DNA of 64,000 nt, taken from Portibacter marinus (GTDB lineage: Bacteria; Bacteroidota; Bacteroidia; Chitinophagales; Saprospiraceae). The position numbers and the translations under genes are program-made. Shown here in pieces: positions 1 to 64,000 of this stretch. The stretch's first letter is position 1, and every line of letters begins with the position of its first letter. The DNA lies in the NCBI RefSeq assembly GCF_021533195.1, contig NZ_JAJNKB010000002.1, forward strand, positions 434,001 to 498,000, read 5' to 3'. The notes under the pieces are model-generated. The model saw only the letters and a program-made list of their open reading frames with translations, was not told where the DNA came from and did not search any database.

Positions 1-671
1 GTGATTTCGATCCACCCTTAGATTTAAGTCTAGACGCTTTTTGTTTTCCCATCCATCTAATATCACCACAGCAAAAACAAGAATCAGAGATTGTTTTACT
101 GCTAGATATCGGACAACGGTCATACAGTTTGTTAATCCATAAAGATTTAAAGGAGGTAGGTAAACGGTTGGGTTTAAATCCAGACGTCCCTATTTATCAT
201 CCTTCAGAATTTATCGGCAATCGACTGTACGAATTGAATGCTTCGATTACTCTAAGAAAAAGTCAAACAATAAAGATTATTGCTGATTTAATGGACGGTG
301 TTCAATCGAATTTCGTTATTGAGTCCTTTCTTGTGAACGATAAGATTTCTGAATCATATGAAGTTATAAATCTTAATGAAAAAGAATTTGGTCATGCACC
401 CGGACAGGGATTTATAGCCGTTATGATTAATAAAGATTCAACCTTCAGACAGATGCTGCGAAGGCTGAACAGTAAGGGTAACATTGCTATTAGTAATATA
501 GAGCGAAAGATTGCCAAAATGTATGGACAACCCTTGAATATTCATTGTGAGCTCGATATGGCAGGTAGATATAAAGTTTGGGCTTTTACGGAGACTGCGC
601 AAGTTCAAGTCTCCCAAAGTACTCGACATTTATTAGAAGATAAAGTGATTAGCAAATTAAAAAATAATTAA
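1..671 (+). CDS. Hypothetical protein, 5' end cut by window
   Basis: The reading frame is open from base 3 through the TAA stop at 669-671, so the gene begins upstream of the window and about 222 residues are visible. A TTG at 129 exists but lies inside the open frame and need not be the start. I do not recognise a family. The visible part is soluble, with no signal peptide or membrane segment, mixed alpha/beta in composition, and a basic C-terminus. The next gene starts at the base after its stop (GTG at 672), which argues for translational coupling and a shared role with the exonuclease-like protein. Function unknown. Confidence 0.7.
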   Translation, partial: DFDPPLDLSLDAFCFPIHLISPQQKQESEIVLLLDIGQRSYSLLIHKDLKEVGKRLGLNPDVPIYHPSEFIGNRLYELNASITLRKSQTIKIIADLMDGVQSNFVIESFLVNDKISESYEVINLNEKEFGHAPGQGFIAVMINKDSTFRQMLRRLNSKGNIAISNIERKIAKMYGQPLNIHCELDMAGRYKVWAFTETAQVQVSQSTRHLLEDKVISKLKNN

Positions 672-1259
672 GTGTATTTAGTATTTGATACCACAGGTGC
701 CGGTAAACCTAAAACATGGAAAGCATCGTACACTGATGTATTTAATTGGCCGAGGATGATTCACTGCTCCTGGATTGTCCTAGATGATCAATTCAAGCCT
801 ATTGAGGATTATAATTGCATTATCAAACCTGAAGGGTTTACGATTTCACAAGATGCTGCTAAAAAAGCCGGTGAAGAGTTAAACAGGTTTGAATCTGGAG
901 ATCCGATTGAAGTGGTACTTGAAAAATTTAAAGAGAGTTTGGATCAAGTTCAATATATTATTTCGTTTAATCTGGATTTTAATGAATCCGTTTTGGCCGC
1001 AGAATATCACAGAAAAGGAATGAAGAATCCACTCCTGTACACTGATAAATTTTGCCTGATGCAAGAAAGCACATGGTTTTGTAAGATCCCTGGAAGAGGT
1101 GGAAAATACAAGTGGCCTACCTTGAATGAATTACATGCCATCTGTTTCAATCAGAAGTATTCTCCTGCCGGTAATGCACGTGCAGATGTCATTGCAGCAA
1201 GTCGTTGTTTTATTAAACTTATGAAGCTAGGCCAACTCGAAGATATGTTTGATGACTAA
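672..1259 (+). CDS. DEDDh exonuclease-like protein, catalytic residues degraded
   Basis: A 195-residue protein with the layout of the DnaQ/RNase T-type 3'-5' exonuclease fold. The ExoI-like strand begins near residue 4 (FDTTGAG), an ExoII-like segment lies near 99-105 (FNLDFNE), and an ExoIII-like helix lies near 165-180. Compared with the family, D6 and D172 remain. The ExoI glutamate is T8, the ExoII aspartate is N104 and the ExoIII histidine is G167. Loss of three of five metal-binding/catalytic residues predicts little or no nuclease activity; a nucleic-acid-binding or regulatory role is an inference. It starts with GTG directly after the upstream stop. The stop overlaps the stop of the convergent lipoprotein gene by four bases. 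Confidence 0.75.
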   Translation: MYLVFDTTGAGKPKTWKASYTDVFNWPRMIHCSWIVLDDQFKPIEDYNCIIKPEGFTISQDAAKKAGEELNRFESGDPIEVVLEKFKESLDQVQYIISFNLDFNESVLAAEYHRKGMKNPLLYTDKFCLMQESTWFCKIPGRGGKYKWPTLNELHAICFNQKYSPAGNARADVIAASRCFIKLMKLGQLEDMFDD

Positions 1260-1900
1260 TTTACCGGGGTGTAGAGTTGGTCATTGACCTCAAAACCAAT
1301 TATGCCTTCGGAAGCTGTGAAATACAGGGCGAGGCCAGCTTCTTTACATGTCAGTACGTTTTTGTAAGTCTTTTCTCTCAATTTAACTTCACCTTCTTCT
1401 GACATGAAGTTATCGATATCTACAATTTCAGAACGATTAAATTCTGGAGAAGTGAATTTAACATCTGTAATATGGCTGGCAAAAGTGGTCGAATTGACAT
1501 GACTTAATGTAAATCTTACCGCATCATATAATAATTCAGTTTCCGGTTCATAAGCGAAAACGCTGGCTTCGATCGCGATTAAGGTACTGTCAGATGAGAG
1601 GAAAATGCTCTCTTGTGGAGCTTCGATGTATTCACAATAGCTGCTTTTGTAGGGGTCAAGCGGGTCACAGGTTGTTTTCTGGCAAATAAAGTAATTAGAA
1701 GATTCCCGACTTACTTCAAGGTTAATTAAGGTGCCACTATTCGAGATGAAAGAGATTTTATCACCTTGATTATATTTTAAAAAGTTCTTGGTCGATGCTG
1801 CTAACTCAGTCTCACCTACTTTTACATTTTCGCAGGTCTGCTTGCACGAAGCAAGGAAAAACAAACCACCAAAAACAAAAAGGAAGTAATATCTTTTCAT
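1256..1900 (-). CDS. Hypothetical lipoprotein
   Basis: A 214-residue protein starting at the ATG at 1900, chosen because MKRYYFLFVFGG begins a clean signal peptide ending in a lipobox (LASC, cysteine near residue 19). A longer frame to 1963 would add 21 residues ahead of the signal and is unlikely. After the lipid-anchor cysteine there are several more cysteines (CENV, CQKTTCDP, YCEY, LTCK), so disulfides are plausible in the periplasm. No family recognised. It is transcribed alone and converges on the exonuclease-like gene with a 4-bp stop overlap. Confidence 0.75.
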   Translation of the reverse strand: MKRYYFLFVFGGLFFLASCKQTCENVKVGETELAASTKNFLKYNQGDKISFISNSGTLINLEVSRESSNYFICQKTTCDPLDPYKSSYCEYIEAPQESIFLSSDSTLIAIEASVFAYEPETELLYDAVRFTLSHVNSTTFASHITDVKFTSPEFNRSEIVDIDNFMSEEGEVKLREKTYKNVLTCKEAGLALYFTASEGIIGFEVNDQLYTPVN

Positions 1901-2134
1901 GTTTGCAAAACGTTGATTCACCTTTGAATAGTTCTGAAACTGTATAGAATTTTTACTCAACAAAGCGAAAAAATTGTCAAATTTGGTTTGAAAACTTTAC
2001 ATACTAGTAAAGAAATATTAGAAAATTTATCACAGCACTTGATGATCAAGACATTTCATAGCCTGAAGACGATTTTCTAATCCGCTAATAATAAGCGAGA
2101 CGGATAAAATAAGACCCGGGATTTCAAATTTATA

Positions 2135-2935
2135 TTACAGCCCAATAACTGCCGGATTCATTCCCATACTAGAAAATCCTCCATCGTGAAAAAGATTCTG
2201 CATGGTGACCATTCGGGTCAAGTCACTAAACATAGCTATGGTAAAGTCCGCGCACGACTCTGCTGAGGCATTTCCGAGGGGCGACATTTTTTCTGCGTAA
2301 TCAAAAAATTCCTGAAATCCTTTGATGCCCGATCCCGCAGTAGTCATTGTAGGCGACTGCGAAATGGTATTGACTCTTACGTTTTTAGCAGCGAAGTGAT
2401 AACCAAAACTTCTAGCGAAAGACTCTAACAAGGCTTTGGATTCGGCCATTTCTGAATAATCGGGAAAGACTCTTTGTGCAGCAATATAACTAAGTGCCAC
2501 GATGGAACCCCATTCATTCATAGCATCTTTCTGATATAATGTTTGCATGAGTTTATGGAATGAAATGGCAGATACATCAAAAGTTTTTTGCATCCAATCA
2601 TGGTTCAGATCAGTATATTCTTTTTTCTTTCTAACATTGACAGACATCCCTATGGCGTGTAGCACAAAGTCCAGCTTGCCTCCCATCAATTCCTGACTTT
2701 CAGAAATCAAATTTTCTAATTCTTCCAGATTTGTTGCATCTGCATAGATGATGGGTTTGTCAATCGACTCAGCCAGTTTTTCCAAGCTTCCGAATCGTTT
2801 CACTACGGGTGCGTTGGTTAAAACAAAATCTCCTCCTTCCTCAAGTGCTTTTTGTGCAATTTTCCAGGCAATAGATTGCTCATCCAGTGCTCCAAAAATA
2901 ATTCCCTTCTTACCCTTTAAAAGTTCGTTTGCCAT
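2135..2935 (-). CDS. fabI: Enoyl-[acyl-carrier-protein] reductase (NADH)
   Basis: FabI performs the last reduction of each fatty-acid elongation cycle, converting trans-2-enoyl-ACP to acyl-ACP with NAD(P)H in the cytosol. The 266 residues fit the family length. Visible features are an N-terminal glycine-rich dinucleotide site (GIIFGALDEQSIAW), and the FabI catalytic arrangement Y150, Y160 and K167 with the usual Y-x9-Y-x6-K spacing. The C-terminus carries the family pattern of a conserved glycine-rich end (DGGFSSMGM). It lies 41 bp downstream of recN on the same strand, so co-transcription is likely. It is a short-chain dehydrogenase of FabI type rather than FabL or FabV. Confidence 0.95.
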   Translation of the reverse strand: MANELLKGKKGIIFGALDEQSIAWKIAQKALEEGGDFVLTNAPVVKRFGSLEKLAESIDKPIIYADATNLEELENLISESQELMGGKLDFVLHAIGMSVNVRKKKEYTDLNHDWMQKTFDVSAISFHKLMQTLYQKDAMNEWGSIVALSYIAAQRVFPDYSEMAESKALLESFARSFGYHFAAKNVRVNTISQSPTMTTAGSGIKGFQEFFDYAEKMSPLGNASAESCADFTIAMFSDLTRMVTMQNLFHDGGFSSMGMNPAVIGL

Positions 2936-2976
2936 TTTGTCTAAATTTAATTTGTAAAGTTAAAAGAATCTTAGAC

Positions 2977-4632
2977 TTACTCTGCCATCAGGACTCTTGC
3001 ATTCTCCATGGCCGCTTCAGAAGGTGGATCTCCACTCAGCATTTTTGCAATTTCCACAGTTTTATCTTCTCCTTCTAGCACTTCCATTTTTGTAAAACTT
3101 CTGTCCTGACTGTTCTCTTTGAATATCCTGTAATGCTTTTCTGCTTTTGATGCGATTTGTGGTGAATGGGTGATGTTGATGATCTGGTGTGAACTGGAAA
3201 GTTGCTTGATCATTACACCCATTTTTTGACTGATAGCCCCGGAGACTCCGCTATCTATCTCATCAAAGATAAGGGTGGGTAGTTTAACTTTTTTGGCCAA
3301 TTCAGATTTGATGCAAAGACTTAATCTGCTTAATTCCCCCCCAGAAGCCACTTCCTTGATCTCCTGCAATCGGGCACCCAGATTCGCAGAAAATAAAAAC
3401 TCAACAAAATCTTTTCCCGTCTCTGTGAATTCATCAAGACTTGTAATCTCTATTTGAAAGCGGGCATTTTCCATCGAAAGCTGGTGTAAATATTCTTGTG
3501 TAGCGTTATATAATTTGGGAGCAACTTTTTTACGATTTGCTGATAAATCATTGGCCAGCTTTGTCAATTCATTTTGCAAAGAGGCAATTTCATGCTCTAC
3601 TTTAATGATTTCTTCTCCGGATTGTTTAAAGCTCGAGATCTGGTCTGCAATTTCTTCCCATTTTGCAAACATTTCCTCTTCAGAATTTAAATGGTGTTTA
3701 GCTTGCAGGGCATAGGCTAAGTCAAGCTTTTCCTGAATAATCGTAAGCTTTTCAGGGTCAAGATCCGTTTTTTCAGATTGATCTAAAAAAGCGCTTGCCA
3801 ATTCTCTCAATTCTTCAATGAGGTCAAAGTACTTTTCTCCGAGTTTTTCGATTTCAGGATGAAAACCAGAGACCTTATCGATTTCATATTTTATTTCCTC
3901 CAGACCGCTTATGATTGAAGTTTCAGCCTCTTCTAAGGTATAAGCTGATTTAGACAAAACAGATTTAATCATCTCCGCATTCTCAAGCACTGCAACTTCT
4001 GACTCCCAGTCCTTTAACTGTCCTTCTTCCAGGGCAAGCTTTTCAAATTCTTCTAAATGATAGGATAGCAGTTCCTGGTCTTTTTCAGCTTGTAGTTTGG
4101 CTCTAATTAATCTATTGAGTTCCGATTTCTTAGCATTATAAGCCTGAAAGGTTTCTTGATATTGTAGCAAGAGCGCTGTGTTCTGAGCGTATGCATCCAG
4201 AAGTTCCAGTTGTACTTCTGGATTGTTAAGTCCCAATGTATCGAATTGCTGATGCATGTCAATCAGTTGAGAGCAAAGGTCACGTAGATCCTTAAGGTTG
4301 GATGGAGTGTCATTAATAAAAGCTCTGGATTTACTAGTAGGCAGTATCTCTCTTCTGATGATTAATTCTTGATCAAATTCCAGTTCTCTGCTAGCAAAAA
4401 AATGCTCTAATGGATACTCACTGATATCAAAAGTAGCTTCGACAATGCACTTTTTGTCCAGATCAAACAATACTTTTGTATCTGCACGATTACCCATCAC
4501 CAGCCCTAAAGCTCCTATTAAAATTGATTTACCGGCACCAGTCTCTCCTGTGATAATATTGAATCCAGTAGAAAAACTGATGTCCAGGTTGTCAATTATA
4601 GCGTAATTACTCACCTTCAGACTTCTGAGCAT
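2977..4632 (-). CDS. recN: DNA repair protein RecN
   Basis: RecN is an SMC-like ATPase that acts early at DNA double-strand breaks. The 551-residue protein has the Walker A motif GETGAGKS at 29-36, a long central coiled-coil region (about 150-370), the ABC signature SGGE at 430-433, Walker B LIFDE at 454-458 and a switch histidine in THSPQ near 488. Length matches the family (about 550). It begins with ATG 39 bp after the TPR membrane protein gene and precedes fabI by 41 bp. No sign of LexA-type control was seen upstream. Confidence 0.95.
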   Translation of the reverse strand: MLRSLKVSNYAIIDNLDISFSTGFNIITGETGAGKSILIGALGLVMGNRADTKVLFDLDKKCIVEATFDISEYPLEHFFASRELEFDQELIIRREILPTSKSRAFINDTPSNLKDLRDLCSQLIDMHQQFDTLGLNNPEVQLELLDAYAQNTALLLQYQETFQAYNAKKSELNRLIRAKLQAEKDQELLSYHLEEFEKLALEEGQLKDWESEVAVLENAEMIKSVLSKSAYTLEEAETSIISGLEEIKYEIDKVSGFHPEIEKLGEKYFDLIEELRELASAFLDQSEKTDLDPEKLTIIQEKLDLAYALQAKHHLNSEEEMFAKWEEIADQISSFKQSGEEIIKVEHEIASLQNELTKLANDLSANRKKVAPKLYNATQEYLHQLSMENARFQIEITSLDEFTETGKDFVEFLFSANLGARLQEIKEVASGGELSRLSLCIKSELAKKVKLPTLIFDEIDSGVSGAISQKMGVMIKQLSSSHQIINITHSPQIASKAEKHYRIFKENSQDRSFTKMEVLEGEDKTVEIAKMLSGDPPSEAAMENARVLMAE

Positions 4633-4671
4633 AGACCATTCAAGTTTGGCACAAAAGTAAGCAAAATAAGA

Positions 4672-6606
4672 TTACATCCTTAAATTTTCAATGCCTCCAT
4701 TGAATTGAAAACCAAGTTGTCTTGCTTGATTTAAGTCTTGTTGAGCTGCAGCAGAATTACCGGTATTATAGTAATATTGAGCCCTATAAAAGTAATAGAC
4801 CCCCATATTGGGGTTCATTCTGATGGCCTGATTGATATTGGGTAAGGATAGATCCCATAGACCAGATAACATTTGTGCATTGGCCAGATTGGCCCACATA
4901 TTGGCATTGTTCGGGTCAAGTCTCAAAAACCTATTGATATCAGCAATTTCGTTTTGATATTGTCCCAATTGATGATAAACGATACTTCTGTTAAGATAAA
5001 TGGTCGTATTGTTAGGATCTAGTTCGCTGGCCCGGGTCAGATCCTGCAGTGCACTATTAAGATCATTTAATCTGGCATAAGTAGCCCCTCTATTCATATA
5101 ATATTCTCCGTTTGTCGGTTCAAGCGCGATGGCTTGGTTGTAGTCACGAAGTGCCATTAATATGGTATCACGGTTTTGTGATTTAAAGAACAGTTTGGCT
5201 CTGCTATTAAATGGTCCGGGTTTGTTTTCACCTAATGATATGGCTTTATTGTAATCTTGCAATGCAAGACGATCGAATCCTGAATCTCTATAGTAGTTGG
5301 CTCTATTTCCCCAGGGAAGAGTTGTGTTGGGATGATACTTGATGACATGTGACCAAAGTGATGCACTGTTTTCCCATATTTTATTCTGCTGATAAGTGAT
5401 ATAAGCTATAGCAACTAAGTACAAAGAGACAATGACATTGATTATAGTTCGGTTTTTTGGAGAGGAGGCCCATTTTTGCAGGTAGTAGGCCAGGGCATAT
5501 CCAAATCCGAAGTAAGCAATGTAAGTAAATCGGTCAGCTTGAAATCCTTGACCTGCACCCAGGATCTGCAATAGAAAAAATATATTGAAAGTAAAAAATG
5601 CAATACCAAAAACCAGATTTTTCCATTCTTTGATATAAGCCCATATGGTAAAAAGAACAATACCAATAGCCGGAATCATAGAGAGATAATGTATTATAGA
5701 CAATTGAGGAGGGTATGGATAAAGGGGAATAAGCCGATAGGGTACAAAAAACTTAATAAAATAGACAACATAAGAAAAAGACCCTACAAAAAGTCGGTCA
5801 TACCATGCGTAATCTACAGATGAATTGAGAGAGCCTTGTTGTCTTAAAAAATAGATACCTAAGAGTCCAATAAAAATTGAAATCAAAAAGTAAAACCACT
5901 TCTCAGTGATTCGTTTAAAGATTATTTTCCGTCCCAGAAGGTAGTCTACAGCCAACATTGACAATGGCAGGGTGACAGCCTGAATTTTAGATAGCCCGGA
6001 CAGAAGAAACAAGACCATTATTTTAATCAAATGCTGATTCGGCTTTTTGTTTTTAACTCCTAAAATGTAATAATAAAGTGCGGCCAGATAAAAGGCTCCA
6101 AAGAGTACATCTTTTCTTTCCGTAACCCATGCCACGGATTCAACCTTCATTGGATGTATTGCGAACAACAAAGTACAAATTACACTCGCCCAAAGATTTA
6201 AACCTAATGCTATCGAGATTCTAAAAACAAAAAAAATACATAGAAGATGAAGCAGCAAATTATCTAAATGCCAGTAAAAGGGCTGATCCAATCCATAGAT
6301 TACATTTTCAAGTGCAAAAGTCCAAATGGAGAGCGGGTTGTAATTCCCGATTATAGGAGTTGAAAAAATCGCGGGTGTATTGGCAATTAAACTGGCAAAA
6401 TCAACCGAATGAACAACAAAGGTGTTGTCGTAAAAATTTCGATCATCATCCCAATTCACAAATTCATTCTGCAGGCTGGGAAGAAATACCAGTACTGCCA
6501 ACAGTGTAACTCCTATTATAGCGTACCAATGATTTTTTGAGAAATGGCTTTTATTTTTTTTTAAAGATGGCCTCCTACTGACTCTCTTTGACTTACTCTT
6601 TTGCAT
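4672..6606 (-). CDS. GT-C-like multi-spanning membrane protein with TPR repeats
   Basis: A 644-residue inner-membrane protein. The first 25 residues are strongly basic, followed by a membrane segment and a loop with an acidic cluster (NWDDDRNF, about 52-59). About ten further hydrophobic helices run to about residue 410, then a C-terminal block of TPR repeats (about 430-630; several YLNRS/YMNRG-type helices with A-x-DPN motifs). This matches TMTC/DUF1736-like proteins related to GT-C glycosyltransferases, in which an acidic pair in the first loop is catalytic. Transfer of a sugar from a polyprenyl carrier to a protein is a possible role but is inferred. It lies between a DUF5686 gene and recN. 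Confidence 0.75.
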   Translation of the reverse strand: MQKSKSKRVSRRPSLKKNKSHFSKNHWYAIIGVTLLAVLVFLPSLQNEFVNWDDDRNFYDNTFVVHSVDFASLIANTPAIFSTPIIGNYNPLSIWTFALENVIYGLDQPFYWHLDNLLLHLLCIFFVFRISIALGLNLWASVICTLLFAIHPMKVESVAWVTERKDVLFGAFYLAALYYYILGVKNKKPNQHLIKIMVLFLLSGLSKIQAVTLPLSMLAVDYLLGRKIIFKRITEKWFYFLISIFIGLLGIYFLRQQGSLNSSVDYAWYDRLFVGSFSYVVYFIKFFVPYRLIPLYPYPPQLSIIHYLSMIPAIGIVLFTIWAYIKEWKNLVFGIAFFTFNIFFLLQILGAGQGFQADRFTYIAYFGFGYALAYYLQKWASSPKNRTIINVIVSLYLVAIAYITYQQNKIWENSASLWSHVIKYHPNTTLPWGNRANYYRDSGFDRLALQDYNKAISLGENKPGPFNSRAKLFFKSQNRDTILMALRDYNQAIALEPTNGEYYMNRGATYARLNDLNSALQDLTRASELDPNNTTIYLNRSIVYHQLGQYQNEIADINRFLRLDPNNANMWANLANAQMLSGLWDLSLPNINQAIRMNPNMGVYYFYRAQYYYNTGNSAAAQQDLNQARQLGFQFNGGIENLRM

Positions 6607-6678
6607 AATCTGACGTTATGACATTAAAGATATAGATTTCTTTAATATATACCTTTTAGGAGTTAAGTCCGAGATTTA

Positions 6679-8814
6679 TTATTTGAATAGATAACCGATG
6701 GTGAGTTGGATATTATGGCCCATCAATAAGCTGTTTGAAAATTGTAAATCATCGCTCGTCACAGAAATACGATCAGTGGGTAATTCAAGTCGCTCTCTTT
6801 TCTTAAAAATCCAACTGTTTTCCTTAAAAAAAACATATTGTCTTTGTGAATAAGGAAGGTAGTAGGACCCTCTCAAATATATTTCTTTGTTTCTATTTAG
6901 CTCTATGGACATTTCACCCGTAAGTTTTAAGGATCTAAGTCTGCTACCATAGGCTATTCTTACAAAGTCGGTATTGAAGTTTTTACTTCCTATTAAGATT
7001 CGGTCTTGCAAGTTTTCCGCAGAACCAAGGTTTCTGCCATATCTCATTCTACTATGTTGCGCAGAAAGCTTTAGGAATACTGGTCTCTGCCTACTCAAAT
7101 TGAATTGAACACCAAGACCCGAAGCAGACTCTTTGTAAATGGATCTTCCAAAATCGAGTGCTCCGCCAAATCTCAAAAACCATCTTTCATTAATAACAAA
7201 GTTTAAATCAGCTGCACCTATGATTTCGAATTCTCGCGAATTTATGGTATTGTCCACACTCAACAATGGCTCTTTGCCTTCTTTTTCAAAATAGGAAACA
7301 GCAAGCTGACGCTGTGGAGTAGATAAAAGGTGGCTGCCAATCCCAAACATGGTTGAGGAACTAAACCTCTTGGGTCTTTGTCTTTGGATGCCAGGTTCTC
7401 CGATTGAGATGTCCCGCATATCAAACTCCTCCTCATTTTCAAGTGCCTTCTGCTCAGCTTTTTCAATTCTCTTTGCGATTTCTAAAGAATCTCGCAGCTG
7501 AATAATCTTGCTCATTCGTTCAGGAGCAAAAATCTTTTCTGATTCTTGAGCGCTTTTATATTGCTGCATACTTTCCGTAAGCTTGTCGCTCATCGGTACA
7601 ATATTGTAGGATTTCCAAAAATCTTCGTCGTAGGTACCTGTCATATCTACAAACTCTTCTCCTCTTTCCAAACGTTCTAAGTAAGGAATCTTTTCCGCTC
7701 TTCCTGTTTCAATTTCTGTAATCTTAATCTCATTAGAATAGATGCCTCCACTTTTCCGACCTCCTTCTCTTACAGCATCACTGAAGTACCACTTACCATC
7801 CACATTTTGATAGTTTACGATGTATTTATTGAAAGTCCATACACCGCTATATAATGGGTAATCATCATATTTTTTAAGTCCATAAGGTGTGATTTCAAAT
7901 TCAGCACGAATGAAAGCATAGGAGTTTTTGTCAATGTACATTTTGCCTCGCATTCTTGCTTCTAGCTTATAACTCTTAGTAAAATTCAAAAGTTTATGAA
8001 ATAAGGACTTGGATTTGGCATTACGATTTTTGAGTGCGGGTGCGTCTGGATCAATATCAAAGCCTATGATGTATACCTCTCGTCCATTGAACGAAGTCAT
8101 ATTTTCTACCCAATAACGATAGGCAGGAAAATATTCCTCGTCAATAAAGTCTTCTCTGTTTTTCACAAAATCGAACCTGTGTGCTGCCATGTGTCCGGAA
8201 CTAAACCCTCCTCTTACAATGGTATCAAGAGGGTTTTCCATGTTGATCTTTCTGCCTTGTATAAGACTAACAAATCCTTCTTTCTGATTTTCATAACTGG
8301 TTTTATATACATTCAGGACCCCTTCAGCCAGATATACATACTCGTCCGATTCATCCGTTCTCGACTCGCGATAAAAGGCTGTAGCGGAGTTGGCTTTAGA
8401 AGGATAATTCGTAGGAATTCTAGAAATTGCTTTTCGTACGATATTTTCTACAGCACTTTCATCAATAATCTGGACTTCAGATAGTTGATATGCGGTGGGA
8501 TTTAGTTTAATAGTTGCCGGACTCTTGACTTCACGGAGGGGCATGGTGAATCTTTCGTAACCTATTACCGACACCATCAAGTTTGAGCCTGCGTAATAAT
8601 CTGGAATCTTGAAAAGGAAATTACCATCAGAGCTTGAAGTTGTGCCAATACCTCGATGAGGTATACCTATGTTAGCATAAGGAATAGGCTCATTGGTATC
8701 CTTATCTACTAATTTTCCATGTATGATTTGATAACCCTGCCCATTTAAGGAAAAACTAAAGGTTGTGACGAGTAGTAAAAGTAGTAAAAATCTCATGTAG
8801 ACGAATGCGTTCAA
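6679..8814 (-). CDS. DUF5686 and carboxypeptidase-regulatory-like domain outer membrane protein
   Basis: A 711-residue exported protein. A signal peptide (about residues 1-25) is followed by a carboxypeptidase-regulatory-like beta-sandwich (about 27-110, starting IIHGKLVDKDTNEPIPYANI), then a large region typical of DUF5686 proteins, found in Bacteroidota and often annotated with TonB-linked outer membrane proteins. The last 200 residues alternate polar and hydrophobic residues and end in an aromatic/basic tail (TIGYLFK), consistent with outer-membrane beta strands. Its substrate is unknown. It is followed 72 bp later by the TPR membrane protein. Confidence 0.75.
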   Translation of the reverse strand: MNAFVYMRFLLLLLLVTTFSFSLNGQGYQIIHGKLVDKDTNEPIPYANIGIPHRGIGTTSSSDGNFLFKIPDYYAGSNLMVSVIGYERFTMPLREVKSPATIKLNPTAYQLSEVQIIDESAVENIVRKAISRIPTNYPSKANSATAFYRESRTDESDEYVYLAEGVLNVYKTSYENQKEGFVSLIQGRKINMENPLDTIVRGGFSSGHMAAHRFDFVKNREDFIDEEYFPAYRYWVENMTSFNGREVYIIGFDIDPDAPALKNRNAKSKSLFHKLLNFTKSYKLEARMRGKMYIDKNSYAFIRAEFEITPYGLKKYDDYPLYSGVWTFNKYIVNYQNVDGKWYFSDAVREGGRKSGGIYSNEIKITEIETGRAEKIPYLERLERGEEFVDMTGTYDEDFWKSYNIVPMSDKLTESMQQYKSAQESEKIFAPERMSKIIQLRDSLEIAKRIEKAEQKALENEEEFDMRDISIGEPGIQRQRPKRFSSSTMFGIGSHLLSTPQRQLAVSYFEKEGKEPLLSVDNTINSREFEIIGAADLNFVINERWFLRFGGALDFGRSIYKESASGLGVQFNLSRQRPVFLKLSAQHSRMRYGRNLGSAENLQDRILIGSKNFNTDFVRIAYGSRLRSLKLTGEMSIELNRNKEIYLRGSYYLPYSQRQYVFFKENSWIFKKRERLELPTDRISVTSDDLQFSNSLLMGHNIQLTIGYLFK

Positions 8815-9064
8815 TTATGGGTTAATAAGATGAGATAAGTCGTTCTTATCCTAACATGTAAAATTAGGACGATTGGATTTTTGTGAATGTTACGATTTTT
8901 ACGAAAAGAAATTAAATCAAGATTTAGGGAACAAGCTGGATGGGAGCGCTCATCAGAAAAGTACCACTATGAAAATCTTAAATTTAGAAATGCAGTATTA
9001 GCAAGATACAGCCAACCCTCTTGAGGGGGATTCTAATGAAATATTTGTGATAATAGGAGATAGT

Positions 9065-10048
9065 TTAGTCGAAAGATTGGTTTTCTTCAGCTGCTCTATG
9101 TACCAGAATCTGATATTCCTCAGGAGTTAAACCATCCATACAATAGTCGATTGGATTAACTGCATTTCCATTGATACGCACTTCATAGTGGAGATGTGGT
9201 GCGGTGGAAGTTCCGGTACTGCCGATCTTTCCAATCACTTGACCTCTGGTCACTTTTTCACCTACTTCTACATCAATTTCACTTAAGTGACCATATAACG
9301 TGGTATAGCCATATCCATGATCGATGATGATGTTCTTTCCATAACCTCTCTTCTTTTCTTCAACCCTGATGACTTTTCCATCACCTGAAGATATGATGGC
9401 AGTTCCTTTAGGAGCAGTAAAATCAATGCCTTTATGGAACTTCTTAACATTATGGATAGGATGAATTCTGTATCCGTAGCCAGATAACTTAAGTATATTT
9501 CTTTTTAGATGGTCCGCTCTGACAGGTTTGATACTTGGTATGGAAGCGAGTTTTTCCTTTCTTGAGTCCGCAAGCATCTCAAGCGTATCCAGTGATCTTT
9601 TCTGGATTTCGAATTGTAGCTTAAGTTTGTCTAGCTTAGATAAAGATTGCTTTATAATTTTACCTGTATTGCTATAGTTGGTGATGTAGTCATATTTTTC
9701 TGAACCTCCAATACCACCTTCCCAAACGTTTTCATCAATAGGGTCCATTCCCAGAATCACCCGATGAATGTTAGCATCTTTTTCTTGCACCTTGCCCAAT
9801 TCCTGTGCCATGGAATTCATTTCATTGGTCAAAAGCTCATATTGCATAGATAATTGATCCAGTTCTCGTTTCTGGGCTCTTTCCTTCGGAGATGGAAGAT
9901 AATAGTAGGCGAAAGCGCATAAAAGTATGGAGGTCAGGATAACTCCTGAAGTAATTCCGATACTTCTTTTGATGATCTCTTTAGTGCCTAGTTGATGTTT
10001 TTCGTAAGTTAGTGTGTTAGGGTTATAAACGTATTTCTCTCGTTTCAT
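9065..10048 (-). CDS. M23 family metallopeptidase (LytM-like), membrane anchored
   Basis: A 327-residue envelope protein. It has a short cytosolic N-terminus, one membrane helix (about 31-50), a coiled-coil region (about 55-160) and a C-terminal M23 peptidase domain (about 190-310). The zinc-site residues are present: H205 and D209 in HKGIDF, and H285/H287 in HLHYEV. M23 enzymes cleave peptide cross-links of peptidoglycan or regulate amidases. With intact ligands this one is probably active, and its architecture resembles Bacteroidota cell-division or cell-shape endopeptidases. It is divergent from alaS across a 332-bp AT-rich gap. Confidence 0.9.
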   Translation of the reverse strand: MKREKYVYNPNTLTYEKHQLGTKEIIKRSIGITSGVILTSILLCAFAYYYLPSPKERAQKRELDQLSMQYELLTNEMNSMAQELGKVQEKDANIHRVILGMDPIDENVWEGGIGGSEKYDYITNYSNTGKIIKQSLSKLDKLKLQFEIQKRSLDTLEMLADSRKEKLASIPSIKPVRADHLKRNILKLSGYGYRIHPIHNVKKFHKGIDFTAPKGTAIISSGDGKVIRVEEKKRGYGKNIIIDHGYGYTTLYGHLSEIDVEVGEKVTRGQVIGKIGSTGTSTAPHLHYEVRINGNAVNPIDYCMDGLTPEEYQILVHRAAEENQSFD

Positions 10049-10380
10049 CCATTATTTTGTTTACAATAGCTGCTCATACGTACTAATGACGCAAAAAGCA
10101 ACAGGTTACCCTATGTATTTTAAAATCTTTAGAACATAGTCTTAAAAAGAAGTTAAAAACATATAGTTTACTACATTTGCTGCTGTCGTAGAATATGTAA
10201 ATAGGATTGGCGTAAAAGTAAGTTTTGTCAAGCGAATTACAAAAATTTATTTAACATATTTTGGTCTATTTTTTGGACACGACATAAGCAGTTGATTTTG
10301 TTGTATTTATATAATTAAAATATTACAAAATAACAACATATTAAAGTAATATTTAATTTTTAAAATATTGTAATTCAATT
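10049..10380. other. Divergent intergenic region between M23 peptidase and alaS
   Basis: This 332-bp non-coding stretch is very AT-rich, especially the last 120 bases before alaS. It contains one good match to the Bacteroidota minus-7 element (see the entry at 10172). No T-box leader, tRNA-like fold or strong hairpin was seen. It presumably holds the promoters of both flanking genes. Confidence 0.5.
10172..10179 (+). promoter_or_regulatory. Candidate minus-7 promoter element for alaS
   Basis: TACATTTG matches the Bacteroidota housekeeping minus-7 consensus TAnnTTTG exactly. A clear minus-33 TTTG at the expected distance is not visible. If used, the alaS transcript would have a leader of about 195 bases. 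Confidence 0.3.
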
Positions 10381-12999
10381 ATGAAGGCAAAGGTCGTGAG
10401 GGAGAAGTTCTTGGATTTTTTCGAACAAAGACAACACAAAGTAGTTAGTTCTGCTCCCATCGTACTGAAGAATGATCCCACGTTGATGTTCACTAATGCT
10501 GGAATGAATCAGTTCAAGGACTATTTTTTAAATAATGCTGTTAGTCCCAATAAACGAATAGCGGATACCCAGAAATGTCTTCGTGTAACCGGAAAGCACA
10601 ACGATCTGGAAGATGTAGGTATCGATTCCTACCATCACACGATGTTTGAGATGCTTGGAAACTGGTCGTTCGGAGATTACTTTAAGCGCGAGGCTATAGA
10701 TTGGGCGTGGGAATTGTTAACTGATGTCTATGGAATAGATAAAGACTCCCTTTATGCTACTGTTTTTGTGGGTGATGCATCTGATGGCTTAGAGGCGGAC
10801 AATGAGGCTTATGAAATGTGGAAAGATCACTTGCCTGAAGAAAGGATTTTGTTTTTCGACAGAAAGGATAACTTTTGGGAGATGGGTGAACAAGGTCCGT
10901 GTGGTCCATGTTCTGAAATTCATGTGGACATTCGATCTGATGAGGAAAAAAAGCAGCAATCAGGCGCGGAACTGGTTAATATGGATCACCCCCAAGTGAT
11001 AGAAATCTGGAATCTTGTTTTCATACAATTTAACAGGAAAGCGAATGGGACACTTGAGGATCTTCCGGAAAAACACATTGACACTGGTATGGGATTTGAG
11101 CGTCTTTGTATGACCTTGCAGGGTAAGACTTCTAACTATGACACAGACGTCTTTTCGGGTTATATAGAAATGGTTGAAAAATTATCTGGTATCACCTACA
11201 CCGGAAAATATGATGGAAGTTCAAAGTCCGATATTGCCATGCGGGTCATTGTTGATCATATCCGTGCGGTGTGTTTCGCTATAGCAGACGGTGAAATGCC
11301 GTCTAATACCGGAGCTGGTTATGTCATCAGAAGAATTTTAAGACGAGCGGTTCGATACTACTATTCTTTTCTTGAAATCACAAGTCCTTTACTACATCAA
11401 CTTGTACCCAAGCTAGCTGAAGATTTTTCCAGTGTATTTCCTGAATTAAAGGCACAACAAGAGTTTGTTAAAAGGGTCGTTTTGGAAGAGGAGAAATCTT
11501 TTTTAAATACTTTGGAAGGTGGACTCAAAAGAATAGAGCAACTGAATTTATCGGACAATAGGATTACTGGAGACGAGGCTTTTTTATTGTATGACACTTA
11601 TGGTTTCCCCATTGATTTAACCAGATTGATTGCAAGTGAAAAGGGATGGGAACTCGACGAAAAAGGATTTGAAGTAGCATTGAAAGCACAACAGGAGCGA
11701 TCAAGAGCTGATGCTCAAAGATCTGTAGGGGATTGGCATACCATTCAGGAAGGGAATGTGGTATTTGTGGGGTATGACCAACTCGAGGTGAAAGATGCAA
11801 GGGTGCTGAAATACAGAACAATCAAGGATAAGGATGGGCAGCATATTCAGTTGGTGCTGGATAAGACTCCTTTCTATGCAGAAGGTGGTGGGCAGGTTGG
11901 CGATAAAGGCACTTTGAGGATCGGTCAGGATTTAATTAAGGTTTTGGATACTCAAAAAGAGAATGATCTCATTCTACATTACGTTGATCGATTACCTGGC
12001 GACTTGACAAAGCCGGTTGAAGCGCGAGTACAGAATAAAAGACGTGCATTGACTGAGAATAATCATACGGCCACTCATTTGCTGCATGCTGCATTAAGAA
12101 AAGTTTTAGGAGATCATGTTACCCAGAAAGGTTCCCTGGTCAGAGATGAAAATTTGAGATTTGACTTTGCACATTTTTCAAGAATGAGCGAGGCTGAAAT
12201 TAAGGAGGTTGAAGATATCGTTAATCAGAAAATACGTGAAAATATATCTCTGGAAGAAGCCAGAAATATTCCTATCGCGGAAGCTAAGGAATCGGGAGCG
12301 ATGATGCTGTTTGGTGAAAAGTATGGCGACAATGTTCGAATGATTACTTTTGACAAGGATTATTCTGTGGAGCTATGTGGTGGATGTCACGTCAATGCTA
12401 CCGGGGAAATAGGTTTGTTTAAGATCATCAGTGAAACTGGTATCGCTGCAGGAGTTCGAAGAATAGAAGCTATAACGGCAAATCGGGCAATGGAATATGT
12501 GAATGATAAATTAGACACTCTTGATCAAATTAGTAATATGTTCAAATCTTCCGGTAATCCGGCGGAATTAGTAAGTAAATTACAAGAGGAGAACAAAGCA
12601 CTGAAAAAGAAAATTGAATCCTTGTTAGCAGAGAAAGCCGGGGATCTACAGAGTGATCTGCGTCGTCAAATAGAAATGGTCAATGGTGTTAATTTTATCG
12701 GCACAAAGCTACCCATAACGGATAGTAAAGCAGCTAAAACATTGGCTTACAACCTGGAAAAAGAGATTGGTAATGTTTTTATCATTTTCGGAATAGAAGA
12801 TAATGGCAAAGCACAGTTGATGATAACGATAAGTGAAGTGTTGACCAAGGCAAAAGGGCTTCACGCCGGAAACATGGTTAGGGAACTCGCTAAGGATATA
12901 AAAGGGGGAGGAGGGGGACAACCCTTTTTTGCTACTGCAGGTGGTAATGACCCCGGAGGACTTGATATTGCTATCAAGAAAGCGAAGGAAATGCTCTAA
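10381..12999 (+). CDS. alaS: Alanine--tRNA ligase
   Basis: AlaS charges tRNA-Ala with alanine and edits mischarged serine/glycine. The 872-residue protein is full length. The class II aminoacylation domain opens with the usual FFEQRQHKVVSSAP and contains HHTMFEMLGNWSFGDYF. The editing domain zinc ligands appear as HTATH (about residue 561-565) and CGGCH (about 663-667). The C-terminal DHHA1 oligomerisation domain ends with the glycine-rich GGGGGQP motif. It starts with ATG, is monocistronic and ends at a hairpin terminator at 13088-13122. Confidence 0.97.
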   Translation: MKAKVVREKFLDFFEQRQHKVVSSAPIVLKNDPTLMFTNAGMNQFKDYFLNNAVSPNKRIADTQKCLRVTGKHNDLEDVGIDSYHHTMFEMLGNWSFGDYFKREAIDWAWELLTDVYGIDKDSLYATVFVGDASDGLEADNEAYEMWKDHLPEERILFFDRKDNFWEMGEQGPCGPCSEIHVDIRSDEEKKQQSGAELVNMDHPQVIEIWNLVFIQFNRKANGTLEDLPEKHIDTGMGFERLCMTLQGKTSNYDTDVFSGYIEMVEKLSGITYTGKYDGSSKSDIAMRVIVDHIRAVCFAIADGEMPSNTGAGYVIRRILRRAVRYYYSFLEITSPLLHQLVPKLAEDFSSVFPELKAQQEFVKRVVLEEEKSFLNTLEGGLKRIEQLNLSDNRITGDEAFLLYDTYGFPIDLTRLIASEKGWELDEKGFEVALKAQQERSRADAQRSVGDWHTIQEGNVVFVGYDQLEVKDARVLKYRTIKDKDGQHIQLVLDKTPFYAEGGGQVGDKGTLRIGQDLIKVLDTQKENDLILHYVDRLPGDLTKPVEARVQNKRRALTENNHTATHLLHAALRKVLGDHVTQKGSLVRDENLRFDFAHFSRMSEAEIKEVEDIVNQKIRENISLEEARNIPIAEAKESGAMMLFGEKYGDNVRMITFDKDYSVELCGGCHVNATGEIGLFKIISETGIAAGVRRIEAITANRAMEYVNDKLDTLDQISNMFKSSGNPAELVSKLQEENKALKKKIESLLAEKAGDLQSDLRRQIEMVNGVNFIGTKLPITDSKAAKTLAYNLEKEIGNVFIIFGIEDNGKAQLMITISEVLTKAKGLHAGNMVRELAKDIKGGGGGQPFFATAGGNDPGGLDIAIKKAKEML

Positions 13000-13087
13000 T
13001 TCTCACCGACATCTTGCAAACAGTTATTCTGGAAACTTATACCATAGTTACTGCTCTTGCTAATCCTCATGCTAGTGCCAGAGATTG

Positions 13088-13122
13088 AAAAAGAGCGCCT
13101 CATAAATAGTGAGACGCTCTTT
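13088..13122 (+). terminator. Bidirectional rho-independent terminator between alaS and M14 peptidase
   Basis: Arms 13088-13101 and 13109-13122 pair over 14 bp with one mismatch, around a 7-base loop, with A and T tracts flanking the stem. It follows alaS by about 90 bp and lies just past the stop of the opposite-strand M14 gene (13127), so it can serve both. Confidence 0.8.
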
Positions 13123-13126
13123 TGTT

Positions 13127-15643
13127 TTATCGGGCTACAGCACCACCACTAATGATTTGTCCAAAAAAGATTGCATTCGCCAGTAGTTTGTTGGATCCAT
13201 ACCAATATCCTCGAAAATTAGTATTATCTGCGAAGCAAATTACTTTGCCGCGTCCCTTACCGCCCACGAATATTGCAGCAGTACCTTTTAAATTATTTAG
13301 ATTTTCATCTGTGATGTATCCTGATATCAATGGTTCATCAGTATACACGCCCGGACTGGAATATGGGTTTTTAGGCAGTTTGTAGAAAGTAGTACCCCTC
13401 TTAAAGCTAGCCATTTTTTCATTTTCAATACCATACATCAGAGGATGGCTAAGATCGACGGCCATTTCGAAAATGGCACCTCCTATATAGTTGCGTCCAT
13501 TATCTTCCGAAAGTCTATGATAGGGTTTACGTTCATCCGATGTATCCTTTTCTGGTGACACCGTTTCTATGGCCACCAGTTTGTTTCGTTTAGCCCAATC
13601 TATTGCACTCTTATAACAAATTAATGTTCCACCATCGCTAACCCATCTTTCCAGGGCATCCACATTCAGGTTTCGATAGTTTCCATCAGGCATGATGATG
13701 ACGTTATAGTCCCAGAAATCTGCTCTTCTGACATCTGAAACATCCAGCTTGGTTAATGTCATATCATAGCGCGTATCCAGTAAGTGCCATATTTCTCCAG
13801 CATCATAGCTATTGACACCATCACCGACAAACATCATTATTTTGGCATCCTCTAATTGGTCATTGGTCGGGCTTCCTAAATCAAATCCATCAGCGGGTTT
13901 ACCAGAATTGATGGCATAAATATCAATATTGGTCTCCTCCGCCGCTTTACGCATCAGTTCTGCAATCTCACCTTCTACTAAATCCTGATTTTTTACAGGG
14001 ACAATGATGGTTCCGCGACCAAATGTTTTGCTACCTTCTGAAGTCCGATAGGCAGATTGTTCATTGGTTACTTTAGCCCTCAAACCAGCATTAAGAATGG
14101 TATTTAATAGCTTAGGAGTATAGTAATCGTTCCATTCAAATACATAAGCGTACTCTGCATTATCACCAATGACCTTGCCTTCACTTTCAGGAACTTGTGT
14201 GATTGGTGTACCCAAATTGATATCACCTGTCAACTCACGATAATCGAGGTCAAAAGCTTCTGGAAGGGTCCATGCTGAAACATCGTAAAATAAACTATCC
14301 TGGAATTCGGTAACTTTTTCAAAAATGGTCTTGGTAAGCCTGTACTGAGGTTGGTCCAAGGGCACCACATATTGGTCATCTGACTGATATACTTTGATCT
14401 GGTGTGAAAGGAGAATATCCAAAAAATGATTCGTCTTTGCGATATCTTTACCTACATCAAATGCATATGCTTTCGTTCGGTTTTCTTTTGCCAAGGACTT
14501 TGTATCGGCATAGAATTTATCTTGATACTTTAATAAGTCTTCACGCAAATTGACCGCCGCTTTTTGAGTGGAAAGTGCTGTTGTGACTTGGTTTCTAATG
14601 GTGAAAGGGAAGGTGAGAAGTCCATTGTCGCTTTCTTGCAAATGTCCTCTTGAACTGGCCTGCTCGAACAAAATACCAACTCCACCATTGGCATCCGGAT
14701 AAGTGGATCCTTTGCCATAGTAGTAATCATCAAATGATTCTCTTGAATAATAAAGTGAGCCGATATCGTCCAAGGCTTCTGCATGAAATTCAGCTATGGA
14801 TTCAGTAAGTTCCTGATTTCTCCACGGAGTGTTAGGATTAACCCTGGTCTGTATACCAGGTTGGAAGAAGAAAGTAGAATTAGTACCCATTTCGTGGTGA
14901 TCAGTAAGAATGTTAGGTTTCCATTTGTGAAAATTGTTAATTCTACCCTGACTTTCAGGATGAGTTAACAATAACCAGTCTCTATTCAAATCAAACCAAT
15001 AATGATTGGTTCTACCTCTAGGCCAGGCTTCAGAATATTCTCTATCCGCAGGATCGGAGGTTAAGTTCTTCGATTTGTGCGTATTGACCCAAGATGCGAA
15101 CCGATTCAATCCATCGGGATTATAACTGGGATCAAATAGTATAACGACATTTTCCAGAAGGTTTTCTACTTCCTCACCTTGACCTGCTGCAAGATAGTAA
15201 GCCACCATTAAAGAAGCGTTAGACCCACTTGGCTCATTACCATGAATGCTAAAGCCTTGATATATAACTGCGGGCATATCTGAATAGTCGTTGATATCAT
15301 TATCAGGATCCGATAATTCGAGATGCCTTGTTCTGATATTTTCGAGATTGCCGTGATTTTCGGGAGAGGTAATGGTTAATAAAACCAATGGTCTGTTTTC
15401 ATGAGATCGAGCGTAAGTTTCGATCGTTATTCTATCGGAGAGGCCCGCAATTTCTCTCATGTAACTATAAAGCTGATCGTGGCTCACATGCCATTCACCT
15501 ACCTGGTAACCTAAGAATTCTTCCGGGGTCGGAATAGATTCGTCATACTCGATGTCAGGCAGGTAATAATTCAGGTCTACCTTTTGCCCAAAGACAGTGA
15601 ATAAAAGTGAAGTCAATAAGAACGTCAATATCGTATGTTTCAT
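13127..15643 (-). CDS. Secreted M14 family zinc carboxypeptidase
   Basis: An 838-residue exported peptidase. A signal peptide (about 1-19) precedes an M14 carboxypeptidase domain (about 50-370). Zinc-binding H134 and E137 sit in SIHGNEP, the substrate region has NPDG at 175-178, and a later DHHEMG (about 248-253) supplies the third histidine. The remaining C-terminal half (about 400-838) contains a GATase-like/beta-sandwich region with the alpha/beta pattern AKIMMFVGDGV and an unknown end. Such enlarged M14 proteins are common in Bacteroidota and probably process extracellular or periplasmic peptides. Single gene, divergent from the operon at 15704. Confidence 0.9.
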   Translation of the reverse strand: MKHTILTFLLTSLLFTVFGQKVDLNYYLPDIEYDESIPTPEEFLGYQVGEWHVSHDQLYSYMREIAGLSDRITIETYARSHENRPLVLLTITSPENHGNLENIRTRHLELSDPDNDINDYSDMPAVIYQGFSIHGNEPSGSNASLMVAYYLAAGQGEEVENLLENVVILFDPSYNPDGLNRFASWVNTHKSKNLTSDPADREYSEAWPRGRTNHYWFDLNRDWLLLTHPESQGRINNFHKWKPNILTDHHEMGTNSTFFFQPGIQTRVNPNTPWRNQELTESIAEFHAEALDDIGSLYYSRESFDDYYYGKGSTYPDANGGVGILFEQASSRGHLQESDNGLLTFPFTIRNQVTTALSTQKAAVNLREDLLKYQDKFYADTKSLAKENRTKAYAFDVGKDIAKTNHFLDILLSHQIKVYQSDDQYVVPLDQPQYRLTKTIFEKVTEFQDSLFYDVSAWTLPEAFDLDYRELTGDINLGTPITQVPESEGKVIGDNAEYAYVFEWNDYYTPKLLNTILNAGLRAKVTNEQSAYRTSEGSKTFGRGTIIVPVKNQDLVEGEIAELMRKAAEETNIDIYAINSGKPADGFDLGSPTNDQLEDAKIMMFVGDGVNSYDAGEIWHLLDTRYDMTLTKLDVSDVRRADFWDYNVIIMPDGNYRNLNVDALERWVSDGGTLICYKSAIDWAKRNKLVAIETVSPEKDTSDERKPYHRLSEDNGRNYIGGAIFEMAVDLSHPLMYGIENEKMASFKRGTTFYKLPKNPYSSPGVYTDEPLISGYITDENLNNLKGTAAIFVGGKGRGKVICFADNTNFRGYWYGSNKLLANAIFFGQIISGGAVAR

Positions 15644-15651
15644 ATTTGTAT

Positions 15652-15685
15652 TTTGCCCTAAAATAGAAATGTTTCTTTACTTTTG
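15652..15685 (+). promoter_or_regulatory. Candidate promoter of the 15704-20144 operon
   Basis: TTTG at 15652-15655 and TACTTTTG at 15678-15685 match the Bacteroidota minus-33 and minus-7 elements, with a spacer of 22 bases (slightly long). The minus-7 element overlaps an upstream TTG at 15683, which supports the ATG at 15704 as the true start of the first gene. Confidence 0.4.
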
Positions 15686-15703
15686 CAGGCTAATCTAGAT
15701 AGA

Positions 15704-16003
15704 ATGTATATAACCCTTGTGGTCATCATCATTGGTTTGGTTCTCGCCTTGTTAGGAGTCAATGTATTCTTCAGAGTGCGTGTTTTAAAGAGTTACAAAA
15801 GTTTGGTTAAAGCCAATGTTGAGTTTGATCTATCTCATATATTGAATGCAGACAAATTGGAGCGCGAAGTGATCCCCAGGTATCCCAATTCAACAGAAGA
15901 GATTCGATCATTTATACACCATTTAAAATTGTCCTTCAGAATAGGTATGTTGCTTTTTATTCTCATATCGTTATTCGGCTGGGTATTGATGCGTTATAGA
16001 TAA
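15704..16003 (+). CDS. Small membrane protein, unknown function
   Basis: A 99-residue protein with two hydrophobic helices (about 4-24 and 75-95) and a soluble middle part that probably faces the cytosol. No family recognised. I chose ATG 15704 over the TTG 21 bases upstream because the latter overlaps a promoter-like element. It is the first gene of a tight operon: the lipoprotein gene starts 2 bp after its stop. Confidence 0.65.
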   Translation: MYITLVVIIIGLVLALLGVNVFFRVRVLKSYKSLVKANVEFDLSHILNADKLEREVIPRYPNSTEEIRSFIHHLKLSFRIGMLLFILISLFGWVLMRYR

Positions 16004-16005
16004 AT

Positions 16006-16812
16006 ATGAGAGAACTTTTTGTGTTCATTTTTTTATGTACCGTTTTCGTCTCATGTGAAATTCCATCAAGGACGACGGCTGACTTTGTATTTATCGAGAT
16101 CGATGAAATGCTTTTGGAGGGGCAAGATTCTGGGTTTAAAGATGTGTGGTTTTATCAGGATGGTCAAATCCAGGGAGTCTATGAGCTACCCCAAAAAATA
16201 CCGGTCGTTAATGACGATCCTTTGAATGTTGTTTTTCAAGCAGGAATACGAGAAAATGGCATCAATTCAATGCCCAGAATTTATCCGTTCGCTACGCAGA
16301 TAGAACAATCTCTAAATATAGAAGAAGGAACAACCATATCCATTATTCCAGAATTTAATTATTTACCCGGTACAAAGATTCGAATCAATGCGACATTTGA
16401 GAATGATGTCGCTTTTAGTAAGGATGAGGACGGAAGTGTACAAACGTCTCTTGCTTTAGTGAATGGTAAAGGTGAAATAACTTTGGAACCAGGCCAAATT
16501 TTTGAAGCCTCTACGGACTTGGTTTTTAGTGGTATACCAAGAGATGGTAGTCCTGTTTTCGTTGAAGTGGAATATCAAGGAAATGCGGATCTGAAGGTTG
16601 GCTTGGTAGGTGTTGTGGCTAATGATTCGTTTAAAGAATATTTTGTATCATTAAGGTCAGAGAATAACTGGAAGAAAGCATTTATAAACTTAACAGATTT
16701 AGTGATTGCTTCAGCCCTGGATGGTTACCGAGTCTTGATAGGGGTTGACAATAATCAAGGAAATGATCCAGTAAATGTTTTTGTAGACAATATCAAGCTA
16801 TTGCATTTCTGA
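16006..16812 (+). CDS. Hypothetical lipoprotein
   Basis: A 268-residue protein with a lipoprotein signal (VFIFLCTVFVSC, cysteine near residue 17) and a beta-rich body. The C-terminal part (about 160-268) looks like a carbohydrate-binding-type jelly roll, ending VFVDNIKLLHF, a common final strand in such domains; this is a pattern-level call. Gaps to neighbours are 2 bp and 1 bp, so it is in the same operon as the sugar transferase. Possibly an envelope or exopolysaccharide-associated protein, but nothing in the sequence proves that. Confidence 0.7.
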   Translation: MRELFVFIFLCTVFVSCEIPSRTTADFVFIEIDEMLLEGQDSGFKDVWFYQDGQIQGVYELPQKIPVVNDDPLNVVFQAGIRENGINSMPRIYPFATQIEQSLNIEEGTTISIIPEFNYLPGTKIRINATFENDVAFSKDEDGSVQTSLALVNGKGEITLEPGQIFEASTDLVFSGIPRDGSPVFVEVEYQGNADLKVGLVGVVANDSFKEYFVSLRSENNWKKAFINLTDLVIASALDGYRVLIGVDNNQGNDPVNVFVDNIKLLHF

Positions 16813-16813
16813 T

Positions 16814-18235
16814 ATGAAGCGACAAAGAGGGAAGGAGCTATTTATTTATCGTACAGGAGATTTTCTGACTGCCTTACTTGCGTGGATTTGCTTTTTCTCA
16901 TATCGTAAGTCAATTGAAGGTGGGCCGTCTGATTGGTCTTCCATTTTTCAAGACGAGAAATTATGGTATGGAATGGTGTTTATTCCAGTTTTCTGGTTGT
17001 TGTTTTATTCTATTTTTGATAAGTATAAAGACATTTATAGGTTCTCGAGATTGGCCACTTTCACCAGGACCTTTTTTCTTAATTTCATGGGGGTATTGGC
17101 GCTGTTCTTTACAGTGTTGCAAGATGATTTGGCCTTAAAACTGACCAGTAACTATAAGATTTTTGGGACCCTATTTTTATTACAATTTGGATTTACAGCC
17201 ACGGTGCGCATGATCCTGTTGACCATCGCCAGTCGTCGGTTGAAAAGCGGTAAGGTTGCCTATAACACCATCATTATAGGAGGTGATCAAAACGCCCTTG
17301 AGCTTTATGAAGAGATTACCAGTCGCCCATACAAACTGGGTCATAATTTTGTTGGGTTTATAGACAGCAATGGAAATAGCACCAATCTGATTAAGAAGTA
17401 TTTGCCAAAGCTTGGCAAAATAAAGAATCTGGAATCAGTGGTTAGGGCACATAATGTCGAAGAAGTCATCATCGCTATTGAAACCTCGGAGCACAATAGG
17501 TTGAGCGAGATTCTGGACATCTTGTCCGAATTTGATGAAAGTGTTTTGGTCAAGATCATTCCGGATATGTATGACATTTTATTGGGAACCGTTAAAATGA
17601 ACCATGTTTATGGTGCGGTCCTGATCGAGATTGAGCGTGAACTAATGCCTAACTGGCAATTTTTTATAAAGCGCCTTATTGATGTTTTTGCCAGTATAAT
17701 TGCTTTGATCATCTTACTACCATTGATCATATACATTATGATCAGGGTTAAGTCGTCTTCAGAGGGACCCATCTTTTTTAAGCAGGAACGAATAGGTTTG
17801 AATGGTAAGCCTTTCCAAATTTATAAGTTTAGGTCCATGTATCTAAATTCTGAGCCTGACGGGCCACAATTAGCGCAAGAGAATGATGATCGGCAGACGC
17901 CTTGGGGGAGCGTGATGCGGAAGTGGAGATTGGATGAGATTCCTCAGTTCTGGAATATATTGAAAGGAGATATGTCGCTTGTGGGTCCTCGTCCTGAGCG
18001 TAAGTACTATATTGATTTAATCGCAAAGGAAGCGCCCTACTATCGCCAGCTGTTGAAAGTAAGACCAGGAGTTACTTCCTGGGGACAGGTCAAATATGGA
18101 TATGCCTCCACTGTCAAACAAATGCTGCAACGCATGAGATTTGATATGCTTTACCTCGAAAACATGTCGCTAGCTTTGGACTTCAAAATCCTGTTTTATA
18201 CCATCTTGGTAATCTTAAGAGGAAAAGGTAAATGA
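16814..18235 (+). CDS. Polyprenyl-phosphate sugar-1-phosphate transferase (exopolysaccharide type)
   Basis: A 473-residue inner-membrane enzyme. The N-terminal part has about four or five membrane helices and a Rossmann-like CoA-binding-type domain (about 150-260, starting NTIIIGGDQNA). The C-terminal bacterial sugar transferase domain (about 283-470) starts with the membrane helix after FIKRLIDVF and shows KFRSM, the PEFWN-like site IPQFWNILKGDMSLVGPRP, and RPGVTSWGQV. It transfers a hexose-1-phosphate to undecaprenyl phosphate, the first step of O-antigen, capsule or exopolysaccharide repeat synthesis. The neighbours are not glycan genes, so which glycan it starts is open. Overlaps aroE by 4 bp (ATGA). 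Confidence 0.9.
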   Translation: MKRQRGKELFIYRTGDFLTALLAWICFFSYRKSIEGGPSDWSSIFQDEKLWYGMVFIPVFWLLFYSIFDKYKDIYRFSRLATFTRTFFLNFMGVLALFFTVLQDDLALKLTSNYKIFGTLFLLQFGFTATVRMILLTIASRRLKSGKVAYNTIIIGGDQNALELYEEITSRPYKLGHNFVGFIDSNGNSTNLIKKYLPKLGKIKNLESVVRAHNVEEVIIAIETSEHNRLSEILDILSEFDESVLVKIIPDMYDILLGTVKMNHVYGAVLIEIERELMPNWQFFIKRLIDVFASIIALIILLPLIIYIMIRVKSSSEGPIFFKQERIGLNGKPFQIYKFRSMYLNSEPDGPQLAQENDDRQTPWGSVMRKWRLDEIPQFWNILKGDMSLVGPRPERKYYIDLIAKEAPYYRQLLKVRPGVTSWGQVKYGYASTVKQMLQRMRFDMLYLENMSLALDFKILFYTILVILRGKGK

Positions 18236-18966
18236 TGAAGAATAAGAGGAAATTCGGATTGATAGGATATCCACTCAAGCATTCGTTCTCTCCTGGATAT
18301 TTTGCTGAGAAATTCAATAAAGAAGAAATAGAAGATGCAGTATATGACCTATACGAGCTGGAACGAATAGATCAATTTGAGAACCTAAAGCGGTCTGAAA
18401 TTGCAGGATTAAACGTCACCATACCCTATAAAGAAGCTGTCATGCCATATTTAGATATGCTGAGTCCAGAAGCAGTATCTATTGGCGCAGTAAACACCAT
18501 AAAATTCACTGATCAAGGCTTAATGGGTTATAATACAGATTGTTATGGATTTAAAAATTCTTTGACCAGTTTTTATGGAAATCGAAAGCCAACCCGCGCA
18601 CTGGTACTGGGTACAGGAGGCGCAAGCAAGGCAGTTCGTTACGTTTTATCAAATCTCAATATTCCATTTACCATTGTTAGTCGTCAACCATCACTACTTA
18701 ACTATGATGAGTTGAGTGCTGAACATTTTGACGGTGAGGTGCTCGTGGTCAACACCACTCCATTGGGAACCTGGCCGGACATTGACAAAGCCCCTAACAT
18801 ACCTTACCAATTCTTAACTAGCAAACATTTCCTTTATGACTTGGTTTACAATCCTGAGAAAACTTTATTTTTGAAGCTTGGAGCAGACCAGGGAGCTGCG
18901 ATTAAAAATGGTTATGATATGTTGAAACTACAAGCAGAAAAGTCGTGGGAGATATGGAACGGTTAA
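18232..18966 (+). CDS. aroE: Shikimate dehydrogenase
   Basis: AroE reduces 3-dehydroshikimate to shikimate with NADPH in aromatic amino acid synthesis. The 244-residue protein is somewhat short for the family (about 270) but has the key parts. The shikimate site begins GYPLKHSFSP; K67 lies in NVTIPYKE and D103 in GYNTDC, together the catalytic pair. The nucleotide site is LGTGGASKAV (about 126-135). The start ATG overlaps the stop of the sugar transferase gene, and the 3' end overlaps the start of the proline dehydrogenase gene, so translation is probably coupled. Confidence 0.95.
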   Translation: MMKNKRKFGLIGYPLKHSFSPGYFAEKFNKEEIEDAVYDLYELERIDQFENLKRSEIAGLNVTIPYKEAVMPYLDMLSPEAVSIGAVNTIKFTDQGLMGYNTDCYGFKNSLTSFYGNRKPTRALVLGTGGASKAVRYVLSNLNIPFTIVSRQPSLLNYDELSAEHFDGEVLVVNTTPLGTWPDIDKAPNIPYQFLTSKHFLYDLVYNPEKTLFLKLGADQGAAIKNGYDMLKLQAEKSWEIWNG

Positions 18967-20144
18967 AAGAAACGACAGCACTGGATTTTTCTAATACTGA
19001 AATCGCATTTGCTGATAAGTCTGACCGCGAGTTGAAGAAAATGCGTTGGCTTTTTAATATGATGAGCAAGCAAGCATTAGTCAACTTTACTTCGAAGCTT
19101 GGCATGTTTGCAGTCAAATATTCTCTGCCATTTGCAAAGACAGCCGTGAAAAACACCATTTTTGAGCAATTTTGTGGTGGTGAAAGTCTTTTGAAATCTC
19201 AGCCGACCATTGACAAGCTTTACCAATCCAACATCTTAACCATTCTGGATTATGGGGCAGAAGGCAAAAGTGGTGAGAAAGAGCTAGAAATAGTTGCCGG
19301 AGAATTTATCAGAGGAATTGAATTTGCCGCCTCTAATGAGTCCGTCCCGATTATCAGTATTAAGCTTACAGCAATCGGTGAAAACCACATCCTGATTAAA
19401 AAACAGACCAGTGAACCTTTGAGTGACAGAGAAAAGCACTTGTACGAGCAAATGGTTGATCGCCTGGATCGAATCTGTAGGAAAGCATATGAACTAGGTG
19501 TAGGCGTATTTATTGATGCAGAGGAGAGTTGGATGCAAGTTACTATTGATGAACTCGCAGATCAAATGATGGCAAAATATAATAAGGAGCGAGTTGTAGT
19601 CTATAATACTTTCCAATTATACCGCCATGATAAGCTGGCTTTTTTAAAGGAATCACATGAAAAAGCCAAGTCTCAAGGGTATATGCTTGGTGCAAAATTA
19701 GTGCGGGGAGCCTATATGGAAAAGGAAAGAGAACGAGCTCAGGAAATGGGCTATGAATCTCCCATTCAACCGGATAAACAGTCTACGGATCAGGATTATA
19801 ACGAGGGACTAAGATATTGCCTCGATCATTACGAAACGATTGCCTCCTGTGCCGCTACACATAATGAACGCTCTTGTTTTCTTCAGGCAGAATTGATCGG
19901 AGAAAGAAAGATGCCTAACAATCACCCACATTTGAACTTCTGTCAGCTATTGGGAATGAGTGACAACATCACTTACAATCTGGCTGCTGCCGGTTATAAC
20001 GTTGCGAAGTATGTAGTATATGGTAAGGTCAATGAAGTCTTGCCTTACCTGGTCAGAAGAGCTGAAGAGAACACCTCAGTTACTGGTGATGTAGGCAGAG
20101 AGCTTGCACTTGTTCAGAAAGAGATTAATAGAAGAGAGCAATAA
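18954..20144 (+). CDS. Proline dehydrogenase (monofunctional)
   Basis: A 396-residue flavoenzyme that oxidises proline to pyrroline-5-carboxylate. It shows the PRODH TIM-barrel pattern: an N-terminal helical part, DAEESW near the middle, GAKLVRGAYMEKER (lysine and arginines of the FAD/substrate site), and near the C-terminus AAGYNVAKYVVYG followed by LPYLVRRAEENT, the substrate-binding helix. No aldehyde dehydrogenase domain is fused, unlike PutA. The ATG at 18954 was preferred to a GTG at 18945; either way the gene overlaps aroE by 13-22 bp. It ends the operon and converges on a CoA-binding protein gene. Confidence 0.92.
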   Translation: MERLKETTALDFSNTEIAFADKSDRELKKMRWLFNMMSKQALVNFTSKLGMFAVKYSLPFAKTAVKNTIFEQFCGGESLLKSQPTIDKLYQSNILTILDYGAEGKSGEKELEIVAGEFIRGIEFAASNESVPIISIKLTAIGENHILIKKQTSEPLSDREKHLYEQMVDRLDRICRKAYELGVGVFIDAEESWMQVTIDELADQMMAKYNKERVVVYNTFQLYRHDKLAFLKESHEKAKSQGYMLGAKLVRGAYMEKERERAQEMGYESPIQPDKQSTDQDYNEGLRYCLDHYETIASCAATHNERSCFLQAELIGERKMPNNHPHLNFCQLLGMSDNITYNLAAAGYNVAKYVVYGKVNEVLPYLVRRAEENTSVTGDVGRELALVQKEINRREQ

Positions 20145-20150
20145 GGCTTG

Positions 20151-20534
20151 CTATACTGAAACATTTTCGTATTCTCCGATGCTTAGTAAAACCAGTGTAC
20201 AGGCATTTTCACAAAGAATACCTTGCTCATTGGCCAGGTTGAAAAACTCAATATTTTCAGCTCCTGGATTAAAAATGATCCTTTTTGGCTTTAAGCTCAA
20301 TAGATAATCATAAAATTCTTTCTGTCTTGAGGCATTGACATACATCGTAATGGTATGAATATCATTAATTTCAGGTGTGCCTGTCAAAACTTCGATTCCC
20401 TCTATTTCTCCTTTGCGAAGTCCCAGAGGTACTACTTCATATCCATTCAGTTTCAATATTTTCACTGCGCGATGAGAATATCGGTAAGGTTTTAAAGAGG
20501 CTCCAAATACAAGTGTTTTATATTTATTATTCAT
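20151..20534 (-). CDS. CoA-binding domain protein (YccU-like)
   Basis: A 127-residue single-domain protein with a Rossmann-type CoA-binding fold: N-terminal LVFGASLKPYRYSHRA, then GYEVVPLGLR, and KPKRIIFNPGAEN followed by a cysteine in ILCENAC. This is the stand-alone CoA_binding_2 family, of which the physiological role is not established. The gene is convergent with proline dehydrogenase with 6 bp between stops. Confidence 0.85.
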   Translation of the reverse strand: MNNKYKTLVFGASLKPYRYSHRAVKILKLNGYEVVPLGLRKGEIEGIEVLTGTPEINDIHTITMYVNASRQKEFYDYLLSLKPKRIIFNPGAENIEFFNLANEQGILCENACTLVLLSIGEYENVSV

Positions 20535-20698
20535 GTTTTATATAACTATGCAAGTTTTATTGCTTCCTAACGGTCAATGGTTTATATCTTAACCAATCTA
20601 GTTGTCGTTTGTTTGTTCATCCCTATCATAGGATTTATGTAACTCAATACAAAGGAGTAACAAATTATGAAGTTCTATAATATATTGAAAATAATCCA

Positions 20699-20706
20699 TA
20701 AATTTG
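20699..20706 (+). promoter_or_regulatory. Candidate minus-7 element upstream of exbB
   Basis: TAAATTTG matches TAnnTTTG exactly, 80 bp upstream of the exbB start. A clear TTTG at minus-33 is missing, so this is a weak call within the 251-bp gap 20535-20785, which otherwise shows nothing notable. Confidence 0.25.
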
Positions 20707-20785
20707 TCGCTCTCAAATACTTGTTTCGAAATTATATTCGTTAAGTGTGGGTGTTAAATATTTACTAGCTAAACAATAATTACAG

Positions 20786-21475
20786 ATGTTCAATAAGATG
20801 TTTTTCCTTTTCCAAGAAGCGGCAGATGCGGAACCGGAAGTAGAATACGAAAGATTTTATGACCTGGTGCTTCAGGGAGGACCACTTGGTGTTGCGATCG
20901 TTTTGATCTTACTTTTTCTATCGATTGTAGCACTATACATATTTGTTGAACGGTGGTTTACGATTAAGCGTGCGGGGAGAATGGATGAGAATTTCATCAA
21001 TAATATCAGAGCGGCAGTAGCGGCGGGAAATGTAGCGGGAGCAAAATCGCTTTGCGCAACACATGATACGCCAGTCGCTAGGATGGTAGAAAAAGGCTTG
21101 GTTAGAATTGGCAAGCCACTGAATGATATTGATGCAGCCATAGAAAATGTAGGAAATCTCGAAATCTTCAAGTTGGAAAAAAACCTTTCCACCTTAGCCA
21201 GTATTGCCGGTGCAGCGCCAATGATTGGTTTTTTCGGAACTGTGACAGGGATGATTATGGCATTTAGAGAGATGGCAACTCAGCAGAATGTGACACCCGA
21301 TGTTTTAGCAGGGGGTATTTATCAGGCATTAATTACTACTGCTTGTGGATTATTTATTGGTATTCTGGCATTTGTGGGCTACAATTTGCTGGTAGCCTCA
21401 GTTGAAAAAGTGGTTTTCAAAATGGAGCGCTCCACAGTAGAGTTTATGGATTTATTACAGGAACCCTCTAATTAA
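20786..21475 (+). CDS. exbB: MotA/TolQ/ExbB proton channel family protein
   Basis: A 229-residue inner-membrane protein with three helices: about 33-52, then a long cytosolic loop (about 55-140), and two more helices at about 140-165 and 180-205. The family stretch SIAGAAPMIGFFGTVTGM and the TTACGLFIGI helix are present. With the ExbD proteins it forms the proton-driven motor that energises outer-membrane TonB-dependent transport, or Tol-type envelope maintenance. It is the first gene of a four-gene operon; the next gene starts 5 bp after its stop. Confidence 0.93.
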   Translation: MFNKMFFLFQEAADAEPEVEYERFYDLVLQGGPLGVAIVLILLFLSIVALYIFVERWFTIKRAGRMDENFINNIRAAVAAGNVAGAKSLCATHDTPVARMVEKGLVRIGKPLNDIDAAIENVGNLEIFKLEKNLSTLASIAGAAPMIGFFGTVTGMIMAFREMATQQNVTPDVLAGGIYQALITTACGLFIGILAFVGYNLLVASVEKVVFKMERSTVEFMDLLQEPSN

Positions 21476-21480
21476 GGTCA

Positions 21481-21870
21481 ATGAGAAGGAGAAATAAAGT
21501 CAGCGCAGAATTTAACATGTCTTCATTAACAGACATTATTTTCTTGTTATTGATTTTCTTCATGTTGACCTCAGCTGCTATACAAATCAATATAGAGCTG
21601 CCGGAATCTGATTCAAGAACAGTTGCACCTACAGATATTCCAGTGATGCTTACGACTGACGGAGTTATAAAGTTTAAAGGAAAGGTGACACAAAAAAGTA
21701 AATTAAGGGGATTAATCAGTGAAGCAAAATCTAGTTCAGAGAACAGTGAAAATGCAACGGTAACGATCATTTCGCAGACGGGCGTGCCGTGGAAAGACGT
21801 GGCAGATATTATGGAAATTTCTAACTCCTTAGGTATGAGAGCAATAATCTCTACCCAACCTAGAAAATAA
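21481..21870 (+). CDS. exbD: ExbD/TolR family biopolymer transporter (paralogue 1)
   Basis: A 129-residue protein with a short basic cytosolic N-terminus, one membrane helix (about 16-33), and a periplasmic domain. The proton-pathway aspartate is D17 in SSLTDIIFLLLIFF. It works with ExbB to convert proton motive force to mechanical work. The next gene is a close paralogue sharing the same N-terminal pattern, 1 bp downstream. Confidence 0.93.
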   Translation: MRRRNKVSAEFNMSSLTDIIFLLLIFFMLTSAAIQINIELPESDSRTVAPTDIPVMLTTDGVIKFKGKVTQKSKLRGLISEAKSSSENSENATVTIISQTGVPWKDVADIMEISNSLGMRAIISTQPRK

Positions 21871-21871
21871 T

Positions 21872-22264
21872 ATGGGATTAAAGAAAAAGAGTAAGGTAAG
21901 TGCAGAATTCAATATGTCGTCATTGACGGATATCATCTTTCTGTTGCTTATTTTTTTCATGTTGACATCGTCTTTGGTGGTACCTAATGCATTAAATCTT
22001 AAACTGCCCGGTAGAACAAGTACCAAAACTCAAATTAATACTGAACCATTTAAGGTAACCATCAATAGAAGTGGTGACTATTTTTTAAATGGGAAAAGAA
22101 TCAGCGCCATAAATCTGGAAGGAGCTGTTGCGCGTTTGAAAAGACAAAGAAGGGGAGGAGAAGTCAGCATGACTATTTCTCCGGATCCTAACACATCGAA
22201 CGAACATGTAGTTCGTGTAATGGATATAGCTTACAGATACGGCGTAACAGCAGTGTTGCTCTAA
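21872..22264 (+). CDS. exbD: ExbD/TolR family biopolymer transporter (paralogue 2)
   Basis: A 130-residue paralogue of the preceding ExbD, with the membrane helix at about 18-35 and the conserved aspartate D19 in the same SSLTDIIFLLLIFF segment. Its periplasmic domain differs clearly from that of paralogue 1, which suggests two non-identical ExbD subunits in one complex, an arrangement known from other Bacteroidota. It is followed by the TonB-like gene after 45 bp. Confidence 0.93.
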   Translation: MGLKKKSKVSAEFNMSSLTDIIFLLLIFFMLTSSLVVPNALNLKLPGRTSTKTQINTEPFKVTINRSGDYFLNGKRISAINLEGAVARLKRQRRGGEVSMTISPDPNTSNEHVVRVMDIAYRYGVTAVLL

Positions 22265-22309
22265 GACGAAAACTCTGACTATACATTGTAGAACCCAAAT
22301 TCTCGAATA

Positions 22310-23152
22310 ATGGACATTAGTCTCAATTCTAAAGATGATAGAAGGGCAAAGATCGCAGCGTTTATTTTTGCATTGATATTGCTGTTTCTTATTCTTTACC
22401 CTTTCTGGTCTTACACTTTTCCTCCACCTGAAAAAGAAGGTATCCTGGTCGCTTTTGGAGAAGTAGAAGTTGTGGGTGGCAATGATGAAGAAGATAATCA
22501 ACAAACAGAATCGAACGTAGTCGAAGATGGCGAAAAAGTTGAAAAAAAATCAGAACCATTGCCAGAGAATAAGCCGGCAGAGCCAAAGTCTCAAACAAAG
22601 AAAGAAGTAGTAGTCAGTGAGGTTGCTAAAGAAAAAGAAAGTGAAGTAGTGATCAATGAAAAAGTGACTGCAAAGAGTCCCTCTGCCGAGGATTTGAAAA
22701 AAGAAGAAGAAGCTAAGAGAGCCGCTGAAGAAGCCAGAAAAAAAGCTGAATACGAAAAGGCTAAAAAACAATTTGGAGATTTACTAGGCAAAGGTAAGGG
22801 AGATGGTTCATCAACAGGAAATGCCGGTGATCCTCAAGGTGACCCTAACACAGATGTATTAAAAGGTATGTCTAAGGGTAATGGAAGAATCGAGGGAGGG
22901 CTTGCCGACCGTGGTCTCATTTTCGAACCTCAAATCAACGAAAATTCGCAAAAGGCAGGCATTGTCGTTGTAAGGGTATGTGTGAATAATCAAGGTGAAG
23001 TAATCGAATCTAATTATACCCAGCGTGGGAGTACAACTACAGATTCTGATCTGGTTAGCGTGGCTATAGAAGGTGCTAAAAAGTATCGTTTTTCAAAAAG
23101 CCCTATCGAGAAGCAATGTGGCACCATTACTATTGAATTCAAGTTGAGATAA
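22310..23152 (+). CDS. TonB/TolA-like energy transducer
   Basis: A 280-residue protein with one N-terminal membrane helix (about 15-32), a long Lys/Glu-rich, partly coiled periplasmic spacer (about 50-160), a Gly-rich link, and a C-terminal domain (about 200-280) with the ligand-like VVVRVCVNNQGEV, the usual opening strand of TonB C-terminal domains. It should span the periplasm and connect the ExbB/ExbD motor to outer-membrane receptors. The acidic/basic repeat spacer is closer to TolA than to a Pro-rich TonB. Two cysteines (CVNN and KQCGT) may form a disulfide. Confidence 0.85.
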   Translation: MDISLNSKDDRRAKIAAFIFALILLFLILYPFWSYTFPPPEKEGILVAFGEVEVVGGNDEEDNQQTESNVVEDGEKVEKKSEPLPENKPAEPKSQTKKEVVVSEVAKEKESEVVINEKVTAKSPSAEDLKKEEEAKRAAEEARKKAEYEKAKKQFGDLLGKGKGDGSSTGNAGDPQGDPNTDVLKGMSKGNGRIEGGLADRGLIFEPQINENSQKAGIVVVRVCVNNQGEVIESNYTQRGSTTTDSDLVSVAIEGAKKYRFSKSPIEKQCGTITIEFKLR

Positions 23153-23188
23153 GATTGGAGTAATAATGAAAAGTTAGGGCAAAAAAAA

Positions 23189-23209
23189 AGCCGGAAGGGT
23201 ACTCCGGCT
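23189..23209. terminator. Hairpin terminator after tonB, A-tract on the upstream side
   Basis: Arms AGCCGGA (23189-23195) and TCCGGCT (23203-23209) pair perfectly around a 7-base loop. Nine A residues sit immediately before the stem, while on the plus side T residues begin only about 7 bases after it. It would be a strong terminator for bottom-strand transcripts and a weaker one for the tonB operon. Confidence 0.55.
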
Positions 23210-23379
23210 GTGAATTCTTTTATCCTGCTTGTTCTCACGCAAATAAGGTAAAGAATTATGCTAAAAGGTGTTTAAATAATACAGGTTTTAAGTGTATAAA
23301 ATGTTTCTTTCAATAGAATGACTCAAAGGTAATAATATTATATACTTGTAAAAACCTTTTAACACAAAATATTACAATT

Positions 23380-24660
23380 TTGAACCAGAACCTGCACTTT
23401 CGTCAAGTACTTGACTTTTTGTATGCCCAATTACCCATGTATCAGAGGCAAGGCAAGCAAGCTTTCAAGAAAGATCTCTCCAATATTTATGATTTAACGT
23501 CCATTTTGGGTAATCCACACCTTAAATTTAAATCCATTCATATTGCAGGAACCAATGGTAAGGGGTCAGTGTCTCATTTTTTGGCTTCAATCCTGCAGGA
23601 ATATGGCCTCAAAGTAGGGTTATACACTTCTCCTCACTATAAGGATTTCAGAGAAAGAATTAAAATTAATGGTAAACTCATTCCTAAACAAGATATCATT
23701 GACTTTGTACAAAGAATACGTGAAAGCCTGGTCAGCATTCCTGCTTCTTTTTTTGAAATGACTGTTGCAATGGCGTTTGATTATTTTGCAAAGGAAAAGG
23801 TAGACGTAGCAGTAATAGAAACGGGCTTGGGAGGGAGGTTGGATTCAACCAATATCATCACCCCGCTTTTATCCATCATTACAAACATAAGTTTCGATCA
23901 TGTAGACATGCTTGGAGATACTTTGGAAGCCATTGCAGGCGAGAAGGCTGGTATTATTAAATCTGGTGTACCAGTTGTGATAGGGGAGAAAAATGAAAAG
24001 ACAAATATTGTATTTGATCAAAAGGCTTCAGAAATGAATGCTCCTATCTTTTTTGCAGAGGATTTATATCAAGTCAACAGCTCTGATAAACACGCGATTT
24101 GTTCTACAGATAATAATCCTATTGATATTTCTATTGAAAACGTCAGCCCATTTTTTACTAAAAATATCAAAACTGTATTGGGTGCAACGCATTTACTTGA
24201 TCAGATTAAATTCATCAATTGGCACAAGTCAAATATTGAAAATGGTATCTCGAATGTGAAGGCAAATACCTATTACATAGGTAGATGGGAAGTTATTTCA
24301 GAACGACCCACTGTGATTGTTGATAGTGCCCACAATGAAGCCGGACTAAGCATGGCTTTAGCTAAACTGCAAGAATATCAATTTGAACGCCTTCATATCG
24401 TCTTAGGATTTGTCAATGATAAGTCAATTGACAGTATACTATCTTTATTTCCAAAGAATGCAAGGTATTACTTTGTAAAGGCTGATATTCCAAGGGGTTT
24501 GGATGCCAGGGAATTAAAAAGAATGGCCAAAGAAAAAAACTTAGAAGGAAAGAGCTATGTTTCCGTCAAAAATGGATTGCAAGCAGCTAAACGCCAGGCA
24601 AAGAAAGACGATTTGATTTTTGTGGGAGGTAGTATTTTTGTACTAGCAGAAGTGCTGTAA
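23380..24660 (+). CDS. folC: Folylpolyglutamate synthase / dihydrofolate synthase
   Basis: FolC adds glutamate to dihydropteroate and to reduced folates, using ATP, in the cytosol. The 426-residue protein starts at TTG, supported because homology-like sequence begins directly (FRQVLDFLYAQLPMYQRQG). The P-loop is GTNGKGS at 57-63, followed by the family motif SPHYKDFRERIKING, the GLGGRLDSTN motif, and FDHVDMLG with a catalytic acidic cluster. The C-terminal ligase domain begins VIVDSAHNEAG. Length and order match the family. Single gene, convergent with the YihY gene (15 bp apart). Confidence 0.93.
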   Translation: MNQNLHFRQVLDFLYAQLPMYQRQGKQAFKKDLSNIYDLTSILGNPHLKFKSIHIAGTNGKGSVSHFLASILQEYGLKVGLYTSPHYKDFRERIKINGKLIPKQDIIDFVQRIRESLVSIPASFFEMTVAMAFDYFAKEKVDVAVIETGLGGRLDSTNIITPLLSIITNISFDHVDMLGDTLEAIAGEKAGIIKSGVPVVIGEKNEKTNIVFDQKASEMNAPIFFAEDLYQVNSSDKHAICSTDNNPIDISIENVSPFFTKNIKTVLGATHLLDQIKFINWHKSNIENGISNVKANTYYIGRWEVISERPTVIVDSAHNEAGLSMALAKLQEYQFERLHIVLGFVNDKSIDSILSLFPKNARYYFVKADIPRGLDARELKRMAKEKNLEGKSYVSVKNGLQAAKRQAKKDDLIFVGGSIFVLAEVL

Positions 24661-24675
24661 AAGAAGCAAGTTATG

Positions 24676-25644
24676 TTAGTTTTTAATTTCACCTTTTGAA
24701 TTTCTAAATTTTGAGAAATCCTTATTCACAGCTATACTGGCATTGATTTCGTACCCAATCAGCAAGATCATGCAATTAAATTGAATCCATACCAAAACGA
24801 TAATCAACCCTCCTATCGTCCCATAAATCTTGTTATAGGCTCCAAAATTATTGACGAAAGCAGCAAATGCTAAAGAAAGAATGACCGTGAAGATCGTTGC
24901 TGCGGTAGCCCCCGGACTAAAATAATTGAAACGCTTAATAGTGGGTGCTCCATAACGATACAGAGAACTTATTAGTGCATGCGAAGTGATTAATACCAGA
25001 ATCCACCTTCCTATATTGAGCAAAATTCTGGAGGCTGCATCGATATTAAACAAATCGAATACGTAGTCCAAAATAACCTTTCCCAAAACCACTGTGGTCA
25101 ATGATATTAATAAGAAAAATCCAAGGAGGAAGGTCAATTTCACTGCCGTCCATTGTCGATTCAGATATGATCTTTTTTTAAAAGTTTCGGTATAGCTCTT
25201 TTCGAAACCTTTCATCATTGCTGCCACCCCATTTGATGTAAAAAAGAGTGCCAAGACAAATCCTAATGTAAAAAGTCCTCCTCGAGGAATCGATACAACA
25301 TCAGAAATAATCTGATTAATGTACGTGCTGGCTTCTGTAGGTAATAGGCTTTCTATCGAACTTTGGATGGTCGCCATGTAATCTGCGGTGACTGGAAATA
25401 GTGGTAGTAAAGTGAAGAAGAAGATGATGGCTGGAAATAATGCCAGGAAAAAGCTGAACGCCATTGAATTGGCTCGGGTGTTGATGTCATCCTGCTGCGA
25501 TTCTTTAATTACAAATCTGGTGATGTCATAGACAGGAATGCCTTCGAAACCGTAGAAACTAGTCTTCTTCGTCCAAATGAGGAGCCGACGAATGAATGTT
25601 AGTTTAGAAAGATAGCCCCATATGTCGAATTCTTTAAGATTCAA
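24676..25644 (-). CDS. YihY/virulence factor BrkB family membrane protein
   Basis: A 322-residue inner-membrane protein with about six helices and the family pattern: ANSMAFSFFLALFPAIIFF, where the first core helix follows an ITRFVIKES segment, then ALFFTSNGVAAMM and GAYNKIYGTIGGLIIVLVWIQ at the end. Once annotated as RNase BN in error; the function of the family is not settled. The 11-bp overlap with the thioesterase gene at its start indicates one transcription unit. Confidence 0.88.
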   Translation of the reverse strand: MNLKEFDIWGYLSKLTFIRRLLIWTKKTSFYGFEGIPVYDITRFVIKESQQDDINTRANSMAFSFFLALFPAIIFFFTLLPLFPVTADYMATIQSSIESLLPTEASTYINQIISDVVSIPRGGLFTLGFVLALFFTSNGVAAMMKGFEKSYTETFKKRSYLNRQWTAVKLTFLLGFFLLISLTTVVLGKVILDYVFDLFNIDAASRILLNIGRWILVLITSHALISSLYRYGAPTIKRFNYFSPGATAATIFTVILSLAFAAFVNNFGAYNKIYGTIGGLIIVLVWIQFNCMILLIGYEINASIAVNKDFSKFRNSKGEIKN

Positions 25645-26047
25645 AATAAGGTTTTAATTTTTCAATGATGATTTCAGGAGTATCAATTCTCCGGGAATCA
25701 CTTCGCTCTAAAAAAAACAGTCTAACGATACCACTGTTCAAAATTTTACGTGATTCATCGTAGATTTCTGTCCGGAAAACGATTTTTTCCAATGGTAGTT
25801 TTGCAATAGTGGTTTCCAGTGTCAACATATCATCATACCTGGCTGGTCTGATAAACCGTGTTTCCATAGATAATACTGGCATCAGAATATTGTGCTTAGA
25901 TTCTAATTCTGCATAGTTCAAACCAAGATTACGCATAGCCTCCACTCTTCCGATCTCGTAATATCTTGCGTAGTTACCATAATAAACATATCCCATTTGA
26001 TCTGTTTCAGCATACCTGACTCTTACCTGGGTTGTATGTGTATACAT
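25634..26047 (-). CDS. Acyl-CoA thioesterase, hotdog fold (YbgC/4-HBT type)
   Basis: A 137-residue single hotdog domain starting at the ATG at 26047, which places the first strand directly before RVRYAETDQMGYVYYGNY. The aspartate in ETDQMG is the catalytic residue of the 4-hydroxybenzoyl-CoA thioesterase/YbgC family. An ATG at 26083 would add 12 residues and overlap the deiminase gene. It hydrolyses acyl-CoA thioesters; the substrate cannot be told from sequence. It lies between arginine deiminase and a YihY gene. Confidence 0.9.
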   Translation of the reverse strand: MYTHTTQVRVRYAETDQMGYVYYGNYARYYEIGRVEAMRNLGLNYAELESKHNILMPVLSMETRFIRPARYDDMLTLETTIAKLPLEKIVFRTEIYDESRKILNSGIVRLFFLERSDSRRIDTPEIIIEKLKPYFES

Positions 26048-26052
26048 GATTT

Positions 26053-27306
26053 TTACTTTCTGGATATAGGGCAGGTCATACAATGTGATCCTCCACGCGC
26101 CCTTGATAGTTCATTGGATGGAATATGGATAATGGTTTTACTAATTTTATCCACTTTAACCGCTCCACTTTTGATATTTTGTAGGAGATCGTATGCTTTG
26201 ATGATATTGTATCCAGCTTTTTTAAATGCGTGATCAGTGACTGTGTTTCTATCATAAGTGATGGCTACTCCGGATTTGAGAGCGACAAGATTACAACCAT
26301 CTGTCCACTGCTCTCTTTCCTGATATGGACTTCTACCGTCGCCGGCAAAGATGAATTTGATATCCGGATTTATTTCAGCTTCGAAAAAACGCTTCACAGA
26401 AGAGTATTCTGCGACGTCACCATTGGATTTATGAACAAAAACATTGGAACTGTTTCCATCATAAACAATCGGTTTGTACGCTACAATTTCGTCTTCACTA
26501 ATCATCGTGAATAAGGTGTCAATATGCATATACGAACGGTCATCCGGAATATTGATGATCACCACATTCTTCACCACATTTTTCTTAAATAGAGTATCTT
26601 TTAAAAGATGTACGCCATGCATGGACGTCCTTTCCGAGCATCCAATAAGCAGATAATCTTTGTTGATAATCATGACATCTCCTCCTTCAAGAGAAACATG
26701 TTGACCCTGCCTTGAAGGGGGGAAGAGATTTAAGTCATTGAGGTTGATAATTTGGTCCTTATCCCTCAATGTCCTGAAAATCGGATGTCTCCAGAATATA
26801 AATCTGGTGAGCACATTTTCGCGGTGACGTGCTGCTTTTGAAGCTTTTGTGATGACCACGTGGTCATTGACCACTACTGCTATATCTCTCGTGAAAATGA
26901 AGTTAGGTATGGGATCGAATAATATGAAGTCTTCATTTTTTAAATATCCAGTGATTAGAACTTCTGAAAGTTCTGGAATTTCAAGTGCTTTCATTTTTTC
27001 GCCGAACGAGTCAGGCAATTCCTCATAATCCTGCACTCTATCAATGATCAAATTTTTATTGTCCGGATGATCCTTAATGGTTTCTGTAAGTAGATCGGTA
27101 ATCTCAAGTACATTTTTAGGTCCAACGAATGCTTTAAGTATATCAGTAAGCACATCATGCTCAGCTTGCATCTTAGGCAGAAAGACAATATCATCAAACA
27201 ACAATTCCTCCGCTCGTTTCGGACTAACCCTTGAAATTCCTGAATCGGGTCTATGTATTATTACCTTCTCAAGTTTGCCAATTTCTGAACTCACTGAAAG
27301 ACTCAT
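26053..27306 (-). CDS. Arginine deiminase family protein
   Basis: A 417-residue guanidino-group-modifying enzyme. The active-site set is complete: FTRD with D140, EGGD with E207 and D210, H261 in MHIDTLF, and the nucleophile C409 in GGSHCMTCP close to the C-terminus. Arginine deiminase converts arginine to citrulline and ammonia. No arcB or arcC neighbour is present, so an ATP-producing deiminase pathway is not shown here and a biosynthetic or ammonia-releasing role is equally possible. It heads a minus-strand unit with the thioesterase gene (5 bp gap) and the YihY gene. Confidence 0.9.
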   Translation of the reverse strand: MSLSVSSEIGKLEKVIIHRPDSGISRVSPKRAEELLFDDIVFLPKMQAEHDVLTDILKAFVGPKNVLEITDLLTETIKDHPDNKNLIIDRVQDYEELPDSFGEKMKALEIPELSEVLITGYLKNEDFILFDPIPNFIFTRDIAVVVNDHVVITKASKAARHRENVLTRFIFWRHPIFRTLRDKDQIINLNDLNLFPPSRQGQHVSLEGGDVMIINKDYLLIGCSERTSMHGVHLLKDTLFKKNVVKNVVIINIPDDRSYMHIDTLFTMISEDEIVAYKPIVYDGNSSNVFVHKSNGDVAEYSSVKRFFEAEINPDIKFIFAGDGRSPYQEREQWTDGCNLVALKSGVAITYDRNTVTDHAFKKAGYNIIKAYDLLQNIKSGAVKVDKISKTIIHIPSNELSRARGGSHCMTCPISRK

Positions 27307-27430
27307 AACTTGTATTGTAATTTCTCCTTTGAACTATTTTTTATATTTACCCTTAATTGTGAACTATGAGGTAGACTGCAAAGTTATTTATATAATTGAA
27401 ACGTATTCTCATTCTTAACACATATTTTGT

Positions 27431-28075
27431 ATGTCAATGTTTAAAAGGCTTAAGTCCGTATTTATTGTTGAAGACGAGGATTATGTTCCCACTGAGATAG
27501 CTGAGGATGAAAGCAAGGAGAAAAAGGAAGCCAATATCCCTGTAAATGAGAATGCAAAAGCTTCAGATAAATTTGTAAATAGCTTGCTTAGGGCAATTGA
27601 ATCCAATAATTTAGAAGGATTTGACTATTTGGAATACAAGCAATCACTTAAATCGTTGTCCTCCATGGATATGGATGAGTCAACCCGGTTTAATTCTGCT
27701 TTTGCTATGGCTAAAACTATGGGTGCTGACAAAAAAGCATTGATGGATTCAGCAATGCATTATCTAAAAGTTTTAGAGAATGAAAAAGGCAAATTTAATG
27801 ATGCCTATGAAAAGCAACAGCAAAAACAAGTCATTGCTAGACAGGATAAATTGACTGCACTCGAGTCCAGTATTTCTAAAAAAGAAGCACAAATTAAGAA
27901 GTTACAAGAAGAAATAAAGCAGTCTAAAAAAGAGTTAGAAATACGGAAAAATGAAATTAGTGAAGCATCCGAAAAGGTAGCTAGGACAAGGGATCAATTT
28001 TATGCATCTTTTTCCAAAGTGGCTGATCAGATTACAGCAGATGTTGACCGAATGAAAAAATACTTGAATTCATGA
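27431..28075 (+). CDS. Coiled-coil protein, partner of PspA-like gene
   Basis: A 214-residue soluble protein of unknown family. The N-terminus is acidic and probably disordered (about 10-45), the middle is helical (45-110), and the last 90 residues form a long charged coiled coil (about 120-205, rich in K, E and Q). No signal or membrane segment. Its stop overlaps the start of the next gene in an ATGA, so the two are co-translated. By context it could be a cytosolic adaptor or regulator of the membrane-anchored PspA-like protein; this is an inference. Confidence 0.75.
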   Translation: MSMFKRLKSVFIVEDEDYVPTEIAEDESKEKKEANIPVNENAKASDKFVNSLLRAIESNNLEGFDYLEYKQSLKSLSSMDMDESTRFNSAFAMAKTMGADKKALMDSAMHYLKVLENEKGKFNDAYEKQQQKQVIARQDKLTALESSISKKEAQIKKLQEEIKQSKKELEIRKNEISEASEKVARTRDQFYASFSKVADQITADVDRMKKYLNS

Positions 28076-29094
28076 CCGAAGAATATAAAAAGAAATCATT
28101 TTGGAAAAGGCCTGAGGGTAAAACAGGTATTTTCTTCATCGTTGCCTTATTGATTGGTGGTGGAATACTTGCTTCTGCATTCATAAGTGCATTGATATCC
28201 TTTGTGACTTCCACAGTTGGGATGATCATTACTCTGTTGGCCCTGGGTGTGATTATTTTTACAGCGATAGATCCTAAAGCTAGAGGCCTTGTAGGTTATA
28301 TGTATAAGAGTGTGATGAGATGGATTACTGGACTTTTTATTCAAATTGATCCTATCGGTATTCTCAAAAATTACGTTGAGGATCTGAGGGACAACCTTAA
28401 GAAAATGAACCGTCAAATCACTCAACTGAGAGGGCAGATGCACAAGTTGAAGGAAATGATCATCAACAATAAAAAGGAGATAGATAATAATCTGAGTTTA
28501 GCCAGCAAGGCAAGAGATAACAATAACAATGCTGTAATGGTGTTGAAGAGTCGAAAAGCGGGTAGGTTGAAAGAGTCAACGATGAGATTAGAGGACCTTT
28601 ACAAGAAAATGGAGGTTTTGTATCGGGTTCTTGGAAAGATGTATGAGAACTCTCAGATAATGAAAGAGGATATAGAAGATCAGGTGGAAGTCAAAGAGCA
28701 GGAGCGTAAGGCGATTTTGGCCAGTAATTCAGCGATGAAATCCGCCATGAATATTATAAGTGGGAATAAAGATAAACGGGAAATGTTTGACAGAGCCCTA
28801 GAGGCCGTGGCAGATGATGTCAGCCAGAAAGTAGGTGAAATGGAGCAATTCATGGAGGTTTCACAAGGATTTATGCAATCTCTGGATCTAAAGAATGGAA
28901 TATTTGAAGAAGAGGGCTTGAAAATGTTAGAGAAATGGGAAAATGAAGGTATGTCTATTTTGCTAGGAGATGATAAAGCAAAATTGCTGGTCCAGGCCAA
29001 TAATGATGAAGATGTATTGGATTTAGGAGCACCCATTGCTAAACCTGAAATGGCCACAAATCGAAAGAACCAATACGATAACTTCTTCGAATAA
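28072..29094 (+). CDS. Membrane-anchored PspA/ESCRT-III-like coiled-coil protein
   Basis: A 340-residue protein. Two hydrophobic helices (about 18-42 and 46-66) anchor it. After a linker comes a DP-x-x-x-L motif (93-97) that begins a long charged helical region (about 95-270). This matches the order of PspA/IM30 proteins: short N-terminal membrane contact, then DP plus a helical hairpin with an Ala/Asn-rich turn and a later helix pair. The difference is true membrane helices in place of an amphipathic one. A gene-specific C-terminus (275-340) ends NQYDNFFE. Role in membrane stress or remodelling is inferred; a database search is needed to confirm homology. Confidence 0.6.
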   Translation: MTEEYKKKSFWKRPEGKTGIFFIVALLIGGGILASAFISALISFVTSTVGMIITLLALGVIIFTAIDPKARGLVGYMYKSVMRWITGLFIQIDPIGILKNYVEDLRDNLKKMNRQITQLRGQMHKLKEMIINNKKEIDNNLSLASKARDNNNNAVMVLKSRKAGRLKESTMRLEDLYKKMEVLYRVLGKMYENSQIMKEDIEDQVEVKEQERKAILASNSAMKSAMNIISGNKDKREMFDRALEAVADDVSQKVGEMEQFMEVSQGFMQSLDLKNGIFEEEGLKMLEKWENEGMSILLGDDKAKLLVQANNDEDVLDLGAPIAKPEMATNRKNQYDNFFE

Positions 29095-29296
29095 GTAAGG
29101 CCGGAAAATCCATTATTTAAGGCAATTTTGATAGGTGCTATGTGCAACCTACTAAGCATCGTTATACTACCTTAATCAAAATTTTCATGTGGTCAATGTT
29201 AAGTATTTAAAATTTACCTGCTAGAGCATATTTACAACTTTTTCTGAAAACCATCATTTACGAGAATCGGGAACAAATGGTCATATAAATAAAAAA

Positions 29297-29324
29297 ACCG
29301 ATGACAAAATTAATGGCCATCGGT
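29297..29324 (-). terminator. Rho-independent terminator of the DUF3276 gene
   Basis: ACCGATG (29297-29303) and CATCGGT (29318-29324) pair perfectly. On the minus strand the stem is followed by seven T residues. It lies about 20 bp past the stop of the gene at 29346. Confidence 0.75.
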
Positions 29325-29345
29325 CAGTATATATCTTTAAGTAAA

Positions 29346-29720
29346 TTACCAGCTCATATCCTCTTCAGAACTTTCACTGGACTTTTTCTCTCCTTCACTT
29401 TCGTCTCCATCCTCTTCTGCAATTTTAGCCTCCCATTCTTCTTGCCTCCGTGTATATTCCTCATAATCATAATCTGGCATTAACTCAGTTTTGATATGAT
29501 TGATCACTTCGTCCAGACTTTGCTGAAAACGGTCAAAATCTTCTTTGTATAGAAAAATTTTGTGCCGATCATATCCATCACCGTTGTAGCGCTTGGTACT
29601 TTCAGTGAGTGTGACATAATAGTCATCACCTTTAGTCTTTCTGACATCAAAAAAATAGGTCCTTCTTTTTCCGGCCTTCACTTTCGATGAGTATACACTT
29701 TCAAACTTATTATCCTCCAC
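29346..29720 (-). CDS. DUF3276 / PUR-alpha-like nucleic-acid-binding protein
   Basis: A 124-residue protein with one PUR repeat (about 5-85; VKAGKRRTYFFDVRKTK, then DDYYVTLTES and HKIFLYKEDFDRF) and an acidic, Ser/Glu-rich tail ending DMSW. This is the Bacteroidota/spirochaete DUF3276 family, whose PUR-alpha-like fold binds single-stranded DNA or RNA. The start is GTG at 29720; an in-frame TAG lies 6 bases before it. It is monocistronic, with its own terminator downstream. Confidence 0.88.
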   Translation of the reverse strand: MEDNKFESVYSSKVKAGKRRTYFFDVRKTKGDDYYVTLTESTKRYNGDGYDRHKIFLYKEDFDRFQQSLDEVINHIKTELMPDYDYEEYTRRQEEWEAKIAEEDGDESEGEKKSSESSEEDMSW

Positions 29721-29843
29721 AATCTTCTATTTTAATTGACAATTTGGCTACTAGTGATTTTTCGTATTTTGTATGATCACTACTATTACAAATGTAAATA
29801 ATATTTGAAAATACTCAAATAATTGTAATTCTAATTGGTATTC

Positions 29844-31631
29844 CTAAGAAATCTCCTTTTCCTCCAGCTGTTGTTGCTCCAGGATGTCATAGTAGTAGCC
29901 TTGTAGGTCAATCAACTCCTTGTGTTTTCCACGTTCCACTATTTGGCCTTCGTCTAGAACAATGATTTGATCAAAATCTATTAAGCTTTGGATACGATGA
30001 GTAATAATGATTGCTGTTTTTGCAGACAATTCATTTTTCAGATATGAAAGAATTTTCTGTTCTGTTTTGGTATCAACAGCAGATAAACAATCATCCAGGA
30101 TGACGATATCTGGTTTTTTGATCAATGCCCGTGCGATAGAGATTCTTTGTTTTTGGCCACCGGATAAGGTAACTCCACGCTCACCTACAAGTGCATCGTA
30201 TCCATTGGGCAATTCTTTGATCTCCTTATTGATCGATGCATATTCAGCATACTTTTCAATTTCCTCTCGATGATATTCATCTATTCCAAATCCAATATTA
30301 TTTTCAATCGTATCTGAAAATAAGAACAGGTCCTGCGGTACATAAGCGATATCCTGACGGAGAGCATCCAAATTGATGTCCTTGATGTCTTGACCATCAA
30401 TAGTGATTTTGCCACCAGTCACATCATACATCCTCAGAATTAGTTCTGCTATTGACGTCTTTCCCGAAGCAGTTCTACCTATTATGGCTATTTTTTCTCC
30501 TTTTCCAATGGTCAGGTTAATGTTGGATAAGGCTTGTATTCCGGTATCTGGATATACGAAATCGACATTTTCAAACTTAATTTCACTGGTAAGTTGAAAT
30601 GGCTGATCCGTACTGCTGGTTATCGTTGGTGTCGTATCTAAAAATTCATTGATGCGTTCTTGACTTGCAGATGCTTGCTGAATAATGGAAGCAATCCAAC
30701 CAATTGAAGTCACTGGCCACGTGAGCATATTGACATAAATTACAAATTCAGCAATATTTCCAGGAGTAATATTTCCTTTTACGACTTCAAGACCACCTAC
30801 ATAAATCGTGATGATGGTACTAATGCTGATCAGTAAAAGCATTAAAGGAAAGAAGAGTGCATTTACTCTTGCCAATTCAAGAGATTTATTTTTATAATTA
30901 TTGGATTCGTAGAGAAAGTACTTGGCGAACTTACCTTCTTGCACGTAGGATTTAATGATTCTAATACCAGAATAGACCTCCTGGGAAATGCTGGTTAGAA
31001 AGCCTAATTGTTTTTGGATTACAGAGCTTTTGCTGTGGATAATACTACTGACGATATAAATCGATAGAGATAGAAAGGGTAGGGGTAACAAAGTCCATAA
31101 TGTAAGTGTAGTACTCACTCGAAACATAGAAACGATAACGATGGCAAAGAGTGAAACAAGATTGATTCCGTAAAGGATGGCCGGGCCTAGATACATTCTG
31201 ACTTTTGATACATCTTCCGTAATTCGCGACATCAAGTCGCCAGTTTTATTCTTCTTATAAAAAGCAGTATCTAATCCTTGATAGTGATTAAAAATGAGTT
31301 TTCTCATGTCGTACTCGATTAAACGAGACATTACAATGATGGTTTGACGCATAAAGTACATGAAAACACCCATTATAGCGGCAAAAAGCAATACAAGGCC
31401 TCCGAATAGAATGAGATTAGTACTGATAAAAGTGTAAAAATTTTCCTGGAGCTCAAAGCCAGTGTACAACTTATATTGTTGTATGTTTTCAAATACGAAA
31501 TCCAGTGCTTCTCTAATGGTCACGGGCATCAATACCCTAAAGTAATTAGAGAGAGATACAAAAATAATCCCTAGTAAAAACCTCCACTTGTACTTTAGAA
31601 AATATTGGTTTAAGAAACTGAGCTCCTTCAA
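29844..31631 (-). CDS. ABC exporter half-transporter (permease plus ATPase)
   Basis: A 595-residue type IV ABC exporter: six membrane helices (about 15-310), then the nucleotide-binding domain (about 345-590). Visible ATPase motifs are Walker A GRTASGKTS, Q-loop VPQDLFLF, signature LSGGQKQR, Walker B VILDD and the switch histidine in ITHRIQ. The residue after the Walker B aspartate is Asp, not the usual catalytic Glu, as in the degenerate site of heterodimeric exporters such as BmrC. No partner half-transporter is adjacent, so the protein either works as a homodimer with Asp or pairs with a distant gene. Confidence 0.9.
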   Translation of the reverse strand: MKELSFLNQYFLKYKWRFLLGIIFVSLSNYFRVLMPVTIREALDFVFENIQQYKLYTGFELQENFYTFISTNLILFGGLVLLFAAIMGVFMYFMRQTIIVMSRLIEYDMRKLIFNHYQGLDTAFYKKNKTGDLMSRITEDVSKVRMYLGPAILYGINLVSLFAIVIVSMFRVSTTLTLWTLLPLPFLSLSIYIVSSIIHSKSSVIQKQLGFLTSISQEVYSGIRIIKSYVQEGKFAKYFLYESNNYKNKSLELARVNALFFPLMLLLISISTIITIYVGGLEVVKGNITPGNIAEFVIYVNMLTWPVTSIGWIASIIQQASASQERINEFLDTTPTITSSTDQPFQLTSEIKFENVDFVYPDTGIQALSNINLTIGKGEKIAIIGRTASGKTSIAELILRMYDVTGGKITIDGQDIKDINLDALRQDIAYVPQDLFLFSDTIENNIGFGIDEYHREEIEKYAEYASINKEIKELPNGYDALVGERGVTLSGGQKQRISIARALIKKPDIVILDDCLSAVDTKTEQKILSYLKNELSAKTAIIITHRIQSLIDFDQIIVLDEGQIVERGKHKELIDLQGYYYDILEQQQLEEKEIS

Positions 31632-31712
31632 ATTACTGCATTGATTATATAATTCTTACTTCACCAAATTCAAAGGTAAAAGAAAATAACAGCAAATAAA
31701 CATTCTTGTTTT

Positions 31713-32795
31713 CTAATATGTCAGATATGGTCCAATTTTATCAATCCAATTCTGATCTATTATCTTTATTTTCAATAAGTCCGCGCTGGAAGCGAAATGA
31801 CCATGTTGCTTTCTGTAATTGACCACCGCTTTAGCAAATCTAAAATTACAATAAGAATGTCGTCCAAGATCTTCAATAGTGCACGTATTGACATTGATCA
31901 TTTTTACAGGATTAATAATGATAAATCGCTTGTCGTTTTTCTTAAGTACTTCCACATCAATTCCATAGACTTCATAGAGCTGTTGTGGAGAATGAAAGCC
32001 TCCCAGGTTTTCTCTAAATTTAATGATTCTCTCAGACAGGACAGGACCTATGCCTGAAATTTTTGCAAAGTCAAGCGCTGAGGCTTGGTTAATAGATATG
32101 GTTTCTAAATTTCTGGAAGGTGACTTTAATGATACTTGTTCCCTGCCTTTTTTATCAGAAATTGTAAATTTTAAATGACTTGAAATTCGATCTATAACAT
32201 CGGCTTCCAGGCCATAAATCTTTTGAAGCTCGATCTTAGATTTGAATTGGCCACCAGCTTGCGTATACTTGAGCCAATTATTTGCTGCTCTTTCAGGAAC
32301 ACCAATACGTCGAAGTATGGCAAGATCAGGTTGATTAGGATCTATGGATATGTCGCTTATTTCTTCTGTTGAATCCTGCTCCATTTCCAATTTTATGGAT
32401 TCCACTTGTAGTTTTGACTCATTTGATTCTGTTTCTTCATTCGAGTAAAGAACTTTATGTCTCCTCTCCAGCGATGAATGCTTTGCCTCCAGTTCTATAT
32501 CCTCATTTCTTTCTCTGATATTGGCATCCGAAAATTGTAAATTACTAGATTCTTTGTCGTACTCTCGATTACCTGATTCTTCAGAATGTCTTTCAAAAAA
32601 AGTTTTCAACTCCATGCCTTCATCCGATGGTTCAATTCTATATTCTTCAGATTCAGGCGAGGCCTCCCATTGTTTTAAGATGAAGATGTAAGCTTCATCT
32701 ATAAAGCTTGAACATAGTAACACAATGATTACAAATACAAGTGATTTCCTTTCTTTTTTTCTAAAGTAGAGTAGGGGGAGCAATTGATTTTTCAT
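31713..32795 (-). CDS. ComEA-type helix-hairpin-helix DNA-binding protein
   Basis: A 360-residue protein with one membrane helix near the N-terminus (about 18-35), a long polar, charged linker (about 45-165), and three consecutive helix-hairpin-helix units (about 150-215, 230-290 and 295-360). The middle unit is the clearest, with ISGIGPVLSERIIKFR. ComEA binds incoming double-stranded DNA in natural transformation. It starts 2 bp after the comEC gene, so the two form one operon. The third HhH unit is diverged, with no Gly-x-Gly hairpin. Confidence 0.85.
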   Translation of the reverse strand: MKNQLLPLLYFRKKERKSLVFVIIVLLCSSFIDEAYIFILKQWEASPESEEYRIEPSDEGMELKTFFERHSEESGNREYDKESSNLQFSDANIRERNEDIELEAKHSSLERRHKVLYSNEETESNESKLQVESIKLEMEQDSTEEISDISIDPNQPDLAILRRIGVPERAANNWLKYTQAGGQFKSKIELQKIYGLEADVIDRISSHLKFTISDKKGREQVSLKSPSRNLETISINQASALDFAKISGIGPVLSERIIKFRENLGGFHSPQQLYEVYGIDVEVLKKNDKRFIIINPVKMINVNTCTIEDLGRHSYCNFRFAKAVVNYRKQHGHFASSADLLKIKIIDQNWIDKIGPYLTY

Positions 32796-32797
32796 TT

Positions 32798-34711
32798 TTA
32801 AAAATTTTGTTTAAATGCGCCTTTTGACAAAATGTTATAGTAATTAATATTGATATACCTGGATTTTAAATGTCGTGGTATGATGATCTTTTTGCAGTGA
32901 CTGACATCGCTACTTTTGATATTAGGACTTCCCAGAATACAGATATCTATTGGTTGGGGATTTGAAATCGGGAGATCCTTATCAATCAGTGCCCAAGTCA
33001 GGTTATTCATTTGATATATGCTATTGTTTGCAAGCTTGGATGCTTTAAATACTTTGCTGTCCTTTAAAGAGTAGGGAGTATAATCTGGATCGCTGCTCAT
33101 TCTGAAGATTTGACCTTGTACGTTTAGATCTACAATGACTTCCTTGGGATCGTCATAAATGATGATCGAGTGGTTCACATATTCTTTAATTTTAAGTGAG
33201 GATGATATAAGAATTAAGGGAATGAATGCGGAGTACATCATACTATACTTCCTTGTATTTAGTTGTAATAGGTGATAAATAATGAGTACGCCTAAGGTCC
33301 AGCCTATGATTTGCAAATAATGTATCTGTAAATCAATGATGAGTGCAAATGGGAGTTTGCTTACTGCAGTCAAAATTGAAAAATAAAATTCAATGAAGCT
33401 TTCAAGTAACGCCCCTAGGAATTGATCTAAGAAACCAGTCAGGTCTGACATGAGCAATATGATTGCCCCCCACATGATCGCTACTACAAAAGGGATACTA
33501 ATCAGACTTGTAAACAAAAAATAAGTGGGAAGTTGCTTGAAGTAAAAGATGGTTAACGGAAGTACGAAAATTTGAACCGATACATTCAATGAGGTCAGCT
33601 GCCAAATTTTTCTCAACCAAATTTGATCCGGGACATACAACCTTTGGATAGGATTGTAAAACGAAAGAATACTGAGCATCGCCGCAAAACTCAGTTGAAA
33701 GCTTACTTGATAAATCAGATTTGGATTGATCGCCAAAAGTATGATCGCAGCAAAAAAGATAGAATTTAAGCTCTTCACATTTCTACTGGAAATTTTACCG
33801 ATTATAAAAACTGTGAACATAAAACCCGCTCTTAAAGCTGGAATTTGCAAACCAGTCAAAATGATATAAAACCAAATACCGAAAATGATGACAAGGCTTC
33901 TTATGGAGTTGATTCTTAACCAACCAAACACCCAACTCAGGATAAGGTAGATAATACCGACGTGCATTCCTGAAATGGCTAGAAGATGAGCAAGTCCGTT
34001 ATCGGTAAACAATTGCTTTGATTCTTTACTTAAGCCTTCTTTTTGACCTAAAAAAATGGCAGTCACAAGGTCAGCTATTCTTTCGTTGTCAAATGAAGTG
34101 TAAAATACATCAGATGCTAAACCGCTTACATCGTATATAAGCTTCCTAATCCCTTTTCCAGCATCAATCAATTCGGGTTCTTCTTTTAAATAAATCTGAT
34201 GATAAAAACCTTTTTGGTGCAGGAAAGTACCATAGTCAAAATAGCCTGGGTTATGATAGCTTTCAATTTTTACAAATTGAGCAGGAATTTCATAGGTGCT
34301 AAAAGTTTGCAATGCTATGGTCGCAGGTGTGTAAATGATGATTTTTCCCGAAACACTGTGCTCTTCATATTTGCGGTTAACTTTTAATACCCTGGCTTCA
34401 CTTTTATATCCCTTTTTAGTTGGCAATGTTTTTTGAATAATCAAGGTCAAATTGTCACCTTCATAAAAAGAAAAATGAGTGAGTTTTTCCCACTTCAAGG
34501 AGAATTGCTGGATCCCAAGACCTGAAAGAAAAAAAAGTGCCAACAATAAATAGGATTTGATATATCCAGAAGCCAAAATCGAATTTACGATCAGCAAAAT
34601 GACAAATGAGACTCCAATGAGCAACAGGCCAGCATACCAAAAATTACCTGTTACTATTCCTATAATGAATAATATTAATGGCAAAAGCAAGGGCATTTTT
34701 TTGTAGCTCAT
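32798..34711 (-). CDS. comEC: ComEC/Rec2 family DNA-uptake channel protein
   Basis: A 637-residue protein with about ten membrane helices. An N-terminal OB-like region (about 80-200) is followed by the competence core with LAISGMHVGIIYLIL (about 250-264) and GLQIPALRAGFMFTVF. The C-terminal soluble part (about 510-637) is short and lacks the H-x-H-x-D-H metal site of a full metallo-beta-lactamase domain. ComEC carries single-stranded DNA across the inner membrane. It is first in an operon with comEA. Confidence 0.9.
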   Translation of the reverse strand: MSYKKMPLLLPLILFIIGIVTGNFWYAGLLLIGVSFVILLIVNSILASGYIKSYLLLALFFLSGLGIQQFSLKWEKLTHFSFYEGDNLTLIIQKTLPTKKGYKSEARVLKVNRKYEEHSVSGKIIIYTPATIALQTFSTYEIPAQFVKIESYHNPGYFDYGTFLHQKGFYHQIYLKEEPELIDAGKGIRKLIYDVSGLASDVFYTSFDNERIADLVTAIFLGQKEGLSKESKQLFTDNGLAHLLAISGMHVGIIYLILSWVFGWLRINSIRSLVIIFGIWFYIILTGLQIPALRAGFMFTVFIIGKISSRNVKSLNSIFFAAIILLAINPNLIYQVSFQLSFAAMLSILSFYNPIQRLYVPDQIWLRKIWQLTSLNVSVQIFVLPLTIFYFKQLPTYFLFTSLISIPFVVAIMWGAIILLMSDLTGFLDQFLGALLESFIEFYFSILTAVSKLPFALIIDLQIHYLQIIGWTLGVLIIYHLLQLNTRKYSMMYSAFIPLILISSSLKIKEYVNHSIIIYDDPKEVIVDLNVQGQIFRMSSDPDYTPYSLKDSKVFKASKLANNSIYQMNNLTWALIDKDLPISNPQPIDICILGSPNIKSSDVSHCKKIIIPRHLKSRYININYYNILSKGAFKQNF

Positions 34712-34911
34712 TTTACTTGATTGGGCTTCAAGTGTATTAGTGTAAGATTTTTACTTTCCGTTACTGATTTCGCCGAAAAAAATTCTAAAATTTATGAGCA
34801 CCGGAGACAATGGGTTTTGAATGGCATCTATTATGTAAAATTTAATATGGAATTAGCAAGAATATCATTATATTTAAAAGGCATATTGGCATTTTACTAA
34901 AACTAACTTAC

Positions 34912-35541
34912 ATGAGATACTTATCTGTTATTTTATGGATTCTTCTTGGTTTTCTCTACTATTGGATTTGGGCAAATAATGCGGGCTCCTGCTGTAACGC
35001 AGATGGTTTAACTTCCAATCAGCAAGTTTTACCCCTGGACGGAAGTGCTCTGGATGCTGATTCGATCACTAGCGGATCGGAACTTGAAGCCCGCCAATCC
35101 AATGAAGCAGAATCGAGAGCCCGTGCTGACGCCGAGGCTGAACGTGCAATCGCTGAAGCAGAAGAAACCAAAGAAGTCACATCAGTAGCGTCATCGGATG
35201 AATCCGGAATCACCAAGCTTACTTTTTACTTTCCTTATGGTTCTAATAATTCTACATACTCTGCCACCACGGAAGCTGACCTACGCAAGTTGGTAGAAAA
35301 TGCACAGTCCTCTGGTAAAAAGATCGTAGTTAGCGGACACACGGATAGTGAAAGTTCTGCTGCATTCAATATGCAACTAGGACAAAGAAGGGCAGAACGA
35401 GTTAGATCAAAAATCCTGTCAATGGGCATATCTGGTGATCAGGTTGTAGCGGAAAGTTATGGCGAAACCAGACCGATAGCCAGCAATGAAACGGAAGAGG
35501 GAAAACAGAAAAACCGACGTGTTGAAATCATTATACAATAA
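34912..35541 (+). CDS. OmpA C-terminal domain protein, membrane anchored
   Basis: A 209-residue protein with an N-terminal membrane helix (about 4-22), two cysteines (GSCC, 26-29), a low-complexity Ala/Glu-rich linker (about 60-95), and an OmpA peptidoglycan-binding domain (about 100-209). The diaminopimelate-binding residues are present: Asp in GHTDS and Arg in NRRVEI. It should tether the envelope to peptidoglycan. It starts a two-gene operon with the HhH-repeat protein (14 bp gap) and is divergent from comEC. Confidence 0.85.
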   Translation: MRYLSVILWILLGFLYYWIWANNAGSCCNADGLTSNQQVLPLDGSALDADSITSGSELEARQSNEAESRARADAEAERAIAEAEETKEVTSVASSDESGITKLTFYFPYGSNNSTYSATTEADLRKLVENAQSSGKKIVVSGHTDSESSAAFNMQLGQRRAERVRSKILSMGISGDQVVAESYGETRPIASNETEEGKQKNRRVEIIIQ

Positions 35542-35555
35542 ACAAAACGAAACTT

Positions 35556-36470
35556 ATGACTTACTTGGCATTTAATTTTTGCAATTTGGATTGGTGGCTG
35601 GTACTCTTATCCTGGCTCTTGCCTTTTCTACTTGGATTATTGTTGGGCTATGCCATTTGGGCAAGGTATAAGAAAATGAAGGAAAATCTTGAAGAGGAAG
35701 TTAAGAAGTTAAAATCCAAAATCTCAGAACTGGAGGCTGAATTGGCTGATTGTAGACATCACCATACAGAATTGGACAGCGAAATTGCCATGCTTAAAGG
35801 TCAATTAAGAGAAAGGGATCTCCAGGTATCTACATTGGAATCAAGTCTGGCAGCAGCCAATAAAAAAGGAGGATCGAAGGAAGCTGTTGGTGTCGTAGGA
35901 GCAGCAGCTGGACTGACATCGTCAGGTCAAGGTAAAGTCGATGATTTAAAAAAGATAGAGGGCATAGGTCCTAAAATCGAAAAATTGCTGAATGAAGAAA
36001 ACATCCATTCTTATGATGATCTGGCGACTGCTAAAGTGAAAAAGCTAAGAAAGATACTGGATGCCGCAGGTCCAAAATATCAGATAACAAAACCGGACAC
36101 ATGGCCTGAACAAGCTGCATTGGCAAGAGATGGAAATTGGGATGAACTTGAGAAACTACAAAATGTCTTAGTGGGTGGTGTCAGACCAGGAGATCAAAAG
36201 GGGAGCGCAGCTGCTTCAGACGATCTAAAAATAGTAGAAGGAATCGGCCCGAAAATCGAAGCATTATTAAATGAAGAAAGCATCTGGACATTTGCAGAAT
36301 TAGCAAAAACGGACGTGAGCAGGCTCAAAGAAATTCTTGATGGAGCTGGACCTCGCTACCGTATTTCCACGCCAGATACATGGCCAGAGCAAGCAGCATT
36401 AGCCAGAGATGGTAAATGGGATGCTCTGGACGAATTACAAAATAATATTAAAGGTGGTAGAAAAACCTGA
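35556..36470 (+). CDS. Membrane-anchored coiled-coil protein with two HhH repeats
   Basis: A 304-residue protein. A membrane helix (about 13-36) is followed by a coiled coil (about 40-115), then two near-identical 74-residue repeats at about 129-202 and 222-295. Each repeat has a helix-hairpin-helix unit (E-G-I-G-P-K-I-E) followed by a DTWPEQAALARDG segment. The HhH part resembles DUF4332-like DNA-binding folds. Membrane topology would place the repeats on one side of the inner membrane; the side is not clear from sequence. The repeats differ at only about a third of positions, so the duplication is fairly recent or constrained. Confidence 0.8.
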   Translation: MTYLAFNFCNLDWWLVLLSWLLPFLLGLLLGYAIWARYKKMKENLEEEVKKLKSKISELEAELADCRHHHTELDSEIAMLKGQLRERDLQVSTLESSLAAANKKGGSKEAVGVVGAAAGLTSSGQGKVDDLKKIEGIGPKIEKLLNEENIHSYDDLATAKVKKLRKILDAAGPKYQITKPDTWPEQAALARDGNWDELEKLQNVLVGGVRPGDQKGSAAASDDLKIVEGIGPKIEALLNEESIWTFAELAKTDVSRLKEILDGAGPRYRISTPDTWPEQAALARDGKWDALDELQNNIKGGRKT

Positions 36471-36504
36471 TGAGCCAATCATGTTAAAAACTACATCTAC
36501 AATT

Positions 36505-36532
36505 GGGCTCGATTGCTTAAACAGTCGGGCCC
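36505..36532 (+). terminator. Rho-independent terminator of the OmpA/HhH operon
   Basis: Arms 36505-36515 and 36522-36532 pair over 11 bp with two G-U wobbles around a 6-base loop. A TTTTT run follows one base later. It is 34 bp past the operon's last stop. Confidence 0.8.
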
Positions 36533-36555
36533 GTTTTTAAATTAGGAACTAATAT

Positions 36556-38649
36556 TTAGTAACTGCCAAAGTACCTTCTCATGAACCACTCGACTGCAAG
36601 TAGGCCAAATATTAGAAAAAAAATCCACTTGTTATCCATGAACTTATTGGTCCTGGAACTGGCATAAATAACAGGCTTAATCTGATTGTTACCCTTAATC
36701 TTTGCAGCTAATGATTCCATATCATCCATCATAACAAGCTCACCTCCATATTTGTCCGAAAGTGATCTTAGAAGTCCATGTCTGGCAGTAAGATCAAAAG
36801 ATTCTAACTGAATACTTTCTACACTAAATCTGCCAGTCTGCTCTTGCTTTCTACCATTATGATCGGTGCTGGCGGTAAAACGATAACTCCCTGCTGGAAA
36901 TTGGCCTGCATCGAGATAATAGTAATTGTTTCTACGTGAAAATACGAAATCATACTTATTGCCACTCGCATCAAAAATGGATAGATTGACATCCGGCTCA
37001 TTAATTTTTTCATAGCTATCATTATACAACTCTGCCGTAATGATAATTTCTTCATTTTCTTTAAAGATGTTCTGAGCAGGATTGACGCGGAATTTACGCT
37101 TGTCTTCTTTCAGGGTCAAATACTGAAGAGATTTATTTACGAGTTCAGTGATTTCGTCGTAGTGGCCCTTCTGTAAATAATTAAACAGTCTCCACTTCCA
37201 TATACCTTCACCTGAAATCACAGCCGTTCTCGTACCGCCCTGATCATTAAAAGCTAACAAAGGATATTCAGTTTCTACTTTTCCGATCTTTTGATTAAGC
37301 AGGACATTTGAATTAGGAGCAACGGTATAATTTCCAAAGGGTGAAATCAGTGGAGGGTAATTAATGATTTCATTCGACAAGGGATCAGAGACCACGAAGG
37401 ATCTGAAACCTGATTTTAGAGTGGCCTGTACTTCATTTAATGAATTACTGTTTCCTTGAATGCTGATGACGTTTTGAATCGTGTTAAACCTGGACTGAGA
37501 AGTTTGACTTCCGAGGACATAAAGTTTTGCCGCGTTTTTTATGTTGGGCTTAGCCATAATTGCCGACAGATCAAAAGTATTGCTGGGTAGATTATGAAAT
37601 ATGACAAGGTCATAGGGTTCTGTGCCAATGTTGGCTGTGGAAGCATATTCTACTTCTATTTCATAATTTTTATTGGACTCAATGATCTGTTTGAAAGCAG
37701 AAACATCCGGATGTGGAGCGTTAGCAACCAGAAGAATTTTTTGTCGAGCATCCAAAACTTCAATAAAGATATCTTTACGGTTATTTCTTGTGGTGATTTC
37801 ACCTTCAATATTGGATAATGTTGCCACATACCTTATCACACCGCTGGTATTGGCTTCGATAATAAGTTCTTCAGTCGTAAAAAAATCGTTAGAATTGATT
37901 CTGATTGTTCGATTTTCAATCGTTTCGGTTCTGCCTCCTTCGTCATATCTGGACACTCTTAAATTAGTCGCTTGCCCAGCTGAATTTACAGCTTCAATAT
38001 CCAATTGTACAGAAAAACGGTCCCCTAGAAATACAATATTATTATTTAGTGCTCTTTTCAGAATTAAATCCTTCTTTTCAGTAGTATCACCTAATGCGAT
38101 GGGAAATAAAGGAGCGGTAATATTATTGTCAAGATAAAGCGGATTTTTACCTTCATTATAAATTCCATCTGTTGCTAAGATTATGGCACCCACATTCTGA
38201 TTGATGTATAATTCATCGATTTCAGAGAATACCTTTTCAAGATTGGTACTTTTTAAATTATTGGAATCGGGTAGGGTGGTGCTCATTTGATTACTGAAAT
38301 AGTAACGATCAACCTGGAAATCACTTTGTAGATTTTCTTCTAAGGAGGAAAGCGCACTGCCTACATTATCTGAAGTTTCCAGTTCTTGTACTGATGTTGA
38401 TTCATCAGAAGCTATAATGATGATCGGATTTTTAGTTTCTTCAAAAATGGATTTCAACATGGGTACCAAAAGCAAGAAACTCAATAAAAACACCGCGCCA
38501 AACCTGAAAAATCCAAGTAAATAAGGTAGCCAGTTTTTATGTTCCGCAAATTTTCTGTCTCTATAATATAGTGCTAAGGCGAATGCTAATCCGAGCAATA
38601 AACACAGCACGACGTAGATCGGAGGATACTGAAAAGTGAAATTTGACAA
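36556..38649 (-). CDS. VWA-like membrane protein with GATase-like region
   Basis: A 697-residue protein. Two N-terminal membrane helices (about 12-30 and 42-65) and one at the C-terminus (about 672-690) frame a large external domain. After the second helix a von Willebrand A-like region has a MIDAS-type DESTS (about 82-86) and, later, ATDGIYNEG. A central segment (about 303-420, starting ILLVANAPHPDVS) has the fold pattern of class I glutamine amidotransferase-like domains. Such proteins are frequent in Bacteroidota, often near Bat-type genes, but no batA/batB neighbour is here. Function unknown. Confidence 0.75.
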   Translation of the reverse strand: MSNFTFQYPPIYVVLCLLLGLAFALALYYRDRKFAEHKNWLPYLLGFFRFGAVFLLSFLLLVPMLKSIFEETKNPIIIIASDESTSVQELETSDNVGSALSSLEENLQSDFQVDRYYFSNQMSTTLPDSNNLKSTNLEKVFSEIDELYINQNVGAIILATDGIYNEGKNPLYLDNNITAPLFPIALGDTTEKKDLILKRALNNNIVFLGDRFSVQLDIEAVNSAGQATNLRVSRYDEGGRTETIENRTIRINSNDFFTTEELIIEANTSGVIRYVATLSNIEGEITTRNNRKDIFIEVLDARQKILLVANAPHPDVSAFKQIIESNKNYEIEVEYASTANIGTEPYDLVIFHNLPSNTFDLSAIMAKPNIKNAAKLYVLGSQTSQSRFNTIQNVISIQGNSNSLNEVQATLKSGFRSFVVSDPLSNEIINYPPLISPFGNYTVAPNSNVLLNQKIGKVETEYPLLAFNDQGGTRTAVISGEGIWKWRLFNYLQKGHYDEITELVNKSLQYLTLKEDKRKFRVNPAQNIFKENEEIIITAELYNDSYEKINEPDVNLSIFDASGNKYDFVFSRRNNYYYLDAGQFPAGSYRFTASTDHNGRKQEQTGRFSVESIQLESFDLTARHGLLRSLSDKYGGELVMMDDMESLAAKIKGNNQIKPVIYASSRTNKFMDNKWIFFLIFGLLAVEWFMRRYFGSY

Positions 38650-38793
38650 ATCTTATGGATTAATGATGGCAAATATGTGAATTACAAATCTATAACACTT
38701 TAATATTGTTAAGTATTTTGAAAAACGGCGTTTTCTGCAATTCATTTTAGTGCTTTTGCGTTTTCGTCATAGATTTACTGCATATTTATATAT

Positions 38794-40068
38794 ATGAAAA
38801 AAGGAATAATACTTGGGTTTTTAATGTTTTTATGTGCTCAGGCATGGGCTTCGTTCATTCTCATACCCATGGAACATGAAACTCAGCGAAATCATCTGAA
38901 AGCTTATGGCATCACTTATTGGATCCTGGATGCAGGTGGGGAGGCCTATTGGCTTCTTAACTACAGAGGAGGCAGTTTTGCATTTGCACATTCATCCAGG
39001 GCAGAAAAAGAATTGTTGACTAGAGGTGTCAGTTACGAAGTCATCAGCGATAGTCAGTTTGGTAAAATCAGAAGTGATATTGGTGATCCGGAGGTGAATC
39101 AAGAGGTCATCAAGTTAGAGAAAGCTCCTAAAATCGCTGTATACACCCCTGATTTCAATAGTCGGGGAGAAAAAATACAACCTTGGGATGATGCAGTGAC
39201 GTTGGTATTGACTTATGCGGAAATACCTTATGAAACAATTTACGATAGAGATGTGCTTGAAAATAAACTTGCAGAATACGATTGGCTTCACTTACACCAT
39301 GAAGATTTTACAGGCCAATATGGTAAGTTTTATGCTTCTCAGCATACTCAAAAGTGGTACAGGGAAAATCAAAGAAAGATGGAAGAATTGGCAGGTTCTC
39401 TCGGTTTTGCCAAGGTTTCGCAATTAAAACTTTCAGTGGCTAAGAAAATTAAAGAATATATTGAAGGTGGTGGATTTATGTTCGCCATGTGTTCAGCTAC
39501 AGATACGTACGATATTGCTTTAGCAGCGGAGGGTGTAGATATTGTTGGCAATGTATATGATGGTGATGGCATGGATCCCAATGCGCAATCTAAATTAGAC
39601 TACAGTAAAACACTGGCCTTTAAAGATTTCCGATTGGTCATGAATCCAATGGAGTATGAACATTCATCCATTGACCACAAAAAAAGAAAAGTGACTCCTA
39701 AAACTGATTATATTACCTTATTTGATTTCTCAGCAAAATATGATCACATTCCGGCCATGTTGACGCAGAACCATACCACAACTGTAAAAGGATTTATGGG
39801 ACAGGCAACGGCATTTAGTAAAGCATATGTGAAATCTGACGTTCTTATTTTAGGGGATAATAAAGCTGATAATGAAGCCAGATACATCCATGGCACTCAT
39901 GGATATGGGACCTGGACTTTTTACGGGGGCCATGATCCTGAAGACTACCGGCATTATGTAGGTGATCCTGAGACCGACCTGAATTTACATCCTAATTCAC
40001 CCGGATACCGCTTGATATTAAATAACATTCTTTTTCCGGCAGCGAAGAAGAAAAAGCGTAAGACATAA
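38794..40068 (+). CDS. Secreted GATase1-like protein (often named asparagine synthetase B)
   Basis: A 424-residue exported protein with a signal peptide (about 1-19). Close relatives in Bacteroidota databases carry the name asparagine synthetase B, but I see no SGGxDS nucleotide site or N-terminal Cys glutaminase, so the name is not supported. What is visible is a GATase1/ThuA-like pattern: strand IAVYTPDF at about 114-121, a nucleophile-elbow-like Cys at 233 in MFAMCSATD, and H380 in GGHDPED, resembling a Cys-His-acid site. The end is a Lys/Arg-rich tail. Followed 3 bp later by a DUF6794 gene. Substrate unknown. Confidence 0.7.
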   Translation: MKKGIILGFLMFLCAQAWASFILIPMEHETQRNHLKAYGITYWILDAGGEAYWLLNYRGGSFAFAHSSRAEKELLTRGVSYEVISDSQFGKIRSDIGDPEVNQEVIKLEKAPKIAVYTPDFNSRGEKIQPWDDAVTLVLTYAEIPYETIYDRDVLENKLAEYDWLHLHHEDFTGQYGKFYASQHTQKWYRENQRKMEELAGSLGFAKVSQLKLSVAKKIKEYIEGGGFMFAMCSATDTYDIALAAEGVDIVGNVYDGDGMDPNAQSKLDYSKTLAFKDFRLVMNPMEYEHSSIDHKKRKVTPKTDYITLFDFSAKYDHIPAMLTQNHTTTVKGFMGQATAFSKAYVKSDVLILGDNKADNEARYIHGTHGYGTWTFYGGHDPEDYRHYVGDPETDLNLHPNSPGYRLILNNILFPAAKKKKRKT

Positions 40069-40071
40069 TAA

Positions 40072-40581
40072 ATGAAGTATATTTTCATCTCCTTGTTCTT
40101 TTTTGTTGTAGGTCAATCTTACACTCAGGACCCAGTCCATGACGAAAAATCTTTCGAAGAGAGATATGAACGCAACATTAAGAAGTCAAGGATAAATGGA
40201 GTTTACATTCCAAAGGATCTGGATGAGGCCATGTCTGAGCTACTTGCTCTTTCCTCTAAAGAGGCTTTAGAGAAATTTAAAAACGGTGAAGAAGTCGTGG
40301 TGGCTAAGAAATTGCATTTTGGTTTAGGCCGGTGGATGATATACAACTGGAACTTTTACGAAGGCTCGAGGTTTTCACACTTCTTAAGCCAAAAAGGAAT
40401 AACACACCCAGACGACCAGGCCCAACTGGTTATTGTGAGTTTGCATAGAAAACTAAATGGAAGGGATTTAGATGTTGAAGGTCAGATTCAAACCTTCATA
40501 AAGGCTCGTGAAGAGGAGAGGAATACTCAATTGAAAGTGCTGAAGCAGGAGACGAGGATCAGGCCTAATGAGAAAGGTTGA
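40072..40581 (+). CDS. DUF6794 domain secreted protein
   Basis: A 169-residue protein with a signal peptide (about 1-18) and a DUF6794-like helical domain (about 45-125) holding the pattern IPKDLDEAM and GLGRWMIYNWNFYEGS. The charged C-terminus (about 135-169) is probably helical. The domain has no established function. It starts 3 bp after the GATase-like gene, so the two are probably made together and exported. Confidence 0.7.
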   Translation: MKYIFISLFFFVVGQSYTQDPVHDEKSFEERYERNIKKSRINGVYIPKDLDEAMSELLALSSKEALEKFKNGEEVVVAKKLHFGLGRWMIYNWNFYEGSRFSHFLSQKGITHPDDQAQLVIVSLHRKLNGRDLDVEGQIQTFIKAREEERNTQLKVLKQETRIRPNEKG

Positions 40582-40632
40582 CTTGCGACGTATTAGTATT
40601 TTCTTACATTTGCAAACTAAATCATTCAATGC

Positions 40633-43212
40633 ATGGCAAAGAATTTATTGATCGTTGAGTCACCAGCGAAGGCTAAAACAATAGAGAAATATCTTGGAAA
40701 AGACTTCAAAGTGAAATCGAGTTTCGGTCACATCAGAGATCTTGATAAAGGATCAAAGGGTGTAGATATTGAAAATGACTTCGAGCCTAGCTATGTCGTT
40801 TCACCTGAAAAAAGGAAGGTCGTTAAAGATCTTAAAGATTGGGTAAGCAAGGTCGATGAGGTTTGGTTAGCAACGGATGAGGATCGAGAGGGGGAGGCCA
40901 TTTCATGGCACCTTTGTAAAGAGTTAGGTTTAGATGAAATGAAAACCAAGAGAATTGTTTTCAGAGAGATCACCAAACCAGCCATTCAATCTGCCATTGA
41001 GAAACCAAGGAAGGTGGATATTAACCTTGTCAATGCCCAACAAGCCAGAAGAATTTTAGATCGTCTGGTAGGTTTTGAACTTTCAGAAACGCTCTGGAGA
41101 AAAGTGAAAGGCAAGCTTTCAGCAGGCCGAGTCCAGTCTGTAGCTGTGAAATTGATCGTCGAGAAAGAGAGGGAAATAAGAGACCATGTGAGTGAAAATT
41201 ACTATAAAGTAGTAGCGGTTTTCGAGGTGGATAGCGGCAAGGGTGGCAAAGCTGAGTTAAAAGCAGATCTGAAAAACCGGATCCCCGAATTGAAAGAGGC
41301 AGAAGCCTTTCTTGAAAAATCAAAAGGTTCTAAGTATTCCATTACAAGCATTGACATAAAGCCCACTCAAAGAAAGCCGGCTCCACCATTTACAACATCT
41401 ACTTTACAGCAGGAAGCCAGTAGAAAGTTAGGCTTTAGTGTAAACAGAACCATGTCTGCTGCACAGAAACTTTACGAGCAGGGTTTGATCACCTACATGC
41501 GAACGGATTCTAACAATTTGAGTGATATCGCTCTACAAAGCATTGAAGAACAAATAGTGAAGGAGTATGGTAAAGAGTACTCCACTCCCCGTAAATACAA
41601 GTCAAAAAATAGCAGTGCTCAGGAAGCACACGAAGCGATTAGACCTACATATATTGAGAATCAAGGTGTAGGAAATGACAGGGATCAGCAGAGGCTCTAC
41701 GAGTTAATTTGGAAAAGAACTATTGCTTCACAAATGTCGAATGCCAAGATTGAAAAAACAGAAGTGAAAATAGCCAGTTCGAAGGTAGCTGACGCTGATT
41801 TCAGAGCGAGCGGAGAAGTCTTAAAATTCGAAGGTTTTCTAAAAGTCTACATTGAATCCAATGATGATGATGAAGAAGAAGAAGCCAAAGGCATGTTGCC
41901 ACCGCTCCATAAGGGGCAACAACTTGACTTAAAAGAGCTACAGGCTACTGAAAGATTTACCAGGCCGCCGGCAAGATATACAGAAGCAAGTCTGGTGAAA
42001 AAATTGGAAGAACTTGGCATCGGCCGCCCTTCAACATATGCCCCTACGATCACAAAAATCATGGAGAAGGATCGTGGTTATGTGACCAAGGAGAGTAGAG
42101 AAGGGGAGGAGCGCAAATACCAATACCTGACTTTAGCGCAAGATCAAATTAAGAAGGAAGAAAAAACCGAAATTACGGGAAGTACTTCTAATAGATTATA
42201 TTCCACCGATATTGGAATGGTGGTCACAGATTTCCTGGAAGAGCACTTCGGAGGAATTTTAGAATATGGTTTTACAGCAGATATCGAGGAAGAATTCGAT
42301 GTGATTGCTGAGGGTGGAAAAGAATGGAAAGAGATGCTGCGAAACTTCTACAATCCATTTCACGATAAAGTAGAAGAAACCATCGCAAATGCAGATCGTG
42401 CAAAAGGGAAACGAGAATTGGGTAAAGATCCAAAAACAGGACATACTGTTTTGGTTCAAATTACCAGATATGGGCCAGTGGTGCAGATCGGCACCAGAGA
42501 AGAGGTAGGAGAAGATGGTAAACCTCAATTTGCCAATCTGAAGCCCGGACAGTCCATGGAGACCATCAGCTATGAAGATGCGATGGAACTTTTTAAGTTG
42601 CCTAGAGTACTTGGAGAATATAAGGGGGAGGAGCTTTCCGTTAATTCAGGAAGGTATGGGCCATACGTGAAATACGGTGAGAAGAAGTTTGTTTCATTGC
42701 CTAAGGGCGGTGATCCACTGGAGATAACCAAAGAGGAAGCATTAGAATTGGTGAAACAAAAGGAAAAAGAGGATGCGCCTATCGGTACTTATAAAGGGGT
42801 AGACATCACGAAAGGTCGAGGAAGATTTGGACCATTTCTTAAATATGGCTCTCTGTATGTCAATGTTCCGAAGCGCTACGACTTTGACAATATATCCATT
42901 GAAGATGCACACGACTTGATTGCTAAAAAAATCGAGAAAGAAGCCAATCGCTATATTCAGCAGTGGCCAGATGAGAAGATCTCCATTGAAAATGCGAGGT
43001 GGGGACCTGTTGTGAAGTTCGGTCGAAAATTTGTCAAAATTCCAAAGAAGGGAGATGATAAATTGACGGCGGAAGACTTGAAAGAAGTTAGCCTGGAAGA
43101 GGTGAAGAAATGGATTGAGGCGGAGTTACCAGGTTCCTTTAAAGATAAGAAGAAAGCGACCACCAAAAAGAAACCCGCCGCTAAAAAGAAAGCTACGTCT
43201 AAGAAGAAGTAA
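40633..43212 (+). CDS. topA: DNA topoisomerase I (type IA)
   Basis: TopA relaxes negative supercoils by a transient single-strand break. The 859-residue protein has the Toprim domain with E9 in IVESPAKAKT and the DEDREGE motif (D82, D84), the active-site Y288 in ITYMRTDS, and GIGRPSTYA. In place of Cys4 zinc fingers the C-terminus has several topoisomerase C-terminal repeats (RYGPVVQIG, RYGPYVKYG, RFGPFLKYG, RWGPVVKFG, about 600-800). It ends in a Lys-rich tail (about 833-859) resembling histone H1-type tails. Its ATG lies 51 bp after the preceding gene's stop. Confidence 0.96.
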   Translation: MAKNLLIVESPAKAKTIEKYLGKDFKVKSSFGHIRDLDKGSKGVDIENDFEPSYVVSPEKRKVVKDLKDWVSKVDEVWLATDEDREGEAISWHLCKELGLDEMKTKRIVFREITKPAIQSAIEKPRKVDINLVNAQQARRILDRLVGFELSETLWRKVKGKLSAGRVQSVAVKLIVEKEREIRDHVSENYYKVVAVFEVDSGKGGKAELKADLKNRIPELKEAEAFLEKSKGSKYSITSIDIKPTQRKPAPPFTTSTLQQEASRKLGFSVNRTMSAAQKLYEQGLITYMRTDSNNLSDIALQSIEEQIVKEYGKEYSTPRKYKSKNSSAQEAHEAIRPTYIENQGVGNDRDQQRLYELIWKRTIASQMSNAKIEKTEVKIASSKVADADFRASGEVLKFEGFLKVYIESNDDDEEEEAKGMLPPLHKGQQLDLKELQATERFTRPPARYTEASLVKKLEELGIGRPSTYAPTITKIMEKDRGYVTKESREGEERKYQYLTLAQDQIKKEEKTEITGSTSNRLYSTDIGMVVTDFLEEHFGGILEYGFTADIEEEFDVIAEGGKEWKEMLRNFYNPFHDKVEETIANADRAKGKRELGKDPKTGHTVLVQITRYGPVVQIGTREEVGEDGKPQFANLKPGQSMETISYEDAMELFKLPRVLGEYKGEELSVNSGRYGPYVKYGEKKFVSLPKGGDPLEITKEEALELVKQKEKEDAPIGTYKGVDITKGRGRFGPFLKYGSLYVNVPKRYDFDNISIEDAHDLIAKKIEKEANRYIQQWPDEKISIENARWGPVVKFGRKFVKIPKKGDDKLTAEDLKEVSLEEVKKWIEAELPGSFKDKKKATTKKKPAAKKKATSKKK

Positions 43213-43251
43213 TGGATTGGTGTTTTAAACGCCTTGGTAATGTCTTCTTAA

Positions 43252-44343
43252 TTACTCCAAATCTTCTAAGATGAAAGAAGCCGTTCTTTTCGAAGCACCG
43301 GGTTTTCCTAGTTTTTTATGCAATTCCTGATAGTCACTTAGCATTTGACTATTATCTCGAATGAGTTTTGTTAACGCATACTTTAATTTATCGATTGTTA
43401 ATTCATTTTGTATCAGTTCGGGCACTGCCGGTTTGTCTAGAATTAGATTGACCAGGGAGATATACTTAGTTTGAATCACTCGTTTGCCAATTTCATAAGA
43501 AAGCATAGAAGTTTTGTAAGCTACAATCTGGGGTGTATGAAATAAAGCCGTCTCCAGGGTTGCTGTTCCGGAAGTTACCAGAGCTGCGGATGCCTTGTCT
43601 AATAGTTCGTAAGTCGTTCTTTTTGAAAAGGTAAAATTTTGGCCTGCTTTTGATGTTAAGTCGCGATAAAAAGACAATTCGAAATGCGGCATGACCGAAA
43701 CTTCAAACTGAAGTTGAGGCATTTCTTTTGATAAGGAGGCGAAGATTGGAAGCATTTTCTCAATTTCTTGCCTGCGGCTTCCCGGGAGCACTGCAATCAG
43801 TCCTTTTGTTTTTGATTGTAGCGATTTTTCTTGATTGACCGAATCTAAAAGGGGATTGCCGACATAAGTAGCTTCATATCCAAACTTGCGATAAAAATCC
43901 TCTTCAAATGGAAAGATCACAAATATTCGATCCATCCACTTTGCCAATTTATGAATTCTGCTGCTTTTCCACGCCCAAACTTTGGGTGATATATAATAGT
44001 AGAATTTAGTATGCACCAGCATTTTTCGGAGCCTGGAAGCAATCCTTAGGTTGAATCCCGGAAAATCAATAAAAACGATGGCATCAGGTGCAAAATCTTC
44101 TATGAGTTGTGCTGTTTTGGTGAGATTGCGAAGAATCTTATTAAGATTGGAAAAGACTTCAAGAAAGCCCATATAGGAAAAGGCTTCGTAGTTTCGAAGG
44201 ACTTCAGCACCAGCTGCTGCCATTTTTTTACCACCGTAAGCGGCGATTTTGATTTTCTTGTTTGTAGCAAGCATAGCTGAAACGAGATGAGATCCATGTA
44301 AGTCTCCGGACGCTTCTCCTGCTATAAGAAAGATCTTATGCAC
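43252..44343 (-). CDS. lpxB: Lipid-A-disaccharide synthase
   Basis: LpxB joins UDP-2,3-diacylglucosamine and lipid X to make the lipid A disaccharide. The 363-residue protein has the N-terminal AGEASGDLHG motif, the central FPGFNLRIA and YYISPKVWAW segments, and the VLPGSRRQEI substrate site. I chose GTG at 44343, which puts HKIFLIAGEASGD at the N-terminus as in relatives and leaves an 8-bp overlap with the upstream gene. The only ATG (44382) would add 13 residues inside the upstream gene. Last gene of a minus-strand envelope operon. Confidence 0.93.
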   Translation of the reverse strand: MHKIFLIAGEASGDLHGSHLVSAMLATNKKIKIAAYGGKKMAAAGAEVLRNYEAFSYMGFLEVFSNLNKILRNLTKTAQLIEDFAPDAIVFIDFPGFNLRIASRLRKMLVHTKFYYYISPKVWAWKSSRIHKLAKWMDRIFVIFPFEEDFYRKFGYEATYVGNPLLDSVNQEKSLQSKTKGLIAVLPGSRRQEIEKMLPIFASLSKEMPQLQFEVSVMPHFELSFYRDLTSKAGQNFTFSKRTTYELLDKASAALVTSGTATLETALFHTPQIVAYKTSMLSYEIGKRVIQTKYISLVNLILDKPAVPELIQNELTIDKLKYALTKLIRDNSQMLSDYQELHKKLGKPGASKRTASFILEDLE

Positions 44344-44644
44344 CGAATAATATTTCTCTGTACATGAATATCCAAATGGCAATGTAAATAACTGTAGGTA
44401 TGAGCAATCCTCTCATGGTTTCATCAAATCGCTTTTTGCGATAGATTTCAAATGGTACGATATTCGTACAGATTCCAAGCAAACCCAGTGTTCTGGTTCT
44501 ACGCGCAGCACTTCCAGCCGTCACTTCATCCATAATTCCAGCGGACTCCATGGCTTCAAAAAGCATCATGAACAAAGCATACCCTACGATTGGGACACAA
44601 ATGCCAATGATTAATCCAAGCAGTATATGGTTCTTATTCAACAT
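44336..44644 (-). CDS. Small membrane protein, unknown function
   Basis: A 102-residue protein with two or three hydrophobic helices: about 7-28, 55-68 and 80-98, and a basic loop (RRTRT, YRKKRFDETM). No known family recognised. The ATG at 44644 overlaps the surE stop by one base, and its own stop overlaps lpxB. Position inside a lipid A/phospholipid gene set suggests an envelope role but nothing more can be said. Confidence 0.7.
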   Translation of the reverse strand: MLNKNHILLGLIIGICVPIVGYALFMMLFEAMESAGIMDEVTAGSAARRTRTLGLLGICTNIVPFEIYRKKRFDETMRGLLIPTVIYIAIWIFMYREILFGA

Positions 44645-45417
44645 CACTTGATTTTTTCAAAGTTGCTCAATTTCGGAATGGCTTCATGGCGAGTCAGATC
44701 GTGGTCTGAAGGAACTACAGAGACATAATTATTTTCAAGGGCATGAAGATCTGTCTCCTCTTCGTGTTTCTTTTGAACAAACTCACCAGTTAGCCAATAA
44801 TATTTTTGCCCCCGAGGGTCTTCGCCTTCCTGAAATTTTTCAATCCAGTTACCATCGGCTTGTCTGCATACTTTTATCCCTTTGATGTCCTTAAGTGGAA
44901 CCGACGGAATGTTGACATTGAGCAGGTTACATTCCTTTAATCCATTTCGAAGCGCTTCTTGTGCGATTCTTCGAGCAAAATGAGCGGAAGCCGTAAAATC
45001 TGCACTAAATGAAAAGTCTAGCAGTGAAAAACCTATAGAGTCGATTCCTTCTATGCTAGCTTCCATGGCTGCAGACATGGTTCCGGAATAAATGATATTG
45101 ATAGATGCATTAGATCCATGATTGATGCCCGAAACACAAAGGTCTATTTTTCTATCTTTAAGGATTACATTTTTTGCGAGCTTCACGCAATCTACCGGAG
45201 TACCTGTGCATTCATAAGCTTCAACCCCCTTGAAAATATCTGTTTTCTTTAACCTTATTGGTTGAGTTAAAGTTATGGCGTGACCCTGTCCTGACTGAGG
45301 ACTATCAGGAGCCACTACGACTACCTCACCCAGTAATTGCATTTCATTGACCAGGGCTTTAATCCCCGGAGCAGTTATTCCGTCATCATTGGTAACCAGA
45401 ATTAATTTCTTCTCCAT
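44644..45417 (-). CDS. surE: 5'/3'-nucleotidase SurE
   Basis: SurE dephosphorylates nucleoside monophosphates and is linked to stationary-phase survival. The 257-residue protein has the metal site NDDG (N10, D11, D12) at the N-terminus, followed by VVVAPDSPQSGQGHAIT, and later VSGINHGSNASINIIYSGTM, the family's second signature. Length matches. It is 51 bp downstream of cdsA and coupled to the small membrane protein. The surE-lpxB neighbourhood is common in Bacteroidota. Confidence 0.95.
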   Translation of the reverse strand: MEKKLILVTNDDGITAPGIKALVNEMQLLGEVVVVAPDSPQSGQGHAITLTQPIRLKKTDIFKGVEAYECTGTPVDCVKLAKNVILKDRKIDLCVSGINHGSNASINIIYSGTMSAAMEASIEGIDSIGFSLLDFSFSADFTASAHFARRIAQEALRNGLKECNLLNVNIPSVPLKDIKGIKVCRQADGNWIEKFQEGEDPRGQKYYWLTGEFVQKKHEEETDLHALENNYVSVVPSDHDLTRHEAIPKLSNFEKIK

Positions 45418-45468
45418 CTTTTTGTATCCAAATTCACAAGTGTTTCTACTGCCAAGATTGACATGAAA

Positions 45469-46272
45469 CTAAAATACCTCAAATATGACCATTAGTAAGC
45501 ATACAAATGGAATCACAAAGATAAAACTATCAAATCTATCCAGGAAGCCACCATGACCAGGTAAAAAAGACCCTGAATCTTTTACTTTAAAATGTCTTTT
45601 AAGATAACTTTCAAAAAGATCACCGATTCCTCCCAATAGCCAAACGATGAAGCCTAGAAAGACATAAAATAACAATGGGAATTCACCAAAAACATACTTT
45701 AATCCGACAGCAACCAGAATGGTCATAATACCAGCTCCTAGAAATCCTTCCCAGGTTTTCCCGGGAGATATTTTGTAATAGAGCTTATTTTTGCCGATGG
45801 CTGAGCCTACAATATAAGCGAAGGTGTCACTAGACCAGATTAACAGAATAACGCAGAGGACCAGTTCCCATTGAAATGGTGGTTTCAATAAGACCACTCT
45901 CAACAGATACAAAGGCACTCCAATGTAGAAAAATGCAGTAAGGGGAGAAAATTTCTCTAAAAAATTGGCGCCTCGGTTTCTAATCATCAGAGTGGTGAAA
46001 AGAAGCATCAAGATGCAACTCAGGACAATAGATATCATCAGTCCCATTTGCTTCATCGGAAAATACATGGATAAAACGTAGGGAAGAAAGCCAGCGATCA
46101 TCGTAAACATCATTGCTGGTGCCTGAACATTTCTTCTCAGCATTCTGGCCAATTCAAAAGATGCAAACAGTGATATTAAGCCAAACAGCATGATACAACT
46201 GACCTCTCCGCCATAGATGGAGGCTAGAACGATGACTCCGAAAATAATTCCTGTAATGATCCTAGGCTTCAT
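45469..46272 (-). CDS. cdsA: Phosphatidate cytidylyltransferase
   Basis: CdsA makes CDP-diacylglycerol from phosphatidic acid and CTP at the inner membrane, the branch point of phospholipid synthesis. The 267-residue protein has about seven or eight helices. The C-terminal signature is complete: SPGKTWEGFLGA (about 164-175), GDLFESYLKRHFKVKDSG, and LPGHGGFLDRFDS with its catalytic aspartates. It overlaps the upstream CPBP gene by 11 bp. Confidence 0.95.
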   Translation of the reverse strand: MKPRIITGIIFGVIVLASIYGGEVSCIMLFGLISLFASFELARMLRRNVQAPAMMFTMIAGFLPYVLSMYFPMKQMGLMISIVLSCILMLLFTTLMIRNRGANFLEKFSPLTAFFYIGVPLYLLRVVLLKPPFQWELVLCVILLIWSSDTFAYIVGSAIGKNKLYYKISPGKTWEGFLGAGIMTILVAVGLKYVFGEFPLLFYVFLGFIVWLLGGIGDLFESYLKRHFKVKDSGSFLPGHGGFLDRFDSFIFVIPFVCLLMVIFEVF

Positions 46273-47110
46273 GCTTTCTATATCTGGTGTAAATATAATA
46301 GCCGACCAAAATTCCTAAAATGGCAGATACCATCCCTACAGACCAATGCAATTCAGGTGTATCGCTTGGATCGATGGACGCCAGATCCTCATTTATGAAG
46401 TACAGACTGGCAATCGGAGCAGCATTATTTAAAAAATGGAGTAGGATCGGAACCCACAGGCTTCTGGTAAATAAAAATGAGTAACCCAACAAAGCCCCAA
46501 GCAGTAATCTGGGAAGAAAGCCCTGGAATTGTAAATGAAAGAGACTGAAAGCTGCCGCGGATATCCACACAGCCCAATGGGCATTTTTAATAGATCGTTC
46601 CAGGAAGTCCATAATCAGTCCACGGAATAATAACTCTTCGCCGATGGCTGGTATCAATGCAATTAAAATGATGTTAAAGACAAATAAGCCAAGGCTATCC
46701 ATGGTTAGAATTTTTTCCAATGTAGCAGCAGTGGATTGTTCCTGACCGATCATCCATTCGGCCAGAGGGATATATGAATTGACCGTATAACTATAAGTCA
46801 CCGCCGGGTAGGAGACCACACAGAAAAGCACACATAAAAGAAATAAATTGAGACTTACGGTTTGATCCAGTCTGGTGATTTTCCATTTATCATCCTTATA
46901 GTTTAAATATATAAAGAGTAAGCATGGTAAGATAAAGGTTAGCAGATGACCAGTAAGGAGGATTGTCCTTAAGGTATTGGCGCTTAGTCCATTTAGATTG
47001 GCATTTTCGATTTCATGCCCTGAAGCCATCATAATGCCCAGAGAAGCAAGTTGGGCCAGTATGATACCACCAGCCAATAATACGAGGAGTCTTAAAAATG
47101 CACCGAGCAT
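46262..47110 (-). CDS. CPBP family intramembrane metalloprotease
   Basis: A 282-residue membrane protein with about seven or eight helices. The ATG at 47110 was chosen because it begins directly with a membrane helix (MLGAFLRLLVLLAGG) and leaves a 43-bp divergent gap to pdxJ. A frame to 47215 would overlap pdxJ. The CAAX-protease/bacteriocin-processing motifs are present: EELLFRG (tandem Glu), FSLFHLQF and HFLNNAA. Substrate unknown. First gene of the operon with cdsA, surE and lpxB. Confidence 0.9.
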   Translation of the reverse strand: MLGAFLRLLVLLAGGIILAQLASLGIMMASGHEIENANLNGLSANTLRTILLTGHLLTFILPCLLFIYLNYKDDKWKITRLDQTVSLNLFLLCVLFCVVSYPAVTYSYTVNSYIPLAEWMIGQEQSTAATLEKILTMDSLGLFVFNIILIALIPAIGEELLFRGLIMDFLERSIKNAHWAVWISAAAFSLFHLQFQGFLPRLLLGALLGYSFLFTRSLWVPILLHFLNNAAPIASLYFINEDLASIDPSDTPELHWSVGMVSAILGILVGYYIYTRYRKHEA

Positions 47111-47153
47111 ACGAAGGAAAAAAGTAATTTTGCATTGCAAATGTAAAAGAACT

Positions 47154-47867
47154 ATGACAAGATTAAGTGTCAATATCAATAAAGTTGCTCTTCTGAGAAA
47201 TTCAAGAGAAGGCAACTTTCCGGATTTATATCAATTTGCTCGAGATTGCGAGGAATTTGGAGCTCAAGGAATTACTGTTCATCCAAGGCCTGATGAAAGA
47301 CATATCAGATATGAAGATGTATATATTCTGAAAGACATTGTAAAGACAGAATACAATATAGAAGGCTATCCATCCCAAAAATTCATGGATCTTGTAACTT
47401 CTGTACGTCCGGATCAATGTACCTTAGTTCCGGATCCACCCGGCGTTTTAACTTCCAATACCGGATGGGATACTAAAGAACATTTGACTTTTCTGCAAGA
47501 AATAGTAAAAACCTTGCAGTCATATGACATTAGGGTCAGTTTATTCTTAAATGCTGATGTTTCGATGGTGGAAAGCACCATTGAGACGGGTGCTGATCGT
47601 ATAGAACTTTATACTGGAAAGTATGCTCAGCAGTTTGAGCAAGACAAAAATAAGGCGATTAAAGCTCATGCTGAGACAGCTAAATTGGCCATTCAAGGTG
47701 GTCTGGGAGTCAATGCGGGTCATGATTTAAATCTTTCTAATCTGTCTTTTTATAAAAATGGGATAGCTCAATTGAAAGAAGTGTCTATAGGGCATGCATT
47801 AATTGCTGACGCCTTGTACTACGGCATCAAAAATACCATTCATATGTATTTGCGTGAATTGAGTTGA
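47154..47867 (+). CDS. pdxJ: Pyridoxine 5'-phosphate synthase
   Basis: PdxJ condenses 3-amino-2-oxopropyl phosphate with deoxyxylulose 5-phosphate to form pyridoxine phosphate (vitamin B6). The 237-residue TIM barrel starts at the ATG at 47154 with RLSVNINKVALLRNSR. Visible family features are GITVHPRPDERHI (active-site His/Arg), NIEGYPS, VPDPPG, and the closing phosphate site GGLGVNAGHDLN and SIGHALIADAL. Divergent from the CPBP operon. Confidence 0.95.
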   Translation: MTRLSVNINKVALLRNSREGNFPDLYQFARDCEEFGAQGITVHPRPDERHIRYEDVYILKDIVKTEYNIEGYPSQKFMDLVTSVRPDQCTLVPDPPGVLTSNTGWDTKEHLTFLQEIVKTLQSYDIRVSLFLNADVSMVESTIETGADRIELYTGKYAQQFEQDKNKAIKAHAETAKLAIQGGLGVNAGHDLNLSNLSFYKNGIAQLKEVSIGHALIADALYYGIKNTIHMYLRELS

Positions 47868-48353
47868 TAGGGAATTTATCATGGCGGCATGGTAGTTTTA
47901 ATGCTTGAATGTAGATTTTAGTGCCTATTCACATATTTAAAGATCGATCGTTATATAAATGATATCGAGTTGAAGAAAAGAGTGAATTCAGACAAAAAAT
48001 TAAAAAAGGCAATAATGACGAAAGGAATAGATTGTGTTGTGGAACTTTGAAGATTGTGATGAAAGTTTGGGCATAACAATATTGTCACATTTTTGTTCTA
48101 AAACCTTTTACATTATTATGTTAATATTTTGTAAAGTTTCTGAATTTTATTTCCTTTGTGCCGACACTCGAAACTAATAATAAGACCAAAGTAGAATAAT
48201 TTATGATGAAAGCCACCTATTTTTCTACGTACTACCTATTGCGTGGCGTCTACACCATTAACAAAAAATTAACTTTAAATAAGAGCGGAGTGCTGCTAAC
48301 ATCGGTGTTCCCCTCACTATTGCAATATTTATCTAACCAAATTATTTTTCAAT
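47868..48353. other. Long non-coding region upstream of susC
   Basis: A 486-bp AT-rich stretch between pdxJ and susC. It contains a good promoter at 48128-48158 and about 190 bases of leader. No hairpin attenuator or small conserved ORF could be supported; the leader's length leaves room for post-transcriptional control. Confidence 0.5.
48128..48158 (+). promoter_or_regulatory. Promoter of the susC/susD operon
   Basis: TTTG (48128-48131), a spacer of exactly 19 bases, and TTCCTTTG (48151-48158) match the Bacteroidota consensus TTTG-N19-TAnnTTTG with one mismatch. Transcription should start near 48163-48166, about 190 bases before susC. Confidence 0.5.
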
Positions 48354-51300
48354 ATGAAAAAATTCTCACTTTACATTGTTGCGTTTCTGGTGATGATCGG
48401 TGCGGCCACAGGGCAGCGCGAGATAACAGGAACTGTCACGGACATTTCCGGCGTTCCTTTGATAGGGGCGAATGTTACAGTACAAGGTACTACTAACGGT
48501 ACCATTACTGACATAGATGGAACTTATACTCTGTCTGTAGCAGATGCAGCAACTACTTTAGTTTTTAGCTACACAGGATTTGAAACTCAGGAAGTCCTTA
48601 TAGACAATCAATCTACTATAGATGTAGTATTGTCTGAAGGTATTGCCATTGACGAGATTGTCGTGACAGGATTGGGTATCAAAAAAGAAAAGAAAGCACT
48701 CGGATACGGAGTTGCGACGATTGGAAAGAAGCAATTGACAGCACGTCAGGAAACTGATGTTGCAAGAATGCTTAGAGGACAGGCTACTGGTGTTGACATT
48801 ACTCAAACATCAGGATTAGCTGGTTCTGGAACCAACATTATCATCAGAGGGTATTCGACCATTACTGGTTCTAACCAACCTTTATTTGTTGTTGATGGAG
48901 TTCCATTTAACACCAATACGAATACCACTACTGGAACGGGATTTGGTTCTGGTTCTGCGACTTCTTCTTCAAGATTTTTGGATTTAGATCCAAATACCAT
49001 TGAGGAAATTTCAATTTTAAAAGGTCTATCAGCAACAGTACTTTACGGTGAGGCCGGAAGAAATGGTGTCGTTTTAGTTACTACTAAGAGTGGTAATGGA
49101 GGAGCTGATGTCAATAAGAAGACAGAGATCAGTGTGACACAAGGGGTGTTCCAATCTGAAATTGCTAACCTTCCTGAGTATCAGAATACTTACGGAAATG
49201 GATTTAACGCTGGTTTTGGATGGTTTTTCTCTAACTGGGGAGCTGCATTTGATGACCTTAGACCATCTTCTTATGGTTCTGATTACAAGGGTGAAAAGGA
49301 TGGAAGAGTTATTATTACTCATCCATATGATCAAGGTCAATACCTAGATGATTTCCCTGAATTTGCAGGAGCCGAGTATCTTCACCAACCATATGAAAGT
49401 GTTGAGAATTTCTTCCAACCTGGTTTTTCTTCAAATACATCAGTATCTATTTCCAGCAAGTTGAATAATAATTCATCGATTACTGGAACTTACTCATACT
49501 TGACAGAAGAAGGTTTTACTCCAAGGAAGGATGAAAGAAATGATAATGCAAGATCAAATTTCTTAGACAAGCATAATTTCAGTTTAGGAGCTCAAACTAC
49601 ATTAAGTAGTGGCCTTAGGATGAGAGGATCTTTCAATTATGTATCGACCGCTAGAGAGACACCTTTAACTGGTACTGGATTTGGAGGTGATGGAGAAGGT
49701 TTATTCGGTGCTTTACTTTTTACACCTAGATCTGTCGACTTAATGGGTCTTCCATATCAATCTCCAATCGATGGATCTAATGTTTACTATAGAAGAGGTT
49801 CACCAATTCAAAATCCTAGATGGACTTTGAATAATACCGGTACAACTGAGGATATTCAAAGATTCTTTTCGACCTCTGAACTATCTTATGACATCAATGA
49901 TAATTTCACCGTACTATATCGATTAGGTATTGACAGAGCTGCTCAAAAGAACAGAAGATATGTCAATAGAGGTGGAACATTTACACCAGATGGTGAAATG
50001 TTTACAACGAACGTTACTGATAGAATTACCGATCAGTTGGCAAATGTGTTATATAATTTCCAATTAAGTCCTAGCTTTTCTATCGATGGGGTTGTGGGAT
50101 TCAATGCCAGAAGAGTAACTGCTGAAAGAGATGCTATCATTTCTTCCAATCAGTTTGTTTACGGTTTTATTAATCATGGTAACTTTATTGATAATCGATC
50201 TTTCTCCGGAAGAAGTGAAGAAAATACATTGGGAGCTTTTGCAACGGCTACTTTAGGATATAATTCATTCCTATACTTGACTTTGCAAGGTAGAAACGAC
50301 TGGACCTCTACTTTAGAGCCGGGGAACAATTCCATTTTCTATCCAAGTGCGAGTTTGTCATTTGTTCCAACGGATGCCATTGCGGCTCTTCAAAACAATT
50401 CTATCCTAAATTATTTGAAGTTTAGAGTAGGTTACGGAACATCTGCAGGTTATCCTGATCCATACTCTACCAGAAATGTATTGGATTCAAGAACCAATGT
50501 ATTTGTAGGACCTGGAGGGCAGGTATTGAACACAAATGGTGTTTCATCTTTCCTCGGAAATGCGAATTTAATGCCTGAGTTATTCGTTGAATTAGAAGGG
50601 GGTGTTGAAGCAAGATTTTTACAGAATCGTGTTGGTGTGGATTTATCACTATATAATAAGACATCAAATGACCTGATCATCAACTTGCCACTGGATCCAG
50701 CAACTGGTTTTACTACTACAACAGTAAATGCTGCAGAAGTCAACAACAGAGGTATTGAGCTAGGTGTGGATATAACACCTATCGTAGCAGGAGATTTCTC
50801 TTGGGATTTGACATTGAATTATACCAGAAATATTTCATTGGTTAATGAAATATTTGAAGGAATCGAAAGAGTATATGTAGACGGTTTTGGAACATTGGGT
50901 AACTACGCGATTCCTGGTGAGCCTTATGGTGTCATCTACGGAAGACAGTTTTCTAAAAATGAAGAGGGTAAAATCTTTGTGGATGGCCAAGGTGGATACG
51001 TTAGAGGTGGATTTGGAGTCATTGCAGATCCTAACCCTGAGTATACTGCTAACTGGATGAACAACTTTTCCTACAAAGGTATGAGTTTAGGATGGCAGTT
51101 CCAGTATGTACATGGTGGTCAACTGTATTCATCTACTGTTGGAGCTTTATTGGCTAGAGGAAACACTGTAGATTCGGATTTTGACAGATCTGTGCCGATC
51201 GTTTTACCTAACGGTGTAAATGCTGATGGTACTCCTAACAATAAGCAAGTATATGTAGGAGATGAAGCTTTCAATACATTCTTTACTGATGAAGGTGCTA

Positions 51301-51563
51301 TTCTTGATGCTACAGTCATTAGATTAAGACAACTTTCATTTGCATATAATTTGCCTAATTCTTTATTGGATAAGACGCCATTCGGAAGATTGGGCTTAAC
51401 GATTTCCGGGGAGAATCTTTGGTACAATGCGCCAAATATTCCTAAAGGCATGAATTATGATCCTGAGGTTGTTAGTACAGGTGTTGGTAATGGTAGAGGA
51501 CTGGACTTTAGAACAGCTCCTACAGCCAAGAAATATGGTATCACTTTAAGTGCAACATTCTAA
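48354..51563 (+). CDS. SusC/RagA family TonB-linked outer membrane receptor
   Basis: A 1069-residue outer-membrane importer. A signal peptide (about 1-20) is followed by a carboxypeptidase-regulatory-like domain (about 22-100), then the SusC-type DEIVVTGLG (TonB-contacting region) and the plug domain (about 105-240) with PLFVVDGVPF and SATVLYGEAGRNGVVLVTTK-like SusC signature ending at about 235. The remainder is a 22-strand-type barrel ending in GITLSATF with a terminal Phe. It imports a glycan or peptide together with the SusD partner 43 bp downstream, energised by TonB. Confidence 0.93.
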   Translation: MKKFSLYIVAFLVMIGAATGQREITGTVTDISGVPLIGANVTVQGTTNGTITDIDGTYTLSVADAATTLVFSYTGFETQEVLIDNQSTIDVVLSEGIAIDEIVVTGLGIKKEKKALGYGVATIGKKQLTARQETDVARMLRGQATGVDITQTSGLAGSGTNIIIRGYSTITGSNQPLFVVDGVPFNTNTNTTTGTGFGSGSATSSSRFLDLDPNTIEEISILKGLSATVLYGEAGRNGVVLVTTKSGNGGADVNKKTEISVTQGVFQSEIANLPEYQNTYGNGFNAGFGWFFSNWGAAFDDLRPSSYGSDYKGEKDGRVIITHPYDQGQYLDDFPEFAGAEYLHQPYESVENFFQPGFSSNTSVSISSKLNNNSSITGTYSYLTEEGFTPRKDERNDNARSNFLDKHNFSLGAQTTLSSGLRMRGSFNYVSTARETPLTGTGFGGDGEGLFGALLFTPRSVDLMGLPYQSPIDGSNVYYRRGSPIQNPRWTLNNTGTTEDIQRFFSTSELSYDINDNFTVLYRLGIDRAAQKNRRYVNRGGTFTPDGEMFTTNVTDRITDQLANVLYNFQLSPSFSIDGVVGFNARRVTAERDAIISSNQFVYGFINHGNFIDNRSFSGRSEENTLGAFATATLGYNSFLYLTLQGRNDWTSTLEPGNNSIFYPSASLSFVPTDAIAALQNNSILNYLKFRVGYGTSAGYPDPYSTRNVLDSRTNVFVGPGGQVLNTNGVSSFLGNANLMPELFVELEGGVEARFLQNRVGVDLSLYNKTSNDLIINLPLDPATGFTTTTVNAAEVNNRGIELGVDITPIVAGDFSWDLTLNYTRNISLVNEIFEGIERVYVDGFGTLGNYAIPGEPYGVIYGRQFSKNEEGKIFVDGQGGYVRGGFGVIADPNPEYTANWMNNFSYKGMSLGWQFQYVHGGQLYSSTVGALLARGNTVDSDFDRSVPIVLPNGVNADGTPNNKQVYVGDEAFNTFFTDEGAILDATVIRLRQLSFAYNLPNSLLDKTPFGRLGLTISGENLWYNAPNIPKGMNYDPEVVSTGVGNGRGLDFRTAPTAKKYGITLSATF

Positions 51564-51606
51564 TCAAGTTTAGATTAGATTTATTTGCTAAATCAAAAAA
51601 ATTAAA

Positions 51607-53313
51607 ATGAAATTAATATATAAAATGTTAATGGTCATTGGGATTTTTGCGTTCACCTCTGCGTGTACCTCCTTCGAGTTAGACTTGTTGGAAAATCCAA
51701 ATGCCGTAGCTCCAGAAAATGCAAGTTTGAATGACTTATATAATAACATTCAACTTACTTTTAGGAATGTATTTGCGGGTGCACAAGGTAGTACCGGTGG
51801 TGCAGCCAGAATGTACCATGTAGGTGGTGGAACCTATGAGAATTTTGCAACGCCAGAAACCTTTGATGGTCTATGGATTAATGCATATTCAAATTTATTT
51901 CCAGATGTTGAAGCATTGGAAGCTATTTCCGAAGGACAAAACTTTAACATCCATACAGGATCAGCAAAAATCTTCAAGGCCTACACTTTATTGACCCTAG
52001 TAGATATATTCGGTGATGTGCCTTTGTCAGAAGCGCTTCAGGGAACTGACGTGATCTCACCAAGTACTGATCCGGGTTCAAGTGTTTATGATGCAGCATT
52101 GTCTTTATTAGATGAAGCCATCGCTGAATTGGATGGTACGAATGCCGCTTCTCCTAGATATGAAGGATTTTATGGTGGCGACAACGATAATTGGATTAAA
52201 GCTGCGAATTCTATCAAGCTTAAAGCTGCTTTGAATAAAGGCGATGCAGGTGCTATCAATTCATTGGTCAGTGGTGGTAACATCATTGATGAAGCTTCTG
52301 AAGATTTCCAATTTAACTATGGTAGTCAAAGAAACAATCCTAACTCAAGACATCCGTTCTATAATTCTCACTATGAACAAGGTGATGGAGCATATATGTC
52401 TAATTACTATATGTGGCTTTTGGCCGGTGATAAAGTAGATCTTAATGATATGCCTATCATTGATCCTCGTATCAGATATTACTTCTATCGTAAGGTTGAT
52501 GATGCGGAAGGTCAGGATTTGACCACATACGGTTGCCACTATTCAGTAGAGCCGGTGCAAAGTGCCAAGCCTGCACATTGGGAAGCAACCAGTCCGAATG
52601 TTCCTTATTGTGTGATTCCAAATAGCGGATACTCAGGAAGAGATCACTTGAATCCTCAAGGTATTCCGCCAGATGGAAACATCAGAACTTCCTATGGTTT
52701 GTACCCTGGTGGTGGTCAATTTGATGACGATGAGTTTGACGATACCAGACAATTAGGTACGACAGGTGGTATGGGACAAGGTATATGGCCTATCCTAATT
52801 TCACCGATGGTGGATCTGATGAGAGCTGAAGCTGCTTTGACATTGGGTACCAATGATGATGCCAGAGAATTGTTAGAGAAAGGAATGAGAGCATCGATTG
52901 CAAAGGCAGTAAGCTTTGAATCACTGGTTCCCGGTACAATGGGAAGTAGCGTAACGTTGAGAGATGGTTCTGAGGGAACAATCAAAGAACTTTTTGGTAC
53001 AAATGACGAGGATATAGACAATTATGTAGAGAAAGTATTGGCTATTTACGATGCTGCTGATGCTGATGGTAAACTTGATCTAGTCGCTAAGGAGATGATG
53101 ATTGCATCCTGGGGTAATGGGTTAGAAGCTTATAACCTTTACAGAAGAACTGGAAAGCCTAACAATATGCAACCAGCCTTAGAGGCAGCATTTGGCCAAT
53201 TTCCAAGAACATTTCTTTACCCAGCTATTAACGTAACCAGAAATGCAAGTGTATCACAGAAGGAATTAGGTGATAATACTTTCTGGATGGACAGCTCAAT
53301 CGATCTATATTAA
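51607..53313 (+). CDS. SusD/RagB family nutrient-binding lipoprotein
   Basis: A 568-residue surface lipoprotein forming the lid of the SusC channel. The signal ends in a lipobox (FTSAC, cysteine near residue 20), followed by SFELDLLENPNAV, typical of the SusD-and-RagB family. The helical TPR-like body is visible (about 90-260, with DIFGDVPLSEAL and LLDEAIAEL), and the C-terminal family end has PRTFLYPAINVTRNASVSQ. No polysaccharide-degrading enzymes flank it, so a peptide or unknown ligand is as likely as a glycan. Confidence 0.93.
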   Translation: MKLIYKMLMVIGIFAFTSACTSFELDLLENPNAVAPENASLNDLYNNIQLTFRNVFAGAQGSTGGAARMYHVGGGTYENFATPETFDGLWINAYSNLFPDVEALEAISEGQNFNIHTGSAKIFKAYTLLTLVDIFGDVPLSEALQGTDVISPSTDPGSSVYDAALSLLDEAIAELDGTNAASPRYEGFYGGDNDNWIKAANSIKLKAALNKGDAGAINSLVSGGNIIDEASEDFQFNYGSQRNNPNSRHPFYNSHYEQGDGAYMSNYYMWLLAGDKVDLNDMPIIDPRIRYYFYRKVDDAEGQDLTTYGCHYSVEPVQSAKPAHWEATSPNVPYCVIPNSGYSGRDHLNPQGIPPDGNIRTSYGLYPGGGQFDDDEFDDTRQLGTTGGMGQGIWPILISPMVDLMRAEAALTLGTNDDARELLEKGMRASIAKAVSFESLVPGTMGSSVTLRDGSEGTIKELFGTNDEDIDNYVEKVLAIYDAADADGKLDLVAKEMMIASWGNGLEAYNLYRRTGKPNNMQPALEAAFGQFPRTFLYPAINVTRNASVSQKELGDNTFWMDSSIDLY

Positions 53314-53331
53314 TAAGATAATTAGAAAATA

Positions 53332-54264
53332 ATGATGAAAAATATAAATATATTAATGACTTTGGCAATCTTGGTTTTGCTAGGTACCTCATCTTGTGAG
53401 GACCCTGAAAGATTGCCTCTGGTTGTCTTGGATACGGTGGAAAAAGGAGCTTATCCAAGATTAATCGACGATACCAATACGTTGATCAACCTCTTTGACG
53501 TAGACGGTTCTGCTTACACTTACGAAGTAGAATTTGTTGATGAGCAAGGTGGTGGACTGGTAGAGGAATACATTCTAGATATTGTTTATGATGACAATAA
53601 CCCAAGTAATGGTGACAATAGTGCCGGACCCGTGGAATTTCTGAAGTTTGATGCCAGCCAATTCACGGAAAGTGAAAATGGCTATTTAAAGGCTCCTGAA
53701 ATCACGATTACAGGACCTGAAGCACTAGGTGCTTTTGGATTGAGCGAAGATGAAGTATTGGCTGGAGATAATTTCCATTTTCAAGGAAGAATCATCTTAG
53801 AAGATGGACGAGTATTTTCACAGAATAACTCATCTGCAACGGTAACCGGACCTGCATTTAGAGGTCATTTTAATTTTACCATGCCAGCAAACTGTCCTTC
53901 AGATTTGACCGGTACTTATTCTTATGTGACTTCTGATATATGGTGCCCTGAGTCTGATGGACCTGTTTCAGGAACAGTTGATATTGTGGCTCAAGGTGGT
54001 GGAGTTTATAAATTCAGCGATTGGGCATTCGGTTCCTACGTACCTTGCTATGGAGGCGGTGGAGCAGGAGGTAACCTGACCTTTGCTGAGACTTGTGCGG
54101 AAGTAGAATTTACTGGTTTTACCGATAGCTTTGGAGATACTTGGACATTCGAATCATCAATTGATGGAGAAGAATGGACCATTAAGTGGGAGAATACTTT
54201 TGGTGAATTTGCTACTTCAGTTATTACTTTTCCTGGAGGAGTGCCATTTGTATTGGCAGAATAG
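53332..54264 (+). CDS. Lipoprotein associated with susC/susD (SusE-like position)
   Basis: A 310-residue lipoprotein (lipobox LGTSSC, cysteine near residue 23). The body is beta-rich and probably consists of Ig-like domains (about 35-165), with a final domain (about 180-310) rich in Gly, Trp and Cys (CPSDLTG, WCPESDG, VPCYGGG, ETCAEV). It is 18 bp downstream of susD, in the place where SusE/SusF-like surface-binding proteins usually sit, so it may bind the imported ligand. The four cysteines could form two disulfides. No precise family. Confidence 0.75.
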   Translation: MMKNINILMTLAILVLLGTSSCEDPERLPLVVLDTVEKGAYPRLIDDTNTLINLFDVDGSAYTYEVEFVDEQGGGLVEEYILDIVYDDNNPSNGDNSAGPVEFLKFDASQFTESENGYLKAPEITITGPEALGAFGLSEDEVLAGDNFHFQGRIILEDGRVFSQNNSSATVTGPAFRGHFNFTMPANCPSDLTGTYSYVTSDIWCPESDGPVSGTVDIVAQGGGVYKFSDWAFGSYVPCYGGGGAGGNLTFAETCAEVEFTGFTDSFGDTWTFESSIDGEEWTIKWENTFGEFATSVITFPGGVPFVLAE

Positions 54265-54293
54265 CTTTTGATAAGAAGATATATTATAATTAG

Positions 54294-54320
54294 GAGGCTG
54301 TCTCAGAATGAGATGGTCTC
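54294..54320 (+). terminator. Rho-independent terminator of the susC operon
   Basis: Arms 54294-54305 and 54309-54320 form a 12-bp stem with three G-U wobbles and a 3-base loop, followed by TTTTG then TATTTT. It closes the susC-susD-lipoprotein operon. Confidence 0.75.
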
Positions 54321-54579
54321 TTTTGTATTTTGTTCACTACAGTTCATTTTGAATAGAATGATAATATATACTTTGGACAAGCTAATATGAAGTATTTTCT
54401 TTAAAATCGGTGCTAGATTTAGTTAAAATGATAGCTTTTCGGTGGAGCGATTTTTAACTATTCTTATATCTATTTCTCCAAAAAAAATGCAATAATTCAA
54501 AGAGCTTAAAAATTGTAATACTCCCAATGAACTAGACCAGTACCTAAGTTTGATATTTCGTACTTTTGAAGTAAGAAAT

Positions 54580-54867
54580 ATGAAAAAACAGAGAAGAAAA
54601 TTTAGCAAGGAATTTAAGCTTAAAGTAATTTTAGATGCAATAAGAGAGCGAGAGACTTTGCAGCAGCTTGGCAAGAAGTATGATATGCACCCTCAACAAA
54701 TTACTAACTGGAAGAAGGAGTACTTAGCCAAATCTTTAGAAATCATGGATAGTAAAACTCCTAAACAGAAAGAGAAAGATTTGCAAGGTGAAGCTGACAA
54801 GCTTTATAAAAAGATAGGACAGCTTCAAATGGAAGTAGATTTTCTAAAAAAAAATCTAGAACCATAG
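54580..54867 (+). CDS. IS3-family transposase OrfA
   Basis: A 95-residue protein: an N-terminal helix-turn-helix (about 1-50; RRKFSKEFKLKVILDAI, LGKKYDMHPQQITNWKKE) that recognises the IS ends, and a C-terminal leucine-type coiled coil (about 65-92). I chose ATG 54580; a TTG at 54550 lies inside the inverted repeat. Near the end an uninterrupted run of nine A residues (54845-54853) lies in the place used for programmed minus-1 frameshifting in this family; slippage would fuse OrfA to the orfB frame. Confidence 0.88.
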   Translation: MKKQRRKFSKEFKLKVILDAIRERETLQQLGKKYDMHPQQITNWKKEYLAKSLEIMDSKTPKQKEKDLQGEADKLYKKIGQLQMEVDFLKKNLEP

Positions 54868-54869
54868 CG

Positions 54870-55734
54870 ATGCAATTGAAAAGGAAATGGGTTAATCCAA
54901 AGTCAAAGCTTAGTATTCGAAGACAGTGCCAGTTACTGGGTTTGAACAGATCATCACTAAGCTACAAAGCAAAACCAGTAACGAAGAAGAATGATCATAT
55001 AATGAGATTGATTGATCAGCAATATATGCGAACTCCATTCTATGGTATCGATCGGATGACAGACTATATCAATGAGTTGCCTTATGGATATAGGGTAAAT
55101 GTTAAAAGGATAAGAAGGCTTTACAAGGTCATGGATCTACATGCAATGGGCCCCAAACCAAGAACGACGATTCCAGGGCTTAAACAATACAAACACCCTT
55201 ATCTGTTAAAGGATATCGATGTTAGTGAACCAAATCAAGTGTGGGCTATTGACATTACTTACATTCCGATGTTTAGGGGGCATATGTACCTGTTTGCAAT
55301 TATAGACCTACATACTCGATTTATAGTAGGATGGTCGATATCCAATACCATGACAACAGATTGGTGTTTAGATTGCATCGAAGCTGGCATCAAGAAGTAT
55401 GGCAAACCTGATGTAATTAACTCTGATCAAGGAGCACAGTTCACCTCTAAAGCATACACAGATTATCTAAAAGATAAAAAGATTCAAATCAGTATGGGAT
55501 GGAAAAGGAAGAGCGATAGACAATATATTTATTGAAAGATTCTGGAGAACTGTAAAACAAGAATACGTATACATCAATAGGCCTAACAATGGTCTTGAAC
55601 TATATCATGGTTTAGAAGAATATATGCGATTTTACAACTATGAACGTAATCATTTGACAATTGGAAAAATACCTCCAGCACTAAAATATTACAATCGGAA
55701 ACCTATTTTTAAACAAACTAAATATCGAGCTTAG
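54870..55734 (+). pseudogene. IS3-family transposase OrfB, frameshifted
   Basis: The DDE transposase of the element. In the first frame (to 55535) D128 (AIDITY) and D186 (NSDQGAQF) are present. One extra G in the GGG at 55496-55498 shifts the frame and stops translation at 55535 (TGA). Removing one G restores a frame that runs to TAG at 55734 and contains the missing catalytic Glu in FIERFW and the family end (FYNYERNH). The full protein would be about 287 residues. The intact ends suggest recent decay. A sequencing error could give the same result. Confidence 0.85.
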
Positions 55735-55841
55735 GTGGTCGAACTTTGTGGAGTATTATAAAATTACTATGTGAAAGATTCTTTTTTTTGGAATAAATTA
55801 ATTACTATATGTTTAAATTATTAACAAAAAAAATAAATTTT

Positions 55842-56447
55842 ATGAAGATTTTAAGGGTTTTTTATGCTTTAGTATTTATTATATTACTCAGTAATTGTTC
55901 AAAGGACGTTGTAAATTTGGATGATCTTGATGAGTATAAACAAACTGTTCAATTGATTGAAAATACCGGCGTACAGTTAAGCGAAGCTGATAAATATAAA
56001 ATTAAAAAAGCTATACAAAGTGGAGAAAGTTGGGCCACTAGTAGTTACACACGGAATTTGACTAAAGAAGAAATTGAGAAATACTCTCCTTCATCAACTA
56101 CTTACAGAACTAATCATTGTAATTGCGTTGGAGGTGCAGAAATATTATCTGCACAAATTCCAAATTTGTTCGAACTGACTATGGCAGATAATCCAACTGT
56201 AACTGGATATAATGTCGTAGATGATTGTAATCATTCTGACAATTTCCCAAGATTTACTGCCGATTTTGAAATAGGTTATACCACTCACGATAAATCAATT
56301 AGAATTTTTATAGTAGATACTAGTGGTGGTACTTTAGAAGAAGCATTTATAGCTGTTGATAATGACTGCTACGACTTCGCTTATTCTACAGGAAATCTTT
56401 GTGGTATGGGAAATGTAACGGTTTGTGGTGTAATTTATCCTACGTAG
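55842..56447 (+). CDS. Cysteine-rich hypothetical lipoprotein
   Basis: A 201-residue protein starting at ATG 55842, chosen because MKILRVFYALVFIILLSNC is a complete lipoprotein signal (Cys 19). An ATG at 55809 would add 11 residues in front. The mature part has seven or so further cysteines in HCNC, DDCNH, DNDCYD, NLCG and TVCG contexts, so it is probably disulfide-stabilised outside the cytosol. No family recognised. It is AT-rich, follows the IS directly and is closed by a perfect hairpin, which points to an accessory gene. Confidence 0.7.
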   Translation: MKILRVFYALVFIILLSNCSKDVVNLDDLDEYKQTVQLIENTGVQLSEADKYKIKKAIQSGESWATSSYTRNLTKEEIEKYSPSSTTYRTNHCNCVGGAEILSAQIPNLFELTMADNPTVTGYNVVDDCNHSDNFPRFTADFEIGYTTHDKSIRIFIVDTSGGTLEEAFIAVDNDCYDFAYSTGNLCGMGNVTVCGVIYPT

Positions 56448-56492
56448 GAAAGTTATAATTTTATTATAAGATTGGAAATACTAATTACGATA

Positions 56493-56525
56493 AAATGCAC
56501 ATTCACTTTTAGTGAATGTGCATTT
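56493..56525 (+). terminator. Perfect hairpin terminator after the lipoprotein gene
   Basis: Arms 56493-56507 and 56511-56525 are perfect 15-bp complements around a 3-base TTT loop. The outer three pairs are A-T, so a T run closes the 3' side. It is 45 bp past the lipoprotein stop and could act in both directions. Confidence 0.8.
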
Positions 56526-56727
56526 ATAAAATTATAACCATTATCGAATTTCTATTTTCTGACGCATTGTCGAAAAATCATTTAACCTACTTAAAATCGG
56601 ACAATATTCGATTAGGTAAAAAATAGGTCTTTTGAAGATATTAATCTTGCTTTATTTATAAGAAATGAACGTATGATCTCTTACCTAAATGAAAGTACAA
56701 TATTTATTAGAAAATTGTAAGATCTAA

Positions 56728-57228
56728 AGCAACAGACGTTGGGGATTTGCTTATGAAGTTAATCCCGATAATGAAATCGCGTGGGAATATAAAGTGCCAC
56801 TTAAAGCAGGAAGTTTCGTGAATCAGGGTGATACATTAGAAATTAATAATAATCTGACCTTTCGGATGATACGCTACGCAGTAGATTATCCTGCTTTCGA
56901 AGGAAAGGATCTTGCTCCTAAAGGATACCTTGAGCTCAATCCTAATGAAGAATACTGTGAACAGCTGGTCAGCACCATAGAACCGTCCACTAGTATCAAC
57001 GAGTTTTTTTTAGATGTTTATCCTAATCCTGTTGATCATACGCTTCATATTACTACTGATCCAAAGAATTTTGAAAGTAATTATCAAATTCTTAATATGG
57101 AGGGCCGATTACAAGTGTCAGGTATCATCATAAATGGAGAAAATCAGGTTGACGTCAGCTCGCTTCTACCTGGAATGTATATTTTGCAAGTAGATGACTC
57201 GCATTATCAAAAATTCATTAAGTTTTAG
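56728..57228 (+). pseudogene. 3' remnant of arylsulfotransferase-like gene with T9SS sorting domain
   Basis: The frame is open from 56728 (just after an in-frame TAA) to the TAG before 57229, but has no proper start or signal peptide; a GTG at 56794 is internal to recognisable sequence. The first 80 residues (WGFAYEV, IAWEYKVPL, DYPAFEGKDL, GYLELNP) look like the C-terminal end of secreted arylsulfate sulfotransferase-type (ASST) propeller proteins. The last about 75 residues are a type A T9SS sorting domain (VYPNPV at its start, GMYILQV at its end). Most of the gene (hundreds of residues) is missing upstream. The ASST assignment is by recollection of the motif set and is moderate. Confidence 0.65.
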
Positions 57229-57232
57229 GGTA

Positions 57233-58918
57233 TTACTTTATTACGTTTGCTGATACGCTGTAGTCAAGTGTTTGTATTCCCCGATTTCCCTCCTTGTCCT
57301 GTGATATGATCACAATGGTAAACTCTCCTTTGTCATCAGTATGATCAAAATTGAATTGTAGATTCCCATTTGAATCCGTCAGCAGATCAGGGTTCCAGTA
57401 GATGGTGGATTGGAAATGAGGAATATTTTCCATTGCACTTGAAGACGAAAAAACATCAAAAGTACATTGATCCGCCAGTCCGTTTAATCTGAAAATATCA
57501 TCAGAGTCTGCCCGTGGAAAATCGAAAACGGGGGTGATAGTATTAACAATGACGACACCACTTAGACCCAACACATTAAATCTCTTACGCAATTTGTCCG
57601 GTGAATAGATCAATTCTATACTTTCAATATTGCTCATTTTTACTTTACCTGCATATTCAGCGTTTCTCGTCAATTGACCATCAATGATAAATAAAGGATT
57701 TCCCGGAAGAGCTGTAGCCACAGCCAGAGATGATTTTGGATTATTCATACTGGCTACCATTTCTCCCTTTACTTTTTTAAAGGTCAAGGGTGTGATTAAT
57801 TCTGAAAAGAAATCATAGAGTTGGTCAAATTTTTCATATTCACTGACTACAAATGTGACATCTGACTTTTCATTAGACGTTGTTTCTTTTCTAGATGAAA
57901 TGTTAGTTTCTATGGTTTCTCTATTAAAATATTGATTGATTTTTTTTCTATTCTTACTTTGCTCTAGTACATGGGCAATGTCCTCATTAAAAACAAGACT
58001 GGAAGCTTGCGGCTCTGAGATTACAGGTGGAGTTAATTTAATTTTAAAATCCTTAATTTCCTGCTCATAGGGTAAAAACTGAACCAATTGGCTTCCTTTA
58101 AGACCTGGAAGCATCATGGTAAATTCTCCTTCTGTATTTGACTTCGTATACTGCATCGATCGGTATTGATCCGCGTAAGCACCAATGACATTTAACCTAA
58201 CCGGCCTATCTCCTCTGTTGTACACGATGCCTTTTACATACACTTGTTCGCTTAAAAAAGGAAGTATTGACCCTTCGAATCTTTGTCCCATTGACATGTA
58301 TTCAAATCCGTCATCCGTAGATTCTTCGATCATTTTCGGAATTACTGCTACGGAAACTGATGCATTGCTTACTACTTGCCCATTTTCCAATTTTATGGCC
58401 GCATCTACTTGAACTTGTTCTCTGGTTGAGAATGTGGGATTATTCAAATTAGCGTCTATGCGAAGGGTGGACTCGATATCATTTCGAATCATAGTAGAAG
58501 AAAGGTCAACTTCTGATTCCTCAAGCACGCCCGCTGTTAAGTCATTATAAATCGGAATATCAATTTCTGCAAGATTGACTTCCATCTCTTGACCTGCATT
58601 TTTATAATTGCTATTAAATGCAAGTCGGTAGTTGCCACTAGTGTAATTAAATGGAATTGGAATGCACGATGCTAAGTAACTTGAATTGGTCGACTCACTA
58701 TATAAATCCTGAACGATGTTATTATTTGAATCAATTAGCAGTACTCTGATGACTGCCGTAGCCTTCACTTCCGGATAATACAGTTTATAAAAAATCTTTT
58801 CGCCTGCGATGTAATACGGCTTATCAATATGAACCATGTAAGACTCTTGAGCCTTTGCGGTAGCTATGCATGAAATGAAAATTGTACAAAAAAGAAGGAA
58901 GTGTAATAATGATTTCAT
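57233..58918 (-). CDS. MG2-like protein with TonB-plug-like domain
   Basis: A 561-residue exported protein (signal about 1-24). The N-terminal part (about 28-110; HIDKPYYIAGEKIFYK) resembles the MG2/alpha-2-macroglobulin-type beta domain of Bacteroidota surface proteins. After a second beta domain (about 150-290), a C-terminal part (about 385-470) has the TonB plug pattern: NPLFIIDGQLT, NIESIELIYS, and LGLSGVVIVNT. No barrel follows. It is the third gene of the operon with the TonB receptor and DUF4249 lipoprotein (10 bp gap), so it may work with them at the outer membrane. Confidence 0.7.
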   Translation of the reverse strand: MKSLLHFLLFCTIFISCIATAKAQESYMVHIDKPYYIAGEKIFYKLYYPEVKATAVIRVLLIDSNNNIVQDLYSESTNSSYLASCIPIPFNYTSGNYRLAFNSNYKNAGQEMEVNLAEIDIPIYNDLTAGVLEESEVDLSSTMIRNDIESTLRIDANLNNPTFSTREQVQVDAAIKLENGQVVSNASVSVAVIPKMIEESTDDGFEYMSMGQRFEGSILPFLSEQVYVKGIVYNRGDRPVRLNVIGAYADQYRSMQYTKSNTEGEFTMMLPGLKGSQLVQFLPYEQEIKDFKIKLTPPVISEPQASSLVFNEDIAHVLEQSKNRKKINQYFNRETIETNISSRKETTSNEKSDVTFVVSEYEKFDQLYDFFSELITPLTFKKVKGEMVASMNNPKSSLAVATALPGNPLFIIDGQLTRNAEYAGKVKMSNIESIELIYSPDKLRKRFNVLGLSGVVIVNTITPVFDFPRADSDDIFRLNGLADQCTFDVFSSSSAMENIPHFQSTIYWNPDLLTDSNGNLQFNFDHTDDKGEFTIVIISQDKEGNRGIQTLDYSVSANVIK

Positions 58919-58928
58919 TGCAGATGAT

Positions 58929-60032
58929 TTATTGAATCCAAAAAGCAGGTTTTAGGGTTGTACTATTATCGACTGATGCACAATCACAACAAAGTGGGTC
59001 ACCACAACTGCCGTCCATGTTGACTAATCCTTCTGAAGGACATCTGGTCTCCGTCACTCCGGATAGCTCAGGATCTACATATATTCTAGAAGTATCTTGA
59101 GTGGTAACATAGAAATATCCGTATGCATCCTGACTACCATTGACATGTGTATAATTGCTCTGTACTCTTCCCGGTGGATCGGCATATATGTTGTCTTTTC
59201 TTTCTAAGACATTGCTAATCTTTTGCCAATATTCAAAAGCACCCTTGCTTAAAGACTCTTGAACTACAGTGAAATACAAACCCTCACCGTAAGTTCGATC
59301 AAGAAATTCTTCATAAACAAAGTAATTATCTAATTGGGTCCGTGTAGTCGTGCCCCCGCCATATATATTAATATCGAAAACTCCTGCGTTGCCTGACACA
59401 TAGCACACTTTTTGTTGCTGGCCAAAAACGATGGGCGAATCCGTTACTTTATAAACTCGTTGAAACTCCCACTTTAAATTACTCCTTTCTTCTTGTCCGG
59501 GTATTTCTAGCGGTGTATCTATACTATAGCTAATTGTTGTTCTGGTACGCTCACTCTGATCAGGAAGCACAAAAGTTTTATCGTAGATCTCATAGTGAAT
59601 GTTTTCTATTTCTGGTACAGGAAGCAATGGTTCGAAATTGGACTCAAATAGCCTTCCATCAAACATTTCCAATGAAAGTTTATAGGATTTCCCTACCTCT
59701 ATGGATATAGGATCGTTTTCAGAAAATATATATTCATAAATACCATCACCGGTAGGCTTCACCTCCAGTTCATTACCCGCTTCATCGTAGATAATGACCT
59801 GTTTGGCTATAATTCGTCCTCTGGTATCTTGCGTGAAGCTGAAGATCTGACTTAAATTCAGTTCGAATGTGGACGGATTCCCCTCAACAATTTTAGCATT
59901 AATGACGATTGCATTGCCTTGTCCTTCTGGTATTTCAAGCTCAATGGGATCGAGGCAACCTGCAGCGGTGAATAGAATGATACAGACCATTAATGGGTAA
60001 GAAACAAATTGCTTTATTGATTGATATTTCAT
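58929..60032 (-). CDS. DUF4249 family lipoprotein
   Basis: A 367-residue protein with a lipobox (AAGC, cysteine near residue 26) followed by LDPIELEIPEGQGNAIVINAKI, the usual opening of DUF4249. The body is beta-rich; near the C-terminus there is a cysteine cluster (ETRCPSEG, GSCGDPLCCDCAS). DUF4249 proteins sit next to TonB-dependent receptors in Bacteroidota and probably replace SusD as the surface partner. It starts 2 bp after the receptor gene. Confidence 0.88.
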   Translation of the reverse strand: MKYQSIKQFVSYPLMVCIILFTAAGCLDPIELEIPEGQGNAIVINAKIVEGNPSTFELNLSQIFSFTQDTRGRIIAKQVIIYDEAGNELEVKPTGDGIYEYIFSENDPISIEVGKSYKLSLEMFDGRLFESNFEPLLPVPEIENIHYEIYDKTFVLPDQSERTRTTISYSIDTPLEIPGQEERSNLKWEFQRVYKVTDSPIVFGQQQKVCYVSGNAGVFDINIYGGGTTTRTQLDNYFVYEEFLDRTYGEGLYFTVVQESLSKGAFEYWQKISNVLERKDNIYADPPGRVQSNYTHVNGSQDAYGYFYVTTQDTSRIYVDPELSGVTETRCPSEGLVNMDGSCGDPLCCDCASVDNSTTLKPAFWIQ

Positions 60033-60034
60033 GT

Positions 60035-62758
60035 TTAGAGTGTTTCAAAGTTGAAAGTAAGTGATGGGAAAACCGTTCCCAATAAAGCCAATCTATTAGC
60101 TTGAACCCTTTGACCTGGTGCTTCCGTAAAGTAGATAGAATAGGCATTCTTTCGAGCGTAAACATTGTATAATGAAAATGTCCAGCTCGTGGTGTACTTC
60201 TTATCTCTCTTGTAACTTTTTCCTACCGTGAAGGACAGATCAAGCCGGTGATAATCGGGTATTCGTCCAGAATTTCGACTGGAAAAAACTGGTATAACCA
60301 GTCCGTTGGTCAGCGTGTAATTGCCCACAGGTGGGGTAACTGGCCTTCCGCTGGCATAAATAAAATTTAAGGTTACGCTATTCCTCCTGTTCGGTTGATA
60401 ATTCAGGACAAAAGACATGTCGTGTGGTTTATCAAAATTACTAGAGTAAAAATCTCCTTTGTTGATGCCAGCAATTTGTCGTTGAGACCTGGAGTAGGTA
60501 TAATTTAAATTACCATTTAGAACCCCTTCTTTCTTTTTTACAGATAATTCCAGACCATAGGATCTTCCGATACCATCAAGGATTTCAGTTTCTATATTCT
60601 GATTAGCAGTCAATGACGCAAAATCCTTATAGTCAAACAATTGATCAATAGATCTATAGAATACCTCAGCATTGGCTTCCCAATTATTACTAGCAAAATT
60701 TCTAAAGTATCCGGCAGAGAAATTATGTGATTTAGTAGGAGGAATGTAATTATTACTCAGCTGCCATTGACTTACTGGCGTTGGCGTCTCAGAATTGAAG
60801 ATCTGGTTGATATATTGAACAGTTCTACTATAACCTGTCTTAAAAGAACTTTGCCTCGTCAATCTGAAACGCATCGATAACCTCGGTTCTAAATTTCCAA
60901 AGGAAGCGATCACTTCTCCTGAACCAAACTCAGACTGACCCGTGACCTGAGTGGAACTGGGATTTTCAGGATCTACATATTGATTAACGATGCTTGGCCC
61001 TAAAAACCTGAAATCACTGTATCGCAGTCCTGCGGATATCCCTATGCTATAATTGACATCATAGTCCATATTTGCAAAAACTGCGGATTCCAGTCCGTCT
61101 TCCTGCGGAACTGACCTGCCAATTAAAATAGAATTTTCAGTGGGCTCAAGTGTGCCGGGATCCACCTGGTATAAAATCGAAGACAAACCCATCACTAATG
61201 TTGTTTTAGAGTTAGGGGAATAGGTCAATCGTTCTTTAAATTGATAGAAAGAGACATCATTATTTAAGATTGAACCTCTTTCGGGATCAAAATCTGTTCG
61301 TGAGCTTTTGTAATCATTGAAGCCAAGTGACAAATTGGAAGATAACTTATTGGAAAAAATGCTGCGAAGAGACACTTGACCAGTATAATTTGTGTAATCA
61401 AAGCCAAAGGCATTGTTATAAGTGAAGGCATCCTCCGACGCATAGCCACTGAAGACCAACGTGTTTTTATTACCCAGTTTCGCTGAAATCTTCGCATTGG
61501 CATCGTAAAAGAAGATCGAACTGTTTCTTACTTGCTGATTTTCGACGGCATTTAATATCCAATCTGCATAAGAGCCCCGGCCACCAACAATCACTGAAAC
61601 TTTATCTTTTACTATTGGGCCATCGATACTCAATCTACTGGTAACAGGACCAACTCCTCCTCGTATGTGCCATTTTTCAAAATCACCTTCCTTGGTTTTT
61701 ACATCTAGTACTGAGGATAGACGACCTCCATATTGTGCCGGCATGATCGCCTTATAAAGCTGCACCTCCTCAATAAAATCAGTATTGAAATAACTAAAAA
61801 ATCCAAGGGAGTGGGAAGAATTCAATAATATACCATTGTCTTGAAGAATGAGATTCTGATCTACATCGCCGCCCCTGACATTAAATCCCGTGGCCCCTTC
61901 GCCAGAGGAACTAACGCCAGTATTGAGCAATAGTGTTTTGACAACATCTGTTTCGCCCATAAAGCTTGGAAGTTTCTTGATATCACCAACATCTATCTTC
62001 GTTACTCCTGCTTGTGTATTATTGACTGCTGATTCTGCAGATTGAGCACTTACCGTCACTTCATCCAAAATAACCGCACCTTTTTCCATAGTCAATTGCA
62101 AGGTACCACTACTTAATACCCGCGTCGTAAGGTTAAGATCTTCATAGCCTACATATGAGATATTCAGAAAATGAACACCAGCCGGAACTTCAACTTCGAA
62201 ATTACCATCAATGTCGGTGATGGTTTTGATATCAGTATTTTGCACGATGACTGTGGCACCAATGACTCCTTCTTCATTTTCCGCATCAAGAATGGTTCCG
62301 GTAACCGTTGCCATTCCGTCACCCTTTAATTCATCCAAACTGCCGATAACGATGTTTTCTTCCTTTTCTGATGCTTTACTGGCTTCTTCTCTGGCCTCGT
62401 AATAATTGACAGACAAAGTTTGATTGATGACTGTTCTCGGGATAATGATGACAGATCCCTCTCCATATTCCAAGAATCCTAATCTGGTGGTTTCTAAAAT
62501 ATCTGACAAAATGCTTTCAGCAGTTCTATCGTCGCTTTGTATGCTGACCAATTGATCATCCACATCATCTTTCTTATAGTAAAAGTCAACTTTCAATTGT
62601 TGACCTAAATCATCTAAGACCTTACTCAATTGCTCACCGGAATAATTAACATCTACAATTTTTCCAAGGACAGAATCCTGGGAAAAACCTTGAATATAAA
62701 AGAGAATGGATAAGCTCAACGTAAGAAAAAGAAGTGGGAGTTTTTGCTTTATTTTCAT
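60035..62758 (-). CDS. TonB-dependent receptor with STN and carboxypeptidase-regulatory domains
   Basis: A 907-residue outer-membrane receptor starting at ATG 62758, where a signal peptide (KIKQKLPLLFLTLSLSILFY) begins. Order: signal, STN domain (about 35-110), linker, carboxypeptidase-regulatory-like domain (about 150-230), TonB-contact and plug region (about 235-360; DEVTVSAQ, FNVRGGDVDQNLILQD), then a barrel ending in FETL-type residues (FPSLTFNFETL). The STN domain often signals, through an anti-sigma factor, to its own genes, but no FecR/ECF pair is in the window. It heads an operon with DUF4249 and the MG2-like gene. Confidence 0.9.
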   Translation of the reverse strand: MKIKQKLPLLFLTLSLSILFYIQGFSQDSVLGKIVDVNYSGEQLSKVLDDLGQQLKVDFYYKKDDVDDQLVSIQSDDRTAESILSDILETTRLGFLEYGEGSVIIIPRTVINQTLSVNYYEAREEASKASEKEENIVIGSLDELKGDGMATVTGTILDAENEEGVIGATVIVQNTDIKTITDIDGNFEVEVPAGVHFLNISYVGYEDLNLTTRVLSSGTLQLTMEKGAVILDEVTVSAQSAESAVNNTQAGVTKIDVGDIKKLPSFMGETDVVKTLLLNTGVSSSGEGATGFNVRGGDVDQNLILQDNGILLNSSHSLGFFSYFNTDFIEEVQLYKAIMPAQYGGRLSSVLDVKTKEGDFEKWHIRGGVGPVTSRLSIDGPIVKDKVSVIVGGRGSYADWILNAVENQQVRNSSIFFYDANAKISAKLGNKNTLVFSGYASEDAFTYNNAFGFDYTNYTGQVSLRSIFSNKLSSNLSLGFNDYKSSRTDFDPERGSILNNDVSFYQFKERLTYSPNSKTTLVMGLSSILYQVDPGTLEPTENSILIGRSVPQEDGLESAVFANMDYDVNYSIGISAGLRYSDFRFLGPSIVNQYVDPENPSSTQVTGQSEFGSGEVIASFGNLEPRLSMRFRLTRQSSFKTGYSRTVQYINQIFNSETPTPVSQWQLSNNYIPPTKSHNFSAGYFRNFASNNWEANAEVFYRSIDQLFDYKDFASLTANQNIETEILDGIGRSYGLELSVKKKEGVLNGNLNYTYSRSQRQIAGINKGDFYSSNFDKPHDMSFVLNYQPNRRNSVTLNFIYASGRPVTPPVGNYTLTNGLVIPVFSSRNSGRIPDYHRLDLSFTVGKSYKRDKKYTTSWTFSLYNVYARKNAYSIYFTEAPGQRVQANRLALLGTVFPSLTFNFETL

Positions 62759-63031
62759 GTGAGGTGATAGTAAAGTATACGTAGTGAAATGTAAAAAGCC
62801 CAAATTTAGGCGTATTCTTGAATTATCAAGAATTAAGGAGGCAAAATTCTTGAGAACACTGAAAAATTTAAGTCCATTAAAACTGATTAATGCAGCTGGC
62901 AAGAAGCTTGAAGTTCGTGTATCTAGAGCTTCTTATACCAGTCGTTTGCTTAAAGAACATTGTTCAGTATATTTGCACTGCACAAAAATACTATTCCAAT
63001 TAAATGTGTGACAAAGACTAAAGGCGAAACT

Positions 63032-64000
63032 ATGATCATTTTGAGAATTCTAACTTTGCTATTGTGTATTGCCATAGTCAATGGCTGCACGAGCAGTAAG
63101 TCAATAGAGGAGCGTAAATCAAGCTTTCAAGATGAACCCATTTTTGAATGGGTTTCAGACTCGGTCAGTGGAATCGATTTTGCCAATGAGCTCAATCATG
63201 ACGTTTCCACGAAAGCCAATCTTTTTGACTTTGACTACTTCTATAATGGAGCTGGAGTGGGAGTCGCAGATTTGAATAACGATGGACTGGATGACATCTT
63301 TTTTTGTGGTAATCAAGTAAATAACAGGCTTTATCTTAATAAAGGTGATCTCCAGTTTGAAGACATTTCTGAAAGTGCGAACATCAATGTCGGAAAGTAC
63401 TGGTCTAATGGTGTAACTTTTGCCGATGTCAATGAAGATGGCTGGCTAGATATATATGTGTCGCAAGGTGGTCCGCACAAAGATACAGAGCGACAGAACT
63501 TGCTCTTCATTAACAATCAAGACCTTACGTTTACTGAAGTATCATCAAAGTATGGGCTAAATGACACGGGATTGAGTACCCAGTCGGCATTCTTTGATTA
63601 CGATAATGACGGTGATTTAGATTGCATCGTCATGAATGAATCAGAATTGTATGGTATGGATCCCATCAAGTTTCATCAGATTTTATTGACCAACAAAAAC
63701 TTGCTTCTTAAAAACTCCAGTCATCTCTATGAACAGGTGGACGGTAAGTTCATTGATGTAACTGAAGCAGCAGGATTATTGAGACCATCTTTTGGTTTAG
63801 GATTAGTGGTCAGTGATATAAATGAAGATGGTTGGTTAGACATCTACATCGCGAATGATTATTACATTCCTGATTTCATGCTCATTAATCAGAAAAACAA
63901 ACGCTTTTTAGATGAAATAAAATCAAGAACTACACAGTTGTCCTTTTTCGGAATGGGGGCAGATATTGCTGATATTAATAATGACCAACATCAAGATATA
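63032..64000 (+). CDS. VCBS/FG-GAP (CRTAC-like) lipoprotein, 3' end cut by window
   Basis: The frame opens at ATG 63032 and stays open to the window edge (323 codons). A lipoprotein signal ends in GC (IVNGC, cysteine near residue 18). The body shows calcium-loop FG-GAP repeats: DLNNDGLDD, DVNEDGWLD, DYDNDGDLD, DINEDGWLD and DINNDQHQD. This is the CRTAC1/VCBS-type beta-propeller of secreted Bacteroidota proteins, which usually continues for about 1000 residues with an ASPIC/UnbV domain. Probably cell-surface, calcium-stabilised and of unknown ligand. It is divergent from the TonB receptor operon; the 62759-63031 gap shows nothing notable. Confidence 0.85.
   Translation, partial: MIILRILTLLLCIAIVNGCTSSKSIEERKSSFQDEPIFEWVSDSVSGIDFANELNHDVSTKANLFDFDYFYNGAGVGVADLNNDGLDDIFFCGNQVNNRLYLNKGDLQFEDISESANINVGKYWSNGVTFADVNEDGWLDIYVSQGGPHKDTERQNLLFINNQDLTFTEVSSKYGLNDTGLSTQSAFFDYDNDGDLDCIVMNESELYGMDPIKFHQILLTNKNLLLKNSSHLYEQVDGKFIDVTEAAGLLRPSFGLGLVVSDINEDGWLDIYIANDYYIPDFMLINQKNKRFLDEIKSRTTQLSFFGMGADIADINNDQHQDI

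Follow-up and report, generated by a model that had tools for sequence, protein, structure and literature searches.

The gene pair at positions 27431–29094 of the window (the whole 64,000-nucleotide stretch of Portibacter marinus DNA that was analyzed) is most likely what remains, as a scaffold alone, of an operon of the membrane-anchored PspA/Snf7 type that was linked to a transporter; the scaffold gene, B, has retained a conserved partner gene, A, whose product has an unrecognized fold. In the reading that we consider probable, B is a divergent ESCRT-III/PspA protein that would act as a hairpin-anchored scaffold at the inner membrane, A is a coiled-coil protein dedicated to it as a partner in the cytosol, and both derive from an A–B–importer operon that has lost its importer.

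Gene A (27431..28075, plus strand) encodes a putatively soluble protein of 214 amino acids, and gene B (28072..29094, plus strand) encodes a predicted membrane-anchored protein of 340 amino acids. The stop codon of A (28073–28075) and the start of B (28072) share an ATGA at 28072..28075 of the plus strand; the two open reading frames (ORFs), their lengths and this overlap are as given in the preliminary description. According to Pfam, the minus strand 5' of A carries genes of the arginine-deiminase, thioesterase and BrkB/YihY families, and the minus strand 3' of B carries genes for DUF3276 and an ABC exporter; no gene for an ABC ATPase, a permease or a PBP-OmpA protein lies beside the pair. 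A search against a defence library gave no match to A or B, and the proteins of their neighbors matched generic OmpA, ABC and AAA domains. The closest named match to B of the window, with 91% identity, is from Portibacter lacus.

The pair is widespread among relatives of this bacterium. B was found in 26 of 40 relatives and A in 24; within the window's family (25 genomes), B is present in 24 genomes, A in 22, and two B matches occur in 19. Two genomes contain B without A (G010 and G013), the B of G013 being cut by a contig end. When the sequence of B was searched against 395 genomes of the phylum, 13 were matched at E ≤ 0.001, two of them doubtfully (G336 and G337). Among 80 named loci, whose titles are mostly Saprospiraceae, Lewinella or relatives, A adjoins B directly upstream in 67, is missing in 11 and is undecidable in two; inspection by eye of the upstream ORFs of at least 70 codons in the 11 loci without an adjoining A revealed no convincing A-like one. 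The same arrangement, with A directly upstream of B, was also found in the distant families f17, f24 and f25. The adjacency of A and B is more than chance, since the two genes are neighbors again in several families, and the pair proposed in the preliminary description thus withstood a check of co-occurrence.

Comparisons within the genus (n = 12) gave dN values of 0.06–0.30, with dS undefined (taken as saturated) in 11 comparisons and 2.2 in one, so that no dN/dS ratio was computable; the low dN together with saturated dS points to purifying selection on both genes in the genus. Identity within the genus, for both pairs, was 83–92% for B and 61–85% for A. A second A–B pair is located elsewhere in the window's genome. 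Copy 2 of the pair has neighbors of its own: gpsA/yidC in L071, L079 and L081, and an SbcC-like gene in L074, L078 and L102. In the A tree, copies 1 and 2 are separated (21 and 17 tips, respectively); in the B tree they are mixed, the largest pure clades comprising 21 of 26 and 10 of 17 sequences, and no clean duplication history emerges.

A six-frame scan of the 40 relatives with PF04012 (PspA_IM30) matched 10 genomes at E ≤ 0.001. The sole match over the cut-off was a separate, canonical PspA in G023 (132 bits), while the nine matches below the cut-off comprised eight B genes and one sequence located elsewhere (G007:C9). Thus, the 24 genomes of the family (of 25) that carry B all lack a PspA above the Pfam cut-off; such a PspA is found in G023, the only genome without B. 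This distribution speaks for the pair being the lineage's functional substitute for classical PspA, that is, a stress-induced sealer of membrane leaks, a reading that is possible but that we hold to be rather doubtful. The pattern turns on the single exception of G023, and no stress regulator was recognized adjoining the A–B pair in the window. Moreover, three other genomes carry both proteins: G200 has B together with a 133.7-bit PspA, and G119 and G322 have a PspA together with B', a divergent form of B. Mutual exclusivity of B and PspA was dropped on account of these three genomes.

In the relatives, B is commonly followed by genes of an ABC importer. A gene for a membrane-anchored fusion of a binding protein with OmpA starts within 300 bases of the end of B in 61 of the 80 named loci (it is absent in 12 and undecidable in seven), and in 38 of these 61 the permease and ATPase genes are present too. 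In the remaining 23 loci, of which 15 have at least 4.9 kb of downstream DNA covered, permease and ATPase were not both seen. The term two-gene module therefore describes the window's lineage correctly, but does not extend to most of these relatives. The fusion protein of L075 matches NMT1 (1e-10) and OmpA (2.6e-19) in Pfam. Outside the window's family the binding-protein label is weak: in L099, L101 and L305, OmpA alone was recognized by Pfam, and the region preceding OmpA in L099 and L101 compares with that of L075 and L077 at 8.0% in hhalign and at E-values down to 2.8e-4 in blastp. The complete order A, B, OmpA fusion, permease, ATPase was found in f24 (L099, L100 and L103) and likewise in f17 (L101). 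The fusion gene alone follows B in f12 (L077), where no permease or ATPase was found, and in f25 an anchored protein replaces the fusion gene, with a weak match to Ppx/GppA in L098 (E 3.4e-4, under the cut-off). In f20, a search with the fusion protein of L101 uncovered another three operons, whose A' and B' genes are divergent, and four further B' genes were obtained from 188 genomes of the class. Seven of eight B' loci are ordered A', B', OmpA fusion, permease, ATPase; an AAA+ (AAA_lid_6) gene, which may encode a motor, occurs in four of the eight, and in L307 a 243-codon ORF lies between. A plasmid search with one binding-protein/OmpA protein yielded no match.

The flanks of the pair allow the window to be compared directly with two of these operons. 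The window and the loci L116 and L121 share YihY, YbgC and deiminase genes upstream and DUF3276 downstream. In L116 and L121, the binding-protein/OmpA, permease and ATPase genes lie between B and DUF3276, whereas the window has A and B alone, followed by a gap of about 252 bases (29095..29345). This gap holds no credible remnant of the three ABC genes (best tblastn E 0.16), and the fusion protein of L075 had no match at E ≤ 1e-30 in G000, G001 and G002 of the window's genus. Synteny and parsimony suggest that the window's lineage has lost the binding-protein/OmpA, permease and ATPase genes, since several families have the longer operon and a loss is simpler than repeated gain.

The recurrence of importer genes behind B in the named loci, in the same order as in the B' loci, also favors a reading in which A and B belong to an ABC importer as accessory subunits. 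B would then be an anchored coiled-coil clamp that clusters permease and ATPase or provides coupling to the wall-tethered binding protein, with no ESCRT-like polymers or membrane remodeling, and the copy in the window would serve another transporter or be a leftover. We consider this unlikely: both A–B pairs are conserved in the window's genus even though no such binding-protein/OmpA gene was found there at E ≤ 1e-30, copy 2 adjoins other genes, and B itself is a homologue of PspA.

The N-terminal part of B contains an unbroken hydrophobic stretch at residues 16–70 with hardly any charges, whose mean hydropathy over 19 residues is 1.8–2.4 for segments starting at residues 16–52, with maxima at 19 and 49. 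The AlphaFold model of B, built with 48 homologues, has a mean pLDDT of 73 and is weak in alpha4 and alpha5; it places helices at residues 14–36, 38–46, 48–66, 68–89, 94–149, 153–226, 235–270 and 280–310. The hydrophobic stretch, which the model splits into the first three of these, is predicted to form a hairpin of two membrane helices (residues 14–66; 28111..28269, plus strand), consistent with the two membrane helices read earlier from the sequence alone. On average, the 49 B proteins have 3.9 lysine or arginine residues in positions 1–18, 0.1 in the loop at 37–47 and 4.3 in positions 67–86, a pattern which under the positive-inside rule implies that both ends of B are cytoplasmic. B would accordingly have an N-in/C-in topology with a cytoplasmic helical domain.

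Directly behind the hairpin, the predicted juxtamembrane helix at residues 68–89 (28273..28338, plus strand) is aligned with alpha-H0 of PspA in the model, in VIA-align and in hhalign; its moment is 0.29, compared with 0.40 in one PspA alpha-H0. The DP motif, DPIGIL at residues 93–98 (28348..28365, plus strand), starts the hairpin domain and is genuine: conservation reaches 90% or more at D93, P94 and I95 in the 48 homologues. The helical core (residues 94–310; 28351..29001, plus strand) is predicted to comprise alpha1, alpha2+3, alpha4 and alpha5 in this order. From residue 68 onwards, the modeled helices thus follow the PspA/IM30 order, as had been proposed, with the helices 235–270 and 280–310 at the positions of alpha4 and alpha5 predicted with low confidence. 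B ends with a conserved aromatic/acidic tail, NQYDNFFE (residues 333–340; 29068..29091, plus strand). A Y..[LF][LF] pattern occurs in the last 14 residues of 46 of the 49 B proteins and is missing from three, of which one is truncated by the end of its contig; the C-terminus of the divergent B' proteins (n = 4) is DIF. We take the resemblance of this motif to the MIM of ESCRT-III to be an analogy.

Database searches with single sequences detect the relationship of B to PspA only weakly. B of the window scores 14.9 bits against PF04012 (E 0.021) and does not reach the Pfam gathering cut-off of 33.9; DUF2383 outranks PspA_IM30 for this sequence (E 0.0095 vs 0.021, both under the cut-off), and NCBIfam returned GrpE at E 0.0015, far under its cut-off. 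Across the homologues, PspA_IM30 is the Pfam family with the most matches (28 of 48 at E ≤ 1, best 4.1e-8). A profile of B matched 27 of the 395 genomes of the phylum, comprising 12 B or B' genes, 11 PspAs and four other short matches. The 11 PspAs, which PF04012 also finds, were matched at E-values from 1.2e-9 to 7.5e-6 and aligned from profile position 67–76. An hhalign result of 94.0% obtained with PspAs found by B's own profile was not relied on. The test set consisted instead of 20 PspAs (about 64–79 bits), none of them matched by the B profile, at places found by PF04012; the HMMs that picked them were built from canonical PspAs and PspAs found by the B profile, and two of the rows still carry untrimmed upstream residues.

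Against these 20 PspAs, B aligned in hhalign at 92.5% (E 4.9e-7) over residues 68–286, and with 31 further canonical PspAs added, at 94.7% (E 5.8e-8) over residues 72–287; the 31 canonical PspAs alone gave 17.9%. For the two sets, respectively, reversed columns gave 0.3% and 1.4%, the best of 30 column shuffles gave 10.7% (reached by one of the 30) and 0.5%, and partner A, itself a coiled-coil protein, gave 11.4% and 12.1%. An earlier set of 27 rows (the 20 PspAs and seven other ORFs) gave 80.8%, or 88.0% with the canonical PspAs, with reversed controls of 0.2% and 1.8% and 30 shuffles at no more than 1.3%, and in this alignment B is in register with PspA at alpha-H0 and the DP motif. The profile of the divergent B' gives 98.3% (E 2.5e-14) against B but no more than 5.2% against PspA. 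Snf7 (PF03357) gave no match to B at E ≤ 0.05 in 12 genomes, a search that is insensitive, as the control genomes likewise all stayed under the cut-off; a PDB sequence search with the B and A profiles returned coiled-coil background alone.

Long helices easily give structural matches, so the weight for B as a relative of PspA is carried by the sequence evidence. With VIA-align, the model of B superimposes on Vipp1 8qhx with Z 11.0 and an rmsd of 1.8 Å over 138 residues (B 93–230 on 24–161), with the register that the sequence alignment also shows, and on Vipp1 7o3w with Z 11.5 and an rmsd of 3.6 (B 69–226 on Vipp1 2–157). Snf7 5fd9 and 5j45 also gave Z 11.5. The top VIA-align matches are BAR domains (Z 13.4, rmsd 3.6 over 188), with scores of a size that the mere arrangement of long helices can produce. 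Foldseek gave nothing for B at E ≤ 0.001, and its highest-ranked matches are a mixture of Vipp1/PspA (8qbw, E 0.018; 7o3w, E 0.034) and BAR domains. The alpha1–alpha2/3 hairpin of PspA/ESCRT-III is thus predicted to be present in B. The weak single-sequence score, which other helical families equal or better in E-value, and the BAR domains ranked first by VIA-align would suit an unrelated coiled coil whose similarity to PspA is compositional, but this is very improbable given the separation of the B profile from its reversed, shuffled (60 in all) and partner-A controls and the agreement of register that sequence and model both show from alpha-H0 through the DP motif to the hairpin. The helical part of B is therefore, on the profile evidence, a genuine, if distant, homologue of PspA/ESCRT-III that immediately follows a membrane hairpin, as the preliminary description had supposed, rather than a member of an unrelated coiled-coil family.

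No membrane segment is predicted in A. Its model (mean pLDDT 89.5) has helices at residues 3–11, 46–58, 66–76, 83–96 and 101–212, with a low-confidence linker behind the first of them. The predicted short N-terminal helix (residues 3–11; 27437..27463, plus strand) includes MFKRLKSVF, and an 'LKSLF'-like motif lies near the N-terminus of most homologues, a loose form of it being found in the first 25 residues of 30 of 43 A proteins. The three modeled short helices (residues 46–96; 27566..27718, plus strand) carry GFDYLEYK...DE.T..NSAFAMAKTMG, corresponding to the best-conserved segment among the homologues, GFDYLEFK...MDE.T...SAFA.A.TMG. The 112-residue helix at 101–212 (27731..28066, plus strand) is probably a coiled coil, which agrees with the earlier view of A as a soluble protein with a C-terminal coiled coil. 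Searches for a family or fold of A recognized nothing beyond coiled-coil background (Pfam and PDB sequence matches in 101–212); among 38 Foldseek matches none reached E ≤ 0.001, and the best VIA-align Z was 7.0. A showed no convincing similarity to PspA profiles (1.3–12.1%). It is scarcely credible that the pair is a toxic anion resistance system of the TelA/XpaC type. Such systems have a similar architecture, a coiled-coil protein with two transmembrane segments being joined by a soluble helical one, and G030, a genome of the same taxonomic order, has a TelA/TerB locus with a two-segment coiled-coil protein; however, PF10112 and PF05816 matched neither A nor B in any of 30 relatives at E ≤ 0.05.

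The homology to PspA, the hydrophobic anchor, the gene order and the conservation, all established computationally, can be combined into a working model of the remnant scaffold. B would be integral to the inner membrane, with its two-helix hairpin fused directly before alpha-H0 and its helical domain in the cytoplasm. Lateral assembly of the hairpin domain would form a scaffold under the inner membrane that may stabilize the membrane itself or the envelope machinery that it encloses, and A might nucleate, cap or disassemble it. The ancestral operon was probably A–B–(anchored binding protein with OmpA)–ABC permease–ABC ATPase, which would have placed a membrane scaffold beside a peptidoglycan-tethered importer; in the window's lineage the importer would have been lost and the scaffold kept, along with the second A–B pair. 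PspA and Vipp1 attach to the membrane via a reversible amphipathic helix. If B has indeed kept a helix in the place of alpha-H0 while being bolted to the membrane by a hairpin, it offers a test case of whether reversible binding is required for the assembly of ESCRT-III. The lineages that have the scaffold without the transporter would also permit a genetic separation of the two functions. A bolder proposal is quite unlikely in its entirety: that a membrane-anchored bacterial ESCRT-III protein B, with A as a coiled-coil regulator of unrecognized fold, has largely replaced soluble PspA family-wide, having begun as a scaffold of a wall-tethered importer and become free-standing in this genus, with a MIM-like C-terminal tail for which A would be the receptor.

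The pair had at first seemed to correspond to no described system. However, Ravi et al. 2024 (mSystems, PMC11237479; example OGG56892.1) already reported in one sentence that PspA and 'Snf7 homologs with a TM segment' may share operons with ABC ATPase and permease genes as well as those for a PBPB-OmpA protein and an AAA+ ATPase, and the operon of the relatives fits this description. Both have an ESCRT-III-superfamily protein with a membrane segment, transporter genes of like kind and an anchored protein fused to OmpA, with the AAA+ gene present in half of the B' loci. The window differs in having neither the transporter genes nor a recognized AAA+ ATPase gene beside the pair, and A in having no convincing likeness to PspA; OGG56892.1 is likened to B by operon description alone. 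The operon of the relatives thus provides a concrete link between an ESCRT-like scaffold and a peptidoglycan-tethered transporter, as proposed in that sentence in 2024. A literature search, which covered open-licence papers and is hence a weak negative, found this as the sole matching statement, and no experimental study, no A family, no reduced two-gene form and no near-universal presence in one family.

B shares with PspA/Vipp1 (IM30, PF04012) the DP motif and the alpha1–alpha2/3 hairpin in register, with a putative counterpart of alpha-H0 and, at low confidence in the model, the order of alpha4 and alpha5, but differs in its two N-terminal membrane helices, its Pfam score below the cut-off and its extra conserved C-terminal tail. 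Unlike in the classical Psp system, none of PspB, PspC and PspF was recognized beside B in the Pfam annotation of the window's neighbors. With eukaryotic and archaeal ESCRT-III (Snf7/CHMP, CdvB), B shares the modeled hairpin core, but it is predicted to be hairpin-anchored and no Vps4 gene was recognized beside it. The Salinibacter-type neighborhood of PspA, Snf7 and a third coiled-coil gene (CBH24266.1; Ravi et al. 2024, PMC11237479) resembles the pair, by description alone, in joining a PspA-superfamily gene to an adjoining coiled-coil gene in the Bacteroidetes group. Some genomes of the phylum contain a PspA with a nearby ORF that weakly matches PspA profiles.

The genome that carries the window holds another copy of the module, a second A-B pair of the soluble coiled-coil partner gene (A) and the membrane-anchored PspA/ESCRT-III-like gene (B), at L071 8376-9948 (contig 22, 643-645 kb). 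One flank of this pair carries gpsA and yidC, and the opposite flank carries a gene for a Na/Pi cotransporter; the A protein of the pair is without the long N-terminal extension. Near the second pair of three relatives (L074, at 3620-7276; L078; L102) lies a gene of about 1,220-1,290 codons that belongs to a single cluster and whose L074 copy matches SbcC/RAD50-type AAA domains.

Downstream of B', the divergent relative of B, an AAA+ ATPase gene lies 3' of the ABC ATPase gene of the operon at four loci (L305, L306, L307 and L319), with a 243-codon ORF between the two at L307. The AAA+ ATPase is a possible disassembly motor for a B' scaffold; Pfam annotation covered its copy at L305. In family f25 (L097 8332-9396; L098 10347-11429), the binding-protein/OmpA fusion gene that follows B in many relatives is replaced by a gene for an anchored protein, which shows a weak Ppx/GppA match in L098.

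The only genome of the window's family that lacks both A and B contains, at L072 7410-8679, a canonical PspA gene and an adjoining gene whose 136-aa product is YbjN-like in appearance, as judged by eye. At seven further PspA stretches (L246, L247, L250, L252, L258, L260 and L263), a second ORF adjoins or overlaps the PspA gene and gives weak PspA profile matches of 16-33 bits; some of these ORFs may represent a separate coiled-coil gene and others wrong-frame readings. In genome G030, the locus at L312 2361-9928 combines a TelA gene with genes for TerB-like proteins, for a coiled-coil protein with two membrane helices and for a Clp-like AAA protein.

Within the window itself, a block of BrkB/YihY, thioesterase and arginine-deiminase-family genes occupies 24676-27306 and is found alongside the A-B pair at many of the 80 named loci used for gene-order counts. 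A weak Snf7 profile match at 12484-12684 (E 0.01, below the cut-off), situated within an 880-codon open frame, probably reflects coiled-coil background.
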